A stretch of DNA of 46,009 bases from Laspinema palackyanum D2c (lineage in GTDB: Bacteria; Cyanobacteriota; Cyanobacteriia; Cyanobacteriales; Laspinemataceae): positions 1 through 46,009 of the forward strand of contig NZ_JAMXFD010000036.1 of assembly GCF_025370875.1 (NCBI RefSeq). Direction: 5' to 3'. This document shows positions 1 to 46,009 of this stretch, in pieces (positions within the stretch are counted from its first letter, which is position 1; each line of letters starts with the position of its first letter). The notes below the pieces were generated by a model. It did not search any database. It saw nothing but the letters and a program-made list of their open reading frames with translations, and had not been told where the DNA came from. Both the position numbers and the translations under genes were made by a program.

Positions 1-3
1 GAT

Positions 4-1014
4 TTAACCACTCAAGAACATTGAAGATTTTGGAAATTCATTAGATAAATTTATCACCACAAGTCCTAAAGAGCCATTTTCCACAGCATCATGGTCGAGA
101 ATAAAAATCACATATCCCAAGGGCACTAGAATTTCTTTGGCAACGGCTTGGGTCCAAGCGGTTTTGCCGGTTCCCGGTGCACCATGAACAAGGACGGCGA
201 GTTGAGGTTGGGTAAAGATGGCCTCTTGGACGCGATCGCTAAAGCTTTGAATATCCGTAGGAAAGGTGCGAATGGGAAATTCGCTCTGAACTTGACCGAC
301 ACGGCTTTGATAGCCACTGAGCATGACCGCTAAATTGTAGGTGGCTTTGTTAATGAGCGATCGCAAATCGTTGGCAATCAGCGTATATTGAAATTGATTG
401 CGGCCTATATTTTGAATGCGCCCGAGGTGGTCGATTTGCAGCCAAATGTCCTGTTTTTTCCAATAGGCATAAACGGTCCCGATTGTTTCGATGCGCTCCC
501 AAGTGGAAAACCGCTCGATGGGATAATAAAAATGCCGGTCTTGGTAATATTGGGTAATCAAATTGGGCCGGCCCAAGAGGTCGAGAACTTTAAAAATGGT
601 AATCTCTTGGAGGCGTTTGAGGACGTAATCAATGGGAATGCTGTCCCGGCTAACCAATTGAACCACGGGGGTTTCTGCGGTGAGCATATCGGCGGTGTGA
701 TAATTGGGTCCAGCGGGTGCGGGAGTAATGTAATCCCAAAACTCGTTGAAATCTCCCCGGGTGTATTCGGAAAACACATTTAAAATATTGGCCCACCAAG
801 TGAAGTTTTGACGACCTAATGCATCGGCAATATCACTACTCATATCTAAGGTTTTGTGGGCCAATTCCCAGGGGTCTTTAGCCGCGAGATGGAAAAAATA
901 ACCCCAATCAAAATCCCGGGATAAGGGTCGCCAACCCGCTCCCAGTAATCCCCGGTCTTGATTGGATTGGCGATCGCGAAGTTCGTTTCCGTTGTCAAAG
1001 TTGCCAAATGCCAT
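4..1014 (-). pseudogene. AAA-family ATPase, truncated after Walker A
   Basis: The 336-residue frame carries a clear P-loop, GAPGTGKT, at residues 278-285, preceded by about 270 residues of a helical N-terminal region that I know from cyanobacterial AAA proteins. After the motif FILDHDAVEN (to residue 313) the protein runs into about 23 unrelated-looking residues and stops at the window edge. No Walker B, sensor or arginine-finger segment follows, so as read the protein cannot be a working AAA ATPase. Family members continue for roughly 150 residues or more past this point. The most likely explanation is disruption by an insertion or deletion near position 75, with the 3' part lying left of the window or lost. 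A genuine short variant is less likely. The start ATG at 1014 is the only sensible one for the conserved N-terminus. Confidence 0.7.
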
Positions 1015-1811
1015 AATTTAAGTGAGTTTTGATGGCCGAACTGAACTAAAAGTTTACACTGAGCCTTTAATGGGTTGGAAACCTTAGCCCTTTCTTGAAA
1101 ATAAGAGGGAACGGTTAGTTTCTGTTGATGGAAATTATGCGGCTGCTACATGGGGGCAAAGTAATTATGGCAAAATTCCTGATATGAAGATGATGTTTTT
1201 CATAAAGTCCCTACGGATAGAATGTTAATAACAATGGGGGGCGATCGCCGAGTCAATGACCTAGGCGATTTCCCCGGGGTCTCCTCCTGGAAATGCTGAT
1301 AGGTTCCATTGGTCCGAGTTCTCTAGTGGCAGCATGGCGATCGCATGGCTTTGGATGGGGTACTAATGTCCGGAGTAAACACTGTCGGCGTTGAGCTCTA
1401 CCGGGAAGGCGATCGCCCCCCATTCAAATTTATGGCAATTTAAAAAGTTAGGCTTTTGATTCCAACATAATACAGATATGTTACACCCTTGTCAAGAGGG
1501 CAAGAAAATTTTGTGGGCGGGTGTCTATAGCCCGTCTCAATACAGGAGTGGGAGCATCTTGCTTCCTACGGCGCAAACGACAGCAAGATGCTCTAACGGA
1601 TTAATTTTAGGGTTGGAATCATTTAGACCCTCTCTATCCAGGCTCTGAGGGCAAGAGGAGGGGTAGAGATCAGGTGTTGACCCGAAATCTCCCGGGAGAG
1701 GTTGCTCATACTTCTGTGGGCCCTTATTCTGAATCTCCCGTTTCTGAAGTAGGGTCGGCAGGCTATAGTAAAAGAAAGAAGCCACCCAGGATAAAATCGA
1801 GGGGTTCTATT
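1015..1811. other. 797-nt intergenic region
   Basis: No convincing gene is seen here. Short frames on both strands (for example 1537-1817) look like random open frames with no family resemblance. The stretch holds several HIP1 or partial HIP1 octamers, and an inverted repeat near 1552-1593 that is listed separately. It must contain the promoters of the AAA gene (leftward) and of the conserved hypothetical gene at 1812 (rightward), but I cannot point to clean -35/-10 pairs. Confidence 0.5.
1552..1593. repeat. 12-bp inverted repeat, dispersed cyanobacterial repeat fragment
   Basis: GAGCATCTTGCT (1552-1563) is repeated perfectly in inverse orientation at 1582-1593, separated by 18 nt. The flank, with CTATAGCCCGTCT around 1525-1537, resembles a second site at about 24950-25022 that carries CTATAGCGCGTCT and GCAAGATGCTTGC. 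Similar short palindromic pieces are common between genes of filamentous cyanobacteria. No coding function is suggested. Confidence 0.55.
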
Positions 1812-2741
1812 ATGCAATTAGCCGATTCAGATATTGATTTATTTTACCATCTATACTATTCTATCTTAATTTACGTTAATCAAAAATTTGGTCTTTTTGC
1901 AGGATTCGGTGGCTCGGAGGAAATGTCAGAACTGACGCCGCTACAGGTTAATGAACTCCGCCAGCAACTCTATACTCATCCCTACCTGTTTGATTTATTT
2001 GCAGAAGAGAATCCCCTAAAATTTACTCCAGATTTACTCACCATTGTTGCCAGTTGGAATAATTTTATTTCCGGAAGATTTTATATTTATAGTTATCAAA
2101 AAAAATATGCCGTGTTAATTGACGATCGCCCTCCGAGTAAAGCCTACGGGGTTTTAGCCTTGGATTGTCCCTTTCCGGAACTGGTCGGGAGCGTTTTGCC
2201 GGTGATGGTGGAAACGGTGCTCTTACCCTTTAAAAACAAAATTATCTATGATGGAACCTTACAAGCCTATCCCTTTTATTTAGGCTTGAGCATTAAAGGG
2301 AGTCTGAGTGAAACCTATCATCATGCGGTGGAAAAATTTGGAATTATCGCCTCTTTGACCGAATTTGAAGCAGGGGAACAATCACCAGAACCTCAGCCCG
2401 ATGATGACCTGGGCCCCCTGAGCGATGGGGAACGGCTGAAAATTTATCTCCAGAGTGAAGACCATCGACAAAAATATGAATTACAGATTCAAGAATTAGT
2501 TGAAAAAACTGTAGAATTAAAAGTTATATATTACCAGGAAATGGGGCGGTTGTATGCCGAAATTTATCAGGATCGCTGGCGAGAAATTGGGATGAAAAAG
2601 GGATGGATTGCCCTGTTTGAAGAAATGCCGATCGCCAGCGGGGGAACCAAAGCCGAACTGGAGGGAATTTTAAAGAAAATTCTCCCGGCTGATCGCCGAA
2701 AATTCGTCTATATTTTTCGCCTCAAACCGGGCGATCGATAA
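1812..2741 (+). CDS. Conserved hypothetical protein
   Basis: A 309-residue soluble protein beginning MQLADSDIDLFYHLYYS. I recognise the pattern of a widespread uncharacterised family: an N-terminal block about a short helix-rich segment, then NNFISGRFYIYSYQKKYAVLID, then a segment around LPVMVETVLLPFKNKIIYDG. The C-terminal third is charged and helical. No signal peptide, membrane segment or catalytic motif is evident. The frame is open back to 1674, but the ATG at 1812 is preceded by GAGGGG about seven bases upstream and begins the conserved part, so I choose it. The gene stands alone, with unrelated neighbours. Function unknown. Confidence 0.75.
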   Translation: MQLADSDIDLFYHLYYSILIYVNQKFGLFAGFGGSEEMSELTPLQVNELRQQLYTHPYLFDLFAEENPLKFTPDLLTIVASWNNFISGRFYIYSYQKKYAVLIDDRPPSKAYGVLALDCPFPELVGSVLPVMVETVLLPFKNKIIYDGTLQAYPFYLGLSIKGSLSETYHHAVEKFGIIASLTEFEAGEQSPEPQPDDDLGPLSDGERLKIYLQSEDHRQKYELQIQELVEKTVELKVIYYQEMGRLYAEIYQDRWREIGMKKGWIALFEEMPIASGGTKAELEGILKKILPADRRKFVYIFRLKPGDR

Positions 2742-3009
2742 AATTGCAGGGACTGAAACCAAATACGGTACTTGTAGTCTGTAACCACCAACACCCCAGG
2801 CAAGGTGCGGCGATACGGATGGAGCCTCTCCTGGGCTTCGGTTTAGAGGAAACAGACTTGAAACGAAACCACCGGATTGAGCCTAAAAGCCATTCCCCCC
2901 CCTCAGATAGACTAGGGACAGAGAGGGTGCTACAGGGTTGCACATCGATTAAAATCACCGTCTGGTGAACATTAAGATTTTCTACAGGACTCCAGGGGTG
3001 GCCCCACGA

Positions 3010-4032
3010 ATGGCAAATCAACGAATCATCAAAAACAACAAATTGAGTTTACGAGCACAGCAGATTTACCGATGGATGGGATTTGGCATCGTGATGTTGG
3101 CTGCGGTTTGCCTAGCGCTTCCTGGGCGATCGCAAGATTCAGCCGGGGTGATGCGCTTGATGCAAACGAATCAGTGCCAAGCCTGTATTCTGACGGGGGC
3201 CAACCTGAGCAATACGGACCTCACGGGTGTGGATCTCAGTGGTTCTAACCTGACGAATGCCAATTTCCGAGGGTCCGATTTGAGAGGGGCCAATCTGACC
3301 GGGGCCAACCTCACTGGGGCGGACTTACAAAGTGTCAATCTTCGAGGGGCCAATCTGACCGGGGTCAACCTCACTGGGGCCAATTTATCTCGGAGTCAGC
3401 TCGTGGGTGCCATTTTATTTTTAATTAACCTCGCCAATGCAGATTTGACCGAAGCTAATTTAAGCGGGACGGATCTCAGCCGCATCTACATTGAGCAAGC
3501 GAACCTGAATGGTGCTCAACTCCAGGGGAGCAATCTCACGGGTGCGGAACTGTTTGGGGTGACCCTCAACAATGCCAACCTCAGTGGTGCGATTCTCAAT
3601 AGTGCCAATCTCAGTGGTGCCAGTGCGCGGCAAGCGTTCCTGCAAGGCGCACAGATGCAAGGAGCCAGTCTCAGAAATACTAACCTGAGCACGAGTAACT
3701 TCCGAGGGGCCTTGTTAACCCAGGCGGACCTCTCCGGTGCGGATTTATTGGATGCCGATATGCAGGGGGTCATCCTCAATGAGGCGATTTTGATTAATAC
3801 TCAGATGAGAAATGTCCAGCTTCAGGGAGCGAGTTTAGAGGGGACGATTCTCTCGGGTGCGGACCTAGAGGGGGCAATCCTCACCGGGGCCACCTTCCGG
3901 GATGTCGAACTCACCGGCACTAATCTACGAGGGGCGGATCTAACTCGGATTGAGATTGAGAATGTAGATTTTACTCAAGGGACAATTTGTGACGCTATTT
4001 TACCCGATGGGAGAACAGCAAAGTGCCGTTAA
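3010..4032 (+). CDS. Exported pentapeptide-repeat protein
   Basis: The protein has 340 residues. A hydrophobic segment (about residues 24-37, MGFGIVMLAAVCLALPG) followed by a small-residue region looks like a signal peptide, so the product is probably periplasmic or outer-surface. From about residue 57 to the end it consists of tandem A(D/N)LXX pentapeptides (for example TGANL, SGSNL, RGADL), which fold as a right-handed quadrilateral beta helix. A QCQAC pair lies directly before the first repeat, a feature shared by many cyanobacterial relatives. The frame also opens at a GTG at 2965, but the ATG at 3010 gives a normal signal-peptide start. Long antisense frames here are by-products of the repetitive code. 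The specific role is unknown; the family often acts as a structural scaffold. Confidence 0.88.
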   Translation: MANQRIIKNNKLSLRAQQIYRWMGFGIVMLAAVCLALPGRSQDSAGVMRLMQTNQCQACILTGANLSNTDLTGVDLSGSNLTNANFRGSDLRGANLTGANLTGADLQSVNLRGANLTGVNLTGANLSRSQLVGAILFLINLANADLTEANLSGTDLSRIYIEQANLNGAQLQGSNLTGAELFGVTLNNANLSGAILNSANLSGASARQAFLQGAQMQGASLRNTNLSTSNFRGALLTQADLSGADLLDADMQGVILNEAILINTQMRNVQLQGASLEGTILSGADLEGAILTGATFRDVELTGTNLRGADLTRIEIENVDFTQGTICDAILPDGRTAKCR

Positions 4033-5137
4033 CCGGAGATCTTGCACCCGAATCGTTTAAACTCCCGCTCTGGGGTAGGAATTTGCTCGGTTGACTGTTA
4101 AAATAATCGGCTATGAAGATTTTTGAGTTGAATTGAACGACTAAAACCAAGGGTCAGGGATGAGAGATGAGAGGTTAACTTTATGGGACTGAGCCTGGAG
4201 AAAAGGGGAATTTAAGCCTAAAGAGTCATGAGCCGGATTGTAGACCTGTCGCCAATCGGTATCAACTGGGTTGGATGAGGTCCTTTCCTGGTTCAAATGT
4301 TCAAATTCGGAGCCTTACCGGCAGATTAAGCCAGGTTTTCTAGTCTAGGTTCTGCGCTGAGGAAAGCACTGGAGGTAACTTATAAACCCGCAGGGATTCC
4401 GAGTACAAATTACCATTCACCGGGGATTGGCCCTGGCGATCGTTAGAATTCAGAGAATCTGGGGTAATCTAAATAGGGCCAATTTGCCTAGAACTACAGC
4501 AAAAAGAGGGGACAGTAGAAGCGATCGCCGGATTAAATTAACGGTCAATTGTAGCCCAAATCACTTTTTGGGAGCAGTGGGATGGGGTATCTCTACGGGG
4601 TAAATCTATAAACAATGTCAACCCCCGTAGGATGTTTTAACCGCCGAACCCAGAAGGCTCTTAAAGGCTAGAAAATAGAAACCCAGAGGCAGTTTATCTG
4701 GGGGTTGAGATTCAAACCCCCCCCTTTGAGGGATCCGCTCCCCCCCGGGGAATTGAATCGTCCAAAGCGAGTCAATTCTTGGGCAGTACCCGAGAAAATT
4801 TCCCGGAAACTGCATCGAACTAGAAAGTGGCAGGACTTGATCCTCGGCGAGATATTTGGAATTTCATTCCTCAAACCTTGGGGAAACCCGCTAAAAAATC
4901 TATCAATTTTCAGTTAAAAACCGGGTAAACTATTTCCAAGGGCGATCGCTCCCCAAGCCTCCTAGACGATTCACCCCTATTCAGGGAACTTTTACCCCGG
5001 CGATCACGGCTTAAATATCCAGGACCGGCGCTTTAAATCTGGCCAATTTTAGAGGGGGTTAACCTGGCTTTGAACCAGATTTCCGGGAGCGTCAAAGTCC
5101 GCCAAGAATAACCCTAGAGAAGTTCAGTATTGAGGTT
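4033..5137. other. 1.1-kb intergenic region
   Basis: This is the longest stretch without a convincing gene. Short frames on both strands near 4618-4917 overlap each other, are rich in Pro and Gly and look like chance frames in G/C-run DNA. An imperfect hairpin is formed by GGGGGTTG (from 4700) and CAAACCCCC. Partial HIP1 sites occur at about 4437, 4522 and 4942. I see no tRNA, riboswitch or known small-RNA signature. Confidence 0.5.
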
Positions 5138-5797
5138 ATGCTCACCTCCCTTAAAGTCAACTTAATTGGTGCTTGTCTGGGATTCGTAACCGTGGGTTTC
5201 GGAGCCTTCAGTAATCCCGCGATTAATCCAGAAAGCCACACTTGCCCAAATGCCCAAACCATTGGAGGCCAGATTTGCCGGGGTCAAGTTCCCAAAGAAA
5301 TGCCAGAAGAAGCTTGGGGTCAATTTGGAGCCGTTGCTTATCAAGCAGCCGCCGAAGTGATGCGCTCCAATAATGCTGAACCACAACCTTTAACCGAGAT
5401 TCAAAAAGAATATTTACGCCCCCATTTTGGCGATTTAGTTGATCGGGTGGAAGTCGTTTATAATGCTACTTTAATGGAAGATTGGGTGGCGGCGAGTTTC
5501 AAAATTAATGTCGGTGAATCCAACGCTCAAGTTTATGGAAACACCATTTATATTAAGAAGGAGATGAAAGAAAAGGACTTTGAGCAACTTGTCCTGCTCT
5601 CCCACGAACTCATCCACTGCCAGCAGCACGAAGAACTCGGCAGTTTAGGAAATTTTGGCTATCACTATTTTAAGGAATATAAGAAGGCCAAAGAAAACTA
5701 CAGAAATAATAAATTAGAAGTAGAAGCCTTCGATTTCGAGAAAGAATTCGCGGAAGGGTTAGCCCAAAAAATGCCCGGATCTTACCGTCCCCGATAA
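5138..5797 (+). CDS. Secreted HExxH protein, metalloprotease-like (DUF4157-like)
   Basis: The 219-residue protein has a hydrophobic N-terminus (residues about 6-24) that reads as a signal peptide or anchor. A zinc-protease motif HELIH lies at residues 156-160, followed by CQQHEELG, which matches the HExxH-xxQQ arrangement of the DUF4157 group. Glu194 or Glu196, in LEVEAFDFE, is a reasonable third zinc ligand about 35 residues later. The centre holds a short fold with VEVVYNATL and NTIYIKKEM. DUF4157 domains often occur on toxins or large exoproteins; here the domain is almost the whole protein and there is no linked toxin or immunity gene. Proteolytic activity is inferred from the motif only. 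Confidence 0.7.
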   Translation: MLTSLKVNLIGACLGFVTVGFGAFSNPAINPESHTCPNAQTIGGQICRGQVPKEMPEEAWGQFGAVAYQAAAEVMRSNNAEPQPLTEIQKEYLRPHFGDLVDRVEVVYNATLMEDWVAASFKINVGESNAQVYGNTIYIKKEMKEKDFEQLVLLSHELIHCQQHEELGSLGNFGYHYFKEYKKAKENYRNNKLEVEAFDFEKEFAEGLAQKMPGSYRPR

Positions 5798-5909
5798 CTT
5801 CAGGGGCACCGGCTAAATTTTCAACCCTGAAGGGGGGGTCCGCGCCACAGAGAGAGGCACTTACAGGGTAGTCAGTCCGGAGGGTTTAGTGCTATTGTGG
5901 AAGGAACAA

Positions 5910-6299
5910 ATGGTCCGCTTAAACATCATCCCAACTCAAGACACTCCACTCGCACAAGCAGAACTTATGATTCGATTTAAACTTGCTCCGGCCCTCAGTT
6001 TAGCGTTAACCTTAGCGATTACTTCTATCCTCGCTGCGGCGCAACCGATGTTTGCTCTGTCTAATCTGAGTCAACCCGTCTCCCAAGTGACGCAAATTGG
6101 TCCATCCGGGGCGATCGCCACTCCCCTACATCCGAGTCTGCTGTCGCAAGTTTCCGGCAACTTAGCCTCAGTATGGATGACTCCGGAAATCCCCCATCAG
6201 GGGGCCTTGATTGCCCAGGGGTCTGGAAGTGACCCGATCCGGGATGCCCTCGGATGCTCCTGTGCAATCTGCATCGGACAGTCACAAATCGAAGTTTAG
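5910..6299 (+). CDS. Small exported protein of unknown function with C-terminal Cys cluster
   Basis: A 129-residue frame. A hydrophobic run (LALTLAITSILAAAQPMFA) resembles a signal peptide with a cleavage site after FALS. The middle is Ser/Gln/Pro rich. The C-terminus carries a compact cysteine cluster, GCSCAICIG. The frame opens at a GTG at 5889; AAGGAA five bases before the ATG at 5910 favours that start, although the ATG at 5967 would place the signal peptide at the very N-terminus. I do not recognise the family. It is convergent with the sensor kinase gene, 65 nt away. Confidence 0.5.
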   Translation: MVRLNIIPTQDTPLAQAELMIRFKLAPALSLALTLAITSILAAAQPMFALSNLSQPVSQVTQIGPSGAIATPLHPSLLSQVSGNLASVWMTPEIPHQGALIAQGSGSDPIRDALGCSCAICIGQSQIEV

Positions 6300-6364
6300 C
6301 ACTGAAATAGAGCAGGGGAATCAGAGCGATGATATCCTTCAAACTCGCTCTGTCCTTTGCAGAT

Positions 6365-7768
6365 TTATGCCTCGGGGTGCGCTTTTTCTAGGTCGGATTT
6401 GGACAGGGGAAGGAGAACGCTGACGGTAGTGCCGAGATTAATCTGACTGTCTACCCGAATCCAACCGTGATGATTTTCCACGATCGCCTGGACGATCGCC
6501 AGTCCCAATCCGGACCCCGTAGAACCCCATTCCGGCGATTGTTGGGGTTCATGACTCCGCGCTGGGTCCACCCGATAAAAGCGATCGAAAATATGAGGCA
6601 CTGACTCCGGGGGAATGCCGATTCCGCTATCTTTCACCGTAACTTGGATGCCGCCATTGCCACTCGGGCGATTGCTCACCGCGCTACATTCTAAGGTGAT
6701 GGCAATTTGGCCCCCTTTCCCTGTGTATTGCAATCCATTACTGACTAAATTCGTAAAGAGTCGCGCCAGTTGGTCCCAATCTCCGGGGATGGTAAAATCC
6801 GGACCCGGTTCGGTTTCTATATCCCGAGGAGGGGACGGAGGGGGATTAGCGCTATGGGGAGGATCAATAATTTCTAACACCAATTCAATGCCTTTTGCGG
6901 AGGCGATCGCCTCCTGTTCCTCCATCACTTCCATCAATAAGGCATCCATTGGCACAGGTTGTTTCCTCACCTTCACCATGCCGCTATCTTGTCTGGCTAA
7001 AAACAGCAAATCATCCACCAATCGTCCCATGCGGCGCGTCAAGCGTTCTACTAACTGCAATTGCTGGCGATGGATGGGCGAATCTAATTCCGGGTCCGCA
7101 AGGGCCACTTGCACATTGGTTTGAATGGTGGCGATGGGATTTCTGAGTTCGTGGGAGGCATCAGAGGTAAACTGTTTGAGACGCTGGTATGATTCTCGTA
7201 CAGGTTTCATTGCTAATCCTGACAGTAACCAGGCGATCGCACTAATGGCAATTGCCATCAGGGAGGTGCCCAAACTTAAATCAATAATTAACTGGCGAAT
7301 CGGTTTGGTAACTTCAAACCAGGGATGACTGACTCGCAAATATCCCACCACTTGCCGTCCCATTTCCACGCGATCGGTAAATTGGCGCAGGAGTTGTCCT
7401 TGAGACAGTTGTACTGTTTCCCCATTCTTTTTCGGGTGCAGGGGTATTTCTAAGGGTTCCCAGAGGGTAGACCATAATAATTCCCCCGTGGGACTAAACC
7501 ATTCTAAATCGATATGGTCATCTTCGACAGTTTTGGCATTGTTGCGGAAACTGGCGACAACATTCACGGTATATTGTCCGGTGTTGGGGTTTTCATCGAT
7601 CGCCAGCGATCGTTCCACCACTTCCACAACGTGCTTGAGGGTGTCATCAATGCGATCGATTAACGTACTCCGAACATACACATAAAATCCCGTAGCAAAC
7701 ACCAGCAGCAACACGGCTGTGAGTGCTGCGTACCAAATCGCTAACCGTCGGCGCGTTGCTTGAAACAT
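6365..7768 (-). CDS. Two-component sensor histidine kinase
   Basis: The 467-residue membrane kinase has a first transmembrane helix at about residues 10-32, a periplasmic sensor of about 130 residues and a second helix at about 163-187. The HisKA domain follows with the phospho-acceptor His206 in SHELRNPIATIQ. The ATP-binding domain shows the N box (NLVSNGLQYTG, 340-350), G1 (DSGIGIP, from 380), F box (IFDRFYRVD) and G2 (GSGLGLA). The kinase core is complete, so it should autophosphorylate and pass phosphate to a response regulator, but none is encoded nearby. The signal sensed cannot be read from the sequence. The overall plan resembles cyanobacterial stress or metal sensors; assignment to ManS or another named kinase would need a tree. 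Confidence 0.9.
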   Translation of the reverse strand: MFQATRRRLAIWYAALTAVLLLVFATGFYVYVRSTLIDRIDDTLKHVVEVVERSLAIDENPNTGQYTVNVVASFRNNAKTVEDDHIDLEWFSPTGELLWSTLWEPLEIPLHPKKNGETVQLSQGQLLRQFTDRVEMGRQVVGYLRVSHPWFEVTKPIRQLIIDLSLGTSLMAIAISAIAWLLSGLAMKPVRESYQRLKQFTSDASHELRNPIATIQTNVQVALADPELDSPIHRQQLQLVERLTRRMGRLVDDLLFLARQDSGMVKVRKQPVPMDALLMEVMEEQEAIASAKGIELVLEIIDPPHSANPPPSPPRDIETEPGPDFTIPGDWDQLARLFTNLVSNGLQYTGKGGQIAITLECSAVSNRPSGNGGIQVTVKDSGIGIPPESVPHIFDRFYRVDPARSHEPQQSPEWGSTGSGLGLAIVQAIVENHHGWIRVDSQINLGTTVSVLLPLSKSDLEKAHPEA

Positions 7769-7916
7769 TTCTCCGATAATCCTGTAGGTTTATTATAATT
7801 GTAGAGTGAAATTTCAACTAAAACCCCGACCCGCGAAGGCAGGACCGTGACCCATACCGACTAGGATTGCGCGGCCTAATCTGCAAGAGGGTGAAACTAG
7901 GTAATCCTTTAATTCT

Positions 7917-9326
7917 ATGACTTTTAATAGGCGATATTTCTTGATTTTTACTTTCACTCTCGTTCCCCTGTATTGGATAGCGGCGATGGCAGATAATTTT
8001 ATTCTTTCCCTAAACTTTACAGCCAATATAGCCCAGGCAACGAATAATTTAAACGTTTCTACCGCCTCTTATTTAGGAAGTGACGCTGATGATTTTGGGA
8101 CTGCCGTGGCGATTAGTCCCGACCGAACCATCTTGTTCACGGGAAAAATTCCTCACCATAATTTTGGCCTCACTCCGGTTAACTTAGTCGGCGGTGGAGA
8201 TGGGGTGATTCTTCAGACGGATGCTACGGGGAGAAAGCTATTATCCCTGACGCGCATGGGGAGGATGATCGATGATATTGAAGTGAATGGCAGGACCGGA
8301 AAAATCGCGGTTGTCGGAGATTTTGGCTTGGCATTGTTAGGCGACGCTCAAACTTTACTCTGGCATCAGGAGTTAGGCAGTGGCGGGAGTGCCACGATGA
8401 GTAATGGCCGCAGGGTGGCAATGGGAACCGATGGCAAAATTGCCGCTTTATTTAACAAGAAAATCACCATTTTTGACGAAATGGGAACCGTTGTCTCCGA
8501 ATTTACCATCCCGGGGAAATTTGTAGAAGATGTGGCCATTCATAGTTCCAGTCAATCCATTATCATTACTGGATATACCCAGAAAGATCGCGGGGGATGT
8601 CGGCAATTGCAAGTGGCTTTTATTCGCAGTTATGATTATCAGGGAAATCTGAACTGGACCAATTATGATTGGACTCATGGGGAAGCACACAGGGGGAACT
8701 CTTCCTGTGCCGATACCCGAGGCAGTCGCCTCACCCTGGGATTAGATGGCAACCTCTATTTTGCCGGGGAAAGTGCTGGAGGTAATACGATTTTTAGATA
8801 TGACCCCCGAGACTTGAGCAAAGATGCTCCGAATGTCATCTTTGACCCCTACAATCATCCTTATAATACGGCCTCGAATCATATTACTTATTATGCTCGA
8901 TTTGACCCAGTTACTGGGGAAATTCACGCTGGGCAATTCAACTTGTCGCGCCTGAGTAATGGCCGAGGAAATACGATTATCCCCCGGGCGATCGCTGCTG
9001 ATGAAGGGGGGAATTTATATATAGGAGGAAAATCTTCCGCCAGTTTCGCCAATCGCAATGAATCTACCATTTCGGGTCAATCCGGGGCCTATGCCGCTGC
9101 TGATAATTTTGTTTTAGCAGTGCCCTCAGATTTGAGGACTCGAACCTTTATGGTCAGTTGGAATAAAGGGTGTAAAGGGAATAATCAAGTGGTGGGAATT
9201 GCTACGGGATATGGGATAACCGCTATGATTTCTGATACGGCTGGCTGTGATATGATTACGGTGAATCCGTTACAGGGAAAACCGCAGGGAGGTATGGAGA
9301 TTTTGTATTCAGTGTGGGAGAATTGA
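7917..9326 (+). CDS. Secreted beta-propeller-like protein
   Basis: The protein has 469 residues. It starts with a signal-peptide-like segment (RRYFLIFTFTLVPLYWIAAMA). The remainder is a series of short beta-rich blocks of the form 'position, value, description', such as DDFGTAVAISPDRTILFTG, VEDVAIHSSSQSIIITG, SRLTLGLDGNLYFAG and RAIAADEGGNLYIGG. These spaced G-x-LYFAG type strands are typical of beta-propeller or SBBP-type repeats of exported bacterial proteins. No catalytic motif is visible. A few cysteines (for example in CADTRG and KGCKGN) could form disulphides. Divergent from the sensor kinase with 148 nt between them. Function unknown, probably cell-surface or periplasmic. Confidence 0.7.
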   Translation: MTFNRRYFLIFTFTLVPLYWIAAMADNFILSLNFTANIAQATNNLNVSTASYLGSDADDFGTAVAISPDRTILFTGKIPHHNFGLTPVNLVGGGDGVILQTDATGRKLLSLTRMGRMIDDIEVNGRTGKIAVVGDFGLALLGDAQTLLWHQELGSGGSATMSNGRRVAMGTDGKIAALFNKKITIFDEMGTVVSEFTIPGKFVEDVAIHSSSQSIIITGYTQKDRGGCRQLQVAFIRSYDYQGNLNWTNYDWTHGEAHRGNSSCADTRGSRLTLGLDGNLYFAGESAGGNTIFRYDPRDLSKDAPNVIFDPYNHPYNTASNHITYYARFDPVTGEIHAGQFNLSRLSNGRGNTIIPRAIAADEGGNLYIGGKSSASFANRNESTISGQSGAYAAADNFVLAVPSDLRTRTFMVSWNKGCKGNNQVVGIATGYGITAMISDTAGCDMITVNPLQGKPQGGMEILYSVWEN

Positions 9327-9519
9327 GGAGATAGGAAAGGAGCGATCGGGCTTAAATCAAGGCTTTTATTAATACAATGTTGTCTTGATGTGGTTGTGAA
9401 GACATTCGGGAAGGTGCGATTAATTGAGGGGACTCGCACCTGGGTGGGGATATTTTATACTCAGTTCAAGAGGAACAGAGACGATGAAAATAGATATTCA
9501 ATCCGGTTGATGTAGCCTC

Positions 9520-9553
9520 GATCAACCCACAGGTTTTTCTCCTGGGGTTGATC
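9520..9553 (-). terminator. Hairpin downstream of the debranching enzyme gene
   Basis: GATCAACCC (9520-9528) and GGGTTGATC (9545-9553) are perfect inverted arms, with ACAGG/CCTG extending the stem inward. The hairpin lies about 20 nt past the stop codon of the minus-strand gene. There is no good U tract after it, so it may be an mRNA 3'-end stabiliser rather than a strong intrinsic terminator. Confidence 0.4.
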
Positions 9554-9573
9554 TGGCTTAGGAGTTGGGAGGA

Positions 9574-11745
9574 CTATACTGATGCCGGTATCGCCCAGGG
9601 TTGCCATGCTTTTTGCTGGACGGAAATCGTGCCACTGCGGACTGAGGCATCCCAGCAAGTGCGATCGCCTTCGCGCCAACAGCGTAAGTCAATCGAGGAA
9701 TCCCCCACCTCTAAATCGCACAGGGTCAAATCCGGTAACCAAGCGGGCAAATAGGGATCAACATATAAGCAGCCGTGGGGTGCATCCGCTTGTAATCCCA
9801 ATAGGGCCTGGATTAGGTGAAAGACGGAACCTGCGGCCCAGGCTTGGGGTATATTCGCCTCAATATAGGGAACGGGAAATGCTCCCATCTGGCGCTTTGT
9901 TCCGGCATAGACTTCGGGAATCCGATAGCAAGCGAAATGGCTGGCTGTCTCGAAAATATCCGCTGCTACACCTGCAACGGCTTCATGGAAGCCATAGCGT
10001 TTAAATCCGAGGGCAATGATGCCGTTATCATGGGGCCAGACGGACCCGAGATGATAGGAAAAGGGGTTAAAAGAGGGGTGGTTTGAGGACAAGGTGCGAA
10101 TCCCCCAACCGCTAGACATATCCGGTTCTAGCAGCCGTTTAACCACCCGTTGAGCGCGTTCTGGGCTGACGATGCCACTCCAGAGGCAATGACCCGGATT
10201 TGAAGTGATTGAACGGACCGGCTGTTTATCTGGATCTAGGGTTAAGGCATAAAATCCCAAGTCTTCACACCAAAAGCGTTCCTCAAATTGTTCTCGCAGT
10301 TTTTCGGCTTTGCCTTGTAATTCCGTGGCGTTCTTTTTCTCACCGAGTGCCTCAAAGACTTCCGCCATCCGCATCCAAGCATCAAAGACATAGCCTTGGA
10401 GTTCGCACAGGGCTTTTGGGGATTTGACTTGCGTTCCATCGGGATAGATAATAGACTCTCCGGAGTCTTTCCAGCATTGGTTCTCGATGCCTTTTTCTGA
10501 GCGCATTTGATATTCTTGGAAGCCATCCCCATCCAAATCCCCGTAGCGATCGATCCAGTCCAAACAGCGGAGGGCGACATCGCGGTACTCTTTTAATAGG
10601 GCGTCATCTCCTAACCATTTCCAGGTTTCGTGGAGGACGATTGTATAGAGGGGGGTGGTATCGGCAGCCCCGTAATAAGGCGATCGCGGACTTTTTTTCA
10701 AGTAAACCAACTCCCCATGACGCAGTTCATGGAGGATTTTGCCCGGTTGTGCATCCTGCCAATCACTGTATTCCTTAGCTTGAAACTGCCCTAATTTCTG
10801 GAGTGCACCTCGGGCAAACCCCGGATGAATAATCTCATTTTGCAAGCTGGCGGTTAAGCTATCCCGACCAAATAGCGCCACATATTTGGGAACTCCTGCT
10901 GCGGGTAGCCACACATCGGGAGCCATATCGTAGTCATAGAGGCGCATCGCACTCATGTCTTCGAGACTTTGCCGGTATAGTCGCTTGACATCCTCGTTTG
11001 AAGTGTTGATGGTTGTGCAGACATCCTGCCACTGCTGCTGCAACTGTTGCAGTTCGGTATTTACATCGGATTTGATGGCTTCGTCATAGCACAAGGCGAT
11101 GGGGTTGAGGCAGTGTTCGTTATCAATCAGGATATAGCAGCAGCAAGCGTGCCAACTTGCACCCGCTTCTAATTCAATCTGAAAGGTGACTCGACCATTC
11201 GCATAATGCGGGGGTGATGTCAGGTGATTCCAATGGGCGATCATGCACCGATAAAAATCCCCATTGTTATAGGTATGGCAAAGTTTATACTCTTTTTTAT
11301 CCCAGTCGGTTTCAATTTGCCCCCGGCGCACGAATTCCCCGGATTGCACTTCAAAAATATCCGCAAAGTCGGAATTAATCTCTAAATCCAAATGAAACTT
11401 GACTGCTTCGAGGCTATGATTGGTAATATCTAGGTCTTCATGAATTCCCTGTTCGGCAGTTCGAGCGATGGTTAAGGATAGCGCGCCTTTAGGAATTTCT
11501 CCGTTTTGGCTAGAAATGGCGGGATTGGTTAAATAAATTTTGCTGGCGTAATAGCGCGTGACTGACGAGGTGAGCCGCACCCATGACGCATTGTCTATAA
11601 AGCAGGCATATTCACTTAAAAACCGGGTATCATCAGCAAAAATTCCTTGAAACTTATCGCATTCAATTTGTCCGTCCAGTTCAGACACCATAAATATGCT
11701 GCCATGATTAATGGTTAAAAAAGGGGGTTCTACAGTGACTTTCAT
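9574..11745 (-). CDS. Glycogen debranching enzyme-like amylo-alpha-1,6-glucosidase
   Basis: A 723-residue cytoplasmic enzyme with two parts. Residues 1 to about 240 match the N-terminal beta-sandwich domain of bacterial debranching enzymes (starting VEPPFLTINHGSIFMVSEL, with FADDTRFLSEY). Residues from about 275 to the end form the (alpha/alpha)6 barrel, with YVALFGRDSLTASLQ, the acid-rich ADTTPLYTIVLHETWKW, PHDNGIIALGFKRYG and IPQAWAAGSVFHLIQALLG. This is the two-domain layout of the predicted amylo-1,6-glucosidase group used on glycogen branches or related oligosaccharides. It lies alone on the minus strand, 170 nt downstream of the SOD gene. Some relatives act on other alpha-glucosides, so the exact substrate is uncertain. 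Confidence 0.85.
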   Translation of the reverse strand: MKVTVEPPFLTINHGSIFMVSELDGQIECDKFQGIFADDTRFLSEYACFIDNASWVRLTSSVTRYYASKIYLTNPAISSQNGEIPKGALSLTIARTAEQGIHEDLDITNHSLEAVKFHLDLEINSDFADIFEVQSGEFVRRGQIETDWDKKEYKLCHTYNNGDFYRCMIAHWNHLTSPPHYANGRVTFQIELEAGASWHACCCYILIDNEHCLNPIALCYDEAIKSDVNTELQQLQQQWQDVCTTINTSNEDVKRLYRQSLEDMSAMRLYDYDMAPDVWLPAAGVPKYVALFGRDSLTASLQNEIIHPGFARGALQKLGQFQAKEYSDWQDAQPGKILHELRHGELVYLKKSPRSPYYGAADTTPLYTIVLHETWKWLGDDALLKEYRDVALRCLDWIDRYGDLDGDGFQEYQMRSEKGIENQCWKDSGESIIYPDGTQVKSPKALCELQGYVFDAWMRMAEVFEALGEKKNATELQGKAEKLREQFEERFWCEDLGFYALTLDPDKQPVRSITSNPGHCLWSGIVSPERAQRVVKRLLEPDMSSGWGIRTLSSNHPSFNPFSYHLGSVWPHDNGIIALGFKRYGFHEAVAGVAADIFETASHFACYRIPEVYAGTKRQMGAFPVPYIEANIPQAWAAGSVFHLIQALLGLQADAPHGCLYVDPYLPAWLPDLTLCDLEVGDSSIDLRCWREGDRTCWDASVRSGTISVQQKAWQPWAIPASV

Positions 11746-11916
11746 GTTAAATTTAGGTAATTTATAAACGAGGGAACCGGATGAGGGTTCAGCGCATTAC
11801 CACTGAACCGCTGGAATGGAACGGATGTGTTAGGTTTTAAAATTACTGACCACCTCTATTTAGTTGCTAACACACCCCTTAAATTCCTTGGGTTTGAAAG
11901 GGTGGTTGGTAAGAAA

Positions 11917-12684
11917 TTAACTCGCTTGAGAAGCGCGCTCAAAGCGGCGGTTCACTTCTTCCCAATTGACGACATTCCACCAACTCTTCAAATATTCCCC
12001 CCGCTGATTTTGGTAGTTCAAGTAATAGGCGTGTTCCCAGACATCATTGCCCATAATAGGATATTGTCCATCCATCAAAGGGCTATCTTGATTGGGGGTA
12101 CTGGTAATTTCTAGTTGTCCTTGAGCATTGCGAACTAACCAAACCCACCCACTGCCAAATTGACTGGTTCCCGCTTGATTAAATTGCTCTTTGAAGGTCT
12201 CAAAACTGCCAAAGGTGTCATTAATGGCTTGAGCGATCGCCCCGGTGGGTTCTCCCCCGCCATTGGGACTCATAATTTCCCAAAACATGGAATGATTGAC
12301 GTGACCTCCGCCATTATTTCTAACGGCTGTGCGGATATTTTCGGGGACCTGATTTAGATTACGGATTAATGCCTCAACGCTTTGGTTTTGCAGATTGGAA
12401 TTATTTTCTAATGCCTTGTTTAAATTACTAACGTAACTGGCATGATGCTTATCATGATGTAACTCCATCGTCTGAGCATCAATATGGGGTTCTAGGGCAT
12501 TATAGGGGTAAGGCAATGGGGGTAATTCAGCCGGAGAAGCATTGAGTTCATTTCCGGGACTGGTTGGGGTTGCTGGCGTTTGAGACAGGTTGGTTTGACC
12601 CATTCCCTGACAAGCAATCAGCAGGAATACAGCCATTAATCCGGCCAGAACTGAACCAAACCGCCATTTTTTCGCGTTACTCAT
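11917..12684 (-). CDS. sodA: Exported lipoprotein Mn-superoxide dismutase
   Basis: Residues 1-25 form a lipoprotein signal ending in the lipobox LIAC, so this SOD is probably anchored in a membrane outside the cytoplasm after a Pro/Ser/Thr-rich linker. The enzyme domain (from about residue 52) has the four metal ligands His76 (ELHHDKHH), His131 (VNHSMFW), Asp214 and His218 (DVWEHAYY). The NQDSPLMDG segment and GGGEP are of the Mn type; Fe enzymes have a different residue set at the second-sphere glutamine. It converts superoxide to peroxide and oxygen. GGAG lies upstream of the ATG. The sugar dehydrogenase gene ends only 34 nt upstream on the same strand, suggesting co-transcription. Confidence 0.93.
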
Positions 12685-12718
12685 GGGTAAATCTCCAATG
12701 GGTGAATCTAATTAAAAT

Positions 12719-13948
12719 TTAGCGAGTGATGCGAAGAATTTTATCACCATCTGGGGGACAACCGCCACGACCATCACAATTGCTGGTGGTGATATAAAGC
12801 TCACCATCAGGTCCAACGATCGCCTCTCGGAGTCGTCCGTACTCCCCTTGCAAATACACTTCATGCTGTTGCACTTGTTGGGGAGATTCCGGGTCAAAAA
12901 CCACGCGCTGCAAATGTTCCGATCGCAGAGAAGCGATGATTAAATTTCCTTGCCATTCAGGGATTGCCGTTCCTGTATAAATGGCCGCACCTCCCGGAGG
13001 TAATGCCTCTCGCCAGACGATAGAAGGAGTAACTAATCCCGCCTGGGATTCACAGCTTTCAAGGGTCGGCCACCCGAGATTATCCCCTGCTTGTGCGACA
13101 CTCAGTTTATCATGGCCTCGTCTGCCTAATTCCCCGCTGGGTCCATGATCCGTGACTTGCAAGGTTGACTCATTCACCCAATCAAATCCTTGAGTATTGC
13201 GAATACCCAGAATATAGACGGGATTACCCGGAAATGGATTATCCGGGGGGACATCGCCCTCGGGAGTGACCCGGAGAATTTTACCGGCGAGACTGCTGAC
13301 ATCTTGGGATAAGTCGGGTTCCCGGGCATCTCCTGTGCCAATATACAGCATCCCATCGGGTCCAAAGCGAATCCGTCCGCCATTATGGAATTGTGCGACG
13401 GGAATATTATCCAAAATCATGCGATCGCGAGTCGCCTTTAACCCATCTGGGGCAAGTTGCCATCGTTCAACTCGGTTAACTGATGAGCCATTTGTATCGG
13501 CAGTATAGTAAATATAGAAGAATCGATTACTGGCAAAATCCGGATGCATGGCAATTCCCAGCAGTCCCCCCTCACCCCTGGCCGTAACCGTAATATTGGC
13601 GACTGCTTCGGGCCGCAGTTGACCGTTTTGGACCAATCGCACCTGTCCGTTTCGTTCCGTGACCAGCATATCCCCATTGGGCAAAAACCCAATCCCCCAG
13701 GGAACATCCAGTCCATTCACGACCTCTTCTACCCGAACATTGACTTGACCTTGGGGACCAAAGCTATTTTCTACCAAGATACAAGCGGCCTCACTACTGG
13801 GGGTGGGAACCCCTTGGGCCTGTTCCTGGGGCCGGATCCCCTGTCCGGTGGTGTTATTTTCCAGCAATGCGCCGGAGGGGGCGGTACAACTGGCCACCCC
13901 CATTAAACTCACGATGGATAGGAGGGGGAGAATATGGGTTAACTTCAT
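12719..13948 (-). CDS. Lipoprotein PQQ-type sugar (aldose/sorbosone) dehydrogenase
   Basis: The 409-residue protein begins MKLTHILPLLSIVSLMGVASC, a lipoprotein signal with a GVASC lipobox. The rest is a six-bladed beta-propeller of the glucose/sorbosone dehydrogenase family (PF07995). Characteristic segments are VPWGIGFLPNGDMLVTERNG, GEGGLLGIAMHPDF, FHNGGRIRFGPDGMLYIGTGD, KILRVTPEGD and REAIVGPDGELYITTSN. The family oxidises aldose sugars using PQQ bound in the propeller centre; many cyanobacteria lack PQQ synthesis, so the cofactor may be scavenged or differ. The frame extends a few residues further to 13972. Together with the downstream lipoprotein SOD it appears to form a two-gene operon. 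Confidence 0.88.
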   Translation of the reverse strand: MKLTHILPLLSIVSLMGVASCTAPSGALLENNTTGQGIRPQEQAQGVPTPSSEAACILVENSFGPQGQVNVRVEEVVNGLDVPWGIGFLPNGDMLVTERNGQVRLVQNGQLRPEAVANITVTARGEGGLLGIAMHPDFASNRFFYIYYTADTNGSSVNRVERWQLAPDGLKATRDRMILDNIPVAQFHNGGRIRFGPDGMLYIGTGDAREPDLSQDVSSLAGKILRVTPEGDVPPDNPFPGNPVYILGIRNTQGFDWVNESTLQVTDHGPSGELGRRGHDKLSVAQAGDNLGWPTLESCESQAGLVTPSIVWREALPPGGAAIYTGTAIPEWQGNLIIASLRSEHLQRVVFDPESPQQVQQHEVYLQGEYGRLREAIVGPDGELYITTSNCDGRGGCPPDGDKILRITR

Positions 13949-14384
13949 CATCAACTCTAAAACCTCAGTCATTGGATTCTACCGATTTAAGCAGGTAGAG
14001 TGACCCCTTAATATAAGAGCGTAAACCTCAAGAACTGCCAGTATTCGGTTATAATGGGTACGGCGGTTTTGGGAATACCAATCCACGCTATAATAAAGAA
14101 GTAACAAATGACATCTGTCCTGGGGAAGAGTCGCCCCGGATACCCAACTCAGATAGGTGATGGAAAATCGGAGAGGAAGGGAGAATAATAATGCCTTTAC
14201 TCTAGCCGATCACCATTATTCCCTTTGATTAATAAGACCGAATCACTAGGAGAAAATGCGCTACAACTCTGGGTTGAATCCTAGAAACGCCCTCGGTTCT
14301 TTCAAAGAAGTCCGGCCTATCCGGGATTAACTAGGGGGTTTTGTAATTATAAACAAAAATAGTCGAGTCAGGAGTTGGCAAACC
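13949..14384. promoter_or_regulatory. Divergent intergenic region with promoter-like sites
   Basis: This 436-nt spacer separates the leftward sugar dehydrogenase gene and the rightward exoprotein gene. Two perfect -10-like hexamers TATAAT lie on the plus strand at 14050-14055 and 14090-14095, but neither has a good -35 at standard spacing, so they are only candidates. No gene, terminator or structured RNA is evident. Confidence 0.3.
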
Positions 14385-17027
14385 ATGATCAATTGGGGTC
14401 ATTATTATCTATCTATTTTCAGTGTTGTGAGTGCCTTACTATTCGTTGAGGGAGGTCTATGGCAGAAATCCCTTCAGGCACAAGTCATCCCGGATAATAC
14501 CCTACCGAATCCTTCCGGAGTGCAGATCAACGGCAATACCCTCACGATTGAGGGGGGAACTGCTGCCGGGAGTAACTTGTTCCATAGTTTCCAGGAATTT
14601 TCCATCCCGACGGGAACTGCTGCACTTTTTAACAATTCTCCGGCGATCGCGAATATTATTACTCGGATTACAGGAGGCAAACGGTCCCAAATTGATGGGA
14701 CGATCGCCGCCAATGGTAGCGCCAATTTATTTCTCATTAATCCCAGTGGCATCGCCTTCGGACCGAATGCGAGTCTCAATCTGGGCGGTTCCTTTGTTGG
14801 GAGTACCGCTAACCGTATATTATTTCCAGGCGATCGCGCCTTTAGCGCTACGGACCCTGATTCATCGCCAATTCTGAGTGTGAATGTCCCCATCGGGTTA
14901 CAATATGGACCGAATCCTGAGAGTATTGTTGTGAGAAATTCAGTCCTGACTGTGTTGCCGAATCAAACCTTAACCCTGGTGGGGGGTGAGATTACCCTGG
15001 AGGGAGGACAATTACTGGCACCCGGTGGGACGGTGAGTTTGGGGGGGATATCCGAGGCGGGAGTGGTGGAATTACCAGGAGGAAACGCCCTAAAACTGCC
15101 GGAATCCGTGAGGCGATCGCCACTTACTCTCACGAATGAGGCGCGAGTGGATGTGGCCGGTGCAGGGGGTGGAAGTATCTCAATTCAGGTGGAGAATCTG
15201 CTGATTTCCGGTCAGTCTGAGATTCGCGGGGGGATTGGGGAAGGGTTAGGAGAACCGGGTGGACAAGCAGGAGATATCGACATTGACACTCGGGGAAATA
15301 TTGTGCTAACCGCAGAGAGTGCGATCGCCAATGAAGTTCAACCCACGGGAATTGGAGATGGCGGGAACATCACCTTGAATACCACCACCTTTTCCGCCAC
15401 CAGTTCGAGGATTTCCACTAGCACATCGGGAGAAGGGAATGGGGGAAAACTGCAAATTACCGCCCGAGAGTCGGTGATATTTGATGGACAAGGGAGAGAG
15501 GATTTCATCACCCTCGCCTCGGCCGATGTGGCACCGGAAGGGGTGGGAAATGCAGGCGGTATCGAGATTCAGGCGCGTTCTGTGTTGGTCAAAGATGGGG
15601 CGGGCATGATCACCGGAACCCGGGGGAGAGGGAATGGTGCACCTTTAATCATTCGCGCAGTGGAGTCGGTGGTTTTTGATGGGTTGAATTCCAGTAACGA
15701 TGTGCTAAGACCCACGGGGGCGGAAAGTACCGTAGACCCCGAGGCAATGGGAAATGCGGGAAGTTTAGAGATTGAGACGGCAGCATTACGCATTCTGAAT
15801 GGGGCGAATGTGGGCAGTACCACCTTTGAGGCGGGGAATGGAGGTCCTGTGCGATTACAGGCAACGGAGGTGATGGAATTTGGAGGAGTCGATCGCGTAG
15901 GTAATCCGGTGATTGTGTTTAGTGATACGTTGGGAGAGGGGAATGGGGATAATTTACGGATTGAAACGCCGAGGTTGATGTTGCGGGATGGGGCACAGAT
16001 TAGTGTGGGTACATTTGGTGCGGGGGATGGGGGAAATTTGGAGATTTTGGCAACGGAGGCGATCGTGTTATCGGGTTCAGTTCCGGCAACGGAGGGGGGA
16101 TTTTTCTTTACGGATGAGTCTGGAACGCTGTTCCCCACGGGCATTTTTGCTGCTTCTACAGAAACGGGGAATGCGGGGACGATGCGGTTGCAGACGGGAC
16201 AGTTAATGTTGGGCGATCGCGCGATTATTTCGGCCAGTGGTGAGAGTACGGGCGTTGCTGGGAATATGGAAATTGTGGCGCGGCAGATTCTGGTCAACAA
16301 TGCGGCGATCGCCGCAGAAACGGTACAAGGGGATCAGGCGAATATTTTTATTGAATCTCGGGATATTCGCTTGCGGAATCAAGGGGGAATTACCACCAAT
16401 GCCAGTGGGAGTGGAACGGGAGGGAATATTGCGATCGCCACGGATACCTTAGTTGCTGTAGAGAATAGCGATATCACTGCCAATTCCAGCGCCAGTTTTG
16501 GGGGTCGCGTGGCGATCGCCGCCCAAGGCATCTTGGGGACTAACTTTCGCACCGAACTCACACCCCAAAGTGATATTACCGCCACCTCCGAACTCGGGGC
16601 GGAGTTTAGCGGCAGTGTCACAATTAATACCCCCGATGTCAATCCCTCCACTGGATTGGTGGAATTACCCGAAATGCTGGGGCAAGCGAGGGATAATTAC
16701 TTCGTCGGTTGTGCCTTATCCGATGAGAATTCTTTTACCATTTCGGGACGGGGAGGATTACCCACGGACCCGACTCAACCCCTTCAAACCCAACCAATTT
16801 GGCATGATTTACGCAACTTTTCCCAAGATTTAGAGGGGGAAACGGTTACTTTTGTCCCCACTGGCAGTCGTACCCCATCCTTGCCGGAAAAGCAGTCTTT
16901 CCGACTCAAGGAAGCTACCGCTTGGCGACGGGATGCCGATGGAACGATCGAGTTAATTACGGCGATACCCGAGGGAAGTATTTCTGTTTCCGGGTGGCGA
17001 TCGCCACAGTGTCAACGAATTGAATAA
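14385..17027 (+). CDS. Two-partner secretion exoprotein (filamentous haemagglutinin-type TpsA)
   Basis: The 880-residue protein has an N-terminal signal (to about residue 33, ending SLQAQ) followed by the TPS secretion domain, residues about 34-170. Characteristic segments are GNTLTIEGGTAAGSNLFHSF, the motif NPSG in NLFLINPSGIAFGPNA, and ANRILF. The central 500 residues are Gly/Asn-rich beta-helix repeats. The C-terminus carries the block around YFVGCALSDENSF and SGWRSPQC that ends many cyanobacterial proteins of this group. Such proteins cross the outer membrane through a TpsB (FhaC/ShlB) pore, but no partner gene is in the window. An AGGAG site precedes the ATG. Probably a surface-exposed adhesin-like protein. 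Confidence 0.9.
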   Translation: MINWGHYYLSIFSVVSALLFVEGGLWQKSLQAQVIPDNTLPNPSGVQINGNTLTIEGGTAAGSNLFHSFQEFSIPTGTAALFNNSPAIANIITRITGGKRSQIDGTIAANGSANLFLINPSGIAFGPNASLNLGGSFVGSTANRILFPGDRAFSATDPDSSPILSVNVPIGLQYGPNPESIVVRNSVLTVLPNQTLTLVGGEITLEGGQLLAPGGTVSLGGISEAGVVELPGGNALKLPESVRRSPLTLTNEARVDVAGAGGGSISIQVENLLISGQSEIRGGIGEGLGEPGGQAGDIDIDTRGNIVLTAESAIANEVQPTGIGDGGNITLNTTTFSATSSRISTSTSGEGNGGKLQITARESVIFDGQGREDFITLASADVAPEGVGNAGGIEIQARSVLVKDGAGMITGTRGRGNGAPLIIRAVESVVFDGLNSSNDVLRPTGAESTVDPEAMGNAGSLEIETAALRILNGANVGSTTFEAGNGGPVRLQATEVMEFGGVDRVGNPVIVFSDTLGEGNGDNLRIETPRLMLRDGAQISVGTFGAGDGGNLEILATEAIVLSGSVPATEGGFFFTDESGTLFPTGIFAASTETGNAGTMRLQTGQLMLGDRAIISASGESTGVAGNMEIVARQILVNNAAIAAETVQGDQANIFIESRDIRLRNQGGITTNASGSGTGGNIAIATDTLVAVENSDITANSSASFGGRVAIAAQGILGTNFRTELTPQSDITATSELGAEFSGSVTINTPDVNPSTGLVELPEMLGQARDNYFVGCALSDENSFTISGRGGLPTDPTQPLQTQPIWHDLRNFSQDLEGETVTFVPTGSRTPSLPEKQSFRLKEATAWRRDADGTIELITAIPEGSISVSGWRSPQCQRIE

Positions 17028-17194
17028 TCGCGGTTGTTAATATCTGGGAATCAGTCTTGCGAGTCACACCATACCTGGATATGATAGGAACGAGAGAAAA
17101 TGGCCATTCTGATTCCCTAAGCGGATGAGGATACGCTCTCCCGATTCTTTAACAACCCGGCAATTTCTCCGGACCCATCAGATTGGATTGCTTT

Positions 17195-18976
17195 ATGTCT
17201 AAAACTCCTGACTTGACTGAACCCCTCCTTCGCCAAAAATCCCTCCCTGAATTGTTTAGCAAAGGTCGGTCGGATTATGAATCTGGCAATGTAACCGCAG
17301 TGACCCTGCGAGGCAATTTACTCAATGCCGAAGTCATGGGTAAAGCAGTCCAACCCTATCGGGTTCGGGTCGGGTTTGATGAGGGCGGTTTGACCTCGGT
17401 GACTTGTTCTTGTGCATATCATCAGTCTGAATGGTGTGAACATATTGTTGCCACCCTATTTGTGGTGATGCGGCAACCAGAAGCGATTCAAGAGCGTCCA
17501 ACTTTGGACCAACTGCTCAATCAGCTAACCCTGGTCCAAACCCAAGAATTAGTGCAAGAATTAGTCCAACAAAATCCACAACTCATGGATGAAATTGACT
17601 GTTATATTACGTTAAAAACTAAAAGAAGCAGCACAGCCAACCTGTCCAAAAACCAGCGACCTTCCCCCATAAATTCGGCCCCGTTTCGGCAGCAGGCACG
17701 GGATATTTTATATGAGGGGATGCGGTATTTTGAAAATTTAGATGGGGAAGACGACCCGGTAACCGAAGAGTTATTAGATTTAATTGATAATGTTCAAGGG
17801 TTAATAGAAATCGGGGAGACTTATAATGCTTTAATCGTGTTAGAAGCCATTGCCTCAGCTTGTGCAGCGGATTGGGACCGGGTGGAACAGTATGGGATTG
17901 ATGCGGATGAAATTGTGATCGCCCTAGATGAGGCGATCGCCGAAGCAATTCTCAGCGACTCCCTCAGTTCCAGTGAGGTGGAACAGTGGCGATCGCGATT
18001 AGAAACCCTCCAAGATGAATGGAGTACCGAATTTGCCCTCAGCTTAGAATCCCTCACCCAAGGATGGGATGATCCCGATTTAGTAGCAGCCCTCAAAGGA
18101 ACCCTAACCCAACCTGAAATTAAAGAAGAGTCGCTTACCAATTCTTCCCCGGATTTGGGATTAATTCGCTTAAAAATTTTGGATCGCCAAGAGCGATATC
18201 AGGAGTATTTGAACCTGGCTAAAGCAAAGGGCAAAATGAAACAATATCTGACCATGTTGGGCAGTTTAGGACGAACTGCCGAAGCAATGGAAGCCGCCCA
18301 GACCCAGATGAAAACGATGGAAGAAGCGTTATCCTTGGGTCAAACCTTACGCAGCAATGGGGAAGCCAGCAAAGCCCTGGAAGTCGGAAAAATAGGGTTG
18401 AAATTACCGGGGAATTGCCAATATGAACTCGCCAGCTGGACCGCTGATTTAGCCGAAGAATTAGGAAATACTGAGGTAGAACTGGAGGCGAGACAATCAG
18501 CCTTTTATGATAATCCTCATGCTACAGATTATTTCAGAATCAAAGAATTAACGGGTGAAAATTGGTCCAAAATTCAACCAGATTTATTAAATGCTCTCAA
18601 GCAATATACGACTTGGGGAAAAACTGAGGTTAAGGTGGATATTTTCCTAAATGAAGGGCTAATTGATGAGGCGATCGCCTGCGTAACCAACTTAAGTGAT
18701 TATTATTCAGATTTGCTACATCGGGTCATGGATGCCGCAATTAAACACCGTCCAGACTGGGTGATAGAAAATGCACGACCCCGTGCAGAATCGATTCTGG
18801 ATCGCAAAAAATCTGAATCCTATAATCAGGCGATCGCCTGGTTGAAAAAAGTCCGGGCTGCTTACATTCAAAAAGACCAGTGGGATACTTGGAAAACCTA
18901 TCGTCAAGACTTGCTACAAACCCACGCCCGCAAACACAAATTCCGAGGGATGCTGGAAGATAGGCGCTTGGACTAA
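17195..18976 (+). CDS. SWIM zinc-finger protein
   Basis: The 593-residue protein carries a SWIM zinc-finger near its N-terminus, with Cys71-Ser-Cys73, then Cys81-Glu-His83 (CSCAYHQSEWCEH), the C-x-C-x7-C-x-H pattern. The rest is long and helical, with acid-rich and Leu-rich stretches, reminiscent of helical repeat scaffolds. The SWIM fold binds DNA or proteins; no helicase or transposase domain follows, so this is the stand-alone cyanobacterial type. A TTG codon upstream at 17183 is in frame, but the ATG at 17195 is the better start. The role in DNA metabolism is inferred from the domain only. Confidence 0.8.
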   Translation: MSKTPDLTEPLLRQKSLPELFSKGRSDYESGNVTAVTLRGNLLNAEVMGKAVQPYRVRVGFDEGGLTSVTCSCAYHQSEWCEHIVATLFVVMRQPEAIQERPTLDQLLNQLTLVQTQELVQELVQQNPQLMDEIDCYITLKTKRSSTANLSKNQRPSPINSAPFRQQARDILYEGMRYFENLDGEDDPVTEELLDLIDNVQGLIEIGETYNALIVLEAIASACAADWDRVEQYGIDADEIVIALDEAIAEAILSDSLSSSEVEQWRSRLETLQDEWSTEFALSLESLTQGWDDPDLVAALKGTLTQPEIKEESLTNSSPDLGLIRLKILDRQERYQEYLNLAKAKGKMKQYLTMLGSLGRTAEAMEAAQTQMKTMEEALSLGQTLRSNGEASKALEVGKIGLKLPGNCQYELASWTADLAEELGNTEVELEARQSAFYDNPHATDYFRIKELTGENWSKIQPDLLNALKQYTTWGKTEVKVDIFLNEGLIDEAIACVTNLSDYYSDLLHRVMDAAIKHRPDWVIENARPRAESILDRKKSESYNQAIAWLKKVRAAYIQKDQWDTWKTYRQDLLQTHARKHKFRGMLEDRRLD

Positions 18977-19131
18977 GTATCATCCTATCTGGCGAGGGGG
19001 AAGTCTTTCCGGCATTCGGTATCCCCCGCATTCCCTTGATGTTAAATAAGTGAATATACTCTGACTTATAATCTTCACAAGTGTTCTAATTTATGCCATA
19101 ATTGTAGCACCAATCTCCTATAGGTGAGCGT

Positions 19132-19626
19132 ATGTTTCCCTCTCAAAGGTTTACGATTACGACTTATCTCAGTCCCGATGACGTCCAAAAAAAATTAATG
19201 AGAGTTGTGGAACCTCCCCCTCAAGGGATACAGTTCCAGTGGAAAAGGTCGGAAAAACCCTACCAGGGACAAATCGGCGAACACTCTTTCAAAATTTCCC
19301 GAATCATCTCCTATCGCAATTCTTTTTTACCCCAGATTGAAGGTCGAATTCAGCCCCACGGCAGAGGCAGTCAAATCGAAATCAAAATGAAACTGCACCC
19401 TGCGGTGATGATTTTTATGTGCGTTTGGCTGGGTATAGTTGGACAAGGTGTTTTGATGTTTTTAGCGGTCCTGTTTCAAGAAGAATTTGACCCCTTGTTC
19501 TTAATTCCTGTGGGAATGTTAATTTTTGGTTTAGCATTACCTTGGGTTGGATTTCTACCGGAAGCTAAGGGGTCTAAACAGTTTTTAATAGAGTTGTTCC
19601 AAGCCGAAGAAAAAAAATTAATGTAA
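19132..19626 (+). CDS. Small membrane protein of unknown function
   Basis: The protein has 164 residues. The first 90 are soluble, with a hydrophilic block around QWKRSEKPYQGQIGEH and beta-like strands ending in IEIKMKLHP. Two hydrophobic helices follow at about residues 90-115 and 120-145 (for example FLIPVGMLIFGLALPWVGF). A short charged tail ends the protein. A GGTGA site lies five to seven bases upstream of the ATG. The ribokinase gene begins 60 nt downstream in the same direction. I do not recognise a family. Confidence 0.65.
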   Translation: MFPSQRFTITTYLSPDDVQKKLMRVVEPPPQGIQFQWKRSEKPYQGQIGEHSFKISRIISYRNSFLPQIEGRIQPHGRGSQIEIKMKLHPAVMIFMCVWLGIVGQGVLMFLAVLFQEEFDPLFLIPVGMLIFGLALPWVGFLPEAKGSKQFLIELFQAEEKKLM

Positions 19627-19686
19627 AAGGGATGGACAGCCTTTATGTTAAAATAGCAGCGGTTTAGGTGAAGGGAGAGGGCAACA

Positions 19687-20613
19687 ATGAATATTCTGGT
19701 GTTTGGGAGTATCAATCTGGATTTAGTTACCCGCACCCACCGCCTGCCGAAACCGGGTGAAACCCTGGCGGGAATTAGCTTTTTTACGGCATCTGGGGGC
19801 AAGGGTGCAAATCAAGCGGTTGCTGCTGCAAAATTGGGGATGATAACCTGGATGATTGGACGGGTTGGGGGAGATAATTTTGGACGGGAACTGTTGGAGA
19901 GTTTGCAACAGTCTGGGGTGAAGTGCGATCGCATCTTCATCGATGAAAGCACCACCTCTGGAATTGCCACGATCGCCGTCGAGGATACGGGAGAAAATAC
20001 CATTGTGATTGTTCCCGGGGCTAACGATCGCATCAATGAGTCAGACTGCGATCGCCTCACGGATTTATTACCCACTGCGGCAGCATTATTATTACAATTG
20101 GAAATTCCCCTCCCCGCCGTTTTGACAGCCGCTAAAAAAGCTCAAAATGCCGGAGTTCCGGTCATTTTAGACCCCGCCCCTGCCCGAGAACTGCCCCCAG
20201 AATTGTATTCCTTAATTGATATCATTACCCCCAATGAAACCGAACTGAGTCTCCTCACCGGAATTGCTGTGAGAGATGTGGAAACCGCCCGGGAAGCAAT
20301 CCGCGAATTGCAAAACCGGGGAGTTAGAACAGCGATCGCCAAGTTAGGGGGAAAAGGCGTGTTTTGTGCCCGGGGAGAAGAACAGTTTTTTATCCCCGCC
20401 TTTGAAGTGGAAACAGTGGATACCGTAGCGGCAGGGGATGCCTTTAATGGCGCATTGGCAGTGGCGATCGCCCAGGGATTGCCCTTACCCGAGGCGGTAA
20501 GATGGGGGGCTGCCGCAGGTGCCTTAACCGTCACGAAACCCGGTGCTCAATCCGCCTTACCCAGTCGCCTCACCTTCGAGAAATTTCTCCGGGAGGGGAA
20601 AATCAAGACTTGA
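19687..20613 (+). CDS. rbsK: Ribokinase (PfkB family)
   Basis: The 308-residue kinase opens NILVFGSINLDLVTRTHRLP with the PfkB signature GGKGANQAVAAAKLG (about residue 38) in the N-terminal region, GRVGGDNFG, and the C-terminal signature DTVAAGDAFNGALAVAIA that holds the catalytic aspartate (Asp in GDAFNGA). The pattern NETELSLLTG is also typical. It phosphorylates ribose to ribose-5-phosphate with ATP in the cytoplasm. GAGGG is placed upstream of the ATG. Its 3' end overlaps that of the convergent comF gene by 11 bp. Confidence 0.93.
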   Translation: MNILVFGSINLDLVTRTHRLPKPGETLAGISFFTASGGKGANQAVAAAKLGMITWMIGRVGGDNFGRELLESLQQSGVKCDRIFIDESTTSGIATIAVEDTGENTIVIVPGANDRINESDCDRLTDLLPTAAALLLQLEIPLPAVLTAAKKAQNAGVPVILDPAPARELPPELYSLIDIITPNETELSLLTGIAVRDVETAREAIRELQNRGVRTAIAKLGGKGVFCARGEEQFFIPAFEVETVDTVAAGDAFNGALAVAIAQGLPLPEAVRWGAAAGALTVTKPGAQSALPSRLTFEKFLREGKIKT

Positions 20614-21298
20614 TGGGTTGATCTACAGGCTGAGTCGTGGCGATCGCCGCAATCCCATATACTGAAATCCCCTCTTTAGACAGGGTTGTGATAGCTTCTT
20701 GACAAGTTGCCCCCGTCGTATAAATGTCATCGAGCAGAATCACCCCCTGTTTCGGCTTGTTGCGGCGCAACCGGGCCCCCACCGTCATCGAATTCGCGAG
20801 AGTTTGCTGGCGTTGTGCCGGGGATAATTGATTTAACGCCTCCGTATCGCGCACTCGTTCTAAACCCCGAGGTTCTAACGGATATCCCGTCAGTTCGCAA
20901 AAGCTTTTTGCCAGTAATTCCGCCTGATTAAATCCCCGTTTTCGTTGCTTGTCGGGATACATGGGAATGGGAACCACCGTCAGTCCCTGCGCTTTTGCCA
21001 GGGGAGACTGTAACCAAGTTTCAGCGAGGGCGTACCCCAGGGGTTGGGCGAGTTCCGGGCAGTTTTGGTACTTCATCACGGCGATCGCCCGTTTCATCAC
21101 CCCCCCATAGCGACCCCAAATCAACACCGGAGGGGTTTCCTGTAATAACCGTTGCTTCACCGAGAATTTTTGGCGCTGTAACTGGCGATCGCAACCCGGA
21201 CACAGCAGCGGTTTTCCCGGGCGATCGCACAAGGGACAATTGGGTTTTAAAAACAAATTCACCCACCCTTTCACCATTGCCGACCAATTTCCCATCAT
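20603..21298 (-). CDS. comF: ComF family phosphoribosyltransferase-like protein
   Basis: The 231-residue protein has an N-terminal four-cysteine zinc knuckle (CPLCDRPGKPLLCPGC) and the C-terminal phosphoribosyltransferase segment ending in the PRPP-binding motif GVILLDDIYTTGAT. Between them is KRGFNQAELLAKSF, a ComF hallmark. ComF proteins act in DNA uptake during natural competence in Bacillus and Synechocystis; their catalytic activity is not settled. The gene is convergent with ribokinase and divergent from the PEP-synthase-like gene. Natural transformability cannot be concluded from this gene alone. Confidence 0.9.
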   Translation of the reverse strand: MMGNWSAMVKGWVNLFLKPNCPLCDRPGKPLLCPGCDRQLQRQKFSVKQRLLQETPPVLIWGRYGGVMKRAIAVMKYQNCPELAQPLGYALAETWLQSPLAKAQGLTVVPIPMYPDKQRKRGFNQAELLAKSFCELTGYPLEPRGLERVRDTEALNQLSPAQRQQTLANSMTVGARLRRNKPKQGVILLDDIYTTGATCQEAITTLSKEGISVYGIAAIATTQPVDQPIKS

Positions 21299-21430
21299 CT
21301 TTGAACTTCCCTTGCCTGTACTAACTTTTCATCTTACGGTTCTTCGCCCCTGCTGCGATTTGACCCAGTTTTGTGAAGGGATGCAAAAGGGAGCCACCCA
21401 GACTATGATAGAGGATGTCCGAATGCTTGC

Positions 21431-23908
21431 TTGATTGTGGATCACCTCTACTGGCTTGACCAAATTCAACCCTCACAACGGTCGTTAGTGGGGGATAACC
21501 CCTTTAATTTAAGTCAGATGGCGCAACAGGGCTATCCGGTGTTGCCCGGATTTGTGTTGGCAGCCCCTGCATTGCGAGAGTTTTTAGAAACCTATCCTTG
21601 GGAAGAACCCCTGTTTGCCGAGCTCCTGAGTTCCTCGGTGCATCTGAATGTGGATGAGCCCCGACAGCTAAAGGCGATCGCCCAACATATCCGGGAAGAA
21701 ATGATGGGGGCAAAGTTACCCCAGCAGTGGATCAATACCTTGGCAATGGCAGCGCAACAACTGAATTCCCCGGGGTTAATCCTTTCCCCTAGCGTCACCC
21801 TCCCGAAAAATACCCCCAGTCCGCTCAAATTTTCGGGGTTAGTGGAAAGCTATGTTTGCCGGTGCGATCCAGAGGAAATTGCTCTGGGAGTCTTGCAAAC
21901 TTGGGCGGAGTTATTTAGAGCTAAAAGTTTATTGTATTGGCAGCGATCGCGGATTGAACTGCGTTCCCTAAATCTAGCGGTGGTGGTGCAACCCCTACAC
22001 CCTGCTATTACCTCCGGAACCCTCACCTATACCCAAGCGCACTGTGAAATTCAAGCCACCTGGGGATTGGCCCTCTCGATTAAACTGGGAGAGGCGATTC
22101 CCGATTGGTATCAAATCCACTCCCACAGTGGAAATGCGATCGCCCAAATTTTGGGGAACAAACACCTCAGTTATGAACTGAGAGTGAACCCCACCTTAGG
22201 GGATGAGTTCACCTCAGAAATTAGCTTGCCGAGTCCCTACAGTTGTCTTCAACCCTATGTGGTGAGTGACGAACAACAACAGGAATTTGCCCTCAAACCC
22301 CGTGAACTGGAAATTTTGGGGGCGATCGCCCGAGACCTTGGCAGTCACTTAGACCGCCACTTCATCCTAGAATGGACCCTCGTCAAAGCTACAGAACAGT
22401 CCCCAGCACAGATCTATATCACCGGAGTGGAAGTGGGAAATCCCCTCTCCTCATTGGCAATCCGGCCCCCCTTAGACCCGCCAGCAGCCCCAAAATCGAC
22501 CCCGATAACCGCAATCGCGGGAGAAGAAATGCCCCAGATGATCCTCGGAACAGGGGCTGCCAAAGGAGTCGCCGTCGGATTAGCCTATTGCATCCCCTCC
22601 CCAACGGAAGTCTTGGAAAATATCCCCCCAGGACGGATCTTGATTGCCAAAGAAATAGTCCCCCATTGGCTGCATATCGTCCGACAAGCAGCAGCAGTGG
22701 TCACCGAATCCGGGGGAATGACCAGTCATGCGGCGATTCTTGCCCGAGAATTTGGCATTCCTGCGGTAGTGGGGGCTGCTGGAGTGACCCAAGCGATCGC
22801 CACCGCCACGGAAATTTGTGTTAATGGGGATACCGGCGAAATTTTTGTACTCACTGCCGGAACAGTCCAACCCAGTCTTGAGCGATCGCCTCACCCTGTT
22901 GCCTCTGTTGTTTCAAAACCTCATCCCATGCTTTTACCCGAGTCTGACCCCATAACCGCTTCCTGTGCTCAACCCTTTCCCACCGCGACACAGTTGATGG
23001 TGAACTTGTCGCATCCGAGTTCCTTAGACCGAATTGCGGATGCCTACTTAGATGGGGTGGGTTTATTGCGATCGGAAATGATGGCCCTGGAAATTTTCCA
23101 ATCCGAAGACCCCTACCAATGGCGCGATCGGCACAAAAGCCAGGAATTTATCCACCGAATTTCCGAACCCTTAAAGCGCGTCGCCAAATTTTTCTTTCCT
23201 CGTCCGGTATTTTATCGGTCCTTAGATTTGCGCGGGTACGATTTACCCGGACTGCGATCGCCCGGACAAACCAGCATCAACCCCAGTCGCAGCGCCCAAA
23301 CCTTGGGAGTACATGGCGCATTTAGCTACCTCCTCGACCCGGCATTATTTGATTTAGAACTCGAAACCCTAGCCAAACTGCAACAGGAGGGGTTGACCAA
23401 CCTGCGATTAATCATTCCCTTTGTGCGAACCGTCGAAGAATTTATATTTTGCCGGAATCGGGTGCAACAATTCAAACTCGACCAGGTTCGGGACTTCCAA
23501 CTCTGGATCATGGCAGAAGTGCCTTCTGCCTTATTTTTAATCCCAGATTATGCGCAAGCCGGAGTCCAGGGAATTTCCATCGGGACCAATGATTTAACCC
23601 AGTTACTCCTCGCCGCAGACCGAGAAAATCAGCAAATGTCCGATGTGTTTGACCCCCGTCATCCGGCAGTGATGAGGGCGATTCATCAACTGATTCAACA
23701 GGCAAAAGCCGCAGGAATTCCTTGTGCGATTTGTGGCGGTGCACCCACCCGGTATCCGGAAACAATAGATACTCTAGTGCGCTGGGGAATTGAGGGAATT
23801 TCCGTCGAACCCGAGGCGATCGTCCGTACTCATCAGGCGATCGCCCGGTCCGAACAGCGCATCCTGTTAGAAATGGCCCGTCGTGACTCCGGGGACTGTC
23901 CGTTCTAA
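21431..23908 (+). CDS. Divergent PEP-synthase/PPDK-like protein
   Basis: The 825-residue protein follows the PEP-synthase plan. Residues 1-340: the PPDK N-terminal domain (SLVGDNPFNLSQMAQQGYPVLPGF). 370-455: the phospho-histidine domain with the canonical swivel motif GGMTSHAAILARE, His433. 520-825: the PEP-utiliser barrel with GVGLLRSEM, GTNDLTQLLLAADREN and CGGAPTRYPE (active-site Cys768). In the ATP part the usual VRSSA is replaced by ILSPSV, and the barrel has NPSRSAQTLGVHG where PPS/PPDK read NPxxGxRG. It may therefore not phosphorylate pyruvate, or may act on something else. A TTG at 21431 or GTG at 21437 would start the frame; both are weak. Confidence 0.75.
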   Translation: MIVDHLYWLDQIQPSQRSLVGDNPFNLSQMAQQGYPVLPGFVLAAPALREFLETYPWEEPLFAELLSSSVHLNVDEPRQLKAIAQHIREEMMGAKLPQQWINTLAMAAQQLNSPGLILSPSVTLPKNTPSPLKFSGLVESYVCRCDPEEIALGVLQTWAELFRAKSLLYWQRSRIELRSLNLAVVVQPLHPAITSGTLTYTQAHCEIQATWGLALSIKLGEAIPDWYQIHSHSGNAIAQILGNKHLSYELRVNPTLGDEFTSEISLPSPYSCLQPYVVSDEQQQEFALKPRELEILGAIARDLGSHLDRHFILEWTLVKATEQSPAQIYITGVEVGNPLSSLAIRPPLDPPAAPKSTPITAIAGEEMPQMILGTGAAKGVAVGLAYCIPSPTEVLENIPPGRILIAKEIVPHWLHIVRQAAAVVTESGGMTSHAAILAREFGIPAVVGAAGVTQAIATATEICVNGDTGEIFVLTAGTVQPSLERSPHPVASVVSKPHPMLLPESDPITASCAQPFPTATQLMVNLSHPSSLDRIADAYLDGVGLLRSEMMALEIFQSEDPYQWRDRHKSQEFIHRISEPLKRVAKFFFPRPVFYRSLDLRGYDLPGLRSPGQTSINPSRSAQTLGVHGAFSYLLDPALFDLELETLAKLQQEGLTNLRLIIPFVRTVEEFIFCRNRVQQFKLDQVRDFQLWIMAEVPSALFLIPDYAQAGVQGISIGTNDLTQLLLAADRENQQMSDVFDPRHPAVMRAIHQLIQQAKAAGIPCAICGGAPTRYPETIDTLVRWGIEGISVEPEAIVRTHQAIARSEQRILLEMARRDSGDCPF

Positions 23909-23911
23909 GCC

Positions 23912-24793
23912 TTATTGCGCGTCCGAATCCGTTGCGGGAGACTCCACAGGGGCGACTGGACTCCAGGCACTTTTGGGCTGACTATTGCGGTGCATCAGCG
24001 CCAAAGTCAATTGTTTAAATAACCAGTATAAAACCGTAATCACCACAAACGTCACAATCATCACCAAAACCGGACGGCGACCAATCAAATCATTCATCAC
24101 ACTGCGGACTAAAATATCCGGGTCTGTCACAATATCCCAACTATTAAACCGTTGAAACCGACCCAGATAAATCCCGACTGCCGTCAACCCATGTATCACC
24201 AGTTCCGCCAGCGCAGTAAACCGACGTAACCCCCACCGTTCCATATACCAAGTCAAATAAATCAGGGACAAAACGTAAGATTGAAACCCCACAATCATAA
24301 ATATCAGAAACTGGGGAATCAAGACTAAAGTAATCATCCAGACCGAGTGTCCGGCGCGAATATCATTAATTAAATGAATCACATCGGTTAAGACATAAGG
24401 CGCATTGGGTAAAAAGGCGATAAACGCCACAAATCCCAACCACCACAACAGCGATCGCGAAGCCGTTGGGCTATTTTGACTGCGCCGCAACTGCCAAATT
24501 TCCGAAGACATCAAAATCAGAGTCAGGATGAGAATCCAGATTAAGTAATCGGCACTGATTCGTTGCAGCAGAAAAATTCCCGTCCGGAAAACCCGGTCCG
24601 CAGTTGGCAGAAAAGTGGCCCCTAGAATGAGAAACACCCCCCACCGCAACCATTGCGATCGGGGTTTATGAAACAACCAAAAACTCAACGCTAAGGGGAC
24701 AACCGCTAAAAACGTATTCCACACCATAAAGCGATGATTCCCTTGCATAATTCCCCATGCAACAGTCATCCAGTCCATCAATTGAGCAGTCAT
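23912..24793 (-). CDS. DUF1361 membrane protein
   Basis: A 293-residue integral membrane protein with about seven to eight hydrophobic helices and no signal peptide. The segment FIAFLPNAPYVLTDVIHL, with the following short acid loop and WYMERWGLRRF, is the signature of DUF1361. The tail (residues about 270-293) is soluble and Ser/Pro-rich. No enzymatic or transport motif is visible, and its function is unknown. It converges with the PEP-synthase-like gene, with only three nucleotides between the stop codons. Confidence 0.8.
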   Translation of the reverse strand: MTAQLMDWMTVAWGIMQGNHRFMVWNTFLAVVPLALSFWLFHKPRSQWLRWGVFLILGATFLPTADRVFRTGIFLLQRISADYLIWILILTLILMSSEIWQLRRSQNSPTASRSLLWWLGFVAFIAFLPNAPYVLTDVIHLINDIRAGHSVWMITLVLIPQFLIFMIVGFQSYVLSLIYLTWYMERWGLRRFTALAELVIHGLTAVGIYLGRFQRFNSWDIVTDPDILVRSVMNDLIGRRPVLVMIVTFVVITVLYWLFKQLTLALMHRNSQPKSAWSPVAPVESPATDSDAQ

Positions 24794-25392
24794 AGGCTTT
24801 TTATTTCAGCGATTCTTTCAATAAAGCTTGTTTCCTTCCTTACTATGATATTCACTCCATTCTGAGAGTTGCCAAATTGCGGATATTCTTGACAATTTAG
24901 AGATTTTGTGGTATGTAAAAAGACTAATCAGGTAAGCGCTCAAGGCAACACGCTATAGCGCGTCTAAATCATTCGGGTATAGTAAATCATCCTGGTATAG
25001 AGATAGCGAGCAAGATGCTTGCACTCCTTTAAATATCTGTACCTGATGAGTCTGGGAACTGCTATATATACAAACTCAATCCTCGCTCATATCCCCCAGT
25101 CCCCGCTCATCCTCGTAACTTCGCTCTGCCGAGTTATGCTGTTTTGGAGGGTCTGCCTCCTGTTAGGCGCTTAAGTGAGGACATCTCAGCGATCGCTTGA
25201 TTTGCAGGGTAATCCAGAAAAATCAGTCCACAATTTACCACGGGTTTTTGACTTAAGTTAAGAATTAAATATTTTTCCTGGATTTTTCCTGAATCTTGGA
25301 TCAGGTCAGGGGGGTACCGAATGGCCTCCAATTTGACGAAACCCGATCCGCCAGTTAGTGTAGGAGCAGCGTAAACTTCCTAGGAAATTATT
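24794..25392. other. 599-nt intergenic region with repeat fragments
   Basis: No convincing gene. The stretch holds the repeat fragment near 24950-25022 (listed separately) and AT-rich DNA. Short frames here lack conservation or start signals. The region immediately upstream of 25393 has AGGA placed seven bases before the ATG of the next gene. Confidence 0.5.
24946..25022. repeat. Diverged copy of a cyanobacterial interspersed repeat
   Basis: The stretch contains CTATAGCGCGTCT followed 40-50 nt later by the short palindrome GCAAGATGCTTGC at 25010-25022. The same two blocks, as CTATAGCCCGTCT and the GAGCATCTTGC inverted repeat, occur at about 1525-1593. The shared order argues for a common repeat family, although the spacer sequence differs. 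Confidence 0.45.
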
Positions 25393-27015
25393 ATGGCATT
25401 AGAGCTATTCGACCCCAGCTACTATCGCAGCGTTAATCCAGATCTAGGCGGGTTGAGTAATGAAGAGGCTTTACAACATTTAGTCACCTTTGGTTTGGTT
25501 GAGGGACGAGAATTTTCCCGATGGGTAACGCCCCAAATGTTGGATACTTATGCGGACTGGAACTGCGAGATTTATCCTAATGAAGCGGCTTTTAATTCCC
25601 CACAAACTCGCTTAAAAACGGCTTTCGAGCATTTACGAGATTTTGGACTCGATGAAGGTCGGCCTTTGAGAGTCCAGACGGATTTGGTGATTTCTACTAA
25701 GTTTTTCTATCCGAGCCAGCAGAGATCAACGACGGATGAAATCCAGGTCCGTCCTGAATATTTTAATGCTGATTATTACCAACAACGCTATGGGGATTTA
25801 GCCCCCCTGAGTAATCAGGAACTTTTTCAGCATTTTATTAATTTTGGGATTAATGAAGGCCGCCGAGGGAGTTCATCGTTTCACGTTACGGCTTATCTGG
25901 AGAACTCTGCTGATCTCCAGCAGATTGGGTTTACGAACCAACAGGCTGTAGAACATTTTATTCGGTTTGGGGTGGATGAGGGAAGTCGGCGATCACGGGT
26001 TAGTTTTGTCAGCCAGGTGGCCGATATTTGGCAAGAAAATCTGGTGTATTTCAGTTCATTCTATCGCAGCCATAATCCAGACTTAGGCGGTTTTGATGAT
26101 CTGCAATTGGTGGAGCATTTTCAAGATTTTGGGCGAGATGAAGGGCGGAGGGCTTCACCGTATTTTGATGTGAATGCCTATTTAGCCAGTAACCCCGATT
26201 TGCAGCAAGCTGGGTTAACCAACCGAGAAGCGATCGCCCATTTTATTGCCTTTGGATTTAAGGAACTCCGCAAAGCAACACCTTTAGTGGACCAGGCAGA
26301 AGCGTTAAAAAATAATCTGGCAACGGCTCCCAGTTTAGGGGAAGTTCCATTAGGCTTTTGGTTCAATGACCAACAGACTCGAATTGCTAATCCGGCGCGA
26401 GCCGATGGGGTGCTATCCACTGAGGATCGGATAGATTATTATCGTCTAGAATATTTGAGGAATTCTAGGTTGGAATTCCCAGGATTGAGTGAAAATATTA
26501 ATGTCAAAATCATTCATGTCAATCCGGATTTTTTACCGGACTCGGTGCGGCAACCGTTAAGATTTGAGTTTTTATGGACTGGACTGGATAACCACGCTTT
26601 AACTCAAGTGAATCAACCGATTGAAACAACGGTTCTTCCTCCGGAAGCATTCGCGGTGGTTGCGGAATTGAATCCCACGGATCGGAATGGCCTTTCTCTT
26701 GAGGTGGTTACGGATCAGTTAATTCAACAGGGTTTGTATTCCCAGAATCTTGTTCTGATGGTAGAAGCGTCTGATGAACTGACAAATCCCACGCCTTATT
26801 CTTTAATTTATAGTTATCCAGCCCCTGGAGGGTCGGTCCCTTGGTTTCTGCGCGCTCCTTCGGCTCCACTTTTTCCCGATTTGCCGCCTGAGTGCTTTGA
26901 TAGTCCGATCGCTTCAATGACTTCCCTTCCTTTGGCAACGGTTGAAGCCGGAACTTTGTCCGATACTCTTTGGGATGTAAGACATTCGCCGGAAGGGTTA
27001 AGTTTGTTGGGTTAG
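25393..27015 (+). CDS. Protein with six FGxxEGR-type repeats
   Basis: The 540-residue protein consists of about six copies of a 40-residue repeat in residues 5-295. Each repeat has the core FDxxYYxxxNPDL....L..EAxxHFxxFGxxEGR (examples at 5-42, 121-160, 161-200, 218-254 and 255-295; the copy at 43-93 is diverged). These repeats are widespread in cyanobacterial proteins, often before calcium-binding or beta-rich exported domains. Residues 308-540 form a separate beta-rich, uncharacterised domain. No signal peptide is seen. AGGA precedes the ATG. The role is unknown, possibly a surface protein whose export does not use a classical signal. Confidence 0.75.
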   Translation: MALELFDPSYYRSVNPDLGGLSNEEALQHLVTFGLVEGREFSRWVTPQMLDTYADWNCEIYPNEAAFNSPQTRLKTAFEHLRDFGLDEGRPLRVQTDLVISTKFFYPSQQRSTTDEIQVRPEYFNADYYQQRYGDLAPLSNQELFQHFINFGINEGRRGSSSFHVTAYLENSADLQQIGFTNQQAVEHFIRFGVDEGSRRSRVSFVSQVADIWQENLVYFSSFYRSHNPDLGGFDDLQLVEHFQDFGRDEGRRASPYFDVNAYLASNPDLQQAGLTNREAIAHFIAFGFKELRKATPLVDQAEALKNNLATAPSLGEVPLGFWFNDQQTRIANPARADGVLSTEDRIDYYRLEYLRNSRLEFPGLSENINVKIIHVNPDFLPDSVRQPLRFEFLWTGLDNHALTQVNQPIETTVLPPEAFAVVAELNPTDRNGLSLEVVTDQLIQQGLYSQNLVLMVEASDELTNPTPYSLIYSYPAPGGSVPWFLRAPSAPLFPDLPPECFDSPIASMTSLPLATVEAGTLSDTLWDVRHSPEGLSLLG

Positions 27016-27127
27016 AGGGGGATTTTTTCAGACAAGAGGAATGGAATTCGGGTGCGTCAGAGTGGAAAGCGGTAGGTAATTTTTTATGGGTTTTTAGAAC
27101 TGACGCACTAGATTTGGTGTGGAGGAA

Positions 27128-27220
27128 GAAACGACAGCAAGTCGTTACTACGAACTAAGAGGGAACGACTGAAGTCGTTACTACGAACAATCCGGAACGA
27201 CTTCAGTTGTTACTATGAAC
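27128..27220. repeat. Three tandem copies of a small palindromic repeat
   Basis: Three units lie at 27128-27155, 27162-27188 and 27194-27220, a period of 32-34 nt. On the minus strand each reads as a head GTTCGTAGTA (third copy GTTCATAGTA) followed by a small stem-loop such as ACGAC-TTCA-GTCGT. The third unit overlaps the last codons and the stop of cobW. Related copies are at 36607-36669 and 45919-46008. This is a dispersed family of about 27 nt, not a CRISPR array. Confidence 0.8.
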
Positions 27221-28253
27221 TGGGGTCGATCGCCTCTAAAATATGCTCGCGGTTGAGGTTGCGTCCGATGAAGACTAGGCGGGTTTGGCGGGGTTCGGCT
27301 TCTTGCCAGGGGCGATCATAGAAGTGGTCGAAGCGTTTGCCGACGCCTTGTAATACTAATCGCATGGGTTTATTCTGGACTGAAACAAATCCTTTGATGC
27401 GATAAATTTCTAATTTTTCTACGAGGTTTTGGAGTTGACTAACTAAGGTCTTAGGGTCGAAGGTTTGGTTGAGGATAATGTTCACTGAATTGATATCATC
27501 ATCATGTTCATGGTCTTCCTCAGTGTCGTGGTGACTGGGACGGCTGTCGAGGTTGTCTTCGACGGCAGCATTAAATCCTAGGAGTAAGTCGGCGGTAATT
27601 TCACTGCTTTTGCAGGGAACAATTTTGACGTGAGGGGGCAGTTGCGATCGCAGCCAAGTGATCACTTTAGTTTGAGTTTCAGCATCGACTAAATCGACTT
27701 TGGTCAGTAATACTAAGTCAGCACAGGCGAGTTGATCCTCAAACAACTCTTCGATGGGGGTTTCATGATCTAAGCTGGGGTCAGCTTGTCGCGCTTGTTC
27801 TAAGGCGTCGAGATCCCCCACGAGAGTACCCGCTGCGACTGCCTCACAATCGACCAAGGTAACCACGCCATCGACGGTGGCCCCGGTGCGAATTTCCGGC
27901 CAACGAAAGGCTTGAATTAGGGGTTTGGGGAGGGCGAGTCCGGAGGTTTCGATTAACATACAATCGAGGCGATCGCGATGTTTGAGCAATTCCTGCATGG
28001 TGGGCAAAAATTCCTCTTGAACGGTACAACAGAGGCAACCGTTGGTCAGTTCAATAATATTGCTATCGGTAGCAGGAGATTCGTCACACACTTGACAGGA
28101 TTTGAGAAACTCGCCATCAATGCCAACTTCGCCAAATTCATTGACGAGGACGGCTATGCGTCGTCCTTGATTGTTTTGGAGGAGATGACGGATAGTGCTG
28201 GTTTTGCCAGCCCCGAGGAAACCCGTGATTACGGTAACAGGAATTTTATGCAT
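27213..28253 (-). CDS. cobW: CobW-family GTPase (metallochaperone)
   Basis: The 346-residue G3E GTPase has the P-loop GFLGAGKTS (residues 11-19), the metal-binding CxCC motif NGCLCC with Cys73, Cys75 and Cys76, the Walker B region IETSGLALP and the guanine-specificity motif TKVDL. A His/Asp-rich stretch (HHDTEEDHEHDDD) lies before the C-terminal CobW domain. Proteins of this group deliver metals such as Co to cobalamin biosynthesis or Zn to zinc enzymes; CobW is the cobalt one, and the NGCLCC context and length fit it. No cobalamin biosynthesis genes flank it, so the label rests on sequence. The stop codon lies within a small repeat copy. Confidence 0.82.
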   Translation of the reverse strand: MHKIPVTVITGFLGAGKTSTIRHLLQNNQGRRIAVLVNEFGEVGIDGEFLKSCQVCDESPATDSNIIELTNGCLCCTVQEEFLPTMQELLKHRDRLDCMLIETSGLALPKPLIQAFRWPEIRTGATVDGVVTLVDCEAVAAGTLVGDLDALEQARQADPSLDHETPIEELFEDQLACADLVLLTKVDLVDAETQTKVITWLRSQLPPHVKIVPCKSSEITADLLLGFNAAVEDNLDSRPSHHDTEEDHEHDDDINSVNIILNQTFDPKTLVSQLQNLVEKLEIYRIKGFVSVQNKPMRLVLQGVGKRFDHFYDRPWQEAEPRQTRLVFIGRNLNREHILEAIDPSS

Positions 28254-28731
28254 GGGTTTATGTCAGATAAAGGAAAAAAACTAGCTGTTCTGACCTAACC
28301 CCTTTTCCCTACTCATATATTTCTTAACCTTTCATAAAATGCCAGGAAATAGACGAACGGTGAAATGGGGGAGACGGGACTGAAAAGCGGTTCGTCATTA
28401 ATTGTAAAGGAAAGATAGCAGTAAGGACGAAAAAAAATTTCCCCCTACAAGGAAGGGGCAGGAAAGAGTGAGGGGATGAAACTACAATGTCCCAATTAGA
28501 TGGGTTTAATCCTAAAAAAATCTGTAAGAGGGCTAATAGTTAACAATTATATCCCTGTTCTGTCACTTGAAAGCAGTATAACAATCGGTCCTTGTTTCAG
28601 GCAACCCGGTATGGCTTCAATGTGCGGCACTCCCAGAACTTCAGGATTTTATAATCACTATTTCAACAGATAACTGCTTCTCCCTCCAACCCCATTGGTC
28701 AATTTTCCTAAGACGAGCTATAAACCCCTAA

Positions 28732-28768
28732 AGCCATTCATCTGAGGTGGCCCTCATCATGAATGGCT
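28732..28768. repeat. 10-bp inverted repeat with inner stem
   Basis: AGCCATTCAT (28732-28741) is matched by ATGAATGGCT (28759-28768), with an inner stem TGAGG/CCTCA. On the minus strand it is followed by a weak U-rich stretch. It may be a second, weaker transcription stop after the gene at 28900 or an intergenic repeat. Confidence 0.45.
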
Positions 28769-28806
28769 CAGAAAGCGGTTACCAGTAGGGATAAATCTGA
28801 AAAAGA

Positions 28807-28843
28807 GTGAAGCGAAGGATTCATTAAATCGACTTCGTTTCAC
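28807..28843 (-). terminator. Intrinsic terminator of the four-repeat protein gene
   Basis: On the minus strand GTGAAACGAAG pairs with CTTCGCTTCAC (one G-U pair), spaced by about 15 nt, followed by TCTTTTT. It begins 57 nt beyond the stop at 28900. This fits an intrinsic terminator well. Confidence 0.75.
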
Positions 28844-28899
28844 CCTAAATAATTGGGGAATTTATAAATTAATCGATAAATCCCCCCCCTTCACTTCGG

Positions 28900-30366
28900 T
28901 TAAAATAGAGCCAATTCATGGGAAAAATTTTGGGGGAAAATTTCCACAGATTCGCTGGCGGTCAGGGGATTATTGGTGGGTGCAGCGGGTATGGCCGTTG
29001 ATGTACTGATCAAAGGATGAGATAAATCTGCATTGGGCGCACGTCGCAGATCAAGGGTGAGGGAATCTAGTGCGCCTGCCAATCCGAATGCTCCAGCATT
29101 ATTGACAATGGTGGCTGTTAAATTCTGACTTACATTATCATAAAAGTCGTTAGTATTGGCATAATTCGTCAGATAATCTCGGGTAAAATTAGCCAGGGGC
29201 GTAATATCAGGGAAGACTTCTAAGTTATCAACAAAATCCAGAGTGAGGAGCCCATCGGCAATAGTTCCTCCCTGCACGGGTATTAACAAATCTTCCAATT
29301 CTAATTGGGTAATTTGCTGGTTATTTCCGGCTGAATTTCGGATGTTTTGACTGACAAAATTATAGGGTAAAGTAGCAATGGGTCCCCGGGTTAGTTCGAT
29401 GGATACGGACTCCATTGTTCCTGCTAGTCCTAATCCTGCGGCATTATTCACAATCGCTGCTGTCAAATTCTTGTTAACATTTTCATAGAAATCGTTAGGA
29501 TTGGGATAAGTGTTCAGAAAGGATTTGACAAAGTTGGTCACCGGGATAATATCAGGAAAGGTTCCTACACCGTTTAGGTAATCGATGGACAGCACAACAT
29601 CATTCACTATTCCGCCTTGAACGGGTATAAACAGATCTTCAATTTCCACTCTTATATTGTGGTCCAAACCCCCTCCCGGAGTACCGATTGATGTACTCAC
29701 CAACGGATGAGGTACACCTGCATTAGGGCCACGTACCAGTTCAACGGAGATGGAATCTAGTGCCCCTGCCAATCCGAAGGCTCCAGCATTATTGACAATT
29801 GTGGCCGTTAAATTCTGACTTACATTGTCATAGAAGTCGTTAGGATTGGCATAAGTAGTAAGATAACTTCGAGCAAAGTTAGCCAGAGGAGTAATGTCCG
29901 GGAATGCGGCTAAATTATCAACAAAATCAAGATTAATCGTCGCATTCCCAACGGTTCCTCCCTGGACGGGAATCACAAGATTGTTGAGTTCTAATTGTGT
30001 AAACTGTGCCCTATTGCCGGCTGAATTTTGTATGCTTTGACTGACAAAAGGATAAGGTAAAGCCGCAATAGGTTCACGGACCATTTCAATTGATACGGAT
30101 TCCATTGTTGATGCCAGTCCCAAGATTTCGGCATTATTATAAATTGCTGCCGACAAATTCTTGCTGATATTTTCATAAAATTCATTAGGGTTGGGGTAAT
30201 TGCTCAAAAAGGATTTAGCAAAGTTAGTGACCGGGACGATATTGGCAAAGTTATTTACCCCTGTAAATGGCTTTATATTAATAAAAACATCATTTACTAT
30301 TCCGCCTTGAACGGGTACAAAAACATCCGAAAGTTGAACGCGCTGAACGTGGTCTAGGATGAGCAT
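28900..30366 (-). CDS. Protein made of four about 115-residue repeats (A-B-A'-B')
   Basis: The 488-residue protein has no signal peptide or membrane helix and no known domain that I recognise. It reads as four related units: A at residues 5-118, B at 119-233, A' at 234-349 and B' at 350-460. Each begins with a strand around PVQGG, then FPDITPLANF or VPVTNF, a helical segment around NPNDFYDNVSQNLTATIVNN, then GLAGALDS. A and A' share TMESVSIE and FVSQ; B and B' share LDFVDNL and NLTATIVNNAGAFGLAGALDS almost unchanged. DNA of the B units is also highly alike, so an A-B pair probably duplicated recently. The repeat pattern suggests a repeated alpha/beta unit; the function is unknown. Confidence 0.7.
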   Translation of the reverse strand: MLILDHVQRVQLSDVFVPVQGGIVNDVFINIKPFTGVNNFANIVPVTNFAKSFLSNYPNPNEFYENISKNLSAAIYNNAEILGLASTMESVSIEMVREPIAALPYPFVSQSIQNSAGNRAQFTQLELNNLVIPVQGGTVGNATINLDFVDNLAAFPDITPLANFARSYLTTYANPNDFYDNVSQNLTATIVNNAGAFGLAGALDSISVELVRGPNAGVPHPLVSTSIGTPGGGLDHNIRVEIEDLFIPVQGGIVNDVVLSIDYLNGVGTFPDIIPVTNFVKSFLNTYPNPNDFYENVNKNLTAAIVNNAAGLGLAGTMESVSIELTRGPIATLPYNFVSQNIRNSAGNNQQITQLELEDLLIPVQGGTIADGLLTLDFVDNLEVFPDITPLANFTRDYLTNYANTNDFYDNVSQNLTATIVNNAGAFGLAGALDSLTLDLRRAPNADLSHPLISTSTAIPAAPTNNPLTASESVEIFPQNFSHELALF

Positions 30367-31043
30367 AATTTTAATTGATTGGGTAAGACTTAGTAATGTA
30401 GATTAACTCACAAAAAGTTCCCTGTCAAGAGATATAGTCGTCTTTTTTTTCAAAAAATAATAAGTTCTGTTAATCCAAAAAGTTTGTTGCTAAATTTTCT
30501 GAGGGGATGGTAAAATCTTTAACCCCTTCTCTAGGGCTGAGTGCAATGTAAGTTCACCGCACTGCTTATTAGCCGATTCCTTCCCTTTCTTAAGTAAAAT
30601 CGACTACACTTTTAAAAGTATTGTGCTTTTAAAGCCTGAAGTATTTGCCCTGTAAGGGTTATTGCTTTAAAATCCTAAAAAAAGTTTGGGGGACTCATAA
30701 AGAGTAAAGCCCTCTTTAACCTGTGGAATTTCGGTTAAATGGAAGATTGGATACTTTTGTGATCAACCGGGCCTAAATTAAAAACAGGAGTTACGCCCTG
30801 GATTGGCGACCCAGGCCCTGGGGGAGGCTTTACTCACCTCATTTCCTAACATTTTCTAAAATGCGCCAATTTCCGTCTTATTATAGGGTTCAGCTCTGTT
30901 CCTACTGCTGAAATGGGGGACTGTGGGCCTTACAACAGTAAGTTGTCCTCGTGAGGAATCGTAAAAACTTACCGTTGTAAGGACTGGGGGCTTAGGTGTC
31001 TCTAGTTAGTCTTTGAAACACGAGAGTAGGGAAAGAACGGGGA
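30367..31043. other. 677-nt intergenic region
   Basis: No gene is seen. It carries the large hairpin at 30928-30982 and AT-rich runs just upstream of the repeat protein gene. The promoter of that gene should lie in the first hundred or so bases above 30366; none could be pinned down. Confidence 0.5.
30928..30982. repeat. Long imperfect hairpin, 17-bp arms
   Basis: CCTTACAACAGTAAGTT (30928-30944) pairs with AACTTACCGTTGTAAGG (30966-30982) with one mismatch, around a 21-nt loop that itself contains TCCTCGTGAGGA. It lies 60 nt past the stop of hupE, so it may end that transcript, but it lacks a U tract and resembles a dispersed repeat. Confidence 0.65.
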
Positions 31044-31721
31044 TTAACCTACAAGTGAAGAGGCGAGAAATGCTGCGCCGATGCCACCGATCGCAAATCC
31101 AGCAAATCGCAGGGATAAGTTGGGGTCTTGATCCAACGCGGTGAGGGTTTTGCGGACGAAGCCGATCGCAGCGGAGGCGATCGCAATTTGAATGGCGGTA
31201 AATCCCATCAGGTAAGCGAGGAGAGGGGCGGTTTCTGCGCCGATGATGGCTTCACCGTAGGCATAGCCATGAAAGATGCCAGCGACGGCAGCGATCGCCG
31301 CGATAAGCTTTAAATTAGGCCGTTCTTTCATGGCGAGGAGGATTCCGACGGTGATCACGGAAGCGGCAATGATGATTTCTACCGCAGGAATATCTACACT
31401 GAGGAGGTGTATTCCGGTTCCTCCCATTGCCGCGATCGCAAAGGTGATGGGAATCGCGATGCCGTAGGGATGGAAGGCACAGAGTAAGGCGATCGCCACG
31501 ACAAAGGCGAAATGATCCAACCCGATCATCGGATGTGCGAATCCTGAGAGTAGTCCTTCCCAAACATTACTCGGGGTGGCAGAATTCATAGGGTGATGAG
31601 CGAATGCCGGTTCGATTCCCCAGAACAAGGCAATGGCAAGGGCAACGAGCATTACTCCCCCGGTTATTTTGGGGTGCCGGGGTAGAACAAATGGAAATCG
31701 GTTGAGGGTTGGCTTAAGCAT
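31044..31721 (-). CDS. hupE: HupE/UreJ-family metal permease, predicted cobalt/nickel transporter
   Basis: The 225-residue membrane protein has an N-terminal signal-like helix ending EPAFAHHP, then six hydrophobic helices. The family signature HPMIGLDH occurs near residue 62, with a second conserved segment around HGYAYGE. HupE proteins move cobalt or nickel across the cell envelope and in cyanobacteria are predicted B12-regulated cobalt transporters. The cobalamin riboswitch found about 370 nt upstream on the same strand fits the cobalt version. The putative leader to the ATG is long and includes a 7-bp hairpin at 31854-31870. The Crp/Fnr gene ends at 32422 and is separated by an intrinsic terminator, so hupE probably has its own transcript. 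Confidence 0.88.
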   Translation of the reverse strand: MLKPTLNRFPFVLPRHPKITGGVMLVALAIALFWGIEPAFAHHPMNSATPSNVWEGLLSGFAHPMIGLDHFAFVVAIALLCAFHPYGIAIPITFAIAAMGGTGIHLLSVDIPAVEIIIAASVITVGILLAMKERPNLKLIAAIAAVAGIFHGYAYGEAIIGAETAPLLAYLMGFTAIQIAIASAAIGFVRKTLTALDQDPNLSLRFAGFAIGGIGAAFLASSLVG

Positions 31722-31853
31722 GGGTTAGGTTAAAAAAATTGATTGGTTTAACATCTATAAGTGAGTCAGGTCAGGGGCATAAGTGCGGCTGAGACTCCGT
31801 TCCTCGGGAAAAGTGAGGATTCACCCCGGGCAATGGGGAGTAAAAATCAGGCA

Positions 31854-31870
31854 CTCGGAATCATTCCGAG
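31854..31870 (-). other. Short hairpin in the hupE leader
   Basis: CTCGGAA and TTCCGAG flank a three-base loop, a perfect 7-bp stem, in the RNA leader between the riboswitch and the start codon. No U tract follows. The downstream minus-strand sequence includes GGGGTGAATCC, which I could not assign to a known riboswitch. Confidence 0.4.
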
Positions 31871-32049
31871 ACCTGGATTTCCGGAAAATTGGCTAGAATG
31901 TGAGAACTCGGTCTAGTTTAGAGAACTCACAAAGTCAGCAAATTTTTCCCCTTGGCATGGGTGTGGAGTCAAAAGTACGATCGCGCTGCCGCACTGTTGC
32001 GCGCAAGGGCTACTATCGACAGAATAGAGTGTTCTAGTAAAGGAAAATC

Positions 32050-32108
32050 AATGCCCATCTGTACCTCGCAGATGAATGTAAGGGTGGACGATCGCGGCGG
32101 TGGGCATT
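32050..32108 (-). promoter_or_regulatory. Candidate expression platform of the cobalamin riboswitch
   Basis: AATGCCCA at 32050-32057 and TGGGCATT at 32101-32108 are a perfect 8-nt inverted pair. The second lies in the B12 box. On the transcript the downstream strand TGGGCATT can pair with the B12-box segment AATGCCCA, and this pairing would compete with the ligand-bound form. A short stem CATCTG/CAGATG (32056-32061 and 32069-32074) overlaps the same place and would exclude the pairing. There is no strong U tract, so the control may be through Rho or through translation; both are inference. Confidence 0.55.
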
Positions 32109-32240
32109 CTGACTTACCGACCCCAGAGGGCAAATAGAGATTTACCGGGAAGCTGGGATTGGGATCACAGTTGCGGGACAGTGCCGGATTGGGACCGGGC
32201 TTTCCCCCTTGCGTCTGATGGCTGGACCCCATCAGAACCG
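32080..32240 (-). promoter_or_regulatory. Cobalamin (B12) riboswitch
   Basis: Read on the minus strand the region matches the cobalamin aptamer core. AAGGGGGAAAGCCCGG (32210-32195), then TCCGG, then the hallmark TGTCCCGCAACTGTGA (32180-32165), correspond to the GGGAA/CCGG/CCCGCxACTGT parts of the consensus. The B12 box follows as AAGTCAGAATGCCCA (32115-32101). A hairpin lies at 32214-32237. Binding of a cobalamin should reduce expression of the downstream gene, hupE. The position is about 370 nt from the hupE start codon. Boundaries are approximate; the core elements are directly visible and the assignment follows the known RF00174 layout. Confidence 0.85.
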
Positions 32241-32347
32241 CCTGATAGGGGATATCTTACCCCATCGCCGACAGTTTACGACTGGGGAAATGAAGAGAAG
32301 CGGAAAAAGTTGCCCGGTGATCTCGGTTCCCGGGCGGTTCATCGGGC

Positions 32348-32377
32348 AAAAAAAGGGGCCAACGCTCGGTTAGCCCC
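32348..32377 (-). terminator. Intrinsic terminator of the Crp/Fnr gene
   Basis: On the minus strand GGGGCTAAC pairs with GTTGGCCCC (one G-U pair) around a five-base loop, followed at once by seven U residues (the A run at 32348-32354 of the plus strand). It lies about 45 nt beyond the stop codon. Confidence 0.9.
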
Positions 32378-32421
32378 TGGGGGTTCTATCAAGGTGCGAT
32401 CGCCACTGGGGGGGTGATTAG

Positions 32422-33000
32422 TTAAACCAGAGGCAACCCGCCGGATTCGTAGAGAAGAATAGACTGACGATGGGGACGGGCGATCGCCCCTTCATTTTCC
32501 AGGCGTTGGAGGAGGCGAGTCACCGTAACCCGGGAGATGCCGATCGCCTCAGCAATTTCTTGATGGGTCATCGGCAATTCTAGCAACAGTCCCTGTTCCA
32601 CCGGACGAGCAAATTTATCGCTTAACCAGACTAAAAACTTGAGCAAGCGGTCCTGGACTTGCTTGCAGTGAATAATCGTCAGGAGTTCCTCAGTTTTTCG
32701 GGTGTGGGTGCGAATAGCATCTAAGACTTGTTGCCACTGATGCCCGGGAATCATGCTAACTTCTACGGAGGTTAAACATTCTATTTGATAGCCGTTAATG
32801 CAACAGAGGGGTTCCCCCACCACATCTCCGGGCCCCCAATATCCGGAGGCGATGGTGGTCCCATCTTCCGTCCAGGCGATCGTCCGAACCACTCCGCGAT
32901 CAATTTTCCACAGGATGTCTTGCCACATCGGAATCGAGTCTTTGCGGCTGAATGTTCGCCGCAGGGTGGAGGGGACAGAAGCTAAAGTTGCAATGGTCAT
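32422..33000 (-). CDS. Crp/Fnr-family transcriptional regulator
   Basis: The 192-residue protein has a shortened cyclic-nucleotide-binding-like beta domain in its first 110 residues (the segment WQDILWKIDRGVVRTIAW and SGYWGPGDVVGEPLCCI), a linker helix, and a C-terminal winged helix. The recognition helix is clear in THQEIAEAIGISRVTVTRLL, a typical Crp/Fnr motif. It does not have the usual cAMP-binding signature and no Fe-S cysteine set, so the effector is unclear. The frame opens at a TTG (33006), but the ATG at 33000 is the normal start. Situated beside the B12-controlled hupE gene but transcribed separately through a terminator. The target genes are unknown. Confidence 0.87.
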   Translation of the reverse strand: MTIATLASVPSTLRRTFSRKDSIPMWQDILWKIDRGVVRTIAWTEDGTTIASGYWGPGDVVGEPLCCINGYQIECLTSVEVSMIPGHQWQQVLDAIRTHTRKTEELLTIIHCKQVQDRLLKFLVWLSDKFARPVEQGLLLELPMTHQEIAEAIGISRVTVTRLLQRLENEGAIARPHRQSILLYESGGLPLV

Positions 33001-33048
33001 AAACAAATAGTTTTGAGATTATTATGGTTAGTTTTGAAAGGGGATAAG

Positions 33049-33106
33049 AAAAGAGGCGACTGCCCCAAACCTGCATTGGGTAAATGCTAGGGCAGTCGCC
33101 TCTTTT
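33049..33106. terminator. Bidirectional intrinsic terminator
   Basis: AAAAGAGGCGACTGCCC (33049-33065) and GGGCAGTCGCCTCTTTT (33090-33106) are perfect 17-bp inverted arms with 24 nt between them. On the minus strand the stem is followed by UUUU, and on the plus strand by UUUUUU. It ends transcription of the small minus-strand gene to the right (stop at 33122) and could act in both directions. Confidence 0.9.
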
Positions 33107-33121
33107 TTCGGGTTGGGAATT

Positions 33122-33376
33122 TTATTCAGCCTCATCGGACTCAGTGCCAATTCTTAATTGTTTCTTTGTCCGCTTAAGCTGTTTCCAAAGTCTCTTAATT
33201 TGTTTGTAAGCGTCCTCTGGCGGTAATTTCCCCCCGGTTTCTAAACAACTAATTACGCTCACGCGCTGGGCAAACTCCTGCAAGTTGGCATTAAACACCA
33301 TATTTTCTGGATGGTCTGGTGTAATTTTGCCGTAGTAACGACTGCGAGGAGATATAAAATCAAATTTGTCATGCAT
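33122..33376 (-). CDS. Small conserved cyanobacterial protein (DUF7219-like)
   Basis: The 84-residue protein begins MHDKFDFISPRSRYYGKITP and contains LVFNANLQEFAQRVS-like and CLETGGKLPPEDAYKQIKRLWKQLKRTKKQL patterns that I recognise as a cyanobacterial family of about 80 residues. It is soluble, with a helical, basic C-terminal half and an acidic tail (GTESDEAE). The frame is open up to 33421, but the homologous part begins at the Met at 33376, so I use that. Function unknown. It ends directly before a strong terminator. Confidence 0.7.
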   Translation of the reverse strand: MHDKFDFISPRSRYYGKITPDHPENMVFNANLQEFAQRVSVISCLETGGKLPPEDAYKQIKRLWKQLKRTKKQLRIGTESDEAE

Positions 33377-34103
33377 TGTCTTAACCCCACTCTTTCCCTT
33401 AGCTAGTTGCGGGAGAATCAATCCCTGTACCGGAAGTTGTTAGCACAGATTCTCTCTTCTGACCACTTTAGCGTTATTGCCAAATTGTGGCAATTAAGCA
33501 AGGGGCCTGCAATGTCTGCGGTTCGGGTCTAGGCCGGAAAGCGACTCCTCGCCGAGTTCAGGTTTTGCGATTACGGGGGGAAAATTCGGCTCAGTTTGGG
33601 ACCTGTGTTTTTTAGCGATTTTCCCGGGCGATCGCTTTGTTATTTTAAACAATAACCGCATTATTAGTAGAGTATCTTTAGTCAGCACTGTGGCAAATCA
33701 GTCAAAAGAAATATTTTCAATTAATCCTTGTTTCTGAGGGCTTTAGGACCTTCTGCTCTCCAGAGCCGCAGAATCCGGGGGCCACCGCTTCAAGCCCCTA
33801 GCAAATCCCGCAATAATTTAGTGAATAAATCCAAGGGCGGTGAACCCTCAGCGGGACGACTTCAATAAACTGAGTCGGAAAGAGTAAGGGCCAAGGATGG
33901 GGGACCCCCGATCGGCGGTAAATGGGAGGCAACAATTTAAGTTAATTAAGAATCAACATCCTCCAAAAGGTAGAGATTTAACCCGGATTCGGGTAGAGTT
34001 AACAAAAGCGCGATGGAGAGGCGGACGCATTGGCTGCCCCGATCGCTGCTGGTGCGTCAAAAGTCTGCTGTGCAACGGCCTACTATCACCAAAGGAATCC
34101 CAG
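33377..34103. other. 727-nt intergenic region
   Basis: No gene is seen. A plus-strand frame runs upstream of the next gene from 33897 to 34103 but has no conserved character and a low-quality start. An AT-rich stretch with TATTTTAAACAATAACC lies at about 33640-33660. A HIP1 octamer is at about 33629. Confidence 0.5.
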
Positions 34104-34460
34104 ATGAACCTCCTAGAACTAGAACGAGAAACCACCAGAATGACTCGGGTGATCATGACCCGACATCTCGCGATCGGGAAAGATACGATCGCCGATCTCC
34201 GTACCCGGATGACCCTCGAAGAATTATCCGGCGTGATCATTGTCAGTATCGAACGGTTGCTCTGGTTGGACTGGGACGCCGTGGTTTGGGCGATCGCCCA
34301 TCTGATTCCCGCCGATATCATGGATCAAATCCAAAGCACTCTGCGGACTACCCTCTATCAACGCTTAATTCACAAAGGCTTAATTCCCGGAGTGGATTTC
34401 AGCATTGATGGTCAGGGCAATCTCAGGTTGAACGCCAAAGCTCAAAAATCTGTTGCCTAA
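34104..34460 (+). CDS. Hypothetical cyanobacterial protein
   Basis: The 118-residue protein begins MNLLELERETTRMTRVIM. It is soluble and mostly helical, with a hydrophobic central helix (VWAIAHLIPADIMDQI) and a C-terminal extension with GVDFSIDGQGNLRLNAKAQ. AAGGAA lies seven bases upstream of the ATG, which supports this start. An upstream frame adds 69 residues of arbitrary-looking sequence that I reject. No recognised domain; the neighbours on either side belong to other pathways. Confidence 0.6.
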   Translation: MNLLELERETTRMTRVIMTRHLAIGKDTIADLRTRMTLEELSGVIIVSIERLLWLDWDAVVWAIAHLIPADIMDQIQSTLRTTLYQRLIHKGLIPGVDFSIDGQGNLRLNAKAQKSVA

Positions 34461-34611
34461 ACAGCCTGATCGCACCGCAAGGATTCTCCCGCCCCATTCA
34501 ATAGCGCCAACTTAGCAAGAAAAAGTAAAGAACGGGTAAAGAAAAATTGCCAATTCAAATTGGGCAGTTTTTCTCTACCCCGGCGCAGGTGTGAACGCCT
34601 TCCCCATCCCT

Positions 34612-35610
34612 CTAATTCTCAGCCATCACAAACGGGGTATAGGTCCCGCCCAAGGCTTCTACCACCGCCCGGGTATTCGAGACCATCATCTTAATATAAG
34701 AATCGGACTCGCTACCGGGGGTACCAATGGAGTCGGAATACAGTTCCTGCTCGGCTAATTTAACTCCGGCCTCCGCTGCTACAGTACGGATAAGTTGGGA
34801 ATTAATGGTGGTTTCCGCAAAAATGGCCGGAACCTGGGTTCGTTTAATCTCCTCTACCAACTGCGTCACGGTTTGGGCGCTGGGTTGTTCCTCGGTACTG
34901 ATGCCGATTAACGTGCCGATAATCTCTAACCCATAGCCTTGGGCGTAGTATTGGAAGGCATCATGAGTGGTGACTAAGCGGCGGTTTTCCGGGGGAATTG
35001 TGGCAATTTGCCCTTGAATCCAGCGGTGGAGTTCTTCCAAGGTGGCGGTATAGTTGGCGGCATTTTCCCCGATCGCAGCGGCATTTTCTGGGGAGAGTTC
35101 GCTTAAGGCATCCCGAATCCCGTTAACCATTGCGATCGCATTCATGACATCCCCCCACACATGAGGATCCGGGGTCGTCCCTGCCTGCTTCTCCATCAGC
35201 AAAGGGAGTACGACTTCCCCCACGGCCACTTTTCGAGCATTCACACCCGCAGCATTCATTAAATTAATGAGTCCCGGTTCTAGGTTATAGCCGTTATAAA
35301 GAATCAAATCTGCATTCTCCAAGGCAATGGAGTCAGCGGGAACGGGTTCATAAATATGGGGATCGACTCCCGGGGTCAAAATACTGGTGAGTTGAATCTC
35401 TTCGGTGGCAATGGACTCGGCTAAGTCGGCAATAATGGTACTGGTAGAGACCACTTGCGGCTGACTCCCCGAACTCTCCCCCGCCTGATTCACTTCAGGG
35501 TTAGTACAGCTACTCAAGCAGAACCCCAAAATCAGTCCGGTGGCTAATTTCCAGAGGGAGTGTTTTCCCTGATAGTCTGCGATCGCTCTCCTGTGGATAG
35601 ATATTTTCAT
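34612..35610 (-). CDS. Zn/Mn ABC transporter substrate-binding lipoprotein (TroA/ZnuA type)
   Basis: The 332-residue protein starts with a lipoprotein signal ending CLSSC. The cluster A-I fold is shown by TSTIIADLAESIA, TPGVDPHIYEP, LEPGL, PDPHVW, THDAF and AETTINSQL. Metal ligands expected in this family are His85, His150, His216 and Asp293 (YSDSIGTPG). The third ligand is His, in THDAFQYY, as in TroA and ZnuA; manganese-specific MntC/PsaA have Glu there. The long His-rich loop of typical ZnuA is missing. It captures Zn or Mn in the periplasm. It is divergent from its ATPase gene, which starts 77 nt away. Confidence 0.88.
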   Translation of the reverse strand: MKISIHRRAIADYQGKHSLWKLATGLILGFCLSSCTNPEVNQAGESSGSQPQVVSTSTIIADLAESIATEEIQLTSILTPGVDPHIYEPVPADSIALENADLILYNGYNLEPGLINLMNAAGVNARKVAVGEVVLPLLMEKQAGTTPDPHVWGDVMNAIAMVNGIRDALSELSPENAAAIGENAANYTATLEELHRWIQGQIATIPPENRRLVTTHDAFQYYAQGYGLEIIGTLIGISTEEQPSAQTVTQLVEEIKRTQVPAIFAETTINSQLIRTVAAEAGVKLAEQELYSDSIGTPGSESDSYIKMMVSNTRAVVEALGGTYTPFVMAEN

Positions 35611-35687
35611 TTTTGTTTCATATTTGATTCACAATGGGCTCATATTTACACTATCCTGGAATTAAAAGCTAAATTTTAGAAACCGTT
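35611..35687. promoter_or_regulatory. Divergent promoter of the Zn/Mn transporter with direct repeat
   Basis: This 77-nt spacer separates the substrate-binding protein gene (leftward) and the ATPase gene (rightward), so both transcripts must begin here. TCATATTT occurs twice as a direct repeat at 35618-35625 and 35640-35647, 22 bp apart, about two helical turns, which fits a regulator binding to one face of DNA. I cannot say which metalloregulator (Zur, MntR or ManR) would use it. Confidence 0.45.
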
Positions 35688-36485
35688 ATGAAAAGATCTA
35701 ACCCGTTCAACCCGGACAGTTCCTGGAAAAATCAGCCGCCAACTTCGGCAGATCAAGCCATCTGTGTCAGTCATCTGGGGGTGAATTATCGCCAGGTCCA
35801 GGCCCTCACCGATGTCAACGCCGTGATTCGCCGGGGACGCCTCACGGGGATTATTGGACCCAATGGTGCCGGGAAAAGCACCTTAATCAAAGCGATGTTA
35901 GGATTAACCCCCACCCTCAGCGGTAGGGTGGTTTATGAAGGGAAACCCCTGATGGAACAACGCGATCGCATCGCCTACGTTCCCCAGCGATCGCAAATTG
36001 ACTGGACCTATCCTGCCACGGTTTGGGATGTGGTGATGATGGGACGGGCCACAAAAACCGGCTGGTTTAGACGGTATAGTACGGTCAGCCGTCAAATTGC
36101 CTCCGATGCGATCGCCCGAGTCGGCATGAGTGACTACCGCAACCGCAAAATTGGCGATTTATCCGGGGGACAACAGCAGCGCGTCTTTTTAGCGCGATCG
36201 CTGGCGCAACAAGCGGAGATATTCTGTTTCGATGAGCCCTTTGTCGGCATCGACCAAAAAACCGAAGCGGTCCTGTTTGATATTTTTCACGAACTCGCCG
36301 CAGCGGGAAATATTGTGGTGGTGGTGAATCACGACCTCGGGGAATCGATTACCCATTTTGATGATTTAATTCTATTAAATCGGGAATTAATTGCCTGTGG
36401 TGGCCGACAACAAGTCCTGCGATCGGACAATATGTATCGCGCCTATCAAGGACAGGTACAGTTTTTTAGCGATCGGGCTGCTTAA
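35688..36485 (+). CDS. Zn/Mn ABC transporter ATP-binding protein
   Basis: The 265-residue ATPase shows Walker A GPNGAGKST (57-65), Q-loop region YVPQRSQIDWTYP, signature LSGGQ (158-162), Walker B IFCFDEP, and the switch histidine His215 in VVNHDLGES. The YPATVWDVVMMGR segment is typical of metal-uptake ABC ATPases (ZnuC/MntA type). It drives metal import with the permease encoded 300 nt downstream and the divergent substrate-binding lipoprotein. The first 25 residues are hydrophilic and precede the conserved core. Confidence 0.93.
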   Translation: MKRSNPFNPDSSWKNQPPTSADQAICVSHLGVNYRQVQALTDVNAVIRRGRLTGIIGPNGAGKSTLIKAMLGLTPTLSGRVVYEGKPLMEQRDRIAYVPQRSQIDWTYPATVWDVVMMGRATKTGWFRRYSTVSRQIASDAIARVGMSDYRNRKIGDLSGGQQQRVFLARSLAQQAEIFCFDEPFVGIDQKTEAVLFDIFHELAAAGNIVVVVNHDLGESITHFDDLILLNRELIACGGRQQVLRSDNMYRAYQGQVQFFSDRAA

Positions 36486-36521
36486 AGAACCTAACCCCCC
36501 GGCCCTTATAAGAGTAAGTTT

Positions 36522-36573
36522 GTACCTTTCCGGTCCCCTCCCCTGTGTATTGGGAAGGGGACCGGAGGTGTAC
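36522..36573. terminator. Hairpin between transporter ATPase and permease genes
   Basis: The core is TCCGGTCCCCT (36529-36539) and AGGGGACCGGA (36556-36566), a perfect 11-bp stem with a 16-nt loop, and outer partial pairing. It lies 36 nt past the ATPase stop. No U tract follows, so termination is possible but not certain. Confidence 0.45.
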
Positions 36574-36602
36574 TTAAGGGAAATCAAAAAAATAACTCAT
36601 CC

Positions 36603-36673
36603 AAATGTTCGTAGTAACCCCTTCAGGGGTTTCTTTTAAAGATGACTCGGTGAAGGAGTCACTACGAACATTT
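36603..36673. repeat. Inverted pair of the small palindromic repeat
   Basis: AAATGTTCGTAGT (36603-36615) and ACTACGAACATTT (36661-36673) are perfect 13-bp arms. Each arm adds its own small stem: ACCCC-TTCA-GGGGT in the left one and TGACTC/GAGTCA in the right one. The head sequence GTTCGTAGT is the same as in the array at 27128-27220 but the stem letters differ while pairing is kept. Confidence 0.8.
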
Positions 36674-36788
36674 TAGGGGTTTTATTTTTTTGAGTTCCCT
36701 TAGCGTAAAAAACATCCTCTTGTAAAGGCTGGGGGGAGAGGTCTATTTTTCCCTGTACTCCTCTACATTCTGTATAAATTCCCCTGCC

Positions 36789-37676
36789 ATGTTAGACGGA
36801 TTAATTGAACCCCTCCAATATAGTTTTATGCAACGATCGCTGATTGTGGCGATTTTAGTGGGCTTGATTTGTGCCGTGGTTGGCAGTTATTTAATGGTGC
36901 AGCGTCTGGCTTTATTAGGAGATGCGATCGGGCATTCGGTCCTTCCTGGATTGGCAGTTGCTTATGGGATTGGGGCGAATATTTTTGTGGGGGCCTTTAT
37001 TGCCGGGGTCCTCAGTACCGTGGTGATTGCCTGGATTAGAACGCGATCGCCCATTAAAGAAGATGCCGCAATGGGAATCGTTTTATCCTCCTTTTTTGCC
37101 CTAGGCATCACCTTAATTACCCTGATTCAAAAAGACGAAAAAATTGACCTGAATCATTTTTTATTCGGCAACATTCTCGCCGTTACCTCAGAAGATGTAA
37201 AAACCACCGCCCTGATTGCCTTTTTAACCCTTGCGGTGGTTTTTTTACTGTATAAAGAACTGTTGTTTTACACCTTTGACCCCTTGGGTGCTCAAGCCGC
37301 AGGACTTCCGGTAAATTTGCTCAATTTTGGGTTAATGGTTTTGATTGCCCTAACGGTCGTTGCTAGTATGAAAGCGGTGGGGGTAGTGCTGGTTTTGTCC
37401 CTGCTGATTGCCCCCGGGGCTACGGCTTATTTATTAGTGCCTCGTCTCCATCAGGTGATGATTGTCGGGGCGTTGATTGGCATTGTTTCCAGTGTCACAG
37501 GAATGTATTTGAGTTTTTATCAAAACATCCCATCAGGTCCCGCGATTGTGTTAGTAGTATCAGGGTTTTTCCTGTTAGCGTTGCTATTGAGTCCGAGTCA
37601 TGGAATTCTGACTCATCCTCGGGCAAAAGGGGAGACTTCTGTATTTTGGCAGGAAATCAAAGGGTTATTTCGCTAG
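36789..37676 (+). CDS. Zn/Mn ABC transporter permease
   Basis: The 295-residue integral membrane protein has about eight to nine hydrophobic helices. It begins with GLIEPLQYSFMQRSLIVAILVG and carries the conserved block LLGDAIGHSVLPGLAVAYGIG and the loop MKAVGVVLVLSLLIAPGATAYLL, both diagnostic for the ABC-3 (ZnuB/MntB) permease family. It forms the membrane path for metal ions taken up with the ATPase and lipoprotein next to it. The gene stands 302 nt behind the ATPase, with hairpins and repeats between them. It converges with the TPR protein gene, with 22 nt between stops. Confidence 0.93.
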   Translation: MLDGLIEPLQYSFMQRSLIVAILVGLICAVVGSYLMVQRLALLGDAIGHSVLPGLAVAYGIGANIFVGAFIAGVLSTVVIAWIRTRSPIKEDAAMGIVLSSFFALGITLITLIQKDEKIDLNHFLFGNILAVTSEDVKTTALIAFLTLAVVFLLYKELLFYTFDPLGAQAAGLPVNLLNFGLMVLIALTVVASMKAVGVVLVLSLLIAPGATAYLLVPRLHQVMIVGALIGIVSSVTGMYLSFYQNIPSGPAIVLVVSGFFLLALLLSPSHGILTHPRAKGETSVFWQEIKGLFR

Positions 37677-37698
37677 GGCAAACTACCGGGATTTGGGG

Positions 37699-38286
37699 TT
37701 AAGGTTCTAAGTCTTGTAAAATTTGATTGATTTGTTGAATTGCTCTGAAATTATTTCTAATTTCATACAAATTTCGGGCAGTTTTTAAGGCGGAAATGGC
37801 TTCGGACAATTGATTTTGATTTAAGAAGGCAATGGCTAAATTAAAATGGCTATCGGGTTCGTTGGGATAGCGGGCGATCGCCTCTCTCAAAACGTTAGTC
37901 GCTTCGGCGATTCTCCCCAAGGAACCCAAAGCACTACCGAGGTTATTATAGTATTCTACATTGCCAGCATTCAGGGTAAGTGCTTGTTCAAAGGCGCTGA
38001 CGGCTGCTGAGAAATTTCCCAGTTGGGCATAAGCAATTCCTAGGTTATTGTAGGCAGTATCATAATCGGGATACAGGGCGATCGCTTGTTCAAAAGCGGC
38101 CACAGCTTCGATGAATTTTCCCTGACTTGCTAAATCATATCCCTGGTTATTGTAAGCTTCTGCCTGTTCTAAATCCCCTGGGGAAGTGCGCTGACTTACG
38201 GGAGGCAGCGTGGCATGGGAAATCCTGGGTATCGCGGTGACAAGGACTAAACCAGCGAGTCCACAGGTGAAGAAATGTCGAATCAT
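37699..38286 (-). CDS. Exported TPR-repeat protein
   Basis: The 195-residue protein has a signal-peptide-like N-terminus (GLAGLVLVTAIPRISHA) and then four TPR units, at about residues 42-75, 76-109, 110-143 and 144-177. Each carries the A/G-Y/F-P pattern (for example YNNQGYDLASQGKFIEAVAAFEQAI). TPR superhelices bind peptides, so it is probably a periplasmic scaffold. No catalytic residues. Its partner is unknown. Confidence 0.85.
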   Translation of the reverse strand: MIRHFFTCGLAGLVLVTAIPRISHATLPPVSQRTSPGDLEQAEAYNNQGYDLASQGKFIEAVAAFEQAIALYPDYDTAYNNLGIAYAQLGNFSAAVSAFEQALTLNAGNVEYYNNLGSALGSLGRIAEATNVLREAIARYPNEPDSHFNLAIAFLNQNQLSEAISALKTARNLYEIRNNFRAIQQINQILQDLEP

Positions 38287-38482
38287 GATTGATTAATTTT
38301 TTGTAATCTTGTGTAGATGATGACAGGACCTGCACTCAGAATTTATCAGAGTGCCTAGTCTGATGGCTAAATCAAGCCTTCCTCTAATTTCTTCACCGGG
38401 GAGGTCTACCATTGCGGGGACAAATTGCGGTAACATTACAAAAGTTAACATTTTGCAAAGAAAATACCCAGGACTAGGGATT

Positions 38483-38935
38483 ATGAGCGTACAAATTGGA
38501 GATACCGCCCCGGATTTTAGTTTGCCATCTCAAACCGGCGAACCCGTTAAACTCAGCGATTTTCGAGGGAAATCGAGTGTGGTGCTCTATTTTTATCCCA
38601 AAGATGATACTCCCGGATGCACGAAGGAATCTTGCGCCTTTCGGGATAGTTATGAACAGTTCAAACAAGCAGGGGCTGAAGTCATTGGGGTCAGCAGCGA
38701 TTCAGCGGATTCTCACCAAAAATTTGCCAGTAAATACAGTCTGCCCTTTACCCTGTTAAGCGATCGCGATAAAGCCCTTCGCAAGCTCTATGGGGTCCCT
38801 TCAACCCTGGGACTCCTCCCCGGGCGCGTCACTTATGTGATTGATAAACAGGGCGTTGTCCGCCATATCTTCAATTCCATGATGAATTTTGAGGGTCATG
38901 TGGAAGAGTCTCTCAAAACACTCAAAGACATTTAA
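38483..38935 (+). CDS. Peroxiredoxin Q/BCP
   Basis: The 150-residue thiol peroxidase begins MSVQIGDTAPDFSLPSQTG and has the peroxidatic motif PKDDTPGCTKESC with Cys46 and Cys51, the atypical two-cysteine arrangement of the BCP/PrxQ group. VSSDSADSHQKFASKYSLPF is typical. It reduces hydrogen peroxide and alkyl peroxides with thioredoxin. Cytoplasmic. The frame extends to 38351, but AGGGA just upstream of the ATG at 38483 and family length support the later start. Confidence 0.93.
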   Translation: MSVQIGDTAPDFSLPSQTGEPVKLSDFRGKSSVVLYFYPKDDTPGCTKESCAFRDSYEQFKQAGAEVIGVSSDSADSHQKFASKYSLPFTLLSDRDKALRKLYGVPSTLGLLPGRVTYVIDKQGVVRHIFNSMMNFEGHVEESLKTLKDI

Positions 38936-39376
38936 CCCGAATCACTCAATTTTGGGGAGGTCACCCTGAAAAAGAGGACTTTTTGAATTCTGAAAGAGCT
39001 CATCTATTGTAGGGCGATTCACGAATCGCCCCTACATTTAAGGGTTAAAATTAAATCTTGCGGAAGTTATAAGCGGCAATTTAGGTCGGTTTATAATTCG
39101 ATTAATTGTAGCACCTAATTTAAAAAAAAGTACCTATTCTAAAGAGAGATTTTTCTGGAAAGGGCGCTAAAAATTATTATGTCTAACTGGTGAGGGGACT
39201 GGGGAAATCCCTGGGAAATGTCCGACTCAAGAGAGAGGGCAACCGGGCTAGGGGCATGAAAAGATAGAGTTATCCGGACCGTCCTTTCTTCCGCCAGAGA
39301 ATTGAAATGAGGGAGTCCGGATAGCGACTCTTTCCATACCCGGTGACAACCCCCAGGAGATTCTCTGAACATTACC
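38936..39376. other. 441-nt intergenic region
   Basis: No gene is seen. It includes the inverted repeat at 39009-39036 (listed separately), AT-rich DNA, and the region before the GDSL esterase start. Short frames on both strands look random. Confidence 0.5.
39009..39036. repeat. Short interspersed palindrome
   Basis: TGTAGGGCGATTC and GAATCGCCCCTACA form a nearly perfect hairpin around CAC. This sequence type, with a GGGCGATTC core, is a common dispersed palindrome in cyanobacterial intergenic DNA. It lies about 70 nt after the peroxiredoxin stop and could act as a terminator-like stem, although it lacks a U tract. Confidence 0.6.
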
Positions 39377-40288
39377 ATGCGACAACGGATTTTAGCGAGT
39401 GCAGCCGTCCTTTTTTCTTTTCTAATTCCAGGTCCAGTTATGGCAGCCAACTTTAGCGAGATATATGTTTTTGGTGACAGTCTCTCCGATACGGGGCAAT
39501 TATTTGAACAGTCCCAAGCTCAATTTCCACCCAGTTCCTTGTATTTTCAGGGGCGTTTTTCTAATGGCCCGGTGTGGGTAGAATATCTGGCAAAACAGCT
39601 AAATATACCGTTTAATCCGGATACGAATTTTGCATTTGGAGGGGCGACGACTGGGGAAATGAATCGGAATGGAACCCCGTCGCAAGGACTGTTGGATCAG
39701 GTGAATCGCTTCCAACAAACCCAAGATTCAGCAGACCCGAATGCCCTCTATATTGTTTGGGCTGGCCCGAACGATTATCTGGGAAATCAGGAGAGAAATC
39801 CCAATCACCCTGTATCGAATGTTTCGGAGGCGATCGCCACTCTAGCTGCAATGGGCGCTCAAAATTTCCTCGTGCCTAATCTGCCTGATTTAGGGAATTT
39901 ACCCGGAACTAGAAATGGTCAGAGTTCGGTGCAGTTAAATGAATTAATTCGATTGCATAATCAGGGATTGGCGGAGTCTCTGCAACAGTTGAGCAGCCGA
40001 TTCGGTTCTGAGGTAGAAATTATTCCTTTGAATGTTAATGAAATTTATAATCGGGTGTTGGATAACCCGGCAGATTTTGGGTTTAGAAATGTCACCGAAC
40101 CTTGTCTGAATCAACAGAGGGGGATGATTTGTCAAAATCCCCAGGAGTATCTATTTTGGGATGATATTCATCCGACCACTTTTGCCCATGAAAAACTGGG
40201 GGTCTACGCTTTTCAGCTATTAGAAAACAGCGAAGCGGCGATCGGTCCTGATATGAGTTCGGGCAAGGAACTCCAAAAAATAAAATAG
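39377..40288 (+). CDS. Secreted GDSL-type (SGNH) esterase
   Basis: The 303-residue protein has a signal peptide ending around PVMAA. The SGNH catalytic blocks are complete: Ser35 in VFGDSLSDTG (block I), the Gly in NFAFGGAT (block II), Asn132 in GPNDYL (block III) and the Asp262/263-x-His265 pair in WDDIHPT (block V). It is a secreted ester hydrolase of the GDSL lipase/esterase family; the substrate cannot be read. Several Cys (CLNQQ, ICQNP) could make a disulphide. Confidence 0.92.
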   Translation: MRQRILASAAVLFSFLIPGPVMAANFSEIYVFGDSLSDTGQLFEQSQAQFPPSSLYFQGRFSNGPVWVEYLAKQLNIPFNPDTNFAFGGATTGEMNRNGTPSQGLLDQVNRFQQTQDSADPNALYIVWAGPNDYLGNQERNPNHPVSNVSEAIATLAAMGAQNFLVPNLPDLGNLPGTRNGQSSVQLNELIRLHNQGLAESLQQLSSRFGSEVEIIPLNVNEIYNRVLDNPADFGFRNVTEPCLNQQRGMICQNPQEYLFWDDIHPTTFAHEKLGVYAFQLLENSEAAIGPDMSSGKELQKIK

Positions 40289-40314
40289 CCCAAACCCTCC
40301 CCTGAAGCAATTGT

Positions 40315-40369
40315 AGTAGGGTGGGCAATGCCCAGTCCGAACAGCTATGTGGGCAGTGCCCACCCTACT
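40315..40369. repeat. Interspersed inverted repeat, 20-bp arms
   Basis: AGTAGGGTGGGCAATGCCCA (40315-40334) and TGGGCAGTGCCCACCCTACT (40350-40369) pair with one mismatch around 15 nt. The element occupies the convergent gap between the GDSL esterase and NagB genes and resembles a common cyanobacterial GGGTGGGCAATGCCCACC repeat. Confidence 0.8.
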
Positions 40370-40400
40370 CTTACTTGAGTCAAAGTTTAAGGAGATTCGG

Positions 40401-41198
40401 TTAAAATTCCCCAGCAGAATCTTGGTCTAAAAATAAGGTGGCGTGGGATTGTAGTCGCAAAATTGTTGCCGGAATTTCCGGAGTGATGGGATGAGATAAC
40501 ATCTGTTGGACAATCTGGGTTTTGCGTCGGGAAGGGGCGAGGCAGATGATATTTTGGGCGGCACAAAGCTGGGGAATGGTGAGGGTAAAGGCATATTTGG
40601 GCACCGATTCCAGGGTGGGAAATTGTCCTTGATTCACCAATTGTTGATGGGTGGCATGGGCTAATTTCACCAGTTTAATGGGGTAAGGGTCGTTAAAATC
40701 GGCAATCCCCGGTTCATTAAAGGCTAAGTGACCATTTTCTCCCACTCCCAAGCAGCATAAATCAATGGGTTTTTCTAGTAATAATTGGCTATAGCGATCG
40801 CATTCTTTCAGGGGTTCGATCGCATCTCCGTTGATGTAATGGAAGGCGGCAGGATGGACCTGATTTTCCACGCGATCGCGCAAGTAGCTGCGAAAACTCG
40901 CCGGATGGGTGGCGGGAATTCCCAGATATTCATCTAAATGAAAGAAGACAACCCGGGACCAATCCACCCGATTTAAGGCGATCGCCGCCTCCAGAAATTC
41001 AATTTGAGAATTCCCTGTTGCCAAAAGTACCCTCGCCTCCCCCCCTTGGGCGATCGCCTGTTCTAAGATATCACTGGCGGCAACCGCAGCATCCCATGCC
41101 ATCTCCGCTTCGGTAGCAAACAGACGAACCGCCAAGGCATCCACCGAAAAAACTTTCAGGGGAGGGGTTAATTTGGAAGTATTCGATGGATCAGCCAT
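40401..41198 (-). CDS. nagB: Glucosamine-6-phosphate deaminase-like protein (NagB family)
   Basis: The 265-residue protein has the NagB/6-phosphogluconolactonase fold. FFHLDEYLGI supplies the catalytic Asp, and LGVGENGHLAFNEPG supplies the His and Glu of the proton relay. ARVLLATGNSQIEFLEA is the phosphate-binding start. It should convert glucosamine-6-phosphate to fructose-6-phosphate and ammonia in the cytoplasm; a few relatives have other sugar-phosphate roles. The frame opens at GTG (41207), but the ATG at 41198 is preferred. It is the last gene of a minus-strand run with the aminotransferase (43 nt apart) and mntP. Confidence 0.88.
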   Translation of the reverse strand: MADPSNTSKLTPPLKVFSVDALAVRLFATEAEMAWDAAVAASDILEQAIAQGGEARVLLATGNSQIEFLEAAIALNRVDWSRVVFFHLDEYLGIPATHPASFRSYLRDRVENQVHPAAFHYINGDAIEPLKECDRYSQLLLEKPIDLCCLGVGENGHLAFNEPGIADFNDPYPIKLVKLAHATHQQLVNQGQFPTLESVPKYAFTLTIPQLCAAQNIICLAPSRRKTQIVQQMLSHPITPEIPATILRLQSHATLFLDQDSAGEF

Positions 41199-41241
41199 AA
41201 TTTTCACGGGTAAGAGAGTTCTAAACGAGACTCTCCTATTT

Positions 41242-42426
41242 TTACATACGGGAATGGGGAGTTTTGTACATCGTCCCTAATCCGCGAAATAAGCGATTAA
41301 TCCCTCTCAATGCTGTTTCGCGGTCCAATCCCGCATAAGAAACCCGCAGGAAACACCCGCTTTCAATCCCAAATGTAGTACCGGGGATCGTGGCAATCCG
41401 AAATTTTTCAATCAGCAATTTAGCCGCTTCCATTGGGGATAGTTTGCTTTCCAGTTTGACGAAAAAGTAAAAAGCACCTTTCGCTTCGGGCACGGTACAA
41501 AATTCAGGTAAGTCTGAGAAGCGTTTCAGGCATAAGTCCCGCATTTCTGAGATAATAGGCAGATGTTTTAAGCAATAGTCTCTCCCAGCTTCTAATGCAC
41601 CTAATGCGACATATTGGGACATCACCGGGGGACAAATCAAGATAGTATCTTGAATTTTTTTGACCGCAGTCAGCAGGGATTTAGGAATGACCATATAGCC
41701 AATTCGCCATCCGGCAAATCCATAAGCTTTGGAGAGACTAAACAGAGAAATGGTGTGGGAATGGCTATTAGGGATAGAACCCGGTGAAAAATGGGTTGCG
41801 CCATCGTAGGTAAAATATTCATAAGCTTCATCACTGATATGATAAATGCCGTGATCGCCACAGAGTTGATTGACTTGGCGTAAGGCAGTTTCGGAATAAA
41901 CTGCACCTGTCGGATTATTGGGAGAAATGGTGACAATTGCCCGGGTTTTATCGGTAATGGCGGCAGCGATCGCCTCGGGACGGAGTTGATAGTTTTCATC
42001 GGTTGCCACACAAACTGCTTGACATCCCGCAATGGCGATCGCCATTTCATGATTGAAATAATAAGGAGTTTGGATAATAATTTCATCCCCAGGGGAAGTA
42101 ATCGCCAGAATGGCATTCATAAACGCCATATTTCCCCCAGCAGTCACAATTATTTTACTATCATCGTTGATAGGAATGCCATTTTCCGATTGCAGTTTAG
42201 TGGCGATCGCTGCTTGTAATGCCGGAATCCCTTCCACCGCTTGATACTTATGATTATTGGGATCCGCCAAACAGTCAGTCATGCGTTCAAATGCCGCAGG
42301 CGGTGGGGGATAATACACCACCCCTTGTCCCAAAGAAAGCGTACCGGGATAAGTGCGAATCAGTTCCCCAATCTGTGGAATAATCGGGGATTGCACTCCC
42401 TCCATGCGAGAAAGTATCGGGTCCAT
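41242..42426 (-). CDS. Class I/II PLP aminotransferase
   Basis: The 394-residue enzyme starts MDPILSRMEGVQSPIIPQIG. The PLP-site elements are present: AGGNMAFMNAI, SPNNPTGAVYS, SDEAYEYFTY and the Schiff-base lysine motif SLSKAYGFAGWRIGY, plus a C-terminal FLRVSYAG with the substrate-binding Arg. This is the aspartate/methionine/aromatic-type class I family; the substrate is not determined. The frame continues upstream to 42447, but GGAGG lies nine bases before the ATG at 42426 and supports that start. The mntP gene ends 65 nt upstream. Confidence 0.9.
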   Translation of the reverse strand: MDPILSRMEGVQSPIIPQIGELIRTYPGTLSLGQGVVYYPPPPAAFERMTDCLADPNNHKYQAVEGIPALQAAIATKLQSENGIPINDDSKIIVTAGGNMAFMNAILAITSPGDEIIIQTPYYFNHEMAIAIAGCQAVCVATDENYQLRPEAIAAAITDKTRAIVTISPNNPTGAVYSETALRQVNQLCGDHGIYHISDEAYEYFTYDGATHFSPGSIPNSHSHTISLFSLSKAYGFAGWRIGYMVIPKSLLTAVKKIQDTILICPPVMSQYVALGALEAGRDYCLKHLPIISEMRDLCLKRFSDLPEFCTVPEAKGAFYFFVKLESKLSPMEAAKLLIEKFRIATIPGTTFGIESGCFLRVSYAGLDRETALRGINRLFRGLGTMYKTPHSRM

Positions 42427-42491
42427 TAGCTTCATCCTCCATCTCATTGTTTTCTAGCATACAAGAAATGGGGAATGAAAGGGGCGATCGG

Positions 42492-43109
42492 CTAACCCGC
42501 AACCATTAAATGTTCCATTAAGATTTTCACGCCGATTCCGATTAAAATCACCCCGCCTAGAATTGTCACTTGCTTTTCACAAAAGTTACCCACGCGATTC
42601 CCGATATAGACCCCAGCAAAGGATAAAACAAAAGTGACAATCCCAATCACCACCGCTAACTCGACAATGGAAGTTTGTAACAGCGAAACACTCAATCCCA
42701 CCGCTAAGGCATCAATACTCGTGGCAACGGCTAATCCTAACAAAATATATAAATTTCGTGGATTTGACGGTTTTGTTTCCTCCACTCCTTCCTCTTCATA
42801 GAGAGATTCATGAACCATTTTACCGCCGATAAATCCCAACAGCAAAAACGCAATCCAATGATCCACACCGGAAATAGCTTCTCGGATGCCTAATCCCGCT
42901 ATCCAACCCAGTAAGGGCATAAATAACTGGAATCCCCCGAAAAAAGTAGCCACTAACACTGCATCATACAGCTTCACTTTTTTCAAAGCCATCCCACTGC
43001 CGATCGCCACGGCAAAAGCATCCATTGCCAATCCTAAAGATATCAAGAAAGTTGTGATAAAGCTCACTGTCTTGGCTAACCTCTGTCTCTTTAACGGTAG
43101 AGACTTCAT
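42492..43109 (-). CDS. mntP: MntP-type manganese efflux pump
   Basis: The 205-residue membrane protein has about six helices arranged as two repeats. It shows the Asp motifs of the MntP family: SLGLAMDAFAVAIGSG and VATSIDALAVGLSVSL, with GFIGGKMVHESLYEE in the loop. MntP exports Mn(II) and protects from excess manganese. The start is uncertain: the ATG at 43109 adds 14 basic residues, whereas a GTG at 43067 (after AGAGG) would give the usual length. I looked for an yybP-ykoY Mn riboswitch before it and saw no consensus. The aminotransferase follows closely on the same strand. Confidence 0.88.
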   Translation of the reverse strand: MKSLPLKRQRLAKTVSFITTFLISLGLAMDAFAVAIGSGMALKKVKLYDAVLVATFFGGFQLFMPLLGWIAGLGIREAISGVDHWIAFLLLGFIGGKMVHESLYEEEGVEETKPSNPRNLYILLGLAVATSIDALAVGLSVSLLQTSIVELAVVIGIVTFVLSFAGVYIGNRVGNFCEKQVTILGGVILIGIGVKILMEHLMVAG

Positions 43110-43407
43110 CCTACCCTATTTAAGTCACTTTTACAAGTTTCAATAGAATAAAAATAATGAAATAATAATGAAAATATCCATCAATTTTGGACAAATTCCC
43201 TGACCTATCCAGCCCGATATTCCAGGAAATTGGGGAATATTTTTCATTATTTAATCATTTTTGTAATCTCCAGAATCTCCCGGATATAGGCGAAGTAACT
43301 CCAAGGTGAGTCCTAGAGGTTAAGCGCCGGGGTAACCCTATTTTATATCAGAATCAGACCGGCCGTTGTAAAATTGGGGAATCCCTTGACAAAAATCAGA
43401 GTAGTTT

Positions 43408-44010
43408 ATGCGTTCCATTCCTTATCAACCCTTTCTGCTGCGATTGTTGCATGGTTTAAATGCCATTTTAGTCCTCGGGGCTTTCATTACGGGCTTTTTA
43501 GTTTATGATAGCTGGGATGGACGCTGGGGTGGCCTAGGGCTATCCGAGGCGAACCGAAACCTGATTGATATTCATGGCACATTTGGCTTTTTTTTGTTCT
43601 TTATTTTTATAGCCTTTGCCATTTACAGTGTGCGTGTGGGACGCCACCGTTTAGCGGCCAAAAATTCTCTTTCAAAACTTCGCCAGGTTGGTAAACCAAG
43701 TGGGTGGATTGCCTTACATCGGATTGCCAATACCGTCATCTTATTAGCAGCGGGATTAGCAGTCATTACGGGTAAGTTTCAGGATGAAAACTGGCTACCC
43801 CAGGGCCAGATGAATCAACCGGCTTATTTCCTCCATTTAACCGCGTGGATTTTGATAGGATTAGCCCTCACCTTCCACCTGCTATTGAGTGCAAAAGTGG
43901 GAGGAATTCCCCTATGGCAATCCATGATTCAAACCGACTATCGATCGCAGGAAAGTCCCAAGTTATGGCCCCAAAAAATCCAGGAATGGTTCCGCCATCC
44001 CCGTTGGTAG
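43408..44010 (+). CDS. Cytochrome b561-like membrane protein
   Basis: The 200-residue protein has four hydrophobic helices of the di-haem cytochrome b (PF01292) type. Membrane histidines that can hold haem are His15 in LLRLLHGLNA, His56 in LIDIHGTFGF, His104 in IALHRIANT, and His143 or His157. It begins with QPFLLRLLHGLNAILVLGAFITGFLVY. It presumably moves electrons across the membrane; the partner is unknown. No thylakoid-specific motif is visible. A DUF981 gene follows on the same strand after 146 nt. Confidence 0.8.
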   Translation: MRSIPYQPFLLRLLHGLNAILVLGAFITGFLVYDSWDGRWGGLGLSEANRNLIDIHGTFGFFLFFIFIAFAIYSVRVGRHRLAAKNSLSKLRQVGKPSGWIALHRIANTVILLAAGLAVITGKFQDENWLPQGQMNQPAYFLHLTAWILIGLALTFHLLLSAKVGGIPLWQSMIQTDYRSQESPKLWPQKIQEWFRHPRW

Positions 44011-44156
44011 GTAGGGTCCGTTCTCCTGACACATCAATTGAGGAGGGGGGGATTTCCGTTGTTCTGCTAGTTTTTAACCCTCTGTGACCCAGATTTCCCC
44101 GTCTTAGGGTACAATCAAACCTTGCCACTCTAAATAGAAATCAGAGAGGGTCAGTC

Positions 44157-44726
44157 ATGATTAATTACATTAGCTTAATGCTAATTAACTTAGTAGCCGG
44201 TCATTTTTTGCTGGCTTACTATATTTATGAGGGATTAGATAATATCCGCCAAAAACGCTGGATTCCTGGCTTTGGAATGACAGGTTCAGTAGCATTGGTG
44301 ACGGGGTTACACATGATATGGACTTGGCCGATTCGCGGGAGTTTTAATGTAGCCTTTGGGGAAATGTCCGTTTTGTTTGGAATTGTCTTTATGGGTGCAG
44401 CCGTCGCCCTAGCTGCGGATTGGGATTTAATTACGGTGACGATTTACGCCTTTTTTGCCGGTTTAGCCTCGATTGTTGTCGGGGTGCAAATCATTAATTT
44501 AGGCATGACTAGGCGGCCTTTGATGTCCGGAATTGGCTTTATTATTTCCGGCTTAGGGGGTGTTTTAGCCACGCCATCGCTTTATCTGAGAAATAACTCA
44601 ACCCTGCGAACTGTTGGGGCCGTTACCATTGCGATCGCTGGACTGATTTGGGCGATTACTGGCTATCTTTCCTATTGGGGACATTTAGCAGACTATACCG
44701 ATTGGGTCCCGCCTACGATGAGATAA
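44157..44726 (+). CDS. DUF981 membrane protein
   Basis: The 189-residue protein has about six helices and no signal peptide. The segment GLHMIWTWPIRGSFNVAFGEMSVLFG is characteristic of DUF981, a family of predicted transporters or membrane components with unknown function. GAGAGGG is well placed upstream of the ATG. The gene lies 146 nt after the cytochrome b561-like gene, so they may be co-expressed. A terminator hairpin begins 5 nt after its stop, but it serves mainly the opposite strand. Confidence 0.8.
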   Translation: MINYISLMLINLVAGHFLLAYYIYEGLDNIRQKRWIPGFGMTGSVALVTGLHMIWTWPIRGSFNVAFGEMSVLFGIVFMGAAVALAADWDLITVTIYAFFAGLASIVVGVQIINLGMTRRPLMSGIGFIISGLGGVLATPSLYLRNNSTLRTVGAVTIAIAGLIWAITGYLSYWGHLADYTDWVPPTMR

Positions 44727-44760
44727 AAAAATCCAGGACGAGGCAGTGCCTTGTCCTGGA
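44724..44760 (-). terminator. Intrinsic terminator of the His-rich lipoprotein gene
   Basis: On the minus strand TCCAGGACAAGGCA pairs with TGCCTCGTCCTGGA (one G-U pair), followed by a run of seven U residues. It lies 26 nt past the stop codon of the lipoprotein gene at 44786. In the plus direction the DUF981 stop codon is at its left edge. Confidence 0.9.
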
Positions 44761-44785
44761 ATCGAGGGGATAAACTGAGGCTAAT

Positions 44786-45703
44786 TTACTGAACCGTTAT
44801 CCAAAACTCGGCGGCAATTATCTTGCCATTGCGGTTAAATTCTCCCCATATTTTATAGTTTCCCGGTTCTGGAAACTGGGTCATAAATTCCAGATTTCCC
44901 GGTAAACGATTCGGCATGGGATGAGCATGAATGTAATCGGATTCTGTAGGAGAATCAGATTGTTTGACAACCACTAAATGACCCAATTCTCCTAAATAAG
45001 GCTGCAAATCCGTGACCATCGTTTGAGTCTGAGTATCTTCCAGATGGAAAGCAACAGTAATCGGTTCACCGGCGGAAATTGCCTCTGTGGGTAACATCAA
45101 CCCCACCTTTGTGTTCTCAAGGGTTTGCGATCGCGTTAAAGTCATCTCTGGTGGCGGGGTTGGATTTCCCTCTACCCTCGTTTTTAACGCGGAAACTCGT
45201 TGTGCATCCCCCGTCGGTTTGTAATCAGCAAACAGGGTATAATTTCCACCACTGGGAAAAATATTTTCCACTTGAAATTGTCCCGCTTGATTCTGAGTGG
45301 GATGGAGATGCGAGAAGAACTGCAAATCATCACTCACTACAATTAAGTGCATCTTTTTTTCATGGACAATATCAAATTCTGAGACTGGATTTCCAGCAGT
45401 ATCTTGAATCTCAATCCCTAAAGCAACGGGTTGATTGGCTGCGATCGCCGAGGGAACCGTGAGTTTTGCTAGAGTCGCCTTCTGCGGTTCCCCGGGACCC
45501 TCCTCAGAATGTTCTGAATGAGAATCCGGGTGATGCTGCTGATGATGCTGATGATGTCCATCTCCCATCCCTTCAGCGTGATTAGATTCCATCCCTTCTA
45601 CCTCGGAGGATTCATTTAATGATGCCTCGGAGGTGGGGGTGTAACAACCGGGAATGACCAATAAACTAGAGGCGATCGCAGCGGCAATAACCAACCGATT
45701 CAT
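44786..45703 (-). CDS. His-rich metal-site lipoprotein
   Basis: The 305-residue protein begins with a lipoprotein signal ending VIPGC. Residues about 40-65 are His/Asp-rich (HHQHHQQHHPDSHSEHSEE), a typical metal-chelating stretch. Two related beta-domains follow. The first, about 80-185, has KKMHLIVVSDDLQFFSHLHP; the second, about 190-300, has LGHLVVVKQSDS and DYIHAHP. The repeated pattern His-Leu-x-Val-Val then His-x-His looks like a metal-binding site in each domain. It probably binds a transition metal in the periplasm. I do not know which metal. Confidence 0.7.
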   Translation of the reverse strand: MNRLVIAAAIASSLLVIPGCYTPTSEASLNESSEVEGMESNHAEGMGDGHHQHHQQHHPDSHSEHSEEGPGEPQKATLAKLTVPSAIAANQPVALGIEIQDTAGNPVSEFDIVHEKKMHLIVVSDDLQFFSHLHPTQNQAGQFQVENIFPSGGNYTLFADYKPTGDAQRVSALKTRVEGNPTPPPEMTLTRSQTLENTKVGLMLPTEAISAGEPITVAFHLEDTQTQTMVTDLQPYLGELGHLVVVKQSDSPTESDYIHAHPMPNRLPGNLEFMTQFPEPGNYKIWGEFNRNGKIIAAEFWITVQ

Positions 45704-46009
45704 GACTGTTTATCCTGTTTGTGTGTAAGAGAATATTGGGGATAGTTTAGACTAAGATCCGGAAAATCCGGCTGTATTCCAGCCCTGCTTAGGAGAATTG
45801 ATCCATTGATTTGTTTTTTATGATAAAATTTTCTCATTCATAAAAAATCCCTTCACAAGTTCATCATTTTTTAGTCTGTCATAAAATTATGAAATTGAAA
45901 TGAAATATCCTCTCCACTGTTCAACGTCACGACTTCAGTCGTTTCCGGGTCCGATTGCCCAATTTCAGTCTTTTCGTCATGTTCGTAGTAACGACTTTAG
46001 TCGTTTCCG
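45704..46009. other. End of window: upstream region of the lipoprotein gene
   Basis: No gene is seen. It includes an AT-rich inverted repeat TTTTTTATGA/TCATAAAAAA (45814-45823 and 45838-45847), about 110 nt upstream of the lipoprotein ATG, which may be a regulatory site, and at the far right a set of small palindromic repeat copies that continue beyond the window. Confidence 0.5.
45919..46008. repeat. Small palindromic repeat copies at the window edge
   Basis: A degenerate copy (45919-45946, stem CACGAC-TTCA-GTCGTT) and a good copy (45981-46008, head GTTCGTAGTA, stem ACGAC-TTTA-GTCGT) belong to the same family as 27128-27220 and 36603-36673. They lie in the opposite orientation to the first array. 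The cluster is cut by the window end. Confidence 0.75.

Follow-up and report, generated by a model that had tools for sequence, protein, structure and literature searches.

The stretch of DNA analysed here, called the window throughout, comprises 46,009 nucleotides of Laspinema palackyanum D2c (contig NZ_JAMXFD010000036.1). On its minus strand lies hupE, which encodes a HupE/UreJ-family permease (PF04955, 129.6 bits, E 1.2e-37) that is the only match to this model in the genome and has, judged by eye, a signal-like N-terminus. The nearest HupE proteins, at 84-92% identity, are those of three Laspinema genomes, Oscillatoria sp. HE19RPO and Phormidium pseudopriestleyi. The surroundings of hupE are a metal-homeostasis neighbourhood, with a CobW-family GTPase downstream (27213-28253; TIGR02475, 495.8 bits) and a divergent metal ABC transporter (ZnuA/ABC/ABC-3; 34612-37676) upstream. 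A Crp/Fnr-type regulator (32422-33006), whose nearest NCBIfam model is PtrA at a score below the cut-off, stands immediately upstream of a riboswitch aptamer, and a terminator-like hairpin (32378-32354) lies between the two. The features from this aptamer to hupE, some of which were compared across a group of seven genomes (the window together with loci L003-L007 and L116), are as follows.

32082 to 32257, minus strand: cobalamin riboswitch aptamer (RF00174), matched by cmscan over the full model (1-189)
32175 to 32180, minus strand: loop L5 of the aptamer, UGUCCC, with GUCC (32179-32176) as the proposed kissing partner of GG(U)AC
32101 to 32115, minus strand: B12 box, AAGTCAGAATGCCCA, identical in all seven genomes of the group
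32054 to 32076, minus strand: P13-type hairpin, TTCATCTG-CGAGGTA-CAGATGGG (CATCTG-CGAGGTA-CAGATG), directly after the aptamer
32050 to 32057, minus strand: segment TGGGCATT, earlier proposed as an anti-B12 box, equal to the UG of the leader-ORF start codon plus codons 2-3
31969 to 32058, minus strand: 29-codon leader ORF, MGIDFPLLEHSILSIVALARNSAAARSYF, whose reading frame and stop codon persist in the seven genomes examined
31899 to 31931, minus strand: hairpin TGTGAG...CTCACA between leader ORF and hupE, predicted in all seven genomes
31841 to 31875, minus strand: terminator-like hairpin T2, CAGGTCTCGGAATGATTCCGAGTGCCTG followed by ATTTTT, -16.8 kcal/mol in the window
31044 to 31721, minus strand: hupE, with its own start

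A preliminary description of this DNA had placed a cobalamin riboswitch upstream of hupE, and both the regulator and the gene are borne out. A covariance-model search gave a significant, full-length RF00174 match at 32257-32082 on the minus strand (41.2 bits, where the gathering score is 31.5; E 4.1e-7), and hupE matches PF04955. The aptamer core TGTCCCGCAACTGTGA (32180-32165) and the B12 box (32115-32101) were also found on the minus strand, as had been described. Genome-wide (7.03 Mb), this aptamer is the sole RF00174 match above the gathering score. A second, sub-threshold cobalamin riboswitch of the same genome (L002, G000:C16:112005-112195, 30.1 bits) lies ahead of a gene that looks cobG-like by eye, the name coming from sequence reading only. 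When all 80 hupE loci were scanned, RF00174 was found upstream of the hupE match in 52; some of the other 28 are truncated at contig ends. At one locus, in Pseudanabaena CAN_BIN31 (L019, 1505-1609), the aptamer ahead of hupE is of the AdoCbl-II type (RF01689, 44.3 bits) and not RF00174, and a Prochloraceae MAG (L021, 2061-2395) has two RF00174 aptamers of 41.9 and 58.3 bits in tandem, followed by a DUF1636-like ORF and hupE.

The P13-type hairpin carries a Shine-Dalgarno (SD) sequence, GAGG, in its loop (32067-32064) and an AUG in its 3' arm (32058-32056), with the SD five bases upstream of the start codon. Both the SD and the start of a short ORF therefore lie inside one hairpin, for which control by ligand is predicted. 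Positions 32075-32058 contain zero variable columns among the seven genomes. Other hupE loci show the same arrangement: ATCTG-CGAGGTA-C[AG]GAT recurs behind the aptamer, an ATG either falling within the 3' arm or following it closely, and in many of them hupE itself starts, in frame, at that ATG. Of 388 genomes of the class, 167 contain an exact copy of the 17-mer ATCTGCGAGGTACRGAT; the reversed-pattern control gave 0 among the matches listed. A simple terminator scan flagged the P13 hairpin (32076-32054) as terminator-like, in a run that returned 5 sites against 2.7 expected.

Pairing of GUCC in L5 with GG(U)AC in the hairpin loop is possible, and other loci show covarying variants with some exceptions, the evidence being the sequences themselves. 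Parsing gave no L5 for 39 loci and a wrong one for about 7. The commonest combination of L5 and loop, TGTCCC with GAGGTAC, occurs in 94 loci. TGTACC is combined with GAGTTAC in 13 loci, the exception being L229, which has TGTACC and keeps GAGG; TGTAAC occurs with GAGTTAC in two loci, and TGACCC with GAGGTTC in two, L220 being exceptional in combining TGACCC with GAGGTAC. Further exceptions are L111 and L143, in which GAGGTTC is found together with TGTCCC, and variants of the bulged base are seen in L079 and in loci with GAGGCAC. This apparent covariation agrees with the L5-L13 kissing loop known from class-I B12 riboswitches, and the expression platform supported by comparison is the SD/AUG hairpin at 32076-32054 together with the putative L5-L13 contact.

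The ORF that begins at the hairpin AUG (32058-32056) and ends at 31969, 247 nt before hupE, is under purifying selection. Over all pairs of the seven genomes, its pN/pS is 0.30, against 1.02 and 1.46 in the other frames, and only 2 of 500 column shuffles gave a value as low. Variable columns make up 16% of the aptamer, 0% of the hairpin and 19% of the ORF; further on, their share is 44% between ORF and T2, 47% within T2 and 72% between T2 and hupE. The conserved unit thus consists of aptamer, hairpin and ORF. The leader peptide bears no resemblance by eye to the N-terminus of HupE that would mark it as a remnant of a former hupE start. A phage collection searched with the hairpin and ORF gave zero matches, and a genome of the same genus (G006, 87% complete) had no match to the leader stretch and no RF00174 match.

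The arrangement was followed across cyanobacteria in two samples. The first comprised 190 RF00174 loci, namely the 52 hupE loci, the window and 137 loci from relatives, the last drawn from among the RF00174 matches listed (further matches existed). Hairpins were sought with a GCGAG pattern and a stem of at least three pairs, a procedure that mis-picked at least L047, whose true hairpin is among those seen on inspection of the hupE loci, and probably L208 and L213. Nine loci had no such hairpin; in the 181 that did, a start codon follows in 174 and is absent in 7. It opens an ORF of at least 100 codons (e.g., hupE or cbiM), here termed direct, in 74 loci and a shorter ORF in 100. Nine of the shorter ORFs were dropped: seven by sequence pattern and L216 by eye, which encode a conserved protein of ~61 aa that we take to be CbtB, and L226, which is cut at a contig end. 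One ~61-aa protein that was scanned, from L225, gave zero Pfam matches. The remaining 91 are the leader loci, 87 of them distinct by their first 12 residues.

Leader ORFs are longer than expected. For the 87 distinct ones, the median length is 29 codons, compared with 7 in frame +2 and 13 after mononucleotide shuffling (Mann-Whitney p 7e-17); frame +1 makes a biased comparison, because ATG followed by A gives TGA. Clustering at 85% identity leaves 62 clusters, again with a median of 29 codons, and 53 of the 62 have 15-45 codons, compared with 35% of shuffles (p 2e-13). The shuffles used for leader length keep base composition only; those used for B12-box complements, terminators and structure excess keep dinucleotides. 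Relatedness among loci was handled only through the 85% clustering, and near-identical pairs are present (L121/L139, L125/L205, L050/L278 and L273/L305). In 23 of the 87 loci there is no ATG at offset 11, and the start codon lies at offset 10-18 (17 ATG, 4 GTG and 2 TTG), a set selected for having a start codon, with 7 further hairpin loci having none; ATG at other offsets occurs at a mean of 0.7 per offset in the 87 loci.

The second sample consisted of 60 loci from among the matches listed for the 17-mer, hand-picked to spread over genera and other orders. All 60 have the start codon; five without a B12 box and GCAA upstream were left out of the counts. The other 55 divide into 18 direct, 3 CbtB-like and 34 leader loci. 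Leader ORFs have a median of 27 codons in this sample, where frame +2 gives 12 and shuffles give 14, and 29 of the 34 lie within 15-45 codons compared with 40% of shuffles (p 2e-7). The sample is not independent, as 14 of its 34 leader loci cluster with leaders of the first; clustered by itself, it yields 22 clusters with a median of 31 codons, 18 of them within 15-45 (p 4e-5). Among ORFs long enough, Phe stands at codon 7 in 31 of 86 in the first sample and 17 of 33 in the second, or, after clustering, in 21 of 61 and 7 of 21.

The genes behind leader ORFs include metE, cbiM, DUF1636, a TonB receptor, a fatty-acid desaturase, an Fe/Mn superoxide dismutase and others; a Pfam scan of ten proteins gave a match for eight, one of these being a directly started CbiX. 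A 154-aa protein (MRPQDSTWQGCFGYWQ...; L306, 765-1226, and relatives) also recurs behind B12-gated leader ORFs and has no Pfam match. The distance from leader to next ORF ranges from overlapping to 778 nt, with a median of 185, under a mechanical rule that takes the first ORF of at least 90 codons and is spurious in a few loci, e.g., L006, L007 and L067. Five other leader groups, when pooled, have a pN/pS of 0.35 in frame against 0.68 and 0.98 in the other frames. Taken singly, the metE group with an 18-aa leader has 0.65 in frame against 0.56 in +1, the second TonB group (TonB2) 0.27 against 0.10 in +1, and the cbiM group 0.72 against 0.29 in +2. Coding selection is thus clear for only part of these five groups, another frame being as low or lower in three of them.

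The two arrangements are interspersed among HupE proteins. In a maximum-likelihood tree of 90 distinct HupE proteins from loci with hairpin and start codon (30 leader, 60 direct), at least 11 label changes are needed; bootstrap trees need 9-12, and the well-supported branches alone force 5. Support is uneven, with 32 of 87 inner branches open and a bootstrap that has not converged. From this comparison, the direct and leader arrangements appear to have taken each other's place several times over with the switch retained, an argument that hupE is still served by the leader form. The long leader at this locus, previously called unusual, is so in part: a short ORF stands ahead of the gene for 30 of the 90 proteins.

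We favour, as probable, a mechanism in which the switch blocks translation initiation, its direct target here being the leader ORF, and in which hupE is coupled to that ORF on one transcript. The element would be a class-I (RF00174) cobalamin riboswitch acting on translation initiation. With a corrinoid bound, L5 of the aptamer would kiss the loop of the adjacent hairpin, locking it and hiding both the SD GAGG and the AUG; without ligand, the hairpin would open, and ribosomes would initiate at its AUG. Here and in near relatives, the ribosomes would read the 29-codon leader ORF and terminate 247 nt short of hupE, a gene that most likely lies on the same transcript. Output of hupE would then follow leader translation by way of mRNA stability, partial termination at T2 or some other link between translation and transcription. 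The leader stop does not overlap the hupE start, and reinitiation is unlikely across 247 nt. Polarity exerted by Rho is also unlikely, because Rho was not found in this genome, where the better of two TIGR00767 matches reached 24 bits against a cut-off of 509.45.

The region between leader ORF and hupE was searched for other elements. The hairpin at 31899-31931 was rejected as a conserved RNA element, since its covariation is not above that of shuffles (158 of 500 as high), and an Rfam search of 31700-32100 with E up to 5 returned a single, unrelated match of 16 bits. In Oscillatoria HE19RPO (L006), ~120 extra bases lie between T2 and hupE (at and around 2837-2860); these bases include a CRISPR-DR28-like match (36.6 bits) and a palindrome rich in G and C, and the leader of L122 has a similar one. 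On a wider scale, the stretch 20-100 nt past the leader stops is more structured than shuffles in 110 leader loci (mean z -1.08, s.e. 0.17), other windows giving mean z of -0.34 to -0.63, an excess that might reflect a downstream element. By eye, the regions downstream of the stops shared no motif, and an Rfam scan of 20 such leader loci returned cobalamin aptamers only. For one leader-peptide group, a hairpin spanning the leader stop seemed promising by eye but was set aside, as RNAalifold gave only -4.18 kcal/mol over nine sequences. Six loci (L286, L308, L311, L295, L197 and L316) share a conserved structured stretch between leader ORF and main gene, with a GGCTACCTGAGTAAAGGTGGC hairpin and later a GGGCTGTTTCC...GGAGACAGC hairpin, U-rich behind in some members. 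Their leader ORF is 18 aa long, of the type MMKTSxFCDWLFVGILRL (28 aa in L316), and the main gene is metE in several; the stretch has no Rfam match besides cobalamin.

The main rival holds that the riboswitch controls only a 29-residue microprotein, that T2 ends the transcript and that hupE has its own promoter, uncoupled from B12. Conservation of the leader ORF as a protein in the seven genomes is in keeping with this, as is the presence of T2 with its U-tract in most of them. Moreover, hupE may have its own promoter, because the sequence that separates it from the leader is fast-diverging (44-72% variable columns) and able to accommodate a terminator; the additional sequence in L006 falls in the same region. 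However, T2 is weaker in L003 (-8.6 kcal/mol), is not recognisable in L116 and was not flagged by the simple terminator scan. When 31000-33200 was scanned for a sigma-70 consensus by a simple method, the sole promoter-like site lay on the plus strand, leaving hupE with none. In relatives, hupE is driven directly by this same switch, the two forms interchanging, and genes related to B12 or cobalt follow leader ORFs in many loci. On balance, an uncoupled hupE seems unlikely, though it is the alternative to be taken most seriously.

Less likely still is attenuation controlled by translation, in which ribosomes on the leader would prevent a terminator, at the leader end or at T2, from forming and sequestration of the SD would allow it. 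In a lenient, uncontrolled scan, a hairpin followed by UUUU overlaps the leader end in five of the seven genomes; against 12 shuffles, it beats all in L004 but fails to do so in L006, L007 and L116. Pairing of T2, present in most of the seven genomes, is predicted to be the same with or without a simulated ribosome at the leader stop (probabilities within 0.04 in six of the seven), so that no ribosome-dependent refolding is expected. Among the 91 leader loci, terminator candidates at or below -10 kcal/mol occur in 22 against 11.4 expected from dinucleotide shuffles, an enrichment that speaks for attenuation together with the excess structure past the leader stops and the large conserved structure of the metE group, which ends in a hairpin that is followed by U-rich sequence in some members. 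On the other side, 55 of the 91 loci lack any candidate at or below -8 kcal/mol. Intrinsic terminators were rejected as the general means of coupling, being only about twofold over shuffles, with T2 not retained throughout the group of seven.

The preliminary description had further proposed that the 8-mer TGGGCATT (32057-32050) pairs with the B12 box when the riboswitch is ligand-free. The complementarity, to AATGCCCA in the box, exists and is exact, and it is kept in six of the seven group genomes; in L004, the segment is changed to TGGGCTTT (GGGCTTT), which breaks the complement, and the B12 box is unaltered. It does not clearly exceed chance, as 2000 dinucleotide shuffles of the 360 nt that follow the box yield a complement of at least 8 nt in 5.4% of cases, nor is it a conserved feature of such leaders: outside the group, a complement of at least 8 occurs in 1 of 183 loci (0.5%), against 2.6% in shuffles. 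With the break in L004, these counts make the segment a weak observation, and its conservation within the group appears to have a different cause, namely that it comprises codons 1-3 of a conserved ORF. An anti-B12-box switch is accordingly rejected as scarcely credible on grounds of chance level, conservation, coding content and polarity, the last because the AUG would be hidden in the ligand-free state, which is wrong for an OFF switch.

Parallels to the favoured mechanism, a riboswitch-gated leader ORF coupled to hupE, come from several known systems, as far as the available text of each source describes them. The HupE family includes members predicted to be cobalt-specific (PMC2667541), and the cyanobacterial HupE cobalt transporter has been predicted to be under B12-riboswitch control (PMC4284471). 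The latter system has the same pairing of gene and regulator; the part of that report available to us does not mention a leader ORF. Class-I cobalamin riboswitches share the aptamer layout, the P13 after the aptamer and the L5-L13 kissing, but their P13 precedes the start codon of the main gene, whereas here it is that of the leader ORF (PMC9600662). Gating of a like kind is known from Mycobacterium tuberculosis ppe2, where the hairpin of a B12 riboswitch carries the SD of the uORF uPPE2 (PMC11260477). There, too, the SD of a short uORF lies in the L13-bearing hairpin, and the uORF is the first target. However, that uORF and the main start overlap (AUGA), with PPE2 made mainly by termination-reinitiation, whereas 247 nt separate the two ORFs here; the ppe2 element is, moreover, a proposed class IIb variant, as opposed to RF00174 with a near-invariant cyanobacterial hairpin (PMC11260477). 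In Sinorhizobium meliloti metA, the SD is sequestered within a SAM-II switch and a terminator lies between AUG1 and the AUG2 that is used (PMC9373788). That system differs in its ligand class and in that AUG2 is in frame, with translation starting 74 nt downstream; a conserved leader peptide is not mentioned in the accessible portion of the paper (PMC9373788).

In the open-access literature searched, no report was found of leader ORFs gated by cyanobacterial B12 riboswitches, which does not establish their absence from print. B12-riboswitch control of HupE and, in M. tuberculosis, a riboswitch-gated uORF are known; what appears to be new is a probable gate placed on a conserved leader ORF and recurring across cyanobacteria. 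A much broader reading can be offered only tentatively, as possible but on the whole doubtful: about half of cyanobacterial RF00174 riboswitches might regulate distant genes, such as hupE, cbiM, metE, DUF1636 and TonB receptors, by gating a leader ORF of ~30 codons, with leader translation as the signal, relayed over up to hundreds of nucleotides by a previously undescribed, Rho-independent coupling.

For annotation and reporter design, treating such leaders as plain 5' UTRs would miss the short ORF that is the probable first target of the switch. The phylum-wide 17-nt hairpin offers a marker both for the true starts of B12-controlled genes and for unannotated small ORFs. If leader translation does carry the signal, these cyanobacteria would need another link from leader to distant gene, no Rho having been found in this genome.
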